In this document: one piece after another, positions 1-64,000 of the stretch | Position numbering within the stretch: position 1 is the first letter of the stretch | Layout: every line of letters starts with the position of its first letter | From: Calycina herbarum | Taxonomy: Eukaryota > Ascomycota > Leotiomycetes > Helotiales > Pezizellaceae | NCBI GenBank assembly: GCA_001414485.1 | Contig: LLEY01000142.1 | Location: forward strand, 124,001-188,000 | Length of the DNA stretch: 64,000 bases | Direction: 5' to 3' | Translations under genes and position numbers: made by a program | The notes under the pieces: model-generated | Databases searched by the model: none | What the model was told of the DNA's origin: nothing | Seen by the model: only the letters and a program-made list of their open reading frames with translations

Positions 1-867
1 TTGAAATCGAGACGCAGTCGGAAATCTATACTGTTCTCTAACTCGGGTTTCCATTTCAGGATATGTTGATCGGTGCCGTGCTTGTACTCGCTGGTTCGAC
101 ACGTAAAAATTAAGCCATCGTTACCGTGGGCTAGTTCGGGGAGTACGGTGGTGAACATGAAATCGATGGCATAGCCTAGCTGCATTGCTTTCATCTCCAT
201 AATAAAATGTTGAAATTGTTTTTCCTAGAAATCGTTAGCCCAACACCAACCATATAAAACAAATGGAATTCACATACACCAGGAAATTCCTTGAAAAGCG
301 CATCGTAAGGAGTCATGATCCGTTCTTTGAAATAGGCCAGTCTTTTATCAAGGGTCCGACTCATCAAACTATTCCCATCCAAGATCAGACAGTCAAAGAC
401 CAGGTATTTCGGCTGCATCTGTCCATTTGGAAGCTTATCAAAGACCAACTCGCCATCGATGAGGGTTTTCCTATGAAACTCCTCCACACTCTTCGGTATA
501 GGGAAATGCAGTCCAGTTGGTGGCACAAGCCAAAAGTCGTTTCTTCGGTCGATGAGGAATTGGGCTTCTTGTCCGTTGGGGTCTTCGGTCAGGTAGAGGA
601 GGTATCGCATGCCATCGGACTTTTCGCAGACATAGTAACTGTTGGAAATAGTTAGGCTCTACTGAATTCATATAGAAAGAATGAAAGGGCATACTCTTCC
701 CGCATCAACTCTTCCAAATGCCGCCTTGAGAAGCTCACAGGTTGTGCTCCTGGGAAACTGAGGTTCTTTCGGTCTAGCAGCGTCGCGACCTCCCTCCTCT
801 GCTGGAAAAGATCATCTCCTGAGAATGGTGTTCCTGGGGCTTCGATCGATTGAAGAGGGCCAGCCAT
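1..867 (-). CDS. CEG1: mRNA guanylyltransferase (capping enzyme alpha subunit), 5' part
   Basis: This enzyme transfers GMP from GTP to the 5' end of nuclear pre-mRNA. Three exons are seen: 867-695, 638-278 and 224-1, and the gene continues off the left edge. The joins use GTATGC and GTATGT donors and keep frame. The catalytic motif EKSDG, with the lysine at about residue 64, is created across the first intron. It is followed by the family's RYLLYL, LIDGELV, YLVFDCL and, in exon 3, the HGNDGLIF and HILKWKP motifs, which are nucleotidyltransferase motifs III to V in the right order. The start at 867 gives the short N-terminus usual for fungal capping enzymes. The C-terminal OB-fold part lies outside the window. 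Family identity is essentially certain; the yeast symbol is used by homology. Confidence 0.93.
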
Positions 868-2711
868 AGTGACGGTGTCGAGGTTGGGCCCAATATGCTA
901 TGGTGTGGAAGGGCGAGCACAAGGTAGAAATTTGTTCTACCTTACAGGTTCGATTTCGATTCTCGGAGGGAAGCCTGTTTTCTCGATTCGAATCTCTCGA
1001 GAGGTTTTGCTGAAGATTCGAAGGGGCCGTTTGTATGCCGTAGAATGAGTAGAGGGGGTTCAGGGCGGCCGTTGGAGGGAGTAATGTGAGGTCTTTTTGG
1101 GTTTTTATGGCGCGCAAGCATGTATCCGTTCCATCCTGCAAGTCGCGCAGTATTGTGACCCTTTCCTATTGATTATGGGGTTGCGGCGCAGAGATGTGGT
1201 GGTGAGTTCAAAGTCAGCTTGCAGTTGTGAAGCTTCCCGGTGCGATATTTTGCGGCCTGAGGCACAAACGAGGCACCAACCTTTGTCTTTCAGCGTACAA
1301 ATTTATTGTATGATGCCATGACTTCTAGAGTGTATTTAGTTGAGGCTTATCTGACTAAAGGATTTCAAGCTGTTTCTGTGCCAATGTTTTGTTATTAAAG
1401 TTGAGAATTTATTACATCCTCGCCTTCGAATGCCGCGTTTTCTACTCTGTACTCTCCTTGTGTTTCACTAGGATTATTGTATTTACTATATTTTACTTCT
1501 ATTGAGGACGAATGGTTTTGTGAGAATTCTTCTGAGTAGGGGAGAAAACCGCAGGATGACACTCTTTTCCTGATTTTATTGGGTGCTTTGCAGCTGCAAT
1601 AAATTATGCACATATTCTACCCTGTAAATTTCAAAATTTGTTAATGCATGACACTGAGACATTAAAAATCCAAGAGATGGGTGAATTAAGGTCGTTACTT
1701 GGGTCCTTGCTCTCTGTTCTTTTACTGAGAATAATTAGGATAACAAGATATCAGGGTACCATAAAACATCGCTGTAACTCTCAAGTTGTTTAACTTCAAA
1801 AGACTTCTCAGTGAACAAAAGTTGAGCATCTTGGGAACTTGAAGACGAGATTCCAGTCATATTTTGACCAGTCCGAAATTTGTAACTGATAGGATGATAA
1901 TGCTCTTGTCAGATTGCGTTTTGGGTGCTCTCGCTTGGTACTCGCTTCAACTTAAAGTGACTCGCAAAGAATAAATTATTGCTTCTGCTAAGAGTACAGG
2001 ATATGAAAGCAACAGTCAGCCTGGCAACAGTGGTTGGACGGCTATTATTCTTACTACTGATTTTTCACGGGTAAATCATTTTCTGTTTCTTCCTGAATCT
2101 TCTTTCAGGTACATGTAGGGTTTGAAGGGCCGAAGAAAGCTCAATATGGTATGAGAGGCTATATTCAAGCTCCTCCTTGTGCTGGAAATTTTACTTTCGA
2201 GACTCGGGGACACCTCTGGGAGAATGGTTCTTTTTAAATACACAGATTATTTGGAAATAATCTTGAACGATCTATGATAAATTAAAGATTTTCAAAAGGA
2301 GAAATTCAGATCCTGACTGATTCAAACATCTCCGTGAAATCGGTTCAATTTTAATAGGATTCCGGTTAGTGGTATACTGTATACACTCACGCTGAATACA
2401 CTTAAGTGTACCCTGAACGATGGCACGCTCTTACTTTTGCGTAGGAGAACATCATTTTAATTTGCAGCCCTTACTTGGGGTTTACTATTATACTCTGAAG
2501 ATTGTGCAACATAACCCACCTATTCAATAATGGCTGCGTACGTGGCCAACCAAGTAATCATGGAATAATAGGGACCGATGTGTGATACAATAATGGGGAA
2601 TGATTGCTTCCCGCTTCATCGAACTGTACGGCTTTCAGCGCTACGGCTCCTCGGCCATACCATCACAACAGTCTCATAACTCATTTGTTAGATTTGGTAT
2701 TGCAAGTACAC
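868..2711. other. intergenic, no supportable gene
   Basis: The first 300 bases are the presumed promoter of the capping enzyme gene. The rest becomes AT-rich. Only short open frames without family motifs, conserved starts or splice structure are present. I see no RNA gene here. Confidence 0.6.
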
Positions 2712-2713
2712 TA

Positions 2714-4372
2714 CTTGGGCAAGTATTACTTGAACCCTCTCAGCTAATTTTCAGCTCATTTTTCGCCTATACTCACCACCCTTTTTACTACAATTACTTA
2801 TATATAATGCAAAAATGGGTGTTTTTTCATGAAAAGTAGTAGAAATTAAAGCTCTATCTATGGAAATCATTATCCCTACCATGCTTAACCACCTTCTTAA
2901 GAGTCTTTCTAAGATTTATAATCACCTTATCTATCACCCTTTGAGGAACTCGCTTCTACTCCTCAATCCACATACGCTGAAGATCCTCCTTATTCTTTGG
3001 CTATACTTTTCTCTTACGTAGCTAGACCCTTATATACCTCTATATCTGTTCTATAGCATTCATATCAGGTGATTGGGGAGGGTGAAGAAGCCTCTATATA
3101 GAGTAGTAGTACAATATCTCTTTAGTTACTCTATGAGAGTGTGGGCCAGCATTATCTATAACAAGACGCATCTGCTTTCCTCTCCCTAAACTCTTCAACT
3201 CCTTATACCAAGGTATAAGCTTTGGCTTAAGATACCTCTCACAAAGCCGGTAGAAATCCACCCCTCCCTTACCCGTGTCCCCCCTCTTATATGCTTATTT
3301 ATAAAGGTAGGTATGTAGTTCTGCCCTCTTTCTAGGTACCCTACGTCCTCTACTAGCCCAGTAGTCCTCTTTCGCCTGTTCTAGCCTCTAAAACTCCCTC
3401 TCTGCGTGATGTAACCAAGCTGTATTAGCCTCAGCTAAATGTGCCTCCGCATCTTTAACTTCTTAGACTGTCTCTAGCTCGTAGATATGGTAAGAACCTC
3501 TCGGTTAGCTAAGGCAGATAGCACCAAAGAACTATCCGTCGAAATACCCCTTTACTGTCTCTAACCGTACGTTCTTGTGATAGTACTCCTCCTTCTGCCA
3601 GCACCTGTCTAGACTATTGTGAAGCTCTATACGTAAGGAAGCAGCGTCTATCTATATAAGTTAGGAGAGGTCTATGTTAAGGAGTATCTTAGCTAACTTA
3701 ACTCGTTGTTTTATAATAACCTCGTTGAGTTTGGGCTTAATTCCTCCTCGTATAAAGGAGTAACCAGCGTTGTATAAGGCTTGTTGAAAAGAGGACTCTA
3801 AAAGGTTCTCGTTCTTATTATCGTTGCCCTAGAGACTAAGCTTACAAAGGTGTGTAATATTTATCTTCTAGCGCTCCTCTCTATTACTCGTAACCTTGTC
3901 TATGATGCGTTGACGTAACTCCTTAGTAAGCTTAATCGGGGGGTGTCTACAAGGCTTAGATTCAACGTTAGAGGGTATATTAAGATGTTAACCCCTTATA
4001 TTTCCGTTCTGAGTACGTACAGCGTTCTTCTTAGCCCTCCTTCTAATATCCCTTACGCCATCTAGAGAAACAGAGTAGGACTCGTCATCCCTGCCTACCC
4101 ATCTAAGTGACTCTGCCTTGTTGGTATTCTGTCTAATTCTACTAACAATTTAAGTACGTTGCTAGATAGGGACCTCACGCCGGGAAGTCTTATATATACG
4201 TAGGGCACGGCCCTTTAACTTTCTTGTTTTTTTAGCCTTTTTGGTGTTGTAGTTGTTAATTAATTGTAAAGTGAAAAGTAGGTGTTAGGGTGGAAATCGG
4301 TTAGTTTTGGTGCTAATTCTATACTAAAAAGTGGTGACGAGCTGAAGAGGGTTCAAGTAATACTTGCCCAAG
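2714..4372 (-). mobile_element. degenerate Tc1/mariner-type DNA transposon
   Basis: The element is bounded by inverted repeats that match perfectly for 29 bp when the flanking TA is included (2712-2740 against 4374-4346). TA at 2712-2713 and 4373-4374 is the expected target duplication. Read on the minus strand, the interior is a transposase broken by many stop codons. Recognisable pieces in order are IDAASLRIELHNSLDR (first Asp region), VIDNAGPHS (second Asp) and HPPQSPDMNAIEQ (the terminal acidic residue, here E). These are DDE_3 superfamily landmarks. Several stops sit where Trp or Gln codons are expected, consistent with C-to-T/G-to-A repeat-induced mutation. The element must be inactive in cis. 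The long charged spacer between the first and second acidic motifs is typical of some fungal Tc1 families. Confidence 0.85.
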
Positions 4373-4374
4373 TA

Positions 4375-7300
4375 CATTTTCTTTCCCTCGCTAATTTTTC
4401 TATTCTCTAAGAAAGATCTTCTTGAAGTCAGAATGGGATTTAGGTTTCTTCGTGGTTTCATTTAGTAGTACGAATAAACCCGAGAGAACTAACAAGCCAT
4501 TCTCTACACCGTATACACGAACGAATACAGTATATCCGCTACAAAAGTAAGCCACTCCAGGAGTCTCCGACCCAATAACAACCAGTCTTCCGTTGTTAAA
4601 CTCAAATGTTCTCCCTATTTTCAGCCGGCTCCACGCTTACTAAGTCTGTCATCATCTCTCCTCCTTCGCTCGGCGGCAGAAAGACGCTGGCGGCTAGAGC
4701 TGGAATAGTGGCAAAATTAGCTTGATCTTCATGAATTTGGAGCCAAACTGGTCCCGAATCTTGGGCGATCACAAGAGTAAGCCCCCTCATGCGTTGGGCC
4801 TTTGGATCCGACGCTCCCCAGGAGCGTTCGAAACCTGTAGCTATCCAATCTCAGCCACGATCACACATCTGTTGTGAATGTTGCCGAGCTTTGATTGGTA
4901 TGGCCCACCAATCCGACACCTTACCGGAACCATCACTGCCTTCCAGTCTCTAACACTCAGTGAACTGAAGTCTGGGGGTTTTTCTGCACGAGTCCACTCT
5001 TGTCGAGTCATCTGCCATACATAATTTTGCCCACCGCTAATAATGTGTGTCTCACCTTTTCATGTTTTCGACTTTTCCAAGAATCAACCACGCCCTGAAA
5101 CATCATCCGATGTACGGTCCAGTGAGGCTGATCAAATCGTCACCTACGGAGTACTAGTACGCGGTGCAATGCAGGAGAAGTTGAAATGAGAAAGAAATGT
5201 AACACAGGATCGCTGCCATCCAACACCTTTGAACTCGCCCCAACGCCACATAGCAAATCCAAAGAGCCACCAACACATCTTCGTCGTTCCTCGCTATAAT
5301 TGGCTTCCATTGCTTCAGTAAACTGTAAGCAGTTCTGCCTTCATCCATGAAGGATGAGCCCCTTTCGATTCGGATAGAGGGATGCCGGAGCAAAATCCAA
5401 ATGTCATATTCTCATCATGTATATCAAACCTCCCTGAGGTTTCTTTCATGAGAATGCAGTGAGAATTTGACAGGGAGTTTATATTGAGATGCGGGATATG
5501 GGAAAACTTGCATTGCTCAGAGTTTCTCCATTAAAACCGAGGACACCATCATCCCCCAACACCAACAAAAAGAAATGAAGTTAAAGAACCATGACATTCA
5601 TTCAGCATAAACGTTGCGCTAACTACTAAGGTAAAGACGAGGACTTAGTTACCATACTGCTGGGTTCCAATATAAGCAGCACCTGTCGGTCCTGTCCCTG
5701 AATACATTTTTCTTATCACAACAGCCCCCTGAAGCGTCAATGAGACCCGAGGCAACGTTCGAACCGTCTCCCCATTTTGGGATTTTCCCATGTCCGACGA
5801 GTAAGAAAACAGCAAGAATTCCAGATATTTGTTCTCCAATGAAAGAAGAATTGATTCGTCACCCCATCGAAATTCTTCAGGTGGTTGACCAACGCTCCAC
5901 TCCCAAAAGCGCAACTGAAAAGCGCAACTGAGCTTCGGGCTTACTCCACTAAAGTAAAGCCTCTCATATGATTATCTGCAAAGACACCAAAATTCTAATC
6001 TCTGGCCACATTCCTAAAGCATTTTGCTAACAGGAGGCGAGGAGGGGGCTTAGAAGACTTCCTTCTATCCTTCACCACGTGTCAAGACAACACCAGCAGC
6101 TGCCAGATCTGACGGCCGATTAACTTCGCCATCGGTCAAGTTTCAACGGTAAAAGAAAGCCAACAAACCTTCCCTAGCCCCAGAAATAATGTTCCAATTC
6201 CCAAGACCGAAATATCCAATATGCGACCTAAACCGAGCCCAGTTCGTCCCACGACCGAGCTCCACAATCCATTTTGCCAATTATTCTCCAACACGACACA
6301 AGATGACACTGGTATAAGCCAACAAGCAATTCCCCTGAAAACGCCTTCGTCGAACTCTTCCCGAAATTATTGCATTCCATCCGGAGTATGGTATACCGAG
6401 TACCCGATGAGGTTTGCTTCTTTATCTTCCAAGCATTCTGGATAACCTTATAAGGTCTGTAATATTGAAGGTTTACTGGAGGCAGACCAAACAATGGTCA
6501 GTGGCCAGCTCGCAGAAGCTCGCTTGTAGCTCCTGGTAATTCCAACAACTGCAAAGTCTGCGTTGAGTCTACCGTGAAGGCCAAATACGACAAACAGTTA
6601 CATATATCACTTCAAGCCAAAAATTGCCTATTCGGGACAATTGAACCTGAACCACAGGCTTGCACCATCTAAAGAGAGCCACATTCGTACATGTACATAC
6701 CCAAGAATAGAGCACAGAGGCGAGGAAAACTGCCCTGAACAAGTCTAGTCTCGTCAATCAGACAGAAATCATCAACAGTATTCCAAATTCAACACACGCG
6801 CGCCTAAACACCCCGACATCCAATATCTCCCATCCTTCTTCCGCCAGAGGAAAGATCACTTCGCGGGCCTCCCACTTTGCTCTCTCTCTAAAGTAACCTC
6901 GTCTCGTCTCCGCTAAAGAAAGCAACAAGGGGGCGGGGTAAATGAAAGCTGTCACTTCTCCAGCCAGCGAACAAAACAAAAAAAGTGACCACCACAAGTC
7001 TTCGACAGTTTTAGAAAACAACGAGACACATGCAGAAACCAAAATAAACCCCGTTTTCTATCAGATTTTCTTCAGCCATGAACACTGCACTTGCTTTTCA
7101 TTCTGCATCGGGAGACAGACGTACCGATCATCGTGTACATTACGTATGGTTGGTCACGATTCGTCACCTCGTAGAAACCAGCATAACAACGGAAGAGTAT
7201 CGCCCTTGAACTTTCTTGAGCCCGGATAGAGGATGAATGGTTAAAGGTTAATCTCTTCCTCGTTGCTCGAGTGCTTGATTGGGCTTCCTTTTAGTGCTTA

Positions 7301-9433
7301 TCCACTTGTTTATTTTCTCCAACTTACAGGGGAGGTAGCGAACCCAGGCGTTCAACTCGATAAAGTGAGCGACATTTCCGCCCAAATGCGGGAATTGGTA
7401 CAGGCCCGAACCACCCTCTCGGGACCAGACCGACAGCAAAAACAAAACGAGGACGAGGGCGCGCGCATAAAATAGATCCACATCCCAACGGGCCCAACCA
7501 ATTTATGTCAGACCCCAAATCGCACCCAGATCACACCCTCTACCACGATTGTCAACATGATAGATTTTAAGCATGTATTAAGGTATTTTCCAACAGGTCG
7601 CTGTTGAAGTTGGTTTGAGCGTTTCAAAAATAATGCTCTGGAGATGGCGTCTCGTGTAACGGTCAGCTTTGGCGTTGTACGAGGAGCGCCGCTACGCACA
7701 TAACTTTCGTCACACAGCACACTCGCACAGCAGAGCAGTGAAGGCGCCCGCCCCTCTTCTTACGTGCAGATTCCTGCAGAGAAAGATTTGGAGCTAGTTG
7801 GCCAGGAGCTAATCGACGTCAAGCCACATTAGCCAATGGCGAAGGAGACCAAAAGTAATTTTTGTTGGTCTCGTGTTTCCGATTCAGAAACATCTTGAGG
7901 TTGGAGTCATGTCCGTTAAGATTGAGGCCAGTTTTTTTCGGTAATGAGGGGCGGATATTGCGGGAATAGAGAAAATCATGGTGAGGTGCATCATCGGATT
8001 CTATCGCAACTCAATATGTGAGATGTAAATCTGAGTCAATGATCATATCTGCTGAAGAAACGGAGCCAATGCAATGCAAGGCCGAGGTAATGTTTACGAT
8101 CTCGTCGCCCCCTCTTTGACCATCTTTGACACACCTCAAGTCATTCTCCCATGCTGCTGCCATGCAGCCCTCAGGCATTGGCGGCTGAATTCAGAAAACA
8201 CAATTGGTGGAAATGTGATAAAGGATTCTGCAGTTCTTGTAGAAGTGTAGGGCTTGCACGAGTTTCTGGCCGCATCCGGTTGAATCAAGTGGTGATTGTT
8301 ATCTCGTGTTTTGCCCTCGGGGTTTCGTTGCTTCGAGCGGCATAGCGGCGGACCTGGAGTGTATGATAAGGCGGAAACGTCAGTCAAAATGAGGGAAGAA
8401 ATGGGAGGACCAAGGCTTCAGGAGTTCAGGGAGCGCTAAGCGCGCGATTACCGCAAGTTCGACCCTACAGTCTGGGTGAGTTAAACTAATGACCTATTGG
8501 CATGGATTGCATAAGATGCTGAGAATCTTGTAAGGGAAAAGTGCCCACATTCTGCGGCACAGTCGACAAATTGACACAGAAACCGAGAAACAAGATGGCC
8601 ATCCAACGTGATGGAGGCTTGGCTCGCTTACGGTAAGGGTGACCGGCTCCGCTTTCCCCTCCCCCCTTTCCGAGACAAACCGAGCCCAGCTTCGATACAC
8701 CCCCGAGAATAGCTGGCCTATAGGAGGTAGAGGCCGCAGTGGATGAGAGCAGTCATATTGACGACGTGGCCAGAAACTATGTCAGGGATCTCCGACGCAG
8801 CATGGCACCATTCAAATCACAGCTATTTATCAGAAGTGTGTGGTGGAAGGTGCAATGCGGACTAGACTCAACCGAGCTTGATTTAAAGTAGGCAGCGGCC
8901 GGACATTTCGTAAACCGCTCATCCGGGCCGTTGAGCGCTATGCGGACCGATCCAAGTGTGAGGGGATTGTTCTCAAACATCCCAGTACCAACATCAACAG
9001 CCACGACTCAGCGGTTGGGCTTACACGATATTGAGTGGTAAGTGGTGGATCGCTGAAGATGCCATAAATTCCCACAACTTGCCCAATCTGCTATTGGATA
9101 CTTATACTCAACCGTGGCTTCAGAACCTCGCTTCCAGTGTGCTGGAGAAACATCTTGGCAAGAGCGTAACACAAAGCCCTCCCTTCATCGATGCCTGTCC
9201 CTGTCCCAACTAACTACCGCCTCTTTCCACAACGGTAGCACATCAAATTCATAGCCCCAGTCCAACCAACAACACACTGCTTAACTGTTGGATGCAGCGA
9301 CTCAAGTGTTGGTGTTTCTTCTCGTTCTATAAAGTCGTTGGCATAGCTCCATCACCCTAATCTCGCCTCATCAACCCCTCCATATCATCATTTTCGTCTT
9401 CTCCATTCTCCTTCTAGATACGGCTTGAAAGCA
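4375..9433. other. long intergenic region, no supportable gene
   Basis: About 5 kb without a convincing coding region. Open frames are short, overlap on both strands and show no recognisable domains or splice structure. A TACGGAGTAC motif lies at 5145-5154 and recurs near 45.9 and 46.2 kb. Part of 8.4-9.4 kb is probably the promoter of the gene starting at 9434, whose pyrimidine-rich leader (about 9360-9420) ends in a possible splice acceptor. Confidence 0.5.
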
Positions 9434-10405
9434 ATGTACATCATGGGTAGCCCAGACACGATGCACATCGAGCTTCACATTCAACAAACGGCCGAGGACC
9501 GAAACCCCATGGCCATATCGAGGATGTTGAACCCGTCGAAGGACGAGAAGTCGTCTATCGAAGGTGGTTCAAGAGCGGTGTCAGATTTGTTGAATGGCCT
9601 ATCGATATCTCCCGCCATGAGAAGCCAGCAATCAGCTCTCGATGAGCGTGAAGTTTATTGGAGACAACGTCGGCTGCCATTTAGGGCTATCAGTCCACGT
9701 AGACAATATCGAAGCTCGAGTTTCGATTATGGTCACCGGAGTAATCGGTCACCAATCCATCGGTACAATCACTTAAGACCCCCTCGACAGAGGAGTTCAC
9801 ACTCGACATCACCACCGGCATTTTCCTCACAAAGCCACACCCATGACAACCGTGGTGGTTCTCTCAGGCCTCCTCACTCCAACAAAGCCTACACACAAGA
9901 GCAAGTAGACTGGATGCGTTTTTTTCATGATGATCTTGGAAACGCTTGGAAGTCTCTACCTATCAAGTTCCAACAACAATTTGCCACAGAAACACGGGAC
10001 TCCGATCAATGTTTCTCATCTCGATACTATCGTGACAACCAAGTCCCTGACCACGACAACTGGGAACCCATCTTAGGCAGCGACGGCAGACCGAGGCTTA
10101 TGGCTGCGAAGGTTCGACAAAGACAAACACCAGAGGGTCGAGCACTCGATATTCCTTATAAGCTTGTTGAAAAACACCCTGAGCGGGCCATCACCTACTC
10201 GTGGGTCGGTCGGGACCACAAGGAGACTGCAAGAGAAATCCTGCGGACGGATGAGCTGTTAAATCGAGGTGTGATTGCTGAAACAGACCCCAAGAGCAGT
10301 AAGTCTTTGACACATCCCCTGTTGGTAGTTTTGTGTTAACGTACTCCAGAAAAATGGCGTTGGCGCAAACTCATTCGAAACCTTGAAGCAGCGGGATTAA
10401 TGTAA
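9434..10405 (+). CDS. SANT/Myb-like hypothetical protein
   Basis: Two exons, 9434-10298 and 10350-10405, give about 306 residues. The second intron end (GTAAGT donor, CCAG acceptor) replaces a stop and adds a C-terminus containing KWRWRKLIRNLEAAGLM. The N-terminal half is low-complexity and rich in Arg, Ser, Pro and His. The second half holds a segment starting YTQEQVDWMRFFHDD and ending CFSSRYYRDN, which has the tryptophan/aromatic spacing of a divergent SANT/Myb-like helical module often seen in fungal hypothetical proteins. A second conserved block, about EKHPERAITYSWV, follows. DNA or chromatin binding is inferred only. The start ATG could also be the one three codons downstream. It is convergent with the Iwr1-like gene. 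Confidence 0.7.
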
Positions 10406-10775
10406 AACACAAACTGAAGTATCCAAATGAAGGCTTGTTGATGGCGTTAACGTGGGGAACATTATGTGTTGGGTCCGGCGTTGAAGTCGAAATTGGAGTT
10501 GTGTTGCTTTGATTTTTGGAGTTTTTCGTGTGTTCACTTTGATAGGCGTATCGGGGTAAAACGGTCAACACCAAGGATTGTGGTTATCATATTTTATACT
10601 GAAGTATGGAGGCATGGAAGTTGGCTACTAGTTTGCTTAATATTCTCAAGGTTGGCAAACAATTTCGTCCGCGTTTCCAATCCATCATTTGACATTTTAA
10701 ACACCTCGACCAATGTTAAATTTCAAACAATGGTGAAATGTTCGTCCACAAATCTCAAAAGTGACTCTACCCTCA

Positions 10776-12230
10776 TCAAGCCTTCATCCATGAGGGTTTG
10801 CCATCATTTTCGTCGTCGCTATATGTTGCATCATCTTCATCAAACTCCTCGAGATCAGATGCATTGTGTGTTCGGTAATAATAGGCATTTCGGTCAAATT
10901 CGTCATCTGAATCAATCTCATCTTCTGGATAGTCGGCGGTGTAGTGATCCTCAGCTAGAAACAAATCAATCACTGTTGCTAAAATGCTCCTTGAAACTCA
11001 CCATTCTCATCCTCCTCCTCGTCTTCTTCTTCTTCGTCGCTGTCTTCCTCCAAATAAAACTCATCAATATCGGGCTGGGAGTCGAGGATAAGTAGACCAA
11101 TATTTTTGGGAGTGTCAGATGATTCCAAGGTATGTGCCGGTATGCGAATATATGTGTCGATGATATACTCAGATTCATCATCTGTATCCTCTGCACTAGA
11201 CTCGTAATCCAAGTCCATGACATCTGCGTCACTTACTACCTCTGGGTGACGTTCCTTGTACCGTAAGGCAGGTTTCTTTGGCTTGAATTTTGACGGCGTA
11301 TTTTTCCGTGGAGTAAGCCTTGTTGGTTTTTCCATTTCTGATTGAAATTTGTTTGCTTCTGCGATATTTTTGCCTATTTCTTGGAGTGTGAACGCTTGCA
11401 TTTCGGCTGCGAGCTGAGCAGAATTTACATCCCATGACGAATTGATGCTAGCTGGAACGGGTGATGAATTCGAGACTGGATTTGGTGTGGCATTTGGGGA
11501 TTTGTTCTTTTGGATGGCAGGTTGACTTCTGGCAGCTAAGCCGGGCTTTTTCTGGGGTTTGACTTGCTCAGATTTGCTAGCCTCTAGAACTGATGTATCT
11601 ATCTCATCGACTTTCTGTACCCTACCTGAATCAGCCTTCCTAGTTTTACGTTCTTTAAAAGTAAGGCTAGCTGTAGCTGTTCGTTTCCGACTTTTTCCTG
11701 GTTCAAAGGGATTGGCCAGTGGGTTCCTAGATATATGAAATCGTCGAAGACGGGTATTGCTTATTGCTGAATCGTCTTTCTTTATAGGTTTCGTCCCCGC
11801 AACTGATGATGTGCTGATGTTTGTCGAGGAATCGAGGCCATCAGCATCCATGGACTGTCCTGATATATTTCCCTCCTGTACTTGGTGAACTGGTGGTGCT
11901 GCTTGATGCTCATTTTGACCATTGTTTGTTGACAGCGCATGTGTAGCTCCAGATCGGTATATTGGCTTGATTGGTCGGGTAGCTGGGTCTAACTGCTGAG
12001 GGTCGGATGTATTGTTTGAGGTATCAGAGGTAGATTGAGGTTGTCGCGAGAATACGAATTCGCTTGCCCTTCGTTGGCGCTTGCCATGTGGTTCATGGAC
12101 CCCTAGAAGATGTGTCAGTCATTCTGCACATCCACAACGGTGGATGAGGGGTTGCCATCTTACGGAGAACTTCAACAGGCTCATCGGTAGCCTTCCTTTT
12201 GATACGAACTGTCACTGGTGGTAAAGACAT
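10776..12230 (-). CDS. IWR1: Iwr1-like RNA polymerase II nuclear import factor
   Basis: Three exons, 12230-12164, 12102-11002 and 10954-10776, sum to 1347 nt (448 residues). The N-terminus VTVRIKRKATDEPVEVLRV matches the start of Iwr1-family proteins, which bind assembled RNA polymerase II and carry it into the nucleus. The middle is basic and disordered, with several KR-rich stretches that could act as localisation signals. The C-terminus holds a conserved IRIP...NIGLLILD block, a long acidic run (EEDSDEEEEDEEEDE) and NAEDHYTADYPEDE, the hallmark aromatic/acidic Iwr1 domain end. The last intron (GTGAGT to CTAG) interrupts the domain just before AEDHYTADYPE, so annotation without it would truncate the signature. 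Function is by family; not every Iwr1 homologue has been tested. Confidence 0.85.
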
Positions 12231-13862
12231 ATTGGCGCCTTATTACACTGTTTGGTACAGCACAGAATTTCGGGGGAAGGTAGAATTCGTACCACTTTGT
12301 GGGGGGGCTGTATCCGTGGCGTATTGATGTTGCGCAACGGTGTTGAATGGAGGTTATTCCAAGTCTGAATAATTTGGAAAGCAAGCACTTTAAGGTTGGG
12401 TCAAGCTTATCTGGTGAACTTAACCCGTATCGGCGCGGGGTTCAGGGCTGCATCGGAACCAATGAATGTCATACGGTTAGCAGCCTCAGGCATGAGAAAG
12501 AAGAAATCTAAAATAATCACAGAGTAATTTATTGCTTGACAAAAAGAATCTCAAGTTGATATGCTGATTCAAATGGGGACAGGAAAAATCCTCGGTTTTC
12601 CGCCCAACATTTCATATTTTGCATATCTTCAAGAACTCATGACCTCCAGCTTCTTCTTGTATCGTGGTGTTACTTGAGTAAGCAGAGTGAATTATTTCTC
12701 GTGTGTTATTCAAGCATTCATGTGAATGTGGATTGTTATAACTTTTGGACACTCTGTATCTAACCTTAAATCATTCACTTTTTAGTACTTGCTGCAAGCC
12801 CCGGTGATAATATTATGTGACTTTCTATAGGGGGGCAAGCGTAAAATATCATATTTTCACTCATTATTCACCCAATGAGCCTTAGGCCCTGTTCGGCTCG
12901 TACATCTGAGTTTTTTTTATTTCTCAGATGTAAGGGTAAATGAGCTCAGCTGAGGGTGTGCCACAAATTGTGTGATATCGGGCCACGTGACTAGCTGATA
13001 ATCGCAGGGTCTGCTCCATATGCGTTATTCCAGCTCTGGCGCAACGGTTACCTTGTGTATTACGTAGACTAATAGCTGGTAATATAATAATTGGTCCGGA
13101 ATTAGTACTAAAAGTACTAATTATGACTGAACTGTTCGGCTTCCTACACAAATTAATTATAACGATTTAGCATATATCATCAACCACCACACACTTGAAA
13201 TTTCTAGGTATATATAAGTGCTCTTGGGGATCTTTATATAGTGAGAATTATAGTGATTGCTCGCATAATATACACTAATTACTACTACAAGAGTAGAGAG
13301 TTTACGATTCCGATCCCTAATCCGACGTCGTTAGAGGAGGGTCTTCATATTGGTAGATGGGTATAACCTTACTTTATGACTAGGGATTGTAGGAGTGACT
13401 AGAAAATGGGGCAATTTATAACGGCAAATTACTTTGGTGACGCATAAAATGTATAAGGCATTTGTATGTGAATCACTTACAAAAACTAAGTATATTAGAT
13501 GTGTGTGCCGAACATGCTAATCACTCCCTAGCAGGGACGAGCCGAGCACTTAATTTTAGGTGATAAGCCAAACGGTTCAGAGTGAATTCTCTCAAGCGGA
13601 ATGACGTTACAGCCTCTTTAGCAACTACACCATTTAACCCTTTAACCCCAAAACCATCGCTAGTTTTCCATCGTAATCAGACATGCTACCTAGTTACATC
13701 TACTAACTTTCATATTTCCATCTCTCCAAATTGAATTGTAGATGTTCCCGGCCTCACTTCGCTTAACTTTGAAATCCCCCCACCCTTCCTGTGGATATTG
13801 CCCGCAAAATGAAACTTCTTCATGTGCACAGATAAAAATACTTCTTCCATCCAAAAACATAT
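12231..13862. other. AT-rich intergenic region with repeat remnants
   Basis: No gene is supported. A core TTCGGCTCGT at about 12898-12907 and its near-inverse ACGAGCCGAG at about 13537-13546 could be degraded ends of a DNA transposon of about 650 bp. The interior has no protein signature. The tract beyond 12.8 kb is strongly AT-rich, as in mutated repeats. Confidence 0.4.
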
Positions 13863-14839
13863 GGCCAGATGGCGGAGTGGTTAACGCGACAGCCTAGAAA
13901 GCTGTTCTCTTCGGAGGCGCAAGTTCGAATGTAAGTACTTCTAGATACTCTATCTATAAGGAGCAGACACTAATATGAAACAGCTTGTTCTGGTCGATTT
14001 TCTAATACTTTCTTTTTTGCTTTAATTTCTTCTCTCTTTCTGTCTTTTTGCCGCCCTCTTATCATGATTTAAGCGCACAATTATATAATAAGGGATACCG
14101 ATTATTAATTTATGTGTAACAATGGAAATGTTGTACTACTTTTATCCTCACAGGTGCGATCAGGATCAACTTTTAGAGTTTGTTCCATGCGTAAATTAAG
14201 CGGGCCAATCAGATCACTCTATTTATTAGGAAAGGGGGCAGTTTTTCAGCTATTTATTATAATATATATTGAAACAAGGCCTTTTTCTACAAAGGGAAAC
14301 GTCATATAGATTCTATCCAAAGGAAGAAATGTTCCTCTTACTCTTTCTATTGTAATCCTTAGCAATCTTACCCAGGGCAATTCTCTTTTGAGGGCGGTCT
14401 CAATGCCTTATCCTTTGTAAGCTATATACGGTATCTCTATATACTCAAAGTGAGTGCCGGTACTTTTAATTGGCGCTGTATCTGGCCAGAGGGTTCTCTT
14501 ATCCGTAGTATCCTTTATTAAGGTATTTAGGCTAAAAAAGGAGTATATTTACATTCTTGAGGTTTTGATGTCCTAGCCCATATGCTGGTGTGCCTAAGGC
14601 CGCTAAGTTGATACCGCACCTGAGGGGACAAGGCGATATCATCACATATCCGTATCCTTCTTCTTCTCCTCCTCGCGTTATTGTTTTACTTTTAGTAACA
14701 GACGTTGTTCAACGTGTGAAAGTGGGAATAACTTCAGTTTTGGGCCGCACCTCCAGATCAGCTCCTCTCGTGCGGCCTCTCTTCGGAACTGAACCTGCCG
14801 TCGGGTGTGGAGGCGCAAGTTCGAATCTTGTTCCGGTCG
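13863..14839 (+). pseudogene. tRNA-Ser(AGA) split by an insertion
   Basis: The 5' part (13863-13930) folds as a class II tRNA. It has acceptor strand GGCCAGA, a GCG/CGC D stem and a perfect ACAGC/GCTGT anticodon stem with loop CTAGAAA. The anticodon is AGA, and the variable arm is CTC-TTCG-GAG. It continues with T stem GCAAG and loop TTCGAAT, then stops. The missing 3' end (CTTGT, TCCGGTC and discriminator G) follows a second copy of the T-arm sequence at 14809-14826, ending at 14839. T-rich Pol III stop signals lie just after. Without the 878-bp insertion and one copy of the 18-bp repeat the tRNA would be complete, with one A-C mismatch in the acceptor stem. As it stands the transcript cannot be a normal tRNA. 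Confidence 0.75.
13931..14808. mobile_element. 878-bp insertion inside a tRNA-Ser gene, flanked by 18-bp direct repeats
   Basis: The inserted segment lies between identical 18-bp copies of GGAGGCGCAAGTTCGAAT (13913-13930 and 14809-14826), which look like a target duplication. It starts GTAAGTACTT and is AT-rich. I find no terminal inverted repeats, poly-A tail or recognisable protein. The long duplication would suit target-primed (LINE-like or SINE-like) integration, but the class is not determined. Confidence 0.5.
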
Positions 14840-15084
14840 TGGATCTATATCATTTTGCTTTTATTTACTGTCCATACGTCCTCTTGTTGTCTCTCTTTCG
14901 TTGTGTTGAGCGTTCTCACGCCTCTCGTTTGTTAAGCGAGGACATTGGCAATTGTGTTGTATTTCATTAGACAAGCATTTCTAAAGAAGGCTACACATTT
15001 GGATTTCTGTTGAATAGGAAAGGGGGAGTTTTATCTGTGTGCTGTGTTGGACTATCTGTTCTATGGTATTCCGCTATACGGGGT
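14840..15084. other. intergenic, AT-rich
   Basis: Sequence downstream of the split tRNA; only the T-rich stretch immediately after 14839 is notable, as a likely Pol III terminator. Confidence 0.4.
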
Positions 15085-15758
15085 ATTGCGCAAGTAGACT
15101 AATCTATTTAGGTAATAAATTCCGGATTGGCCAAACCAATAGATAGGCTAAATCGGGTGTCTAATAAGGCGATTTTAATCAAAATTCTCTTTTTTTTAAA
15201 ACTCTCTTCATATACTCCACGCGTCCTTATCGCTCCTAGCCCTCCCTTTTTAAAGCTATTCCCACTTTATATGATAAAAAAAAAATTTAAAAACTTAGAT
15301 ATAAGATTAGTATAGAGAATGGATACCCGGTAGTGATATTTAAGTTTTTTTTATGTTTTATCAGGTCTTGAAAAGTGGGTAAAACGAGGTATAGGTTAGT
15401 TAAAAAGGGGGGGGGGGGGTTAAGGNGTTAAAAAGGGGGGGGGGGGTTAAGGAGGCTGAAAAGGCTGAAGTACTCTTCCCCCCCGAACTAAATATAAGCG
15501 CACGGCCGCTGTGCCATACTAAATGTCTGTGTACTCTATATTTAATTCCGGGGGGGGCAAGACCTGGGGCTGGTCGTAAGGCGAAAAAGTAGGTTGGGAA
15601 TAGCTTTATTTTTATATTTATCATTTTTCAGGAGTTTAAATTTGCTATTCTTTTCTTAGTCTAGTTTACTAAATAGACTAGTAAAAATGATCGTAGAATT
15701 AATTAGTCTATTATCCAAATAGATGGAAATTTCCCAATTAGACGTCTACTTGCACAAT
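15085..15758. repeat. candidate non-autonomous element with short inverted ends
   Basis: ATTGCGCAAGTAGAC at 15085-15099 and GTCTACTTGCACAAT at 15744-15758 are inverted copies with one mismatch in 15. The interior is AT-rich, contains two poly-G tracts and a TAGTCTA/TAGACTA palindrome near 15.66 kb, and encodes nothing recognisable. I see no clear target duplication, so this is tentative. Confidence 0.35.
15407..15446. repeat. paired poly-G tracts with an ambiguous base
   Basis: Two copies of a unit, TTAAAAA followed by 13 and then 12 G, are joined by TTAAGG. The only N seen in the window is at 15426. Copy number and tract length here are likely assembly-uncertain. Confidence 0.7.
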
Positions 15759-16746
15759 TTCGGAATACCGTGGAACATATCCCACACCAGGCCATTGTCA
15801 AGGGGACCAACTCACAACACCTTCCGATTTTCAATCGCAATTACATCTCTTTATTCCATTTCGCCAGAGCTTTTCACCTTTCGATACATCTAGGTAGGTG
15901 TTACATAAGGCGAGTTACATATCGTGAGGTGTTACAAGTTGGTGTCCCCGGCGCAGTACAGCGGTACAGTTATCTCACTTCTATATATCAAAATGGATAC
16001 TAATTAACACGAAGGCAGACGAGTAGATAAAAGCGGAATTGAGGGAGATAATAGACCTCTACTCTTGATTCTAAGGCTACTGAAACGAGGTAAAGCTATG
16101 TAGATGTATTAGAACAAGACAGTTAAGTCAAGCTCAGCTGTATGTTTTATTCTTCTCAATTGAAGTAAAAAGGTAGCCTGTAATAAAGTGCGACTCATTA
16201 GTCTTCTTTAGCTATTTAAAGTAGATGATTCTAGGTGTCGAGTACAATTTGAGTGATCAATCGTAATCAATCAGCTATGATTACTCGGCGAACATTAATT
16301 ATACTGGGACATTAGTCAATAGAAGTCAACAATGATCTTCTTTGTTGCTAATCGTAGGTTGTCGTGAAAAGAATAAAGGTCTTTTGTGGTCATTTTAGAT
16401 TGAAACAAGGAAAGCCCAAGTTTTCATAAAGACTTTCATTTAAAGGAAAGAAAATCTAGCTCGTGTTATCCTTTCAAGTTAGCAAAATCAATAGCTATTG
16501 TTCTTCAAGAATTCGCCCTTATGTGGTATAGAACATTCCTATTTTGAAATGCAAGACAACATTTCCGAAGGATGATTTATTTGGTACTCATCCCAAAAAT
16601 AGGAGGGAATTCGACTCACACGAGCTTGAAATTAGATTTCGGAATTTGCAAAAGGAGACACCAACTGAAATTCAATATTTTTCACAAAAATGTATAGTCT
16701 TTCCCGGAACAAACTTAAGCAGGCTCATGGAATTAAGCTCAAAGGA
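15759..16746. other. intergenic, AT-rich
   Basis: No gene supported. Several open frames run just upstream of 16747 without family signatures; one could be a 5' extension of the next gene, but I see no good evidence. Confidence 0.45.
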
Positions 16747-19142
16747 ATGCCCCAGATAAAGCCAACTCGCATTGCGATTACGGGCTTCGGTGTTCGAGGA
16801 AGGCTTACACTTTGTTCAACCGTTGCTATGGAGCTTACAGAACTCTGGCAAGGTAAGAGAGTCAACAAGAAGCCTCGTTCCCATGACTATTTTGAAGTAC
16901 TTGGCGAGAACGAAAGTGATTTCCATCTTAATAGCAAAGCCGCGCTCAACGCTGGTCTGCCCGGTCCAATTCCCCTAGACACTACTGGACTCACACCTGA
17001 ACAACGTCGGACAGTCGAGTTTCTCACCGACATTGCAGGCCTTTACGCAAGAATCTTGATGGCCGACCGAAAGCGATCCCTGGCAAAGCTCGAAAGAGAA
17101 AATATAGCATCGGCTTTACTATTTTCTGGAGCTTCTGTGGATGGCACTTTAAAGACCGATATTGCTTGCGGGCCCGGAACCTCGTTGGTGAGGCTCTGGA
17201 GATCATGACAAGAGAAGCACGACGTCTGGCAAGAGAATTTTTGCCCTGGTTAGATGTTCGCGTCCATTCCAACACTCAGGTTGCTGATATCAATCTCTCC
17301 AACCTGAAACAGCCCATTTTGACCCTTCAACACAAGGATGGGCGGATTGAAGCTTCGCGGTACGACTTGATCTTAAGAACTACCAACATGACCTCAGTTA
17401 GTCCTGTTACAGGTGTAGTAGCAGAAAATGCATTCACAGGAATCCCAGACCCTGAGATCTTCCAATACTTGCATCAACGAAAACTGATGCGATCTGGGCT
17501 GATCAAACCAGGCGCAAAGATTTTCATCGTAGGATCAAGTCCTTCGACCTTTGATCAGGTGGGTATTCTACTTACACGCACTGGAATTGTGAGATTAGAT
17601 GATGAGGGCGGTTGGACAATCAATAGTCAACAGTCGCGCCAGTATCAAGGACTCATCACCATTCTTTCTCGCACCGAGGAGGAGGTAGTCCGTTCTAATC
17701 ACCCTTTCGACGTTGATAAGGCAAGTGATAGACTGGAAAAAGCTTCCATTTTCACACCGGAAATGCTACTTTCATGGCAGATGCAAGAGGGACTCGACCA
17801 AGTCGAAACTAGTCTACGGCTAGCACGCTTGGTTACAGCAGTTTATTGCGACAAAGTACCTCAAGACATCGAGCCACCGCGAACAACAGATAAACTTCTG
17901 GTACACATGGCGCGAGAAAACGACAAGTTCACCGCCGAACAAGGTAAAGAAGAACTGACGGAAACGTGCATCTTTCAAGCCTGCCTCCAAGGCATTGCAC
18001 AGTCGGCATTCGGCCTCAAGCCAGCAGAGAAGCGTGCTGAGCTTGAGCGACAGTTTCCATTCCTCGTTCGCGACGTTTATGCATCACGAAATGCTCAGAT
18101 CTGTAGCCACACGCATACCTCAATGGGAAGGATAAGTTCAAGATCGCCCGGGTTATTCTCCGCCTATGCCGAAGCTTCTCCCTTCCCAGTTCACCATTTG
18201 ATCATGCGCCTTACCGAATTAGGCGTGATTAAATGGGAGAGAGCAGACTACAAGAGCATCTCTTGGTCAGAAGATGAGAAGCAATTTAAAGTCAACGGTA
18301 AGAAGGGAGACGCTCTGATCGCTTCTCGATATTTGACTGACAAGCCAGATTCTCTCTCAAAGAAGATTTCTGCTCAAACGAAGCAAGTACCGGGAAGCAG
18401 ATTCTACGAGAAGGGCCGCTTCATTCGGTCACCTTCTGGAATAGTGTGCCATCTCATGGAGATGGGGAACACCAACAATCTCTATGCAGTACAAGATACA
18501 ATGCCTAGGGTTGTAAATGTCATCCGGATGTTTGAGGACATGCTTTCCCACAACATTGCGGAACCTGTAAGTCGTTTGATGGAAGCGTATCGGATAACTC
18601 TCCCCTCGGAAAGCGAATTTTCAGAATAAGCCGCTTTACTGCGAGTGCCTTTTGTGAACTCTGTAAAGATACAGGCGTTTGCAGACGTAGCAAAGTTGGC
18701 ATACTCTACAGGCAAAGAGTTCTCTGCAAAGATGCAAGCGGCGGCCAAAGACCGAAATGTTCGCCGGGCATTATTTCGAGAAATTCGCACAATGAAGGGA
18801 GACTCCATTGAAAAGGCATGTAGATTCTACGAAACTTGTGTGCAAGACATCCAGTTCGTTCCTTTAGACCTCGAGAGCTTCGAGAAAATGTCACCTGACT
18901 TTTCCCAGCAGCAGATCGAAGGGATGAAGCGCATTCTGGATCAGGAACTTGCAAGCCTCTTTTTAGAAGCAAAGTTAGAGCACCCAACGGAAAATCCTGA
19001 AGTTGCACTAGAGTCAGTAAATGTCGAGACCAGAGGACCACTCACCGTGATTAAGCTTTTCTTTGCTTGGCTGTATATCTTGATAATCCGTTTTTTCAAG
19101 AAATGCTGTCGCCGAGAAAACAATGACATCCTTCCGAGGTAA
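16747..19142 (+). pseudogene. FAD/NAD(P)-binding-domain protein with a frameshift and C-terminal membrane anchor
   Basis: Coding sequence begins at ATG 16747 (an in-frame ATG also lies at 16690) with RIAITGFGVRGRLTL, which resembles the dinucleotide-binding start of the PF13454-type FAD-NAD(P)-binding family. At the A-run 17097-17102 the frame shifts: homologous-looking protein continues as IGFTIFWSFCGWHFKDRYCL in another frame, as if one base were lost. The rest reads cleanly to 18566. It includes a second nucleotide-binding-like motif, KIFIVGSSPSTFDQ. A 108-nt intron with GTAAGT donor and ACAG acceptor (18567-18674) removes an in-frame TAA. The last exon, 18675-19142, ends in a hydrophobic stretch VIKLFFAWLYILIIRFF and basic residues, a likely tail anchor. 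The family call is moderate. The shift may be a real lesion or a sequencing error; everything else looks like a gene under selection. Confidence 0.55.
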
Positions 19143-19829
19143 GACAATTGTGTGGCAGAAGAAGGAAAGTAGGTATCAAAAAAGGTAGCAGTGCTAAAAG
19201 GTAGATAAAGAGTACCGTAAAAAATCTATACACAACGAGTACAACGAGTACAACAATACAATGTCAATGATTAGAAATGCAAAACGTACGAAAGAAAGAA
19301 CACAAGTGCAAATAAGTGACGGTGACCCCGGATTTTCTCGAGATAGCTGTAGATATTGTCCAAAAAGGTGCTAGAGAGCCAAGATATCCTGTCACTCATT
19401 CATCTAACCCTTCTCGTATAATATCTACGATTATCCACGAGTCCTTGAAGAAAGACCGAAATGGTTATGAATATATTGTATCGCCTCCAATCATTCTTTC
19501 CTCCGGTACATCTAACAGACACCACATGGAAGCCGCTATGGTCTGTATGTTGAGCTCGATTGTACTCGCATAGCTTTGAAACAACAGGTACTGTCGAAGT
19601 GATGGATTGGGGGAGTTTGATGGCCTGTAGGCCGACATTGTAGGCTGTCGCGGTGTTTGGGTGTTGGTCTCGACTCAGTTCTGCTCATTCTCATGATTGT
19701 CGCCTTGATTGCTCGAATTAAACTCGCTCGCTGTTTAGTGGTTTGTGTCCAAGTCTCTTCAATCATTGAGGATTTCGGGAAGTAGTTGTGGAGGTTCCGG
19801 CGGCTTACAGCATTTGTCCCCGAAGCCAA

Positions 19830-19860
<31 letters not shown>

Positions 19861-20510
19861 ACGCTCTCAACAACAAGAAAGCATACATCGAGGGGGTTTA
19901 ATACTCGGATGTGGATAGAGTCGTACCTTCCCTTCTCGTCTTCAGGGTCGACTTTGACGTTGGAGGGAAGCTCGGGAAGGAGCGATGCGCCCGATGTCGG
20001 GTCTAGACCAGGGCCTGTCGGTTGTCCCTGTACTCAGTACCAGGTGAGAGGTAGAGTCGAGCTCTCATTCTACAAGTAAATTTCATTTATCCAAAGGCCG
20101 CTAGTAAATGACGCTCTACAAAATATTTTGTTCCATTACTTTATCACTTAATTGCGATTTGTTTCCTATCCCGATCGTATAGTTTAGTTGCACCACCATT
20201 GCCCAACACCTCTAGCTGTCAATAGGGGAAACAACGACCTGGTCCCAAGTCTCGTTGACCACGCGGCCGATCACGCTCTCTGGGTTTGGGTCGCTCGTTC
20301 CCTTCCAATCCTCCACAACACCAACGAAGCAATTCTAGCCGCAAGCGCGCGCTCATTTCGTAAAGAAGGAACAACCACCCCTCAACTCCCCGCCCAGAAT
20401 CTTCAACCCCCCCCCTCTCCCCCCTTCAAATTTCCTCACTCTTAACATCTACCACATCCCTACCCCCCTCCAACATTTCAACCCTCTCCTTAATCTCCCT
20501 ACAAAAACCA
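19143..20510. other. intergenic with a 28-nt poly-C tract
   Basis: No gene supported. A pure C run spans 19830-19857. Around 20.2-20.5 kb the plus strand is C- and CT-rich. Confidence 0.5.
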
Positions 20511-20918
20511 TTATGTCCTCTCCACACTCGCCAAAAAGTCCTTCGTCAGAACACCAGCAATCGCCCCCTCAAATGTCTCCCGATTCACAAAAATTGTCCC
20601 CGATCTCCCATTAACATCCTCTGCTTCTTCCATCGTAAAGCTATGTCTAACTTTCCCTAGAACCTCAAAATACAACGGCTCAACACCCCATGTCAGCTCT
20701 TTTTCTTTTTTAGCGGTGATGATGTATGCGTTATTTGTTGATGGTTTCTTGGCGGTATCGAGATGCATTTGGAACTTTACTGGGCCACCGGGTTCGGGAA
20801 TGCAGGTTATAGAAGGCGTAATTGTGGACCAGAAATTGTAGGTTGAGAATGAGGTCAGCACTTTTCAAACTCGAGTTGGGGATGCGTTGATGAAGATTTT
20901 TCAGTGGACTTCGGGCAT
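20511..20918 (-). pseudogene. SRPBCC (polyketide cyclase/START-like) protein, disrupted by two TGA codons
   Basis: From ATG 20918 the minus strand reads MPEVH, TGA, KIFINASPTRV, TGA, KVLTSFSTYNFW and then openly to the stop at 20511, about 135 codons. The pattern INASPTRV-x-KVLTSF followed by KELTWG, a histidine/phenylalanine strand and ETFEGAIAGVL is the standard SRPBCC ligand-binding fold order: first strand, VW helix, central LxW strand and C-terminal helix. Both TGAs fall where this family has tryptophan, so each is a single TGG-to-TGA change. No GT-AG intron removes them. SRPBCC proteins bind small hydrophobic ligands; the original ligand is unknown. Length fits a complete single-domain protein. 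Confidence 0.6.
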
Positions 20919-22331
20919 CTTGGGAAATGTACAAATGGCTGAGAATAATTGAGGATGGAGAGGGAATATCTGAAGAGATCGATATTTCAGATACGTCGGG
21001 AAATGGGTTGAGCTTATACAGCTTATACGTTTAGCAAATGATGCCACTTTTATGTTTCCTTCCGCCGATGCCTTGGCTGAAGTAACTATCTCCTTTTAAG
21101 AACCCTGGATTTCTTGATTCTTTCGAGGAAGAAGACCTAGATTAGCTGAATTTCTCCAATTTCTTCGGTCTCTAACCAATGCAATTAGCAAAGTGACATG
21201 GGAGATTGGTTAGATTTCTGTCAGATATCGGAGTGAGATACCTGAACGATTCTTGTCAGATAGCCGAATTATGAGGGTCTATTCTCAAATTTAACATGTA
21301 ACTACTATTTGGAAGAGAGTTGGGCAGTCTACAAGATCAAATCAGACCAAGTTCTATATGTCACGTGTTATGATACTATGGAAGGCTTACTGTGCAAGGA
21401 GTCTTTGAGGTAATTATACCAGGAGATTTAGAAATGAATCCCAATTATGTTTAATTGTTCGCATAATCACTTTGAGTATTCTATGCTATTTAGAAGAACG
21501 TGGCTCTACACAAGTTTAAAATACACGGAAAATTCACCGAGACTCGTCACTCTTCAAACAAAAACAACAACCACTCGATATTATAAAGAGTGGCGTGGTA
21601 TGATAGTATCCTAGCACAAAGTTGAGATATCGTCTGAATTGGCAATAGATACACTTGTATCTTCTTAAAGATAAGCAAGAGAAAAAGTCTAAAGATACAA
21701 ATTTCAATGATTGCCAAGCGAAAAGTCATTCTTTCAAATCAAGAACTGTCTTCTAGGCTTGGCAATCATCGAAATTTGTATCTTTAGACTTTTTCTCTTG
21801 CTTACCTTTAAGCTTCCTATTCGACGGATTGCAAATGGAACAGGGCTGACAAGCGACATTCAACGCTGTACAGCCGCACCTGACTAACTAGCCCGCATGC
21901 GCAACCATGTAAATTGAAGAGGGGTTTCTACCCATTGGACCAAGCGGAAAAGCCCTTTGCTATCTTCCCCTCTTCCATACATGGCTTGGTATGCGAGACC
22001 AATGAGGTCTTGTGAGACACCAACCTCTAGAAATAGTGAAACGGAATAACCGGTACAACTAAGTTGCAGCGTTTTCTTGGACTGCGGCAAGAAGTCCGTG
22101 GAACACTTGTCATGGACTTGTACGTATAGAGACCATACCTACACCCCGTCCTGTCTTCGTCTAAGGCGATAACTTTCTGAGAATTGATCAGTTCACAACT
22201 ACAACCCTTTTACCGTGGAGACTATTGAATAGGACGTCGACTCGCTGATCACTCATGTACCAGGACGAAGAGGAGGAAACCAAAAGCGGGGTTGTCTCGA
22301 GGCTTGCCACGTGATTACCGGCTGATTCAGC
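20919..22331. other. intergenic region containing a long hairpin
   Basis: No gene supported. It holds the 56-bp inverted repeat listed separately and the presumed promoter of the Zn2Cys6 gene. Confidence 0.5.
21664..21812. repeat. 56-bp near-perfect inverted repeat (hairpin)
   Basis: Arms 21664-21719 and 21757-21812 are reverse complements with two mismatches, separated by a 37-nt loop. In both mismatches the left arm has A where complementarity to the right arm needs G, consistent with two G-to-A changes. It could be a foldback element, a cruciform or a small-RNA precursor; no open frame or Pol III boxes are evident. Confidence 0.85.
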
Positions 22332-25146
22332 ATGCCAATCTTTTCAACGCTAATTTCTAAAGAGGACTTCAAAAATGAACCTGCCTCCGAACTTTCCGAA
22401 TCCCGTAATATCTCCTCCCATCTGACACCTCAAGAACGAACTCCTTCAGCCTCCGCGCCTACCCTCGAAGGAATCATGAGTATGAGCATGAGCAATGATC
22501 AAGAACCTGTGTCGCCCCAGCTCACGCCGGATGAAGCAAATCGAATCATCCACTCGCACCGCAAAGTGCGGTATGGTAAGCTCGGCCATTCCACCTCATT
22601 CCCATCACATTTCACATTCTGTACCACCTGTTTCCGGCACCAATTCAACCCACAACCACCATCAATTGCAAGCTGAGACCGTGTAACCAGGGACGGCGTG
22701 CTGGCCGTGTCGACAGAGAAAGGTAAAATGCGACAATAAACACCCATGCGAGAACTGTGTGAAACGGGATCACGCAGGGCTCTGCTCTTACAATCCCAAG
22801 CAAAATACTGCAACAAAACCCGCTTCGGAATCAGTGGCCGGTGTCAAGAGACCAAGATCCCCAGGAAGTGAGAACTCTTTAAGGAAAGAAGAAGATCGCT
22901 GGCCAAAAACGAACGGTCAGTCCCAAATCCCGTGTCATCTCTTCCGTCCCGCACCCATTTCCTTATCCGGCGAAGATTCGGGGTTGCCCATGGGGAAATG
23001 GGGAAGCTACTCCAAACAATGCGGAGTTACTTTAATGGGTGATAAGACAGCCTCATAGTACTCGAATGGCAGAGATGTCCTGTTCATTCCATAATAATAA
23101 AAACTGATGTGCTTTCAGATGATGAGGATCCCAATGAATCAAGATATCTTGGTCAGAACAGTATTGCTGCCTTCCTGAGTGAAGAAGCAAGAACTCCTGG
23201 CCAGGGTGACAAAGACGTCATCAGACAGGATATTATGCCTATTTTGGGACTACAAATCTCTACGGCGCCTTACCCATTCATGTCTAAAGACCATATGGAC
23301 AAAATCCGACTAGATATTGCTGCTGCTCTACCTTCAGACCGAGATGTGCTCAAGTAAGTTTGTAGAAATCTGTTGAAGCCATATGAAATGACCTCCAAAA
23401 ATCCGAGCATCCACTGACCTCAATCAAGAACTTTCCAAATATACAAGCAAATTGTACAACCATTTTGGGGTCTTTTGATAGATGTGGATGATTTCGAGTC
23501 CAAATTGTGCATATATCTTGAGGACCGAGGTGCGACTTCGAAACATCCTGCCAATGGCAGTAAGGGTGTTTCTTCTGCGTGGTTGGGCATCCTGTTTGCT
23601 GTCCTTGCGGTGGCCACAAACTATACGGATCTATCCTATCATAAAAGAACAGCACTAGCACAAAGCTTCGGTACGCATGTTTTACTTTCTGCGGTTGGCT
23701 TTCTCACTAACTCCCTACCATAGTGCAAACTTCATTTCATTGCTTGAGGCTATCAAATTTCTTGATTCGTCCATCATTGGAATCATTACAAGCACTTTTA
23801 ATCCTTGGTTTTGTTTTGGCCAACGATATGAAAGCAGAAGCATCGTGGGCTTTGATAGGATTGACTTGCAGACTTGCCCAAGCATTGGGACTGCATCGGG
23901 GGCCAAATGAAACAACCCGCTTAACACAATCAGCAGTCGATGATTTGCCCAGGAGAAAACTTTGGTAAGGATATGAGCTTCACTTTTTGACTTTGCTAAT
24001 ATATCTGAAGGTGGACTATTGTTTGGCAAGATAGTCTTCTATCACTATCTTTTGATCGATCTCCTATCGCAACCATGACCCGATGTCAGATACCACTGGG
24101 GCCATCTGCTGCAACGGATGGTTGGTCATATACCGAAGCAATGTATAAACTGTGCTCGAAAATTCTCGAGGGGGTCAATAACGACAGCCCCATACCTCCA
24201 GATTTCGATCAGATCATGGCTCACTCCCTCGATGTTGAGAATATCCGCAAGCAGGTGCAACCTCAATTAGGCCAAAAGGAATGTTGCAAAACGGTACAAG
24301 ATTGGTTGCAATTCTACGCAGTGCGATTACACACCTCTTTTGTTGTCTCAGTATTATGTCGGCCAGCTCTTCGTCGCGGAGATATTGTCGGCATGGACCA
24401 TTCCCAAAAAGTATTGCTGGCTGAAAAATGCAAGCAAAATCTGACGGATACGGTTCGAATGTATCTCAAGATGCACTCACTGAGTGTCATTCCAACTCGT
24501 TCTTGGGCTTTCACGTATCACGGTCTATCGTCTGCTGTTCTACTCGGAATTCTTGGAGAAACGAAAACGGACCCAGAAGTACGACAATTACAAGGTGACT
24601 TGATAGCGGCTCTATCGGCAACAGCAGCAAAGGATCAAACTTCCGAAAAAGATATTGAATTGAGTGGACCTTTGTCTCGTGCTCTGTCTGCTCTCAAGAA
24701 CATTTACGATCATGGATATCCCAGACCTGATGGTCTAGTTGTTGAGGGAAGGCACTTGAGTGGACATCAAACTCCATCACAAGCCGTTGATCAAGCACAA
24801 TTTGAGCAGCAACAAAACGCCGCTATTGCCATGGCGTCGATGCAAAATAATGGACTTCCCCCGTAGGTTATCTCGTACCAACAGCAATGGACAGTAAGAA
24901 CTAATTGTTTGCATAGGATCGACTACAGCCAACAGATGATGACACCCATGGGTGCACCTTCCCCGCAATTAGTTGACCAAACATTAAACATGTCGCCGAT
25001 GGATTTGTTTGATTCTATCTTTTGGGGTAAGTTGCTTCCCCGTCGAGTTGTTCTTGTAAGCTAACTAAATTATAGACCCGTATCCGTACGGGGGTATGGA
25101 TCAATTGGGGTTCGACTACAATCAGCCAATGTATCCCCAATTTTGA
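22332..25146 (+). CDS. Zn2Cys6 transcription factor with fungal_trans domain
   Basis: Eight exons are proposed: 22332-22575, 22691-22915, 23119-23353, 23429-23670, 23724-23964, 24011-24862, 24917-25026 and 25076-25146. They total 2220 nt (739 residues). The binuclear zinc cluster sits at about residues 85-113, with Cys85, 88, 95, 101, 104 and 113 (C-x2-C-x6-C-x5-C-x2-C-x8-C) and a basic RQRKVK between. It is built across the first intron. The middle-homology (fungal_trans) region follows: RYLGQNSIAAFL, PFWGLLIDVDDFESKL, then the helices around LALGLHRG-like AQALGLHRGPNE and RRKLWWTIVWQDSLLSLSFDR. The C-terminus is Gln/Met/Pro-rich and may be an activation region. It should bind CGG-type sites in the nucleus; its targets cannot be read from sequence. 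The second intron (about 200 nt) is the least certain boundary. Confidence 0.88.
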
Positions 25147-25705
25147 GCTTCAATAAAAGTACGGTGTGTTGTATAGGAGGTTGCAAATTTAGCGTAGCAG
25201 TCACTGTGTAAATTAATGAACATTTTCTTACTTTATCCCCAAGGTTAGGATGTGAGATAACTGAAACCGATAGAAAGCCTGAGCGCGTCTGTAGGGATTT
25301 GTGACTCACATGCAAAGTGCCCTACAAGATAAAAACGAAAGGAGTCTGTTACGCATCGGTCGTCCCTATCCCTCTACTTTCACTTTTACGCTACGAAACT
25401 CAACACCAGCGGCGGCTGAGAGGCATGATAAAAGATTCCAGCACCGAAGATCACATCTTGATCAATTTTTTTTGTCATTTTAAAAGTGGGGAAGCCCCTT
25501 GTGGTCAGAACCAATTATGACGCTGGAAAATAACTTGAAAAGTTATCTACCAACCTTAGTCCCGGGTCCGGCTCACAACAAGCCTCACTCCACACTTCAC
25601 CTTTAACTTTCTAGCCAAATACCATAAAGCACTTCATATCCTTCTACAATTTCCCTCCATTCAACTCATTCACTTTCCCAAAGACAAAAAAGCTACCTCC
25701 CAAAA
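25147..25705. other. intergenic spacer
   Basis: 559 bp between a gene end and a gene start; holds the 3' region of the regulator and the promoter of the next gene. A pyrimidine-rich leader precedes the ATG at 25706. Confidence 0.6.
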
Positions 25706-26542
25706 ATGGCTTCCGGTATTGACTTCCCTCGAAATGGGTTGGAGCAACTACGAACGATATTTGGTCTCGGTCTAAACAGAAATCCCATGGATGTGGTTTT
25801 CGTTTCTTTCGACGTGGAGTATCTTTCAAGAATTCAGTATGATTCATACGGCAAGATCTCACAAATAGGCATTTCCATGCTAGACACGCGTCACTTCACT
25901 TCGGAAAACCCAACAGGCTCCTTAAAAACACTACATTTCGTTGTAGGCGGACACAAGAGATTGGTGCATACCTCAAGGAAATTTTACTTTGGGACATCGG
26001 AACACGTTGATGAGAGTGAGACCTCCGTCAATGAAGCGATTCTCAAGCTTCTACACATCCCAGATGAACGGAGCAGTGATCCGAAAAAATACCGCAACAT
26101 TGTTCTGGTCGGCCACGGTCTCCGTTGCGATCTCCTTATTCTTCGATATCGCGGAATCATATTTGAAAAAATCGGCACTATTATCGCTAAACTCGACACA
26201 ACTTACATCGCCAAGGAAGTTTTGGGCATGAATTTCAGGCTTCGAAAACTGTTGCAAATGCTTCAGTGCCCTGATGAAAATTGTCACAACGCTGGAAACG
26301 ACGCCAACTTTACCTTGCGGGCCCTTTTGATGCTGGCATACTACGGACTGCGACCGTATGCTTCGTCACCAGAAGCTATTAGAATCCTGAACTCCTTCAA
26401 AGTCTTAGGGCTGGATCCTCTGCCCGATGTTTCGGAGCGAAATGCAAAGATACGCGCTTCGAGGGTTCCTTGCGAAGACTATACTCTCCATGCGCTGGAT
26501 ATAGGATGCATTTCCTTTTCGGAAGATTCTGAAGAATTTTGA
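25706..26542 (+). CDS. Gfd2/YDR514C-like DEDDh nuclease-fold protein
   Basis: A single exon of 278 residues. The RNase H-like 3'-5' exonuclease fold is visible: first strand VSFDVE with Asp36 and Glu38, a GISMLDT strand, VGHGLRCDL with Asp142, a further LDT at about residue 164, and HNAGNDANFTLRALL. In the last motif His194 and Asp199 have the H-x4-D spacing of the DEDDh class. HNAGNDA is the signature of the fungal Gfd2/YDR514C C-terminal family, related to the QIP-type exonucleases. All four acidic residues and the histidine are present, so catalysis is possible, but many members have no known substrate. The compact length, with no extra domain, suggests a stand-alone nuclease. The start has an A-rich context (CAAAAATGG). 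Confidence 0.82.
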   Translation: MASGIDFPRNGLEQLRTIFGLGLNRNPMDVVFVSFDVEYLSRIQYDSYGKISQIGISMLDTRHFTSENPTGSLKTLHFVVGGHKRLVHTSRKFYFGTSEHVDESETSVNEAILKLLHIPDERSSDPKKYRNIVLVGHGLRCDLLILRYRGIIFEKIGTIIAKLDTTYIAKEVLGMNFRLRKLLQMLQCPDENCHNAGNDANFTLRALLMLAYYGLRPYASSPEAIRILNSFKVLGLDPLPDVSERNAKIRASRVPCEDYTLHALDIGCISFSEDSEEF

Positions 26543-26762
26543 AGGCCCATCCTTATTAAAATTCATGCTATAATGAGGCACCGCAGGTCTTGGACGCTAC
26601 ACTGTTTCGCTCCTTCTTCCAACTTTCTGCAATGCTCGAGACCCACAACAGACTATCCCCCGATCCCGATACTAGCAGAACCTACACACTACTCTATTCA
26701 AACTGATGAAGTCGAATACGGACTGTGATCTCAACGAATAAGAACCTGGGACTGATCATGAA

Positions 26763-26873
26763 GCTAATTTGGCACAGTGGTTACTGCGGCTGCCTCCAAA
26801 GCGCTATCCTTTTATATAAATATCCGGAAAGTAGCTCCGTTGGCGGGCATGGGTTCGAATCCCATCACTAGCG
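26763..26873 (+). tRNA. intron-containing class II tRNA-like gene, predicted anticodon CCA
   Basis: The A box TGGCACAGTGG and B box GGTTCGAATCC are excellent. Structure: acceptor GCTAATT/CACTAGC with two mismatches, D stem GCA/TGC, anticodon stem GCTGC/GTAGC with loop CTCCAAA. A 30-nt intron follows base 37 (26800-26829). The variable arm is CCG-TTGG-CGG, the T stem ATGGG/CCCAT is perfect and the discriminator is G. The long variable arm and G73 are serine-type, yet the anticodon reads CCA (UGG, tryptophan). It may be a tRNA-Ser(CGA) derivative with one altered base, or a pseudogene given the acceptor mismatches. Confidence 0.65.
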
Positions 26874-26882
26874 ATCAGTCCG

Positions 26883-26889
26883 TTTTTTT
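26883..26889 (+). terminator. Pol III T-tract terminator
   Basis: Seven T, nine bases after the tRNA-like 3' end; it supports the reading of 26763-26873 as a Pol III unit. Confidence 0.7.
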
Positions 26890-28308
26890 GTCTTTCTGGC
26901 TCTATACCTGAAGAATATTTATTTTGCCATGATGTTCTGGATATGCAAGTCAGCTATTTCCAAATGGGAGAAAGATGGATGAGTTGCACCTTCTTCGATA
27001 GTCTTGGCCAGGATCTGGACCGGCCGGCGACCTGGCCACGTACTGACCCGATCCAAAGAGCAGCTTGGCGAACAGGAGGTGAGAGGAGACGTGGGAAATG
27101 TATTCTCGATATTTTTGTTGAAAAGGTACTGTAGACATTTGGCAATAGGTTTAGAAACATGCTGCTTCAATTACTTGTTTTCAGGTTTACAACTGGGCTT
27201 CCTCATTCCCTAAATTTATTGTTTACTGCGTTGTGGTACCATTCCAGATAACATCTATTCTCTGCTTTTCCCATTATCTAACAGTGTTTTGAGTCTCCAT
27301 TCTGTAAAACTGGCTTTTGATGCTCTCTCATCTTTCCGTGATTTTTCTTTCTTTTTCCCACAGAGGAAAGCTTTAACAATCAGCTAACCAGGCTCATTTT
27401 TCTTGGATATCACCCCCCCCCCCCCCCCCCCCGGGGCCCTTTGCAGACCACACATCCCAAATACAATAGCTTGCAATGCTCCTTCCACAGGCAAGTTTGC
27501 TAGGCAGCCCAGCACCCTGTTTCGACCTTCGTGGATGCAATTGGCGTTATGAGTTCTTCGGCTATGAAGTCCAGCACTGGTTCTTGAAGATAGAGTGAAT
27601 TGTTTCGGGCAAATCGTATGTATCATAAAATCAATGAGCCCGAAACAATATTGTGGGGGTTAAAAAAGCACGTCTGAGGTAGTGAAACATCCGTTAAGGT
27701 CCACGGTAAAGCCACATCAACATATATCTGTGGAAGTCATCAGGGGATATCTCTTCGTGGAAAAAACAGCCCATAATGAGTCTACCGCAGTTATTATGAA
27801 CCCATGAATGAATCTCATCGAAAAGCTTATTGTGGGCGATGGAGTACCCAGTCAGTGAGGATTATAACGTCGAGTCTCCCACCAACTATAATACCAGGCT
27901 GCACAATATGCTCTGCCATAGCTGCACTCGTGACCTCCACCGCGTTGGCGTGATTATTTAGTAACTGTCGGAAGTTTCCAATCGACTGGTTGAAGGGGGC
28001 TTTGCGAGAGACAAGAGCTGTATGTTTCCCATCTTTATTTCGATCCTAATTCCTGAGTCAACCTTGGGATTATGAGCTTAACAAACGAATTCTTCAAAGT
28101 CCGAGAGGGGGTTGGATTATATATATCCTAAAGCTAGCTTGCTTCTGTATTTGCTAAGCGATATCCCATTCAGGTCAGGTGCTACTCATATAACATTCAG
28201 CCAAAACTGGTGGGTTTTCAGAGTGATCAAGGAGGTTAAGTGAGATATTTGATGATTGAGCGATCAACGAAGGCAGTAAAGAAATCAGCTTACTTCTTCT
28301 GATACCAA
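26890..28308. other. intergenic with a 20-nt poly-C tract
   Basis: No gene supported. A C run spans 27413-27432 and is followed directly by GGGGCCC. The region ends at the 9-bp duplication flanking the next element. Confidence 0.5.
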
Positions 28309-28752
28309 CAGTGCGTGCAGGAATTCCGTGCGCACAGGCCAGAATCTGCCAAGCCACACCAAAATCACCACATTTTTACTAACTTCTCTTCCTAATTATA
28401 GAAGAACGCTCTATTGGATTTATATAAAACTAAGTATTAAGAGTAATATGACCTAATACTTGAGCCTCCTTAGTTTTTAATTAGGCTAGAGTAAGTTAAA
28501 GTATGTCCTATAATAATCTCTTAGAGACTTTGTTAGTAAAATATTAGCTCTTAAGATTATATACGTAGCTTAGGAGTTATTACTAAGTGATTGGTTAGGA
28601 ATGTGTTCTTCTTATAGAGTTCTATGTCTACAATCGTTGTTTGGATATGTTACCCGATATATTTACTAAGTTATAAAGCTGCAAAGATGGTGACTTTTGG
28701 TGTGTTTTCTGCTAAATTTAGAGGTTGTGCACGGAATTCCTGCAACCCCTGT
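28309..28752. mobile_element. short inverted-repeat element with 9-bp target duplication (Mutator-like MITE)
   Basis: The ends are inverted copies: TGCAGGAATTCCGTGC lies inside the left end and its reverse complement inside the right end, and weaker complementarity (CACACCAAAA...TCACCA) extends to about 60 bp. TGATACCAA flanks both sides (28300-28308 and 28753-28761). With the preceding base it could be a 10-bp duplication with one C/T difference. The interior is AT-rich and non-coding. A 9-10 bp duplication points to a Mutator-like origin; the CAG...CTG ends leave hAT as the alternative. Confidence 0.7.
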
Positions 28753-29419
28753 TGATACCAATCAAGCACTTTTCATTTCGTCTCACATAATGTTTAGAAG
28801 CAGTTAAATCTGCGGTTCTGGGATAGGAGACAAAACGCGGTAGTAGGGTAGAAAGAGAAAGAGAAGAAACCTACCTCATTATACATCCCGTAAGAGAAGC
28901 CCTCTTATCAACGTTCTAGACCTTCTTCACGACTAAACCGGTTTTGCAAACTAACCGGTTTTGTTGTGTGTAAAGAAAACAGACTCTCACTATTAAAACC
29001 TCTTACTTCAAACCCAGCTTTCGAGGATCTCGAAGAGGAAGAAGATTTTGAACCTCCGGCAAGCAAAAAGGACGCCTCTCCTTACCGGCTCGGAAGTTAC
29101 ACTACTCGTAAACGTCTTTCATCGACTCACTCTAGTTCGCTGTGCTGTTACAGAGCCACTTCGCGCCCCTCACTCCCACAGCATATACTTCTTTTCGGCA
29201 AGCAAAGAATCCGAATCTGAACAATCCCCACGTTGCGACTTAAGCTTCAAATCCGATTCCGAAGAACAAAGTAATGACCTTGGGGGTTTGTATATAGTAC
29301 ACCTAGCCACTCCTTTAGTAGAGGATCTTGAATTTACTCCTGATTGTATATCTTGACCCTAACCCTGGGAATGCGTTATAAGGTGGTAGGCAATAAAGTA
29401 TTCAACTTGCGCCCAACCC

Positions 29420-31010
29420 TCACGGTAAGGTGCAACGTTTGCTATGAGATTTAAAGTCCGTTAGAAGAGACAGTCTTCAGAGAACAAATTCATTAGCTAT
29501 CAACGAAATGTGTACCGTTCATTAAGTACGACGTTCAATAGAATATTTGACACTCGCTAGAATGTAGAGACTTCAGAGAATACTTCAGAAACTGAGTTCT
29601 TCGACTCTCAACGAAATACGCAACGTTTATGATAAGGTGCAACGTTCAATTGTAGATCTAACATTCGCTAGAACGTGAGAGGGGGCTTCAGAAAACGAAT
29701 TCTCTAGATTTCAATGGTATAGACAAGGTTTATTGAGAGCTACAACGTTTGATAACGTTCGCTTGAATAGGCAGTCCTGAGAGCAGACTTCAGAAAATAA
29801 ACTATTTACTTTTCAATAAGTCATATAAAGTTCATTATAAGATATAGAGTTCTTTAGGAGGTCTGAGTTTATTAAAAGGTTGAACATTCACAGGAGACAT
29901 CAGATGAATAATATATATTTCTTTAATAATATCTAAGTAACTTTAACCTTTGAAAATTCTTCTTTACTAACTTAGAAAGTTTAAAAACAAATAGATAGTG
30001 ATATACTCAAATGAAAAAGAGTAAAATGTTTAGTTCCCTAGGATTTGAAATTTGTAAGTTTAGTTGATAACAAAGGTAACTGAAATAAGCGAGACAAATA
30101 AGTAAAAGAACTAATTTTACAGCCTTAGTAACTCACAGCTCTATTAGGCTATGTTTGCGTTGAGTATCATCACTCGATCAGCTCAATTCTGCCATTAAAA
30201 TGAAGAAATACCATCGTTACATTGCCGAATCTTTGTATTTCTATATCATCGCACCTGTACAATAGTAGGAGCTTATACGAGATACACGCATATTAGACTT
30301 ATAATGCATGTATTCTCTGATTCTCTGATTCTCTGATTCTTTGATTCTTTGCTTCTTTGCTTCTCTGCTTCTTACAAAGTATTCTTAGCCATTTTCTCTT
30401 TTCCTCTGGGCACCTTTTTTATCAGCCTTCAATCTCCTCTTCCCTTTTTAGTCACCTGAGTACCAGGTTTGAAGAAAACTACGATATGCAACAAAACCCA
30501 AGATATCCTACTTAGGAATAACTCCCAGAGCGCTGGGATCATACTGAACCCAGGTCTGAGAAAATGCGACATGCAACAAAACCCAAACATGAGTATTCTC
30601 TGGTGATTCGATAGGCACTAGTCGATAAGCTGTTAGATTCACTTGAGAGCAAGGGTAGAATTGATATTCAGGCTTTATTACGATATGCGATTTGGTTATT
30701 AGTAAAAGTAGCGAATTGAGACGCTGTAACAAGAGATCTGACGCTCAATAAAACTGCGCGAAGGTTTTAGAGCTAAACAAATGTTAACATTCGATAGAAG
30801 ATTTAAAGTTTGACAAGATTGCTTAATATCTTTTTTGGCAATCGGAAGAAACTATTCAAAAGAAAATACAACGTTCGATACCAAAGAACCTCCGGTAGAA
30901 GATCTAAAGTTCAACAAGATTCCTCGACATTCTCTTTAATGATCGGATGAAAACTTTCAAATAGAGTTTCAACGTTCGATTTCGGAAATAAGAGAAGAAC
31001 GTTTAATAAA
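29420..31010. repeat. degenerate array with recurring CAACGTT(C/T) motif
   Basis: CAACGTT or close variants recur at irregular spacing (about 29430, 29612, 29640, 29744, 30872 and 30970, with weaker forms between), each followed by similar AGA-rich and TTCAGA-rich text. It looks like an old tandem or nested repeat eroded by mutation. The stretch 30000-30780 is less repetitive. Confidence 0.45.
30313..30372 (+). repeat. 8-bp microsatellite (TTCTCTGA-type)
   Basis: Seven and a half copies of an 8-bp unit: three TTCTCTGA, then TTCTTTGA, two TTCTTTGC, TTCTCTGC and TTCT. Variants are ordered, which suggests local slippage. Confidence 0.9.
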
Positions 31011-31216
31011 AATTATAAATTCGTTAGATAGAGAGACAATCAGTTAAAAGAAAAAGTGAAGTTTTTAGAGATTTTGAAATAATTACTATTCAATTAAATG
31101 TGTTTTCTTATAGGACTAGAGAAATGGATTGAGATTAATCGAGTTACTAAAGATATTAATGAAAAATGCAAAATTCATTCTCTTATGTCTTAAATTCCTC
31201 GCTAAAATACCTTATA

Positions 31217-31894
31217 CGGCATCCCAAATGCACCAAAGGCCAAAAACGACTAAATCGCAAATCGCAAAAGTCAAGTATTTATAGTACAGCTAGGGTGGAA
31301 CTCCCTTCTTAAGGCATATTATAAATTATAAATTATCCCTTGTCTTCTTCTAGCTCTACTCTCTTACTCTTTCCAGCTCCTATCTCTCTCTTTCTCTTAA
31401 GTAATAATTAATAAGAAAGAAGGAAAGGGGGAGGAGAAGAAGAGTGGAGGGCGAGCAAGCATTTCAGGGGCCCGGGGGAAAGTTTTTCCCAGCGTGGGTA
31501 AGGGGAGTTTAAGCAAACATACCCCTCCTTCTTTCCCTTCTTTCCCTTCTTTCCCTTTTAGAAATCTCTTAGTTATCGATAGTAAGAAAGCGATATAATA
31601 CGACAGTGAGAATACAATACAATACGACAGTGAGGATACGATAGTAGGTACGCTGGCTCGTAATAAGCTACGCACTGCCACTTATCGTACTCGCTATACA
31701 CGTGATGCCTACTATCCTTACTCTCTAATTAGCCTGCTGTAAAAGAACCCACTTGTCGATAGCTTTAGAGCTGTGGACCAGAGAGAGAGAGAAAGAATTT
31801 AACATTAAAAACATTCTGTTTCCTACCTATTAAAAGTGACACTTTGCGATTTGCGATTTAGTCGTTTTTGGCCTTTGGTGTATACAGGACGCCC
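31217..31894. mobile_element. 678-bp inverted-repeat element (probable Mutator-like MITE)
   Basis: The left end contains CACCAAAGGCCAAAAACGAC and continues ACTAAATCGCAAATCGCAAA; the right end is its reverse complement, giving about 37 bp of near-perfect inverted repeat. The outermost bases (CGGCATCC against GGGCGTCC) match more weakly. TACCTTATA (31208-31216) and TACCTTAGA (31895-31903) form a 9-bp target duplication with one difference. The interior includes a CCCTTCTTT 9-bp repeat at about 31.53 kb and no transposase. Confidence 0.7.
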
Positions 31895-31903
31895 TACCTT
31901 AGA

Positions 31904-32758
31904 CAACCGAAATGAAACATAGAACTTACAAGTAGATACTTATGAATTAGTATATAGAAAGATCTGGATTTCCTTATTTTACTAACTTAGTACAGTGAAG
32001 AAATAACTCTATAGTAATTTACATAAACCAATGAATGATAATTAAACTTGTAAGTTTAGTTTATTATCTAAAATAACTTGAAAGAATAAGACAAAGAAGT
32101 ATACTAACTAATTTTATAATAATCATAAATCAAAGTATATTATTAGGTTTGTTTACGTAGAGTAATATCAGTTAATTCTTCAAAATCTACAATTTAAATA
32201 GAGTAATTAAGTTATAGTTAGTTGTAAATTTAATTGTTTTTTTTTAAATTACCTAAAACAAATAGAACAAACAAGTGAAATGACCAACTTTGCAGTGATA
32301 ATATTCACTCAAGGCTATGTCAGGTTTTGTTCATATTAAGTAACATCAATTAATCATTTAAATTCTTCAATTCAAATTGAAAAATCAAGTTCAAAAACTC
32401 ATTTTACTATTGTATCTATACTAAAATATTATTTTTCACTTTTCAAAACTTTGTCATTCTTTCAAAATCCTCTGCAAATTAAGCGAAACTTAGCCAACAT
32501 CAACACTTCCTCATAACTCAGTGAATAACAGAGATAAGCTGATATCGGCTTCTGAATCACCGGTTAGCCCTCGTTTAGCCGGCACTAGTCACAAATCTGT
32601 GAATAATATAGCAGAATTAGGGCTATAATAGTAGATTTCCCACTGAAAAGTACCTTCTTTCCTACATATCACACCAACCTCCTCTCCCCAAAACACCAGT
32701 TTCGCCCCCCCTCATTTCCAGAATACAGATTTCCTGGCTGCTAAACGCTCACAACACG
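31904..32758. other. AT-rich region with two diverged copies of a dispersed repeat
   Basis: Copies near 32050-32190 and 32215-32370 share TTGTAA(G/A)TTTA, GACAAA/GAACAAA and an AGG(T/C)(T/A)(A/T)TGT-type end with a third copy near 30050-30170. They are badly eroded and non-coding. The last 100 bases are the C-rich leader of the next gene. Confidence 0.4.
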
Positions 32759-34303
32759 ATGTCTGATCAAAAACCCCCCGACTCGCCTACCGAATCGTCC
32801 TCTCTGAGCGAATTATCTAAGACTCCATGCCTTCCAGATCTACCAAAAGCCATTAAAGCATCGCACAAACAAGCGCACGCATTGCTCCTTCAAACAGCGA
32901 AATGCGATAACTGCAACACTGCGGGTCTGCGCGTGCTACAGCGCTGCAGTTCCTGCTCGAAGCAGCTCTGCAGAGAGTGCATATCGGTCTGGGAAAGCGA
33001 TGGAATACACAATGAAATGGAGGAGCTTGACTGGGATCCAGAGAAGGCAGCAAAGAGGAAAGCATCATCTCGAGGCTCCGCTGAGGATGCTTCTTTTGCT
33101 TCTTCCTCGGAAGATCCTACGCGTTTTTCTGCTGATTATCCATCAAGTGGAAGCGCAAAGCAGAAATGGGAGTACATGCAGTCCCAGAAGCGGCGGCAGA
33201 AGAAGCGAAAGGCTCCTGTTGTTGAGCAATATGACGATGACGCCGATGAGGAGGAGGAAGAGGATATACCGCCTCCTCCGAGACGATTTTCTGCTGTCGG
33301 GAATCCTCAAGCACCTTCGAGACGTTTTGCTGTTGACCTCCCCAGCGGTTCTGGACGGTACTACGCTCCGATACACCCTCAAGAGATACTTCCATCGAAT
33401 GGATATACCAGGAACACTCGAGAATTCCACCAACGAGCTCCAGCAGCTCCAGCCCTCCCCCGCGAGAACCAACTCCTCCCCTCCATCGAATCTCGAGACG
33501 CATCACCTCCCTTCGTTCCGATTGCTCCACCATCTGCTATTGGATTCGACTTGAACGGAAATCTAATCCATAATACACCTCAAAACCCCCCAGCAGAACT
33601 CCCACAACCCCCAACAAACCAGTCTTCTACAAACTGGGTGCACCCAAAGAAGACTGACGCCTCGGATCTAAAACGCGAGCTGAGAAAGAAAGAGAAGAGG
33701 CAGAAACTCAGAGTTTCAGATGGCCCTCGTGCCTTTCCTGGAGACCCTACTACTCGTTTCTCCTTTCCTCAACCTGGGCCAGAAAATGGTCCTTCTGGTC
33801 CCATCAACACCACTCGTCTCGCTGCCGATGAGCCGCGAAGAAGATTACAACAAGCATTGAACGCTCCAGCAGCCGGTCGTCGAGGCACACCACCCCCAGA
33901 ACAACCTCCTCAACCACCCCAAAGACCTCAAGAATCTCCCCGACGACCTCAAGAACAACCCCGACAACATCAAGAGCCCCAACCTCCACGTTTTCAACGA
34001 CAGCTCCGAATCCAACATCAAGCACCACCACAATTCAACCCTCAGAACGTGCCCTCCTATAGAATCAGCAGCATGCCGACTCAAGGAAGTGTTGACCGAG
34101 TCATTGATACAATTTTGGCGTCTGACAGGGCTAGAGCACAAGGAAATACCGGACCTCATGACCATGAACCACCAATTCAAGCTGCTAGAGCAAGAGCTGA
34201 GAACCATCCTCATGTTATGGCTTTGAGAGCTCAGGGGGGCCATTGGGAGGCGGAGCTGCTTATTCAGAGGGTTTGTCTTTACTACAGAATCAACCTTTCT
34301 TAG
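32759..34303 (+). CDS. Cys-rich N-terminus, proline/glutamine-rich hypothetical protein
   Basis: Single open frame of 514 residues. Near the N-terminus Cys49, Cys52, Cys63, Cys66, Cys71, Cys74 and His84 form a likely zinc-binding module (C-x2-C-x10-C-x2-C-x4-C-x2-C) like those in RING/B-box-type fingers, though no specific family is clear. The remainder is predicted disordered: an acidic patch (DDDADEEEEEDIPPPP), basic patches (KRRQKKRK, ELRKKEKRQK) that could localise it to the nucleus, and a PPEQPPQPPQRPQ-type segment. The last 80 residues (SVDRVIDTILASDRA...WEAELLIQRVCLYYRINLS) look structured and helical. A scaffold or regulatory role is possible but not shown. No introns are evident. Confidence 0.7.
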   Translation: MSDQKPPDSPTESSSLSELSKTPCLPDLPKAIKASHKQAHALLLQTAKCDNCNTAGLRVLQRCSSCSKQLCRECISVWESDGIHNEMEELDWDPEKAAKRKASSRGSAEDASFASSSEDPTRFSADYPSSGSAKQKWEYMQSQKRRQKKRKAPVVEQYDDDADEEEEEDIPPPPRRFSAVGNPQAPSRRFAVDLPSGSGRYYAPIHPQEILPSNGYTRNTREFHQRAPAAPALPRENQLLPSIESRDASPPFVPIAPPSAIGFDLNGNLIHNTPQNPPAELPQPPTNQSSTNWVHPKKTDASDLKRELRKKEKRQKLRVSDGPRAFPGDPTTRFSFPQPGPENGPSGPINTTRLAADEPRRRLQQALNAPAAGRRGTPPPEQPPQPPQRPQESPRRPQEQPRQHQEPQPPRFQRQLRIQHQAPPQFNPQNVPSYRISSMPTQGSVDRVIDTILASDRARAQGNTGPHDHEPPIQAARARAENHPHVMALRAQGGHWEAELLIQRVCLYYRINLS

Positions 34304-35382
34304 TTGATTTTCTTGTGTGGATGCTTGCTGTTTTTAGCGAGTTTATTCACAGTTTTTGGGGGAGTTCCTGTTAAGTGTTCACAGTTGTGGACTGATGTGG
34401 TTGCTGGTGTGCTTGCATTGCTTTACTAGAGTTTTTTTTTTTTTTTTTTTTTCATGCTGCCAGCTTTGTTTTATGGCTTCCAATTGGAGCCTTTGGTGTA
34501 AACCTTCGCCGACCGCGTTTAAAAAGGGGTTGACTTCAGATTGCACGTTTCCTTTCAAAAATGGCGTTGATTAGATTTTTCCAGATTGGAGAGTTTTGCT
34601 TTGGTAGGCTTTGGCAGATAAACTTTTCTTTGGGCATTAATGTTTTCTCTGTTGGAGAATTGGGGGCCTGTGTCATCAGAATGATGTTGGAAGGATGAAG
34701 TGTTTATTAGACTAGAGTCATAGAGCAGCAGAGACTTTAATAATAGAGATCATATGATGCATATTTGACTCAATTTTTCCACCTATGACAATGTGAAATG
34801 AAATATCAGACCAATACAACAGTCAGACACCTATAACTCAACCTCTTGTTGACAGCACATGAGGCTGCATGCAAGAAAGTGGACCGATGACTTGGCAGCC
34901 TGGAGGAAGCGAGTCTCCCTCCAAGCGATCCACTCCCCCTCAACCATCCCGTTATTCAATTCTCTTCGCCCAATATAGCCTCATCCAACGGCTACCGGCA
35001 CAAGAATCCAAAGAAAAAGCCATGAGTCCAAAGGCAATCTTTGCAACAGCCCCACAAAATCGCGGACAAAAGCCCTCCTAAACGCCGTGAAATGACGCGG
35101 CTTGCGAGTCGTTCCTTCCCTCGCTAGAGGGACGAGACCGATTCAGTTCAGCTATAAGTTCATATCTACCACTCAATATGCCTCCCACGTCTCATACCAG
35201 AAAACCCCCCAGTTCATCTTCCAAATCGACGTCCTTCCCTCCTTCTCGACGCCGTGAAGTGACACGGCAACACCACTCGAACCTCCGTTTCCGTTTAACA
35301 ACATCGACATATCAACCCTCCAACAACCTACCAAATATCCCTTCAAATCGTCGTCCTTCAAAACCAAAATCTAACCCAAAAC
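34304..35382. other. intergenic with 21-nt poly-T tract
   Basis: No gene supported. A T run spans 34432-34452. The segment just upstream of 35383 is C-rich and likely the promoter/leader of the methyltransferase gene. Confidence 0.5.
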
Positions 35383-36669
35383 ATGACAACCCCCACCCTC
35401 CAACCGCAAACCTCCCAACCAACAACAAAAGACCCAACCTTTCGCCTCTACACCCCCTCCCAGGCTCACCAATACGCCACCTCCCGACCATCCTACCCCC
35501 CTACCCTTCTAAAATTCATCATCGACCACCATGCTTCAACAGGCGGTCAATTCGGAAAATTCCTAGATGTAGGATGTGGACCTGGGAATGCAACGAGGGA
35601 TTTGGCGGGGTACTTTGATGAAGCGGTTGGAGTGGATGCTGGGGAGGCTATGATTTCAAAAGCTAGGGAGATTGGTGGGAAGACGAGGAATGGGGGAGGT
35701 GTGAGGTTTTTGGTTTGTGAGGGGGAGAGGATTTCTGGGGTTGAGGGGATGATGGAGGAGGGGGAGGGTAAGGTGGATTTAGTTGGTGTTGCTAGTGAGA
35801 TCTTCGCTTTCGTTTTTCTGTTTGGAAGTTGGGCCAGGGGTTGGGTAGTCGAAATGAAGACTTGCTTCTCCAACTCTGCAGTGTTGATATTATCTCGCTA
35901 ACCCCGTAATTCCAGCTGCAGTAAGACTCCTCGCTCGCTCGCTTACCAACCCCCTAACACTACAAAGGTCCACTGGTTCGACATGCCCAAATTCTACGCC
36001 GAAGCTGCAAAAGTCCTAAAGCCAGGAGGAACACTGGCAATATGGACACGAAGTACCCTCCTCCCTTCCTTCCTTCCCGACTCTTCTTAACCTTACTAAC
36101 AATCACAAGTCTCCTTTTTAGCAGGTGGAATCCCAGGTAAACCTTTCTCCCGAAACCCCAACTCCATCTTTCACATTGAACAGCTTTAATAAACATGATT
36201 AGATCCTGAATCACAACACCCCATCGAACTCACAAACTTAATTCGAGATTTCAGAAATGTAACACTTGGTCCGTATGAATTACCGGGAAATAGATTGGTG
36301 GGAGATTTATACGATAACTTACAGCTCCCTTGGGATGTGACTCCAACCGTTCCTTCTCTCCCTCAATCACATTTCAAGAAATATGATTTTGATCGCGGGG
36401 GAGCTTGCGACGAGAACAAAGGTCTAAGCAACGACGAAGCTGGAAAGATATCAATGGCCGAAAGACAAACAATAACCCTCCAGCAAGCAGAGAAGAAATT
36501 ATCAACCGCCAGTCCGGTTACGCGATGGAGAGAGGCACATCCGGAGTTAGCTGGGACGGAGAGGGATTGTCTGAGGGTATTTATTGAGGAGTTGAGGGGG
36601 ATGATTGGGGGGGAGGAGTTGGTTGATGGGTTTGCTACGACGGTTTTGTTGTTTAAGAAGGTTGGTTGA
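35383..36669 (+). CDS. TMT1/Crg1-like SAM-dependent methyltransferase with micro-exons
   Basis: Five exons are proposed: 35383-35794, 35916-35920 (5 nt), 35968-36052, 36122-36136 (15 nt, or 12 nt from 36125) and 36203-36669. They total 984 nt (327 residues). The fold is class I methyltransferase: FRLYTPSQAHQYATSRPSYP lead-in, motif I LDVGCGPGNATRDLA, motif II acidic VDAGEAM, then DLVGVATAVHWFDMPKFY and LKPGGTLAIWTR. The AVHWFDM block is diagnostic of the trans-aconitate methyltransferase/Crg1 family, and it only appears if the 5-nt exon CTGCA is used. Both flanking introns (121 and 47 nt) have GT donors, CTAAC branch sites and AG acceptors. The substrate is unknown; relatives methylate small acids or lipids. 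Confidence 0.85.
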
Positions 36670-38994
36670 GTTGTTGATTGCTGGTTGTTGGGTTCAGGGG
36701 TCTGGGGAGATGCGATATATCGAATAGTTTGAATGGAAAAAAGTTTCCAACACTCGTCAATGTTGCAAGCCCAAGCTACTCTTTCGATGACAAGTGCCAT
36801 CCACATCCTCAGCGATTTACACCAAACCCCTCCCCCTCAAACAAACGATCCAGGCCAGCTCTCCACGGCATCATCCTCACTGCTCAGACCCCATAAACCT
36901 CGCCCTGCGAAGCCGTTTTTCTGCAAGGTCAAGCATTTGTCTCGGATAGCGCGAACAACAAATCTGCAAAACTCCCTTCCCAACTTTCCAACCGGACATC
37001 CGAAAACAAGCCCTCAGAGTACGTGGGCTCGGTACGTACCGGTAGTAAATACTACGCTGGTAATTCTTACCCTGTCTTATTACTCGTGGTCGGGTTGATA
37101 TGCCGACGGGACTCGGATCTCATGGTTTGTCCAGCTCGTCAACCCAGCGCCTGTGGAGGTGTGAGTAGGACAGGAAAGAACAAGGGGGAGGTAGTATGGT
37201 AGTATGCTTCCCCTACTCAACTCAGCGACTAGATTGTGCTACTCACACCTCAATGCAAAAGACAAGGGGGTGTATCTTCCCCTCCCCTCCATCTCAAGGT
37301 GGCATCAAGGTTGCTCAAACGCGCAACGCTTTCCAATGTTGAATTGGGGGTAGAGTGGTATCACAGTCTCAAGTCCCGAGTGGTAATAAGTGGCTGGAAT
37401 ATGAAATCAAGGGCGCTGGGCGCTTCATCAATCATATCACCTAGCCATCGCAAGCCACCACCACCCTTTTTCCCTCACTCTTCTTTCCCGAAATTGATTA
37501 GGATGCTTCCTCGGGAACCCTTTCCGGCCGCTCAAGGACGCTTTAGGATGTGCTTACTTAAGTTCGTAACTCGATTCGGTTAAGGGAGTGGGGGATTTTA
37601 GACAGGGATGTGAAAAGCTCTTTACGCGAAAAGGTCGCGTTGACGCGTTTGTTAATTTCCTTTTGGACCACTCACAGCTCGATGTGCCTGCACGCGCAAA
37701 GAGAGTTCTGAATGAGGGAGGGATGATGGAGGTGTCGTAGATCAGCAAGCCTTGAGAAGGGGACGTTTCAATTACTCGCCTCCTGCATGGAGCTATTGTA
37801 TTTGCTAGCCCCCTCAGACGGTTCAGATGTTTTGCGTTTGCGGGGGAGGGCAGGAAAAAGGAAAGAAGTGCAGAGTGCAGCAATTGAGGGGGAGGACAGC
37901 ATGAGAGAGTGGGAAAGAGGGTGGGCGGAGGTGGAGGATCACTTGGGGTGAGCATGAGTGCAGATGCTGATGTAGAGTGGTGGATAACCGCAGTGCAGCG
38001 TCGCGTAATGTTGGTTTCTTACTCTTCTTTCTAAGGTTATCTCTATCGTGACTCCACCTGACTGCAGAGTTGGAAGAGGGGCAGATAAAGATGCAGTCGA
38101 TCGATTGTAGGTTGTGGATCGAGAATAGATAGACCCGACTTCGCTACGAGAAACGAGAGCGGGCAGGGCGAGAATCAAGGGACGACGGGAACCTCAACAC
38201 AAGGCGGGAGTCTGTGAGGAGGGGGAAGGAGGGAGCTATGAACGAACTATAGGACGGAAGTATACAACTATAGTAACACCGTACCGTACCGTTACCTGAT
38301 CTCTGGGTCCCAAGGGAGAGACATGAGGTGAGAATACAATTGAAAAGGCCTTAACCGATGTTTGATAGCCCTCTCTCCTCCCTCCCTCATTGCCACCAAT
38401 ATCAATTGACTTGAAGAAAAGGCGCCTTAAGTAATGGATGGGATGAAATTGAGTTGACAGGTTCATTTGCTGATGCACTCACAGTCCCCTTTATCGTTCC
38501 AACCTCCCATTGGCACTAGTTCCTATTCTCCTCGTAGGTAGTAGTAGGTAGTAGGACAGCCAAAAGCGGATAGAGGTGTGCACATGGTCACTTCACGAGG
38601 GTTCCCCCTGCCCCGTTGACTCGACTACATCGACAGGGGTTCCGGAGCATTAACGCCTGCAATTATATGGCCCTCGCCCACCTGCACCGTTGCGCCCTCG
38701 ACTCTCTTCCCCTTCCCATCACCACCACCACCCGCATACACAAACACAACCACCAAAATCGCAACCACTCAACACCACCACGTCGCATAAACTTCAAATT
38801 ATACGCAACGACAGTTCTGGGTTCCCTCAACAGATCCATACCACAATCGTCCTCCAATTCGAACTGGTTCAACCTCCGAACGCAGCCGGCGCATCCAAGT
38901 GGTGCCTGCTGAGCTGACAAAATCGCATCGCATTTCGCGATCGCAACAACCATCTCTCACCACCACGTCCTCACCCTCCTATAAAACCACAATC
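36670..38994. other. long intergenic region, no supportable gene
   Basis: Only overlapping short frames are present. The segment 38.5-39.0 kb is rich in CCA/CAC and likely the 5' leader of the gene at 38995. No RNA gene or repeat structure stands out. Confidence 0.5.
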
Positions 38995-39888
38995 ATGCTC
39001 CTCCCATCCGCCTTCGCCTGCGACCCCTCGCAACCCTCGACTCCAAAAACTAGATTCCAATCACGCATGCTCTTCGCTTCACCACCCCTCTCACCACCTC
39101 CATCCTCCTCCTCGACATCCTCACCTCCCGCGCTCAACAACCTCTTCTCCACATGTCGCGCCCTTCACTCCATGCTCCAACCCTCACCCATCCCTTCCCA
39201 ACTCCCCTCTCCACCAACACAGCATGCGGAAATGCCGGCTTCCCTAGCGTCACCGCATAAATTGCGTTTGCGCACGAGGAATACCGAGACGACACAACTC
39301 ACTCCACGAAAGAGGATTACGAAACGTGCGCCTCCACCCGCAGCTCGAGGACTAAATAAGAGGAGGAGGGAATCCATGAATGATATGAGTCGCGAATCGA
39401 TCGAAGGACAGGAACAAATAGAGAGTGAAGAAGAATGGACAGCTCGAAATAAAGTCTTCCAAGAATCCCGTCCCAGCACACCGAAACGCCAAAGAATAGC
39501 ACCAGAGGTCTTACCTCTCGGTTTGGAACGAGGAGATTTCCATACATTGCATCTACAACAACAGCCGGAATTCAATTTCAACGTGCTCCAATCTATCGAA
39601 CATCCCGAACCTCGAAACCAAAATCACAACGAGGGCGAGCCTGATCAGCCAGATGAGAGGGACGAGGAAGAAAAAGAATGGTCCACAGAAGAAGACCGCA
39701 TCCTAGTCGAACTCGTTTTGGAAAAATTGAAATTGAGTAAGAGTGATTGGCAAGATTGCGCCAGGAGTCTGGGCAAGGATCGAGGGAGTGTGGGGAAGAG
39801 GTGGAGGAGTTTAATGGGGAATGGAGATGTTGGACTGAAAACTCGATCGAGTGGGAGGAGGGCGAAGTTACATGGGACTTGGAGATGA
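38995..39888 (+). CDS. C-terminal Myb/SANT-like hypothetical protein
   Basis: Single exon, 297 residues from ATG 38995. The N-terminal two-thirds is disordered: Ser/Pro-rich (SPPLSPPPSSSSTSSPP), then TPRKRITKR and GLNKRRRE basic clusters that look like nuclear localisation signals, with several TP/SP sites. The C-terminus is a compact helical domain, EWSTEEDRILVELVLEKL...WQDCARSLGKDRGSVGKRWRSL, with the Trp spacing and K-RW-SL recognition-helix pattern of a single Myb/SANT repeat. A nuclear DNA-binding role is inferred. No homologue is named with confidence. Confidence 0.72.
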   Translation: MLLPSAFACDPSQPSTPKTRFQSRMLFASPPLSPPPSSSSTSSPPALNNLFSTCRALHSMLQPSPIPSQLPSPPTQHAEMPASLASPHKLRLRTRNTETTQLTPRKRITKRAPPPAARGLNKRRRESMNDMSRESIEGQEQIESEEEWTARNKVFQESRPSTPKRQRIAPEVLPLGLERGDFHTLHLQQQPEFNFNVLQSIEHPEPRNQNHNEGEPDQPDERDEEEKEWSTEEDRILVELVLEKLKLSKSDWQDCARSLGKDRGSVGKRWRSLMGNGDVGLKTRSSGRRAKLHGTWR

Positions 39889-42341
39889 TACTCTCCCTCT
39901 ATTCTTTCTTTTTTGTGTGGATGAGTTTTTAGATATTTCTTTGCAGAGTGTGTCATTCTTTCTTTTCTTCTTCTTTATACTTTTCTTTTCTCTAGATTTT
40001 TTTACTTAGGGCTTGGGGCGTTGGAAATGGCGTTGGGTGGAGGGGTCGAATAGACAATTGTGGGTGGGTGGTTGGTCTGTCTTTTTGTTGGTTGGGTTCT
40101 TCGAGCATAGTACCCATCAAGGTCGTTTCTTCTTTTTACATACCTCGTTGATATTTGGAGATATCCCCTCTGGCTTCCCGATGTGGAGCAGTCTTTCTTC
40201 ACTGAATCTAATTTTTTATTTATTTTTAATTATTTCTATATTTTGCCAGCCTTGTTTCGAAGTGCTGTTGACATAGCTGTGGATGTGTTGTTGAGTACTG
40301 GTAGACTTCTCACTTCTCGATGATGGACATCCCTCTCCAAACCTGGTATCACGTCGTTTCTCCCAAACCTACTCGCGTACCCCTTTTTTTTTGTTCATCC
40401 CATCCTTGCATAGCGCTACTATCCATTAGACCCTCCATTCACTGCCAAGACCTTAATATAACACGTCCCCAACCTTATATTTCCAGCCCTCACGCGACAA
40501 TATATTTATAATATTATATTATTCTTTTTACCCTACTAGAATAGATGTAGAACCTGAAATTTAATAATTATCTTATATATAAAGAGATATAACCAAAAAA
40601 ATCGTAATTTAGTGTATTATTAGTCTATATTCTAAGTATATTAGATGAGTTTCTCCTACTACTTCTACTACTACTTCTTTACTCTTTTATACTTCTTTTT
40701 ACCTAATATGCCTCCTCTAGGATAGAAGAAAGCTATTAACAGTAATTCTAATTCGTATACTAATAGGAAAAGAGCCTCGAAAGTACTAAAAGCGCCTATT
40801 ACATATGCTAAACCTCGAGTCCTCCCTGAATATCTCAGACGTCTGCCAACACCTAACAATCCCTCGAGAGACGCCTCTTTAGGTGACGAGTACGATCTCG
40901 ACCTCATTGAGCAAGTAGTAGATGGCTTTAATTTCTTATGTTTTTAGTGATTTTATATCTTGGTATTCCTAAACTGGTTTGGCAGCATCGTAGTTTAAAG
41001 CTACCTAGATTTTAGTGTGATCTTACTCTAAATAGAAAAGTAGTTTTGGACCGGACTTCTGAACACGATCTCACGTGTGGTTGAATGGAGGGTCTAAGGG
41101 ATACTGCACAGATAGAAAAGTCAGCGCAGCAAATACCTGGTGGTTGATTTCTACGAACTCTTAGACTGTGGCGTACATGAAAGGCATTGATTGTATCACA
41201 AATCAAAGGAGGCAGTCCTCCTTACGATTTCCTCCCACCCATTCATTCTACCCCGAGCCTTTCCATCTACGGCGGTGGGGTTCTTCGACTATCGCGATAG
41301 CTATCTATCTACATACCGTTTGAGATCTTAAGATACAAGAAGCTATCTTGTTTATCAACTTCATTCTCGAGCGCTTTCGCTTTTTGTTACCCCGCCCACG
41401 CTGTTGCTACTTGCCCCCTTTTTCTTGGATTTCGCCTAAAAGTCTTTTTTTGTCTTTTGTGGCACGGATGAGTGGAGGGGTGGGTTGGGATACTTGAGTA
41501 CTTCCTCTGGTTTTGTGAGGACATGTGATAGGGATATTCTTGACGTTCCTCGAGGATTCTCTGTTATGCTTTTCATGCTCTGTCATGTACTGAAGGTCCT
41601 TTCGTCTTCTTGATCTCTGACTTTCCCTGATGTATTTGTCGGGGAGTGATGGAGGGAGAGTGGGGTTTCTTTAGGGGGGAGAAGAAGAAGTTAGATCTTG
41701 TGGGTTAAAAGGGGATTTTTGGGGTAGTAAGGTTATTGCTTTTGTAGAGGATTATCGAGCTAGGATGTGCTAGTAGTAAGGAAATAAGACCAACGAATAT
41801 ATGTTGAGATTAGCGCCATTGAAACAAGTAGCATTGTTTGTCGTCTATGTGTGTACTTGGAATTTGTAACAGAATGGAACTTTCTGAGTAAAGTATGGTA
41901 CTTGTACTTTGCAAAGTGTTCTTGAATGGTATGTTATTTTAATGATATGGATACTTTGGTGTGGTGCTGGTTTGTGGATCGAGTGAAGAGGGAGTTGGCG
42001 TGTTATTAGGCTTTTTACGGTGGGGAAAGAGGATTTTTGGTGATTGGGGGATTGGTGGGATTGGAGAGGGTACTTGTGAGTCAACTTGGCGGGTGATGAG
42101 TGGGTATTTTCGTGGGTTGTGTTTGGAGACTTGAATGAACAAAGGGGCCAAGTTCATGTTTACATGGAGTCCAATATCAACAATGAACTGTAACTGATAC
42201 ATACGTTATTTTAACAAACAACCGTTTCCTTTCCAGTTCTCCTAAACTTCTATTGCTATAATAAATGTCCTCGAAGTAAACGGCACCCCTTACCATCTCC
42301 TCCGCTGACAATTAAATCTTTCAACCAACACTCCCATTACA
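39889..42341. other. intergenic, partly AT-rich
   Basis: Apart from the eroded coding remnant at 40707-40947 no gene is supported. The stretch 40.5-40.7 kb is very AT-rich. The end of the segment is the 3' region of the rhodopsin-domain gene. Confidence 0.5.
40707..40947 (+). pseudogene. eroded coding remnant, family unknown
   Basis: The plus strand reads MPPLG, a TAG, then KKAINSNSNSYTNRKRASKV, continuing to PEYLRRLPTPNNPSRDASLG and DEYDLDLIEQVVDGFNFLCF before a stop. The clean second half and the stop near the start suggest a broken gene or mobile-element fragment inside an AT-rich stretch. I cannot name the family. Confidence 0.35.
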
Positions 42342-44671
42342 TCAAAACCTCCCATCACTCCCATCACTCCCATCACTCCCATCACTCCCATCACTCCCAT
42401 CACTCCCATCACTCCCATTACTTCCACTTCCACTCCTACTCCCACCTCCCTTCACATCATATTTCCTCCCCCCCAACACCCCAAAACTCCCACTCCGAGC
42501 AATCTTAACCTTGGATAGATACACCTCCCTCTCCCGATCCACCTCACTCAGCCCCGTCTGCATCGTATGACTCGTCTCCACCGTCCCAATACTGCAAACA
42601 CTAACTCCACTCTGCGCCGTCCCCGGTCTGACAACCTCCCATCCCTTCTTCTCTTCGCCCCCGTTCTCTCGTCCTAGGATTAGCGAGTCCATTTGTCTTA
42701 TTTTGTTGTATTCCTTTATCCCATACTCGTCTTCTTCATCGTCTGCATTGTGAGTGGAAGTTTGAGGTTGTTCAAAGGCATAAGAAGAGGCGGAGACGGT
42801 TGAAAATTTCCTGTCGGGGATAAAAGATGGGGAAGATACGGAGGTGCTTAGGAAGCCTTCTGGTGTGAGGTCCAGGGGGTCCGAGGTTATTTGGACCGTG
42901 TATTGGACGTGTATTCCATTGCTGTTTTCGTTTTGGCGGGAGAACAGGTTGGTAGGTGTTATTGCGTACTTTGATGTTGGGATCGACTGGGGTGGTGTTG
43001 TGTGGTTGCTTGATGAGGAGGAGGAGGAAGGAGGTTTTAGGAAAGCAGTGGGTGAAGGTGGGTGTGATCGGGTAGGTGTTTGAGCAAAAGGATGGGTATT
43101 CAGTCTCCCTGTTTCGGGAGCGAAAACCATCGTCCCTCCTTTCTTCACTGGTTCTTCTTCACTTCTCCCCTCTCCTCCTTCGGCAAACCCTTCTTCCATA
43201 AACCTCAAAAACCTCTCGCTAGGATGTTGAAGCAGAGGATTAAGACCCAAGCTCAACCCCCTAACCTCCACGGTACTCATACTCTCCCTCTTCGCATTTT
43301 TCGTAAGCGAAGACCTGGGACTAGGATGTTGAAGTAGAGGATTAATCATGACTTCCGCTGTACCTTCTCTTTTTGGGGGAGGACGGAGCAGACTTGAATT
43401 CGAGGGATTGGTGGAGAGTCGTCGGGTGTATTTAGTATTACTCTGTCTGGAACCAGTTGTTCGGGTGTGTTTGTGCCAGCGACTGTGGCGCATGATGCTA
43501 CTTTGGGGTGATGGGATTAGAGATCCGTGTTCGGGGGAGAAGAAGGCGCGGAAGAGGGGGCGGAATGTTGCTCCTGCTATGGCTATTATTCCGAGGCCGG
43601 CTTCGACTACGGAGCAGATTGCTGGAGGGGAGTTAGTTGATGACTGAGGAAAAGGGAATGGAAAGGAAGTGGAAGAGAGGAGGAATGAGGCAGCATACCA
43701 ACGTCACTGTGAGGATGTTAGTTGGATGAGATTTTGAGATATAGGGAAAGGGGGACTTACGTGTTTTTGTAAAGCCAATCATCTGTTATAGCCAAGTCTT
43801 TGATCAACGGAATTCGTACCATGGCCGTGATCCCAGCCCTATTCAACTCCATCAGTTCCAAGTTCTCCCCAAGCTTCCTCTTTAGAAAAGCGAAAATGAA
43901 AAGGGGAAAGACTCACAACAAGCCCAAACTCATCAAACTAGCAATCGAAACCTTCATTCTCTTATTCATCTGCAACCCATACAGCACATGAATAGGCAAC
44001 AACCCCATAATCCAATCCGCCACAAAACTCACAACACTCTGCGCAATACTAGCACTAGGAAGAATCTTACTTCCTTTACAAGTTCCCTTCATCCCCGCAT
44101 ACTGACCCCAGAAGAAGGATACCGGTTTACATTGGAAGATCACCAGGAAAAAAAAGAAGATACTGAATAAAGTGTATGCGAAAGTGGTTCCATAGATTAT
44201 CCATCGGTGTAGAGGTTGTTTGGAGAGACGAAGGAAGAAGACGGCAACGGTGATACGGACGAGAAGGGTTGTTATTGTGTAGAATACTTCGCCGAGCCAC
44301 CAGAGACGGAGGGCGATGGGGATGTGTGTTAGGTTGACGTCGAGGGTGTGGCGACCGTTCCCATAGGTGATGGAGATGAAGCATAAGACGATGTAGAATA
44401 TCTGTTTTTGTTTAGCGATTTTTCCTTCTCTCGAAGTGATGGTGATTTGCGGCTTACGAGGGATATTATGAGGAGAACATCATCTTTTCCCCATCCTTTG
44501 GTCAGGAATGTCCGCACGTATAATCTGAGGGATGTGAAGATTATGGCAAGTGCCATGAACAATCCGACGAAACCAGCTAGAAAACGAATTAGATTGGAGA
44601 ACACGATCGAAATGGGGGGATAACGAACTGAAAACTGGCCCCTTGTTTTCATGAGGATTCGACGCAAACAT
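42342..44671 (-). CDS. fungal rhodopsin-domain integral membrane protein with an 8-nt micro-exon
   Basis: Six exons are proposed: 44671-44629, 44576-44458, 44401-43917, 43838-43761, 43706-43699 (8 nt) and 43621-42342. They total 2013 nt (670 residues). About seven membrane segments are visible: GFVGLFMALAIIFTSLRLYV, DDVLLIISLIFYIVLCFISI, VFYTITTLLVRITVAVFFL, IIYGTTFAYTLFSIFFFFLV, SVVSFVADWIMGLLPIHVL, ASLMSLGLLAGITAMVRIPL and VVEAGLGIIAIAGATFRPLF. R-Y-V-R, G-K-D-D and C-K-P-V mark the Rhodopsin (PF20684-type) family, including plant-pathogen PTH11-like relatives. The micro-exon TGACGTTG restores the family block NTDVAICSVVEAGLG. The long cytosolic tail (about 370 residues) is disordered and ends in seven GSD repeats. 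The ligand is unknown; these proteins are not known to be opsins. Confidence 0.85.
42353..42415 (-). repeat. 9-bp coding minisatellite (GSD repeats)
   Basis: Seven perfect copies of CATCACTCC on the plus strand encode seven Gly-Ser-Asp repeats at the very C-terminus of the membrane protein. Perfect copies without synonymous drift point to recent slippage. Confidence 0.9.
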
Positions 44672-47286
44672 CTTGTAACACGAAGCAGCGGGATTCGATA
44701 GTACCTGAGAAACCACGTTTTTCTCCCGTTTGCAAATTCCTAGCTTTTAGCTTGAAAATGTTGGTATCAAATCTAACACATGGCAAACAATCGAGAAAAG
44801 AACGAGAAGTATCTAAATCGAATTCGAAACCAATTGAAGGAGAAATTGAGGGAGATCGGTGTTGATATGAGACGAAAACAAATAATACACCATGCAATAG
44901 TTCCTTTGCTAAGTTGGCTTGCCAATGTAGGTACCATTGACTTAAGCTGTCACTAAGTTTTCGTTCCACGTTCGAGGCTGCAGCCACAGGAGTAGTTCTG
45001 AGGTTCTGCCAACAGACACTACTGTTTAACTTTGAACTAGAGGGTATAATTCCCGTGTTTGCAGCACTAATAACGCAAACAACAGGAGTGCTTTCTGGCT
45101 CGTGGAGTGTACGTGTGAGCAGCTAGAGTCACCGGGCCATAGCAGCGTGGGTGATGCAGCTCGCTTTCAATTTTCTGGATCTTCTATCTGAATCGTGGAA
45201 AAAGCATTGCCACAGAAGGTTTTCCTTCTTGATAGAATAACAACAGAAATTGGTGGAAGGACCTGCTAGTTTGCCACGTGTTTCCCACGCAGAACCCGTC
45301 AAACGCCAAATTGCGACAAGTTGAAAGGTCCGGTGATATCTAACCAAGAAGCTAGGCAACCCTGAATTGGAGAAGTCCGGTCCCAAATACCAGAGCAACG
45401 AAGCAGACGGCGCGAAACTAACAGCCGAGCAACACGAATTCAGGTCCAAGACCGAAGCTAAAAGGAAGAAGTGTTGATTGCACAGACAACCAAGACGAAC
45501 TACTTGAGTAGACAAGTACAAAAAGGATTCGAAGTGGGAAGAGCCGAGAGCTGGATGAAACATATGTCAAGATGTCAGGAAGTGTCGCTAGATCACTACT
45601 AGAACACGCTCGAGAGTGGCTAAACTGACGTACGAGAGCGAGGGCTGAACGGCCATAACGATGAAGACATGTAAAAACCAGGAACAAATCAGGGTGATAT
45701 GCGTTTCGGAATCTTTTAACTCCAAAGACTAGTTCACGTGAAAAAATCTCCCAAGTTCTCAGGGGACGACTGAGTAAGAAATTCTCCGTCTAGAAAAGTA
45801 CCGAGCAGTCTTCAGTATATCACTCATCCGAGAGTAGTCTGAGGGTATGCGGGCGCAAAGCGTCCACCAGCGCCCGCCAAAGCGGAGGCCGACGATATTC
45901 GGGACACTCGGATACGGAGTACAATTACCACTTGATATTGCACTCACGACTCGACATATGTAAATGCCGGTCTCCAGATGAAGAAACAAGAAGTTCAGGA
46001 AGAGAAACTCGCCGGACGAAGTGCGGGGCTAAGCTGTCGATCTCCAAGCTCGGTAGAAATGATTCGCACTGGGGTTGAAAGCGTCTCCGCAAAAGCGGAG
46101 GACTTGCACTTCATATACGAGTACTCTCGGCACTTGTTTCTTTAGGAAATGAATGCCACTAGGATCGAGTTATCGCGATCCAAATGACTACCTAGGTACG
46201 GCCTTAAACCCGGCATATAAATTCATCTCCTTTCCGTTGAGTACGGAGTACCTCCATGTCCAAGGACTTTGACTTGTGATAACAAGAAGCGACAAATTCG
46301 TTTCATCCATCTTCTACTTCTCCAGAACGGGATTTCCAAAAGGGGACAGACTCGTAGGAGAACAAATTACGAGAGCCCATTTCCGAATTCATACCCGTAC
46401 TCACTACTCGGGTATCCAATATCTTGCTTCACAAATCCATCAGCAAGTACTCCGTAAAATACCACCCACATGAAACTCGCTCACCCATTCATCATCACCT
46501 ACCACCCTTATCACAAAAACGGCCACCTTCTCACAACCTCGTATCGCACAAACCCTCTTCAGAAATTCCGAAACAGGTACAACACCCCTTGATGACCAAA
46601 CTTTCCGGAGAGATAAGCTTCCCGTTTCAAGATGCCAAGACCTCTGACAGGCTACGCACGGATTTTGGTAGATCTAGATTGGGGAGAGCCGTTGGAGGGG
46701 CACGGATGGGTGGATTTGGATGCCCTGTTTCTCGTATTGAGGGAGGGTCTGAGGTGAGTGGAGGGATGAGATATCGAGGGGAGGCTCATGAGATAGGGAA
46801 GATGTGAGATGTAGTTTTGGAAAGAGGAAATAAAGGAATTTGGAGATTGAACCAACGAGAATTCAAGATGATGTCGTTATTGTCGTTGAGCTCGCATGAC
46901 TTCCCATGCTAGGAAACAAGGGTAGCTCACAAAAATTCTTGCGAAGACAAGGTACATGGATACAAGTTTTTTATGAGAATTTGTATATTTCCTTTTTGAA
47001 GAAAAGGTCTTCAACCTACTCAGGGGTGGTATCTTCGCATCGCAACGCATAAAAAAAAAAAGAACCCCATCTAACTATCATTACAAGTGTATAAGTCGGG
47101 TTTGTTCGGCCTCCCCAATTGATCATTGATCATTACGGCCCACAACCTCAGTCTCTGGATCATGCCATTAAACCTCCAGAGCATTGTCATTCATTCATCA
47201 AATTCCCAAACGCCAGTCTCTCATCCCATTTTCGATTTCCATTATACACATGTCCACCCCCCATCACCCCATCCACAGGTTGTGTT
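44672..47286. other. long intergenic region, one candidate MITE
   Basis: No gene supported. TACGGAGTAC occurs at 45913-45922, and an inverted pair of this motif bounds 46242-46456, listed separately. Confidence 0.5.
46242..46456. repeat. candidate 215-bp MITE with TACGGAGTAC ends
   Basis: TACGGAGTAC at 46242-46251 and its reverse complement at 46447-46456 bound a short non-coding segment. Extra lone copies of the motif lie at 5145 and 45913. No clear target duplication. Confidence 0.3.
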
Positions 47287-48109
47287 TTACAGTAACAAAG
47301 CAGCGGCGAAAGCTCCAGCGACTGCTCCCACAGAGACGACATTCTTGGCAACAGCTCCGGTGAACTGTGCTGGGTTACCAGTCGGGGTACCAGTAGGTGA
47401 TGCAGTGCCATTTCCGCTCGTCAAAGTAGCTATAGTGAAATTGGCACATGTGATTCGCGTCTTGTTGGAGAAATGGATAGCGATGGATCGATTTCCAAAG
47501 TATGAACCGAGGCCCTTGAATGTTGATGCGAAATCGTCGGAGTATGATGCGACAAACGGATCGACCTGGATATTTCCGTTCTTGCCGCTGAGATCACCGA
47601 CTTGACATGTTTGAGGGAGCTTGGAGTCGCAGGGTGTAGCCTGTGGAAATGTTAGTTTCGATTGGATATGTTATGGACTTTGGTTGATAATTACCTCGCC
47701 ACGGATGTAAGGATCTAGATGAGCAAGAGTCTTGGTGCAGTTGCCATCAGCTGGAACGGGAGCGTCATGGAGATGGTACACTTTCAAAATTAGTCAAGAT
47801 CTTGGTGTTCGGAGGGAATATCAACATACAGAATGGTCCTCCCGAGGTAGGCAAGTTCGAGAAGGAGACAGAGAACTTGACACCAATACCATTTGGGTTG
47901 GCGGTAGCAGAGATCGAGCCCTTAATATTGCCACGGGGATCTTCCGGGTTGAAGAATGATTTGGAGGGGAGAGTTGCGACATAGGTTACTCCAGGTGGGT
48001 TGTTTTCGACAACGGAAGCATTTCCCAATGCGCCGGTAGTGAGGTTTTGAGCGAATATGGGGGAGATGAGAGCAGTCAAGAAGACTGAAGCAATAGTAGT
48101 TACGCGCAT
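47287..48109 (-). CDS. GPI-anchored Cu-only superoxide dismutase-like protein
   Basis: Three exons, 48109-47830, 47780-47695 and 47640-47287, sum to 720 nt (239 residues). Residues 1-20 are a clear secretion signal ending PIFA. The catalytic domain holds His96 and His98 (YHLHD), His114 (AHLDP) and His178 (IHFSN), which are candidate copper ligands. GDLSGKNG and a TRITC end are also present, as in fungal SOD5-type Cu-only enzymes. The usual zinc-site loop is not apparent. A Ser/Thr/Gly-rich linker and a hydrophobic tail (VVSVGAVAGAFAAALLL) predict GPI anchoring at the cell wall. There it would turn superoxide into peroxide, for example against host or competitor oxidants. The splice between PF and LYHLHD uses GTATGT and AAAG. 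Confidence 0.88.
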
Positions 48110-51100
48110 CTCGAAAGCGTGTGTATTGTTTGGTTCTTGAGTTCTTGTTTGATGGTTGAAAGGTTGGGAGAAGGCGGGGTATCGATCTTGAGAGAGGGAG
48201 GATAAGTACAAGAACCGAAAGATGGCGGTGGTGAGTAACTTACAAGAGTGAGGCTGGGCCAACCGGGGAAGAACAGTGAATAAATATTAAAGAGTCGGTA
48301 GAGTCACGAGAAGTTAAGATTGGACCAATGATTATTAGCGGCGAAGGGGGTTGGTGGCGTTCCTTATAGGTGGTTGGCGAGCTAACGAGATGAATGAATA
48401 TGGATAATAGAGTAGTGATGACATTCTGGACCTGTCATATATTAAAAAGAAAGGAACGCACGGCAATTGCAACCTCGCGATATGCAGGTCCTTGCATACG
48501 GGTGGATGCAGTGCTACCGCTGCGCCTTCCGTCTTCCGTCTTCCGCCATATCAAAGGTAAATGATGAGGGTGTTTAGCCCGTAGTAGTGAGGGAAAAAAC
48601 TCAGTGAGGGGGTGAGAATCGAAGCCGATCAAAACGGTAGACAGGGGTAGCTCCAAGACCAAACAAATCATATGCAGAGCATTGGGCCGCTGGCAGCCTA
48701 CCAAAAAGGGGTCGACTTGTTTGCTGTTTCATCTCTCTCCCGCAACGGGCCTTCAACGAGATCGTTACCGCGGTGTAGAACAAACTGCGCGAGAGAGCAT
48801 TCGGGAAAGGCGCTTGCACCTGGTGGCTGGGAGAGTGTTGGATTGCACGACCGAACGCTGGCGGCACGCACTCTGTCTATCACAACGTCTGTTCCAGATT
48901 TGATGCGGAAGCTGATAATTCATCGCGGATTCCTCCGTACCGGACTTGGAAAGAATTTCATCACCTGCTCATGATTCTCGCTCTACAATCCACATTGAGG
49001 TTACCAGTGTGATGTGATATTAACAATTTGAGGCTAGGCATCTCGCCTACCAAGGAGGGTCTTTTACCTGGCCGATCATGGGCGATCCCCACAGGCATCT
49101 CATGGGTCCTGAAGCCAAGCTTTCCCCAGCTCTTGGAGGCGCTTCCAAAGCCTATCATGGCCCTATCGTGGCACTGTGCACCAACCACCCATCATCGTCA
49201 CCCAATCAACATCTCTTTGACCCACGTTGTCTTCCCCATTTGACCTGTCGTTTCAAACTCTTGCCCAATAGATTTGGTACTGTTTTCTTCTTTCGTAAGC
49301 TTAATAAAACCATTGGCGTGGGATTGCTAGCGAAGACGGGCCTAAATCGGCTCCACGGGTTTAATTTGGGATTTGATAAAAATAGGTTGACCTCAAAGGA
49401 TTTCTTTCCAAACAGCATCGGTTACTTTCCCGCACACGCTGCTGCCACGCTGTCTCTTTCTTCAAGATCATGTCGTGTCTTGGTGATGGATTCAAGATCC
49501 GACTCAGTCTGTGCTGTCAGTTGCGGCCAAAAAAATGCCCGAAAGATAAAGACTTCTCGTATCGAGCCCAAGACCCATGATCCGGATTCCGTGACGTTTC
49601 ACCGAAATCTGCCAGGTAATGGCACGGAGTATTTGGCCAACTGCAACGGTAAACGTTCAAACATGAGGGTCAAAGAGTATGTGGTTGTTGGAAGGTCTAG
49701 TTTGTTGGTGATTGGGCAAACCCCTTAAGCATATTTCGAAATGACAGCTCTCTCAAGGTTGTTGGTGGAGAGCATGAAATATTACAACATGCCAACATTC
49801 AGATGCAAAATGCAATCACCAACAAGACCACTGAATCAAATGACATATCCCAGATGCCAAGCACTAATACAACAGATGGAATGAATGTAGAGATGAAGTA
49901 GAGAAGATGAACTAGATGCTTATTGTGGGATTGTGGCAAAGGGTGGCTTCAATTTTCAAGAATGACATCCTCCACCGAAAACTTTCTAGCGACTGACCTT
50001 TGAAGACACCATATCAGCAAAAGATCAGAAGAGGGATCGTGAATGCGATTAACGAGTAGGACAAGAATAGAAGAGGATCACTTATCAATCAGATTTACTC
50101 TATCTGGAGGAAATCCTTCATCTCCAACTCCTCGGTAACAGGGATCAATGAGAAATCTCATAAAATCTGACATAAAGCCCAAGAGCCCAAAAAATCCAAA
50201 AGAAAGAAAAGGCGACGGAGGATTTCGAACCTTCTCTAGAGATCAATGCACCTAGAATATTCGGTGGCCATTTCGCGGACAAAGGCTTGCGCCCATGAAC
50301 CCATAAGCGTAGAAGGCCGCCGATACAGCGACCTATAACTCCGAATCTGGAAAGAAGTGTTCTACTTTCGAAACTAGACCAACGATCCCAAAATATACCA
50401 AGCTCCCGGGTAGCTAGATCTCCAGATTGATTTGGTACAGGGAAGCGATGGAACAAACACCCGCCAGGCCCAAGGAATTAATCTCGAGCAGGTTTTTGAA
50501 GGAAGCAAATAATAGAAATGTTCTTCAAGCAGCGTAAAGATGTTCCCGTAAACCAAAAACCGTCGTGTTTCTGTTCAATAATGAAATGGCACGAACGGGT
50601 CTCATGGCTGTCTGCCTCAACTCCTGGCCCTGGAGAAGGTATGCCAAGTTTCGAAGGAAACAGTCGGCGAACCGATATTGCCAATGAATCGTCATCTCGT
50701 ACCTTGCAGAATGCTGGTCGCAGCTTCTGACCTCACTGAGGCCAGAAACAATGACCCAACGGCGGGAAATATATGTTAATAGAACGGGAGTTTGGCAGCC
50801 GCCAACCCGCAGGGCCTCGTTGACGCAGCTCGCTGCACGTTTTATTGTGATATATTGTGTTCTGCAGGGCAAATAGCCTTTTAAACTCGTTGAATATTAG
50901 ATTGATAGGTATCTCAAATTATCATCAAGTATTGTAGGGAGTCGAGGGAGTTGTGAAAAAGATGAAAATCTTGCCAAGTCTCGCAGTTCTTGAAGCTGGT
51001 GACGCGGCCTAATTGGGCCTAGCTAATCATTGCGACGCATGATAGGCGGCGACCTTGACAGCAGAGCTCTCCATCAAGACCCTCACCCCAACCATTCCCT

Positions 51101-51175
51101 TCACCCCTCACATCGCTCAATCGCATCTGCGAAGCTCAGAAAATTCTACAGAGCTTTCCCCTCAACTTCCGCAAT
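48110..51175. other. long intergenic region, no supportable gene
   Basis: Contains the SOD promoter at its left end. An open frame of about 216 codons at 49078-49728 (plus) lacks domain signatures and compositional bias, and I treat it as chance. A B-box-like sequence on the minus strand near 50.22 kb has no matching acceptor or A box. Confidence 0.5.
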
Positions 51176-51624
51176 ATGAAGCCCGTCGTAGGTGTGATGC
51201 AGGCATGGTCTTGGTCCGTTTCCCCATCCTCAAACCAACACCGGGCAAGAACTAATAGTAAGGGTTACAGCATCGTTATCTCCATATTCGCGATTGTCAT
51301 CCTCTCTATCATCGGTTCGCTCTTCAAATCGGGACATCACTCTATGATGGGATCAACGAGTGATCCAAAGGATGGAGCTGCAGTTGCCGGGACGGTTTTC
51401 TCAGCTGTGATCGTATACGCAGTACGTACTTTTTCTTCGATGTTGGGCCTGGGAAATGGCGGACTGGATGGTTATCTTCGGGGGTGTCCTACAGAACGAT
51501 GTTGGAATGGAGAGGGGGATATATTTGCTAATTGCTCTCACCATAGCTTTTCCTTTTCGGATGCAGTTTCCAAGCCTACCTACATATCCGCGACAACCGA
51601 AGAGGCGCAATATCCCTATCATAA
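51176..51624 (+). CDS. V-ATPase subunit f / RNASEK-family small membrane protein
   Basis: Three exons, 51176-51213, 51271-51421 and 51547-51624, sum to 267 nt (88 residues). The protein starts MKPVVGVMQAW, has a first membrane helix (CIVISIFAIVILSIIGSLF) and a lumenal loop with GHHSMMGS and DPKDGAAVAGTV. A second helix (VFSAVIVYALFLFGCSFQAYL) and the basic tail IRDNRRGAISLS complete it. Size, topology, the GS-x-x-DP-x-DG loop and the FQ-x-YL end match the yeast V-ATPase Vo subunit f (YPR170W-B), the homologue of animal RNASEK. The first intron must be removed to bring QAWS next to CIVIS; without it an unusual 20-residue insertion appears. It should sit in the vacuolar or endosomal proton pump membrane sector. 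Confidence 0.85.
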
Positions 51625-52950
51625 TAATCAGAATGAATAAACAGGCCACCCATCGAATCTCCGGCAGAATGTTTGAGAGATTTTCAAATTGTGGGTAGTT
51701 GGGGAAGACGTAGAAGTGGAGGGCTGTGCTGTATACATAAACAGCGAGATAGAAGGCTGGCAGGGGTTTGGACGGCGTACTGGTGTTGCGAATAAATCTC
51801 TATTCTGAAGAAGAGATGCGTTAGTCGTTTGGGTCATCGAATCACGGCATGCGTTGTGCATATGTACTGTATCACGGGCGGGCTTTCGAGAAGGTTGATA
51901 ATACAGAGAATACTATCGTTCGGGCCATTTCCTTTTTTCTTGTATAAGCGGGGATGATCGTGTAATTGCCTATCTTCCCAAGTGGGATTATGAGGTTTAT
52001 GTTGTCTTGATAATTTCCGTACTTTCAATTACTTGTTTCCTTCAATCATTCAACCAAGGCTCGGGAAATCAATTCATTTTTCCTGAATACTTTCTTTTTC
52101 CGGAGTGTTAGGAAGTTTTCAGATGTCTGTTCATTGTTCTCGATCACTCCCTGTCCGAGAAATAGTCTAGGACAATCAAATCGAGAAGTTTAAATTTCAG
52201 CGTGATAAATGAGTAGAGTGACGAACGGGTGGTCACTCTCTTTCAATTATAACAAACAACACATTACTCCTACTCTTGAGTAAGTACTCCTATTTACTTG
52301 GAGTTACTCAGAGTAACGTCGGGCCAGATTTCAGACCGGGTGTAGGTGTACTCGTATGATCCCGTATCCGTAGGCATGAAGAAATAATATCAATCTTTAT
52401 TTATATACTTTTTCTTGTAGTCTACTACTCTAAGTAAAGCAGAGTAGATAACAGGGTATTAGTCTACCTACTCGACCGATCATGTCACTCTTACTTTTGT
52501 GTAATTATTCTCTGAGTTACTCAAGAGTGATTGAGGAAATTGTGAATACGTTGGAACGTTTAGAAGTTCTCGATTAACAGTCATAATTGTCCAGAGATAT
52601 CTCACAGAATAAGAAAAAGGTGCCGAAGAGCAATGACCAAACTTCTTAGAAGGAAAACTGTCTTAAGACGAATTCCTGTAACGCCTGGTATCACATTCTC
52701 TCCGTCGTCATTTTTGTTGTCATAATAATTCGTCATTTCAATACAATACCTTTTCAGTAAAATAAACGCCCAGGTCCGCGAAAATCCCTTTCCTAACATC
52801 ACCATTTGAAAAAGTCAAGAAGTAAAAGGCATACCTGCTGCCTCATAATTTTTCCTTGGGTATCAAAACGCGCCACTCCAAAGTCAACTCCACTCAAATA
52901 CCATTTTCATCCCAATAAATTCCAGCGTCTCTCCCATCTTCTATCCACAT
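51625..52950. other. intergenic, one candidate short element
   Basis: No gene supported. An inverted-repeat segment at 52272-52528 is listed separately. Confidence 0.5.
52272..52528. repeat. candidate 257-bp inverted-repeat element
   Basis: ACTCTTGAGTAAGT (52272-52285) and AGTTACTCAAGAGT (52515-52528) are inverted with one mismatch; GAGTTACTC-type words recur inside. Non-coding, no clear target duplication. Confidence 0.3.
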
Positions 52951-54833
52951 TCAAGTACGCAACGATGTTAAAGATCTCCATGAGAGTAGCTTTGTCTTTG
53001 GTTTCAAGCTGCGGGGACGAGCGTGCTTTTTCGAAATTGGAGGTGAAAGGTCTTTCTTTCCTTTATTTGTCTTCGTTTCAATGACAGGAACCGGAGTCTC
53101 CGGTAAGTATTGCGCGAGTATGAAAGTCTCGGAGCCGTTCGATGAATAAAGCTTCTTCGGGGGTATACTCAAAGCATGATCAGAAGATACACCCCCCAGC
53201 GAGCCTTTCGGCAGGTATACCGATAGATCATTTCCCTTCTGCAAATCACCGTTCATCGGGGCTTCGTTTCTCAAGGGAATGCCTCGGATGACCAACGCAC
53301 GCTCTGGTTGAAGAAAAGTCTCCGCCAGGAAAGCCAAAAAGGTATCAATATCAGCAATCGTCGTCATGGCACCCAAGCTTGCCCTTACAACACCCATTGG
53401 CTTTCCTTGGATGACTTCCAGATCTCCGGATTGTCCACATCGATATCCAGATGACCAGGCGCGTTTGAACTGCCAGGGTTCTACTCTGAGATGACTTGCT
53501 ATTCCGCCCGGGTTGCAAAGTCCGCCAGAACGAAGATAGATCTGCTTCTCGTTTGCTAAGCTTTCGACCATGGAGTGCCCGATGTACTTCCCATGCTCAT
53601 CGAGGATATTGAAAGCCACTGTCGCTCCTTGGGTCTTCGGATCGTTATACGGGGAACAGCCGTGTTGATCATTGTAAATGATGCATAAAGGACGGCTATT
53701 CGAATGATGAAGTTTCGCCATTCTTTGATATAATCTCTGGGCAAGAAAACTCGTGTGCTGAGAGATCATCTTCATCGATCCATATAATCGCTTATGGACT
53801 CTCATCGCGCAACCAAGGGCAATGATGTTATGAAATGGCAATGTCCCATCCTCAAGAGCATCATGGATAGAAGTATCTTTCCTCTGAACAGTGGGAGGAA
53901 ACACCGTCAACGCACTCACAGTTCCACCACCAAAATATCTTCTCCAAGATAAAATATGTGCTGAAGAGCGTCGTACAATGAGAGCTCCCAGATCTGGGAA
54001 TCCGAAGATCTTGTAGAAAGATATAGCCGTGAAATCTGGTGCGGAATCTGGGTCATTGAAGTCGATTAGGCAGTTTGTTGCCAATGCTGCTGCGTCGAGG
54101 AGAGAGTAGGTGTTTTGGTGTGAGGATAATGGGGATTTTCGAAGTCGTCCTGTCCAGGAGGAAAGGGGCAAGCGACGACCGGTCATATTCGATTGTCCTG
54201 GGTAGGCGAAGAGCCCTGGGATTTCTCCCTCTTCTCTTGTATTGGAGAAGCGAAGCTTCCCATCTAACCATTTCTCAACTTCTTCATCACTGCAAAAGCA
54301 GTGATGTTCACCGCCCGTGAACTCTCTCACGCCCACTAAGCTGGTATGTGCATCTTTATGGTAGCCATACCAGAAAGACCCCTTAGTTAAACTTGTCGAA
54401 AGATCTCGAAAGGAGTCCGCAACGAGTTTGATAGCTGCTGTGGCATTGGAGGTGAAAACCAAATCGAAATACTCCGGGTCAGCATTGAAGAATCTCAAGG
54501 CTTGCTCTCTGGTTTCGTCTAACTGGATACTTGATAGTTGAGCGGGATCGGAGAAGGAATGTGGGTTTCCGTAAAGATTTGAGATCATGGACTGGGAGAA
54601 TTCGTCAATTAGAGATTTGGCGTAGAGAGTTGTGCCACCGTGGTCAAGGTATGTCTTATCTGGGTTTGGGGTCAGTGAATGCTCGTAGCGGTGGGGTGAT
54701 GTGATTGTAATGGTCGTAGTTGATAGGTGGGCATCGGGCAGTGAAGTATGCTAAAGGAAAGCAGGAGACTCTTACTTTTAAGCATGGGGTATTCGCTATC
54801 TCGAAATTCTTCAACGGCTTTGTTGTATGCCAT
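52951..54833 (-). CDS. molybdenum-cofactor-sulfurase-like aminotransferase class V protein without MOSC domain
   Basis: Two exons, 54833-54776 and 54659-52951, give 588 residues. The NifS-like PLP fold is clear. It includes EYPMLKNKTYLDHGGTTLY at the start, TSNATAAIKL, YSLLDAAAL (PLP-ring Asp about 208), SFYKIFGFPDLGALIVRR with the Schiff-base Lys about 236, YFGGGT, and LRSGGLCNPGG with a candidate sulfur-carrying Cys about 401. These match Mo-cofactor sulfurases (HxB/Mcs/MOCOS), which sulfurate aldehyde oxidase and xanthine dehydrogenase. Full-length family members also have C-terminal MOSC domains; here the protein ends in a basic Ser/Lys/Pro tail. No MOSC-like coding sequence is visible downstream. 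It may be a paralogue with a different acceptor. Confidence 0.82.
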
Positions 54834-56736
54834 GTTGTTTTGTATATTCAAATGAAGAATAAAGATAAGGGATAAGAATATGATAGTTTTGATGGCTGTA
54901 GTTGAGATGAAGTAGTGTAGATGAGGTAGTGGTGAAGATAAGAAGAAAGTGAAATAAGGACTCTACAGTCGTTTGATCTTGGAACAAGTTTTTGAAACTT
55001 TTATACAAGGTGAATTTTCGAAGGTAGAGTACAACGTACATATCTTGTAGTAGATGAATAACACCACCCTCGTACGGGGAGTTCACTTCCCCGCTTCGTC
55101 TGAATTCGGTTGTCAGTTACCATGTGGGTTGGTGGATCTTCCACACCAACCTCGTTTAGGTTCGCTTTCAGGAAAGGGTGGTCATACAAACTCAGCGACG
55201 GAATTTTCCCCGGTTGGAAAAGAGGCGGAGAACCTGGTAATTGTCTTTTGGTATTACATGCATGTAGATAGCGCTAATCGGATACTGACCAACTAGCTGC
55301 TTCATTAGGGCATAGCGGCGCTTGACTTGCGCACCTCGTAAACTTTTAGCCCAACCTTGCTGGGTTGAATCTTCACAATGATGACGAGCCCTAGATAAGT
55401 TCTACCTATGTCATCCCGTAAATCATTCATTCAGGTTGACGACGGAATGTTCATAAGTAGCCTTTAAGCGAGCCCCTGATGGAATTTCCCGAGGAATTAA
55501 CTCATAAATACTAATCACAGTAAGTATATAGTATTCTGTCTCCATCTTCACTAATCAATATGCTGAAATCAGCATCAATTTTCTGGTAGAAAACGATCGC
55601 ACACATTATGACTTCCCTAAAGGAGTAACATCATGCAAGTATCATTACTAGGAGCAGCATCTTGCATTTACATTTATACATATATCGAGGCTGCATCCAG
55701 ACCAACAATCGGAAGTTTTCGTCCTGTAGACACTTTGCCTCAAAGCTCAAAAATAAGGTAAACCCCGCCTCCAAAAACCTACTATGGGGCGCCTGCATCT
55801 CTAGCGTGCACACTTCAACACCACACCATCTTCAAATAGCTGCGGCATCTCCCTCTCAAACCTTCTCCTTCGTCTAACCAAAACGCCTCAGTCAGCAAGC
55901 AAAGTTGGTGACAAGCCTCGCTAATAAAAGAGTCTAAACATAATAGGAAACCACAGGCGAAAAATACAAAACAAAAATCCGACTTTCAATAGTGGCAGAA
56001 ATACCTACAACCACAACCACAACTGGGTGTACGACCCTTTTGCAGGTTTCAAGAAAATTCCTGGGGGGCATGACTATCATACCACCAGCAAGGGAACCAC
56101 CCAAGCACTTTCTCCAATCTCCTTACCGGAAGATATCGAAGCTTCGCCTCACCAGTACATATCAAAGTACCGTGGTGTAGCGCATCCTTCTCGCCAATCG
56201 CCAATCGCCACCAATTCGCCTCGCTAGCGAATCACCAACAGGTCACCAACACGAACTGCACATGTTCAAGCATCTCTGCACCTCCAACCCCATCAATCAA
56301 AATCGTCGTCAAAACTTTTGAACATTTTCTCCCGCCGTTGTATTGCATACACGCTGACTTTATGTAACATCGCGGATAACGGACCAAAGAATGAGGGTGG
56401 TCGGCGTGAAATCTTGGAGTGATTGATGTCATAGGTGATAGGTCGAGATCTTGTGCTTACTTTACGATTACACCATCAATGACGACCCGGTTTCCGGGAG
56501 GAAAATATTTCCAAAAGGAAAGAGATTTCCGGAAAGTGTTGTTCAGCAAGGTCGATTATAATTTATTGAATTCTTGTGACGAAAAGGTATCGTAAGAATG
56601 AGGTAAGACTTACTTATTGAGGTGCATCGAGATGTACATCTCCCCACGAGACCTACAGCCACAAAACTTCAAAATCAAAAAAGAAAAGTCCTAGTGTGAA
56701 AATTATGTATATTCTTATCGACACAAATCAAGGCTA
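54834..56736. other. intergenic, no supportable gene
   Basis: Promoter of the sulfurase-like gene at the left. A (GAATC/CGCCAATCG)-type short duplication occurs near 56.2 kb. Nothing coding is recognised. Confidence 0.5.
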
Positions 56737-58699
56737 TCAGACAGCCCGAGCATTGAACTGCTTCGCAGCCATCCCTCTATACCTATCCGCACACCTTATC
56801 CGTAAGCTTTTCCCCCAAATAATCCCAGGTATGATCAAGAGGTTGAGCCCAACTGTCATACATCCAATGCAGGTAAACATTCCATGGAGACCAATAGCAT
56901 CAGTCCATGGATCTTGAACAAAAACCACGATCGTAGCCATAGCATTACGGACAAACGCCAATCCAATTAGCGCATCACCCAAGATCTCTGGGTATGAATC
57001 TGACAGGTAGGTTAGACTGATATCGCCTAACGATATAACAACGAAACCGAAAAGACCGATGCCAATACAAGGTACGATCCAGTGCAATCCCTATAAAATA
57101 CCATAAATTAATCAAGGCTATGACTGTTGATAAGAAATAACTTACTGATGCAGTACCATATCCATAAACAAACAAACCAACAGGTCCCAAAACAGCAGGC
57201 AAGATCGCGCCGTAGAGGCGAAACTCTGGTTCATACACCCCTTTATTGCGCCTCGTGAGCCACAAAATAGACCAATCACTGAATGGCCCTCCCCAAGCGA
57301 AGCCAAAAACACATCCAATAAATGCAGGCATGCATAGAAGGCCAATTCCTACTTCATCGAAATTGTATGGGGGAAGAACGAAGAATTGTGCTTCGCTGGT
57401 GACGATAACAGAGAACCAGGAAAGCAGAATACCGTATTGCACTGCGCAATATGAGATTGATGGAATGGTTGCCAGTATTACGAAGGGATGCCACGTGTGT
57501 CGGAATAACTTGCTAAACGGTGCTTTGCTGGTCGTGACGAATGCGAGACGTTCACGACGTGATTTCATAGGGATATTGGTGTTGATATTAGTAGGTGGAC
57601 CGGGAACAAGAGGGGGCGGCGGGGAAATCTCAAATTTCTCTCCCGATTGGCGTTTAGATGAAGCACTATTAGTGCGCGTTGAATCCTCGTTAGATCCCTC
57701 TCCTTGATCTCGAGGTATGAACTTGGTTTCTTCATAGAAAAAGAGGAACAGGAACACGTTGATTCCGAGAAGGATTGTTGTCCACCAATACATCCACCTC
57801 CACCCTTGAGTCAAGGCGATTCCTCCGGATGCAACTGGAGCCAGGAAAGACTTGGTATTATCAGAGAAGAATTTATACAAAATGTGGGAAAAGAAACTCA
57901 CTCCGACCGCTACCATCAGTAGATAGATACCATTCATAGTGCCTCTTTGATGAACGAAAAACATGTCGATAACCTTGGAAGAATTAGTTGTATATTCTAC
58001 AACGGCAAAGTAAAACTCACAGTCATCTGAACCAAAGTCTCGCTCACAGCCCCAGAAAGTCCTGAGATGACTTGGGTTGCCACCATTTCACCGTAAGTAT
58101 TAAGTTTAGCTTGCCAAATGGAAGATCCGAAAGTAATTATTGTACTGATGATGTAAACTGGTCTTCTCCCGTACTTTTGAGCAAAGGGGATGAAGAAAAT
58201 ACATCCAATTGCGAGCCCTGCCGTATTAGCCGCATATGTGATATTGAGCTCCGCCCAAGTCATGCCCAGCTCATCCACATAATTTTGCCAGGCAACTGTG
58301 CCAATATCAAGTCTATCAAAAATGTAAGCAAATCAAATAGCAGGCTGAGAAGAAAATCGCACATTGTAAAAGTCATTAATGCATAAAAAGATATAATAGC
58401 GTAGTTGACGTATTTCCGCCTTTTCGACCAATTCTGCGGCGCAAAAAAATTAGCTTGGCACAAATCTTGGGAAGAGATATTCTTACAAGTGGATCATTCG
58501 GATCATCTGAAGGTTGAGGTTGAAATATTATCTGATTTTCTTGATTCTCTCCATGATTTGTTGTGATGCCCGCTGGGTCACATGTTAGGGTCGATGACAG
58601 CATATAAACTCGAAAGAGTTCACGGGATTTGTTACACTTACCACCTTGCAACAGAATCGTCCCGGGCGCCACCGGATCTTCGCCCTCTCGCCGTTCCAT
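56737..58699 (-). CDS. MFS transporter (12-TM, drug/H+ antiporter-like)
   Basis: Six exons, 58699-58642, 58572-58487, 58433-58363, 58312-58021, 57973-57146 and 57090-56737, sum to 1689 nt (562 residues). The N-terminal 45 residues are polar and cytosolic. Membrane helices then alternate with the MFS landmarks: WAELNITYAANTAGLAIGC, FAQKYGRRPVYIIS (motif A, loop 2-3), ATQVISGLSGAVSETLVQM, MFFVHQRGTMNGIYLLMV and WRWMYWW before helix 6. A long central loop contains basic and proline-rich stretches. The second half contains FDEVGIGLLCMPAFIGCVFG, NAMATIVVFVQDPWTDAIG and a short basic tail. Two families of fungal MFS fit (DHA1-like efflux and general substrate), and the substrate cannot be told. Confidence 0.87.
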
Positions 58700-59971
58700 C
58701 TCTTTTGACTAACGTTCCTGCATCTATTCGCTGACCGCTGAGGTTGGGTATTGTTGTATTTTTTCCGATATGCTTGGCTTGTCTTTTCGCGCTGCTAACC
58801 CTGCAATGCCGAAGACAACGCGTACAGGTGTGTATTGGACGGTGGAAAGTGACAATCTCAGAAGCAAGGGATTGAGATTTGTTTTGATTTGCTGGGTGAA
58901 GGATCGAAGAGAGACATGAGGAACAGTTGTCAAGGGCAATTCGATCTGGTCACTTGATTTCTGTCGGATCGGTCGGATCTTATCGAGGAGCGATGGGGTC
59001 GTGGTTGCACTCACGTTGTAGTGCAGCAAACAAATCTTGAATGAAAAGGGGAAGGTGCCGAGGCGGATCCCACAAAAATCATGATTAAAGTGGCACCAGC
59101 TGATGCATTCCATTGGCCAATGCCCTGGTAATGGACGGCAAATGTTTCCGTCTCTTCGTACTTCGTATTCATCCTCGAATCAAAACAAAGCCTTTCCTTA
59201 CTTTTTCAAAAACCTCAAGCGAGCTTTTGACGTATTTAGTATTTATATGACTTTTTCTCCGGCTTTTTCAGCCATGTTTTTTGAGCGGATGCTGTTGTGC
59301 TCGGGGTCTACCTTAGCCTTTTCGACGGATGTTTCGTCCCCTTAAACAACACTATTTTAGCTCCAACGGCATTGAGCTGAATGTCTAGTGAGCAAGAGGA
59401 AAATACTCCCTCTTTTTCAGCACAATCAAACCGCCGATGTGTTGGCGATGAAGCGGCGATGCGGTGATGCCACATGAGAACTACAAAAGTCGTCAAAATA
59501 AGCGGATGGAAATGGACTTAGGCATAAATCACGGCGACACCTTTTCCTAACTCCGCTGGATCAATTTTGTACGTCAAGTGAGGCACAATTTCAGTGCTCT
59601 CGGGAGCCCAGTGATTTAAGCTTAAAGATGCGTCAGAACCAAGAATCTCACTTGTGAATAGCCTCAAATACCTACCATATAACTTCCACTCCCCCTCTAT
59701 AACGAGATAGACTGGCAAAGTCCACTTTTAGAGAAAGACTTGTTCGAAGATTTGCTTCCCCGAACTTTTTTGATCAACTTTGTGGTAGCCTTGCTGCTTT
59801 CCCAAAGTTGTCCGATGATTAATTTCAAGTTGTGTAGATATTCTCAAACGAAAAAAGACAAGATACCGATATTGAATACGTAGAGTCTAGCCGATGATAA
59901 GATCTCCGTACTCATCAACTTGCCCGGGAAGGAATGAATAAAATACTTCTCACTCTATTCTATCCCCTCCT
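58700..59971. other. intergenic, possible short coding remnant
   Basis: Around 59518-59718 the minus strand reads SDASLSLNHWAPESTEIVPH and ends KGVAVIYA before a stop. It has no ATG or clear upstream exon, so it is at most a gene fragment. Confidence 0.4.
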
Positions 59972-61690
59972 TCACTCCTCCTTTGCTCTCTTCGACTTCA
60001 ACCCCTCGCCCATAGCCGCCGCCACATCTTCAACATCAAGTCCCCTCTTCCTCCTTTCAGTCTTCTCCTCTCCTAATACTGTATCCTCAGCAACAGCACG
60101 ATACAGCTCAGCGATCTCATGAAAGATCCCGAGCGTAGAAGATGCTACTTCCGGGTCTTCAGATTTAGTAGCCGAAGAGAAGAGTCCTTCCTCGGAATGA
60201 GTTTGAGATATCTCTTCCACTGAAAACACGGATATTAGCAGGTGAAAAATGACATGGATGAGGGAGCTCGCCAAGTTCTCAAAGTATGAAATGATTTGTA
60301 AATGAGAGGATAGGTTTAGATGAGTACAAAAGGAGCACGTACTTTCTTTCACCCACCGATAAGCCTTAGGTGGCATACCCGTGACTCCTCCTTTCGCACG
60401 CTTCAACATCCCCGGAGTCCTCTCCTCCATCTCCTTGATCAACAAAGGCAAAACTCCCACTGGAAAATATTAGCATTTATTTCCTCATAGAGATAAAAGA
60501 CGAGAGGAGACAGGTCCTCTCAATAACCGTGTCTCTCGACCCATATAACCAGAATCCCAATTCAAAACAATAACGGAACCACACATACAATTCCCAGCAG
60601 TAGTAAAAGCCTGCAAACAAAGCGCAGTGAAGCCCTTAGTTGTCGTGGCAAAACAGCACTTCAATCCCGAAGCCGTCCCAACATCCTCAGAGATATGGTT
60701 CAGCCCTAAGGTCTCCTTAAAACCGGTCCACGATCCAGGGAATTCTCCAGGTAAGGGGCCAGAAATGGGAATACTAGGCTTCGACCATTCTCCCGCACTT
60801 GCTGGATGAGAAGAAATCGTCGTCTTCTCAGGGACATCGGAATCTTTCAACCTTGGAGGACCACCAATAATTCCGCCATCTAGGAAAACGATGGAGGGCG
60901 AAGAGGTGCCGAAGAGGGTAGCGATTGAGCGGGCGCTACGGGGGGAAATGGCATTTAGATCTAGGTAGTAGAGAGGTGTTGATTTGGGGGGTGAGATGGA
61001 GTCGAAGGCGGTGGTTATGCGTTGGGCTGTTGTGAGGGCGTCGCGGGGGGGAACTATCGAGAGAATGTAATCACTTTCTGAAACGAGGGAAGTGTCGCTG
61101 CCGAGATCTTCGATTGAAGCTGCTGTGGCGCGGGTCTTGGTATCTTCGCTGGGAGGTTGTTAGATTGGTGACATGGGAATTTGTGTAAGTATCTCAAGGG
61201 GAGATATAAAAAAGTGACTTTCAGCTCCAGTAAGAGAGCTGGGAACTGCTCTGCGTACCCGCATTACTTGTGTTGCGAAAAACAACTTGGGATAATAGAA
61301 ATTATTGTCCAAGAATGTTTAGAAGAATCAGAAACTCGCATTCTTGATTCTCCTAAATACTCTCGAACAATACTTTTTATTACCCTAGGTTGTTTCGCAC
61401 AATCGAACCAAAGTTCAGAGCAATGCCCAGCTTTCTTACAAGAGGCTGAACATAAAAGCAACTGGCTAAAGAGGTGCATAAAAATCTCTCAATTGATAGC
61501 CAGTAGTGAACACAAAATATCTCTATCAACTATGCGTTGGGGAGAAATCAATGAAGGAGAGTTGCTTATCCCACCTTCGACCCTGGAGATTCGTCACCAC
61601 TCGATAGTTGTGAGCAACAAGCAGCTTTGCGATGCCCATTCCCATCTCACCAATGGATAATATTCCGACGGTTGCCAAAGGTGTCGACAT
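59972..61690 (-). CDS. 6-phosphogluconate dehydrogenase-like NAD(P)-binding protein (DUF1932 type)
   Basis: Four exons, 61690-61575, 61148-60589, 60459-60343 and 60219-59972, sum to 1041 nt (346 residues). The Rossmann start VGILSIGEMGMGIAKLL is a GxGxxG variant. It is followed by GRSEDTKTRA, SDYILSIVPPRDALTTAQR, YYLDLNAISPRSAR and FLDGGIIGGPPRL, in the order of the beta-hydroxyacid dehydrogenase superfamily. The helical C-terminal half contains LKCCFATTTKGFTALCLQA, the Lys-containing segment expected at the active site, and TTAGNLGVLPLLIKEMEERT. The tail is charged (GLKSKRAKEE). The reaction is unknown for these fungal members. The first intron is 426 nt, several times longer than its neighbours, and carries a foldback; its GTGGGA donor is unusual. 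Confidence 0.85.
61220..61450. repeat. imperfect foldback inside the first intron
   Basis: Left TTCAGC at 61220 pairs with GCTGAA at 61445-61450. AGCTGGG/CCCAGCT, GCGAAA/TTTCGC and GAATCA/TGATTC follow inward, centred near 61335. The arms are mismatched and gapped but clearly complementary over most of about 110 bp. It is probably a foldback MITE; removal by splicing would make it neutral. Confidence 0.7.
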
Positions 61691-63450
61691 ACTGAAGGTG
61701 GACAACAAAGGGGGAGAATAAATTGAGAAGTAGTAAGTTGGTGATGATTAGCGGGAATCCCGAGATCGGTACACCAGTCAATTCCACGTGATGAAATCAC
61801 GACATTGATAGTAGGGGTTGTAATTGGTGGGAATATAATAGATATGATTGCAATCGAACTAACAAATGGTCTTGCTAACGAGACACCTAACTTGTTTTTG
61901 GATGCTCTTGAAAGAAACTATTTCTTTTCGGTATCGAGCGAGTCTTTCAAACTCCTTGATAGAGGAAATATATGTTTGCAAGCCAATGCTTGCCTTCCTC
62001 TATTGAAAAGAGAGGAACTCCAAGCAAAGTCTCATCACTGAGTGATTACAATTCAATTTCACCACATCTTCGGCACAATCAACAGTCATGGAAAAGACCG
62101 AATCAATTGCAATTTGACATCCGTGGTAACACAAGTCCATAACTTGGAACCCCGTACTTTTCTCTCCTAATTTGTCCGAGGCATGTATCTTCAATTGGAT
62201 GTAGTTGGGTCCTTGCCTTCATACCTACCTTTTGTCCACGCGTGTGCTAATACAAACACTTGCTCAGGAGCCGGTATGTTCGTTGGACCGAAGGAGGAAT
62301 TTTCCAACAAACCCCAAGCACACCCAAGGGAGGGATACAGCAACAGTTGTATCAATGTGCAGCTCTTGGAGAACGAGACAAAAGGTCCAATCAACTTCAA
62401 GAGTAAGAATTGTCCAGTAGTCCAATTCTCTCCCGATAAACTGTTTTTGTATGCACACTTCGAAATGCCAGCCCGCTTGACGCCTTTCCCCATGTGCCAA
62501 AGTTGTAGTCGATAGTCTTGTTCTCGGGTGAAAGGAATATGTAGGTGCATCTGGCCTCCCAGACAAGACTGTTGTTGGAAAGGGCGGATTCATGAATCCA
62601 AAGCAATCCCGATTTCGAAAGGCTCGGCACAATAAACCATCCGGTGGCTATTCTGGCAGATGAGCGGCACGACTCTCGAGGTGATAATTAGACGAAACGG
62701 CGGTGGCCAGCTTCTCCATTGCCCTGTTGGGGGATCCGATTCGATGCGAAATTCGTTCGATGTTGTTACGAAGATAAAGAGAAACACAGAACGAAACAAA
62801 AGTTGGAAGAGAAAAGGCTGCGATATATGTGGGCCCTCGGAAAAACGAATGGCCGATGACCCACCTCAGGTTTCTCCGTAACCAATCGCACAGCAGTAAA
62901 GAAAACCAAGCTTCTGCTGTGTAAGCTCTCCTTGTCTCCAAACCACAGGTGTTCGTAACTAAAGCCTGCTTACTGGATAAGAATGAGCATAACGAGCCTC
63001 TCCTGCGATGTTTTCCATCCTTTCTCATCTCAACTCCTCTTCTCGTGGCTTTGGACATGTCTCTTGTTCCCCTCGGGCTAAAGTTGTGCCTAGGCCGATT
63101 TGCTGCATGATGGAAAAGGCGGAAAAGGCCTGCGCGCGCTCAGAGCTGTGTGAAACTCATGACGAGACATCAAAATCCATTGTCGTCGAGAAACTTTCGA
63201 GTGAAAGACACACAAAAGACGCCTCAGCGATAACTCTCTCCTCACAGTTTTCTACATTTTTTGCCATGTATCTCTCAGGTTCAAGCTTCTAAGATTGCAT
63301 TCATTTATTGCACCCCAGGACGACTCGTACGCGGGGTTTCTTTACACTCCGACTCGCCGACTTGCCACTTCCAATTACATTCAAGTATAAGGCTCTCGAC
63401 GAGCAACTGGCGCCAGTTGAAACCAACAAGCTCATTGAAATCCGCCAGAG
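61691..63450. other. intergenic, no supportable gene
   Basis: Divergent promoter space between the dehydrogenase-like and P450 genes. Only short overlapping frames, none with motifs. Confidence 0.5.
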
Positions 63451-64000
63451 ATGTCGGACTTTGCTGTTCCCTTCAAGTTGCTATCGACTCTATCCGTCGT
63501 GGAGTCGTATGCTCTGATCAACTACCAGCCAAATCTCCTCTTGTTCTCTCGACCAAGTTACCTCGGCACGTTTTTGCAGCTTTGGATCCTACAATTTTTC
63601 TTTTGGATCTCATGGGTTATCATAATATGGCCAAAATTTGTGTCACCAATTAGACATCTACCGGGACCACCAGAAGACAGTTGGTGGAATGGACAGTTTC
63701 GTTCTATACTTGCTTCCACCACCGGAAGTCCAATGGTAAAATGGTAATTGCTTGCTGTTACAAAGTACTATTTTACTATAATATTAACTTGTTTCAGGGT
63801 CAACGAAATCCCAAATGATGGACTGATATACTATCGGGGCGTCCTCAATGTAGAACGACTAATTCTTACCTCCCCAAAAGCGATCGCGGAAGTCCTTACA
63901 ACGAACTCATACGACTTCATTCGACCAACCCAACTCACCACAGTCCTAGGTCGCATCTTGGGAGTTGGCGTTCTACTGGCCGAAGGAGAGGAACATAAAT
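63451..64000 (+). CDS. cytochrome P450, 5' part
   Basis: Exons 63451-63743 and 63798-64000 (running off the right edge) give about 165 residues. The N-terminus has a membrane anchor (LQLWILQFFFWISWVIIIW), then the proline-rich hinge IRHLPGPPEDSWWNGQF, typical of microsomal fungal P450s. After the intron the protein continues DGLIYYRGVLNVERLILTSP, IAEVLTTNSYDFIRP and LLAEGEEHK, matching the B-helix to C-helix region where an H(K/R) pair follows the GEEH motif. The heme-binding Cys lies beyond the window, so enzyme class and substrate are open. Confidence 0.85.

What the first reader, a model, noticed from the sequence alone, without database searches (positions are those of the whole stretch)
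35795..35967. 5-nt micro-exon (CTGCA) required in a TMT1-like methyltransferase gene
The open frame of exon 1 ends at GVA plus one base and the next coding block starts VHWFDM. Only the five bases 35916-35920 fill the gap, giving GVATAVHWFDM, the family consensus. The intron before (121 nt, GTGAGA, CTAAC, CCAG) and after (47 nt, GTAAGA, CTAAC, AAAG) are both well formed. Micro-exons this small are rare and usually missed by gene predictors, which would call a frameshift or truncated protein.
Basis: partly seen in the sequence, partly recalled or inferred. Interest (0 to 1): 0.75.

Follow-up and report, generated by a model that had tools for sequence, protein, structure and literature searches.

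The report
Five-letter exon in fungal methyltransferase gene
A fungal enzyme gene appears to need a separate five-letter exon to keep its reading frame; the same genome seems to hold other tiny exons, so the find is very probably real but belongs to a known kind.

Summary
The window belongs to a 68.8 Mb Helotiales-like fungal genome. A 327-aa SAM-methyltransferase gene runs 35383-36669. Exon 1 stops at GVA plus one base, exon 3 starts at VHWFDM, and CTGCA (35916-35920) supplies "TA". Of 712 open splice solutions enumerated, this scores best against the family profile (392.5 against 382.7 bits next). In 20,000 dinucleotide shuffles, none gave a 5-nt exon with family residues and equal splice signals. 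Skipping it or retaining either flanking intron truncates the protein at 171-172 aa.

Relatives suggest its origin. Four apparently unspliced relatives have intron 2 without intron 1; two Lachnellula models read into an intron-1 donor at the same site and phase. Likely, a new intron landed 5 nt upstream of an old one; the exon's length in Lachnellula is unresolved.

The same genome shows two consecutive 8-nt exons in a protein disulfide isomerase gene, a 12-nt exon in transaldolase and a 7-nt exon in an FAD monooxygenase. Fungal exons down to 1 nt are published (PMC12940212). New member of a known kind; no transcript evidence was available.

The parts
35383..35794 (+). Exon 1 (412 nt, ends in phase 1 after GVA): start codon to the SAM-binding half of the methyltransferase
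   Evidence: Open frame and Pfam Methyltransf_11/25 match; start codon chosen by homology
35795..35915 (+). Intron 1 (121 nt, GTGAGA / CTAAC / CCAG); no other copy found in the genome
   Evidence: Splice signals; only one genomic match; two Lachnellula models read into a donor at the same place and phase
35916..35920 (+). Micro-exon 2, CTGCA (5 nt): completes the Thr codon (A|CT) and gives Ala (GCA)
   Evidence: Best of 712 splice solutions; 0 of 20,000 shuffles under the strict rule
35921..35967 (+). Intron 2 (47 nt, GTAAGA / CTAAC / AAAG), phase 0
   Evidence: Splice signals; relatives read through a 48-51 nt intron at the same place
35968..36052 (+). Exon 3 (85 nt), VHWFDM...LAIWTR
36053..36121 (+). 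Intron 3 (69 nt, GTACCC / CTAAC / TTTAG; tandem acceptor TAGCAG, so it could also end at 36124)
36122..36136 (+). Probable second micro-exon, exon 4 (15 nt; 12 nt if the second AG is used), TGGIP
   Evidence: Spacing matches WTRASGFPDP in a relative; not frame-required, and a model with poorer splice sites scores 2.5 bits higher, so less certain
36137..36202 (+). Intron 4 (66 nt, GTAAAC / TTAAT / ATTAG)
36203..36669 (+). Exon 5 (467 nt, including the stop codon)

Best explanation
35916-35920 is a real, constitutive 5-nt coding exon of a TMT1/CRG1-type SAM-dependent methyltransferase gene. Two ordinary GT-AG introns flank it and are very probably removed one after the other by intron definition, since acceptor and donor sites 5 nt apart are too close to be bound at once (inference). 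The exon supplies the TA of the VA(T/M)A(V/A)HWFDM motif and keeps the frame. It most likely arose when a new intron (intron 1, phase 1) was gained 5 nt upstream of an older phase-0 intron (intron 2) in the lineage leading to this fungus and Lachnellula. Shown here: the sequence, frame, splice signals, best-scoring solution, intron 2 without intron 1 in apparently unspliced relatives, and the shared intron-1 donor site in two Lachnellula models. Inferred: actual splicing in cells, its order, and the gain event.
For: Best of 712 solutions by about 10 bits. Strict null 0 of 20,000. 110 of the 120 listed hits (of 866 found) have exactly two residues, mostly MA (54) or TA (43), between VDLxxxA and (A/V)HWF. 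The in-genome paralogue L004 is open across this site with the same spacing, AGQAAHWF. The five skip, retention or shifted-acceptor isoforms tested around this exon stop at 169-172 aa instead of 327. Intron 2 is seen in apparently unspliced relatives: P0280 VAMA|VGWIYGCWNGRLSVLQ|AHWF (48 nt), P0244 (51 nt), and P0289 and P0290 entering a GT at the same point. The Lachnellula models P0020 and P0035 read VA|SMDFL, that is A|GT ATG, an intron-1 donor at the same place and phase; P0020 also shows a 48-nt VSIETYLFSLLLLISK insert before VHWF. The tree groups the window gene with Amylocarpus, next to Lachnellula (97/88), with P0280 outside that group (root placed at the midpoint only). The same genome carries other tiny exons, including two consecutive 8-nt exons spelling the PDI active site.
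Against: There is no RNA evidence for this gene. The family profile was built from homologues that already have the XA spacing; the 10 others were left out. The Lachnellula models do not settle the exon's length: both read 'LA' just before intron 2 or exon 3, which does not fit a simple full retention of intron 1 with a 5-nt exon, and only two of the five Lachnellula hits show the donor. In the Botrytis models seen, VDLITVAMA is contiguous, so intron 1 is probably absent there. P0283, which appears to read into a later intron, has no intron at this point. The motif CTAAC-N4-24-CAG-N1-15-GTAAGT is not enriched genome-wide (87 against 144 in the reversed control), and inside the window a simple intron motif is no commoner than in reversed sequence (6 and 7 against 5 and 8), so motifs alone prove nothing.
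Confidence: 0.93

Rival explanations
1. One intron with an unusual donor or acceptor; no micro-exon.
For: 32 single-intron open solutions exist; the best joins 35805 to 35968 and scores 380.3 bits.
Against: 12 bits lower; needs a GCTTTC donor and puts SEIF in place of TA. The next three single-intron solutions need GTTTTT, GCTAGT or GTTGCT donors.
Confidence: 0.04
2. Pseudogene or assembly error: the frame really is broken here.
For: A direct join of exons 1 and 3 is out of frame and stops at 172 aa.
Against: The other exons are open and conserved to near the last residues. A small indel cannot supply the missing conserved dipeptide. Both introns have full canonical signals.
Confidence: 0.02
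3. Stwintron (an intron nested in an intron): the whole 173 nt is removed in two steps, leaving no exon.
For: An acceptor AG lies 5 nt from a GTAAGA donor, an arrangement that resembles nested introns (recalled).
Against: Removing all 173 nt breaks the frame and loses two residues kept in 110 of 120 listed relatives.
Confidence: 0.01
4. The micro-exon is real but works as a switch: inclusion gives enzyme, skipping or retention gives a truncated product or decay.
For: The five non-inclusion isoforms tested truncate at 169-172 aa; a glucose-controlled 20-nt exon is known in Trichoderma (PMC11121469, passages read).
Against: No regulatory evidence; the splice signals look canonical.
Confidence: 0.1

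Closest known systems
1-nt exon of CYP621A in Fusarium (PMC12940212; parts 1 and 2 of 3 read)
   Same: Tiny exon inside a conserved protein motif, needed for frame, missed by predictors, inferred from phase mismatch and homologues
   Different: 1 nt, a P450, confirmed by RNA reads in two species; here 5 nt, a methyltransferase, no RNA
Microexons (2-10 aa) of Phanerochaete chrysosporium P450 genes (PMC1184071; three passages read)
   Same: Very short fungal coding exons between short introns
   Different: Shortest 6 bp; basidiomycete
Xlr2 20-nt microexon, Trichoderma virens (PMC11121469; passages read)
   Same: Filamentous ascomycete, unannotated microexon in a conserved domain
   Different: 20 nt and switched by glucose; here 5 nt and probably constitutive
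Plant microexons of 15 nt or less (PMC8831610; listing and start of abstract only)
   Same: Conserved, often misannotated
   Different: Plants; RNA-seq based
Yeast TMT1, trans-aconitate 3-methyltransferase (PDB 3g5t)
   Same: Homologous class I methyltransferase, aligned without a gap across the micro-exon site (VECAHWFDF)
   Different: Substrate of the window protein unknown

Membership tests
Micro-exon (internal coding exon of 15 nt or less) | Flanked by spliceosomal introns with canonical signals | tested here: met
   GTGAGA/CTAAC/CCAG and GTAAGA/CTAAC/AAAG; the genome's intron motif is 1,250 against 242 control
Micro-exon (internal coding exon of 15 nt or less) | Needed for frame and conserved residues | tested here: met
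Micro-exon (internal coding exon of 15 nt or less) | Same exon in orthologues | tested here: inconclusive
   Intron-1 donor in two Lachnellula models and intron 2 in several relatives, but exon length there not resolved and no relative's DNA was available
Micro-exon (internal coding exon of 15 nt or less) | Transcript reads across both junctions | not testable with these tools
   No RNA data for this genome
TMT1/CRG1-like SAM methyltransferase | Class I methyltransferase domain and homology to TMT1 | tested here: met
   Pfam PF08241 E 9.3e-15; PDB 3g5t E 2.4e-17
TMT1/CRG1-like SAM methyltransferase | Methylates trans-aconitate | not testable with these tools
   Two NCBIfam trans-aconitate 2-methyltransferase models match far below cut-off (25.4 and 20.3 bits against 297 and 320); no model for the 3-methyltransferase appears in that table
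Stwintron | Entire compound intron removed, no exon left | tested here: not met
   Frame breaks and TA is lost
Introner-type intron gain | Intron sequence present in many copies | tested here: not met
   One match genome-wide at E up to 10; old, diverged copies would be missed

The most novel reading that the evidence does not exclude
Micro-exons of 3-12 nt are a sizeable, unannotated class in Helotiales core genes, created by gain of a second intron a few bases from an old one; this methyltransferase catches the step, with intron 2 alone in outgroups and both introns in the window and Lachnellula clade.
Probability: 0.4. Interest if true: 0.5.

Novelty: new member of a known kind. Interest (0 to 1): 0.36.

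Why it matters
Gene predictors miss such exons and report wrong proteins: 10 of 120 listed hits of this enzyme lack the normal junction here. The case also suggests a simple birth route for micro-exons, intron gain beside an existing intron, that can be placed on a tree. The same fungus has apparent tiny exons in core genes such as protein disulfide isomerase, so its annotation would need micro-exon-aware tools.

Tried and rejected
Single-intron and GC-donor models, a nested-intron (stwintron) reading and introner-type origin were considered and rejected. A genome-wide motif for micro-exons was not enriched over its reversed control (87 against 144), so motif counts were not used as evidence; a full two-intron motif inside the window matched only at 35898 on the real strands and once in reversed sequence, and a simple intron motif was not enriched in the window (6 and 7 against 5 and 8). 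Of the 87 rows, 79 loci were inspected (80 rows; two rows share one locus) and 7 rows, copies of one repeated sequence, were not fetched. A simple filter kept 18 structures at 15 loci; 12 loci were tested for open frames. To my eye seven read as genes (L008, L031, L035, L037, L063, L071, L083) and five failed or stayed unclear (L007, L012, L048, L050, L086); L022, L054 and L069 were not tested. Reading the Lachnellula micro-exon from protein models failed: 'LA' before intron 2 or exon 3 fits no simple retention. In one search, 34 of 50 new hits matched the junction pattern; of the 16 misses, by my reading 9 keep the two-residue spacing with other letters and 7 are truncated, mis-spliced or read into introns. 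The first transaldolase join was one base off at the first donor and was redone. Other window genes were scanned for context only.

Full report
What is there. The window is G000:C49:124001-188000 of a 68.8 Mb, 379-contig genome. The nearest named relative of a neighbouring protein (window 52951-54588, minus strand) is Hymenoscyphus albidus at 74%, and the best hit of the gene in question is Amylocarpus encephaloides at 55%, a Helotiales species. The gene has five exons: 35383-35794, 35916-35920, 35968-36052, 36122-36136 and 36203-36669, giving 327 aa. Pfam gives a class I SAM methyltransferase, and the closest solved structure by sequence is yeast TMT1, 3g5t, E 2.4e-17.

Is the 5-nt exon needed? 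I listed the open splice solutions with GT or GC donors, AG acceptors and introns of 40 nt or more, none to two introns, between exon 1 and exon 3: 712 in all, 32 of them single-intron. The profile came from those of the 110 normally spaced homologues that have 281-344 residues, so it is partly circular; the 10 others were left out. The micro-exon model scored best, 392.5 bits; the next two scored 382.7 and each uses a GC donor; the best single-intron model scored 380.3 with a GCTTTC donor. Joining exon 1 to exon 3, or retaining intron 1 or intron 2, stops the protein at 171-172 aa; using the AG 6 nt further on stops it at 169 aa.

Could it be chance? Shuffling the interval while keeping dinucleotides gave a 5-nt exon with a family residue pair in 365 of 20,000 cases, with branch sites in both introns in 8 of 20,000, and with the full signals seen here in 0 of 20,000. 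Any frame-restoring exon of 1-30 nt with the full signals occurred in 2 of 5,000. The branch motif CTAAC is this genome's own: GTAAGT-N20-45-CTAAC-N4-24-CAG occurs 1,250 times on both strands against 242 for the reversed control. In the small window itself a looser intron motif is not enriched (6 and 7 against 5 and 8).

What relatives show. Of the 120 listed hits (866 found), 110 have exactly two residues at this point, chiefly MA (54) and TA (43); 10 lack the normal junction: five Botrytis, three Lachnellula, one Cudoniella and one Aspergillus heteromorphus; P0069 is disturbed more widely. A second search gave 50 new hits, 34 with the pattern. Among the rest, four apparently unspliced contigs read straight from (M)A into an intron: P0280 for 48 nt and P0244 for 51 nt back into (A)HWF, P0289 and P0290 until a stop. 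All four have VDLxxxAMA in one piece, so they have intron 2 and no intron 1. The Lachnellula models P0020 and P0035 instead continue VA|SMDFL, which is A|GT ATG, an intron-1 donor in the same phase as in the window; P0020 also carries a 48-nt insert starting with Val and ending with Lys before VHWF, as a retained intron 2 would. On a tree of 47 rows the window gene pairs with Amylocarpus (99/98), this pair joins Lachnellula (97/88), and P0280 falls outside that group (midpoint root). The simplest reading is that intron 2 is old and intron 1 is a later gain 5 nt upstream. Against it: Amylocarpus' own gene structure is unknown, the Botrytis models show no sign of intron 1, P0283 (which appears to read into a later intron) has no intron here at all, and the residues 'LA' just before intron 2 or exon 3 in both Lachnellula models do not fit a simple retention, so the exon length in Lachnellula is open. 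Intron 1 has no other copy found in the genome.

Second micro-exon. Exon 4 (15 nt, or 12 with the second AG of TAGCAG) fits the family spacing WTR-TGGIP-DP, but it is a multiple of three, can be skipped in frame, and a rival model with a poor GTGGAA donor scores 395.0 against 392.5. It is probable, not proven.

Is this gene special? A motif search (CTAAC-N4-24-CAG-N1-15-GTAAGT) was not enriched (87 against 144), but inspecting 79 loci found clear cases. L071, a protein disulfide isomerase gene, has two consecutive 8-nt exons, TTTACGCA and CCATGGTG, which spell FYAPWC of the active site LVLAEFYAPWCGHCK; leaving out either or both breaks the frame, and the spliced protein aligns without a gap to solved PDI (9tpa). 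L083, transaldolase, has a 19-nt and a 12-nt exon and aligns without a gap to yeast YGR043C. L031, an FAD monooxygenase, needs a 7-nt exon for frame, though the Pfam match is below the curated cut-off (19.3 against 22 bits). L008, a laccase-like gene, has two apparent 3-nt exons; from NTN onward the join aligns without a gap with solved McoG (5lww), but laccase 3sqr needs a one-residue gap there, and 3-nt exons are not frame-required. L063 (polyketide synthase, 17 nt) and L037 (glucose-6-phosphate dehydrogenase by my reading, 21 nt) have longer small exons; L035 reads well with a 13-nt exon but was not checked further.

Mechanism. Shown: sequence, frame and signals. Inferred: in fungi with short introns, splice sites are paired across the intron, so the two introns can be removed one after the other even though an acceptor and a donor 5 nt apart could not be used at once. 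A study of splice-site pairing by intron definition in Schizosaccharomyces pombe (Romfo 2000) is cited in PMC11121469; I saw only the reference line.

Known or new? Exons down to 1 nt in Fusarium (PMC12940212; parts 1 and 2 of 3 read), 6 bp in Phanerochaete (PMC1184071; passages), 20 nt in Trichoderma (PMC11121469; passages) and many in plants (PMC8831610; listing and start of abstract) are in print. No paper on this exon appeared in the listings of nine searches of the held library, two of them capped below the number found. It is a new member of a known kind. The most useful new part is the probable birth route and the sign that this fungus has several such exons in core genes.

Noticed in passing
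L071 (G000:C349:201422-202260): Protein disulfide isomerase gene with two consecutive 8-nt micro-exons, TTTACGCA and CCATGGTG, coding FYAPWC of the active site; both needed for frame.
   Followed up: yes
L083 (G000:C376:20111-20945): Transaldolase gene with a 19-nt exon followed by a 12-nt exon GTGATTTTGCTT; gapless alignment to yeast YGR043C.
   Followed up: yes
L031 (G000:C104:31418-32244): FAD-monooxygenase-like gene that needs a 7-nt exon TGGATTG for frame.
   Followed up: partly
L008 (around G000:C3:82391-82413, minus strand): Laccase-like gene with two apparent 3-nt exons (ATA, CCG) in a row between canonical introns.
   Followed up: partly
L063, L037 and L035: 17-nt exon in a polyketide synthase ketoacyl-synthase domain; 21-nt exon (FPALFGL) in a gene that reads like glucose-6-phosphate dehydrogenase; possible 13-nt exon in L035.
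   Followed up: partly
window 36115-36124: Tandem acceptor TAGCAG before exon 4: 15-nt or 12-nt exon, both in frame.
   Followed up: partly
G000, 10 rows: The repeated string CTAACTAATCAGACGTAAGT on ten contigs (L022, L085, L086 among them), probably part of a dispersed repeat; it mimics a micro-exon motif.
   Followed up: no
public models P0015, P0020, P0023, P0026, P0035, P0041, P0047, P0053, P0069, P0084: Annotated proteins with intron read-through or lost residues at or around the same junction.
   Followed up: partly
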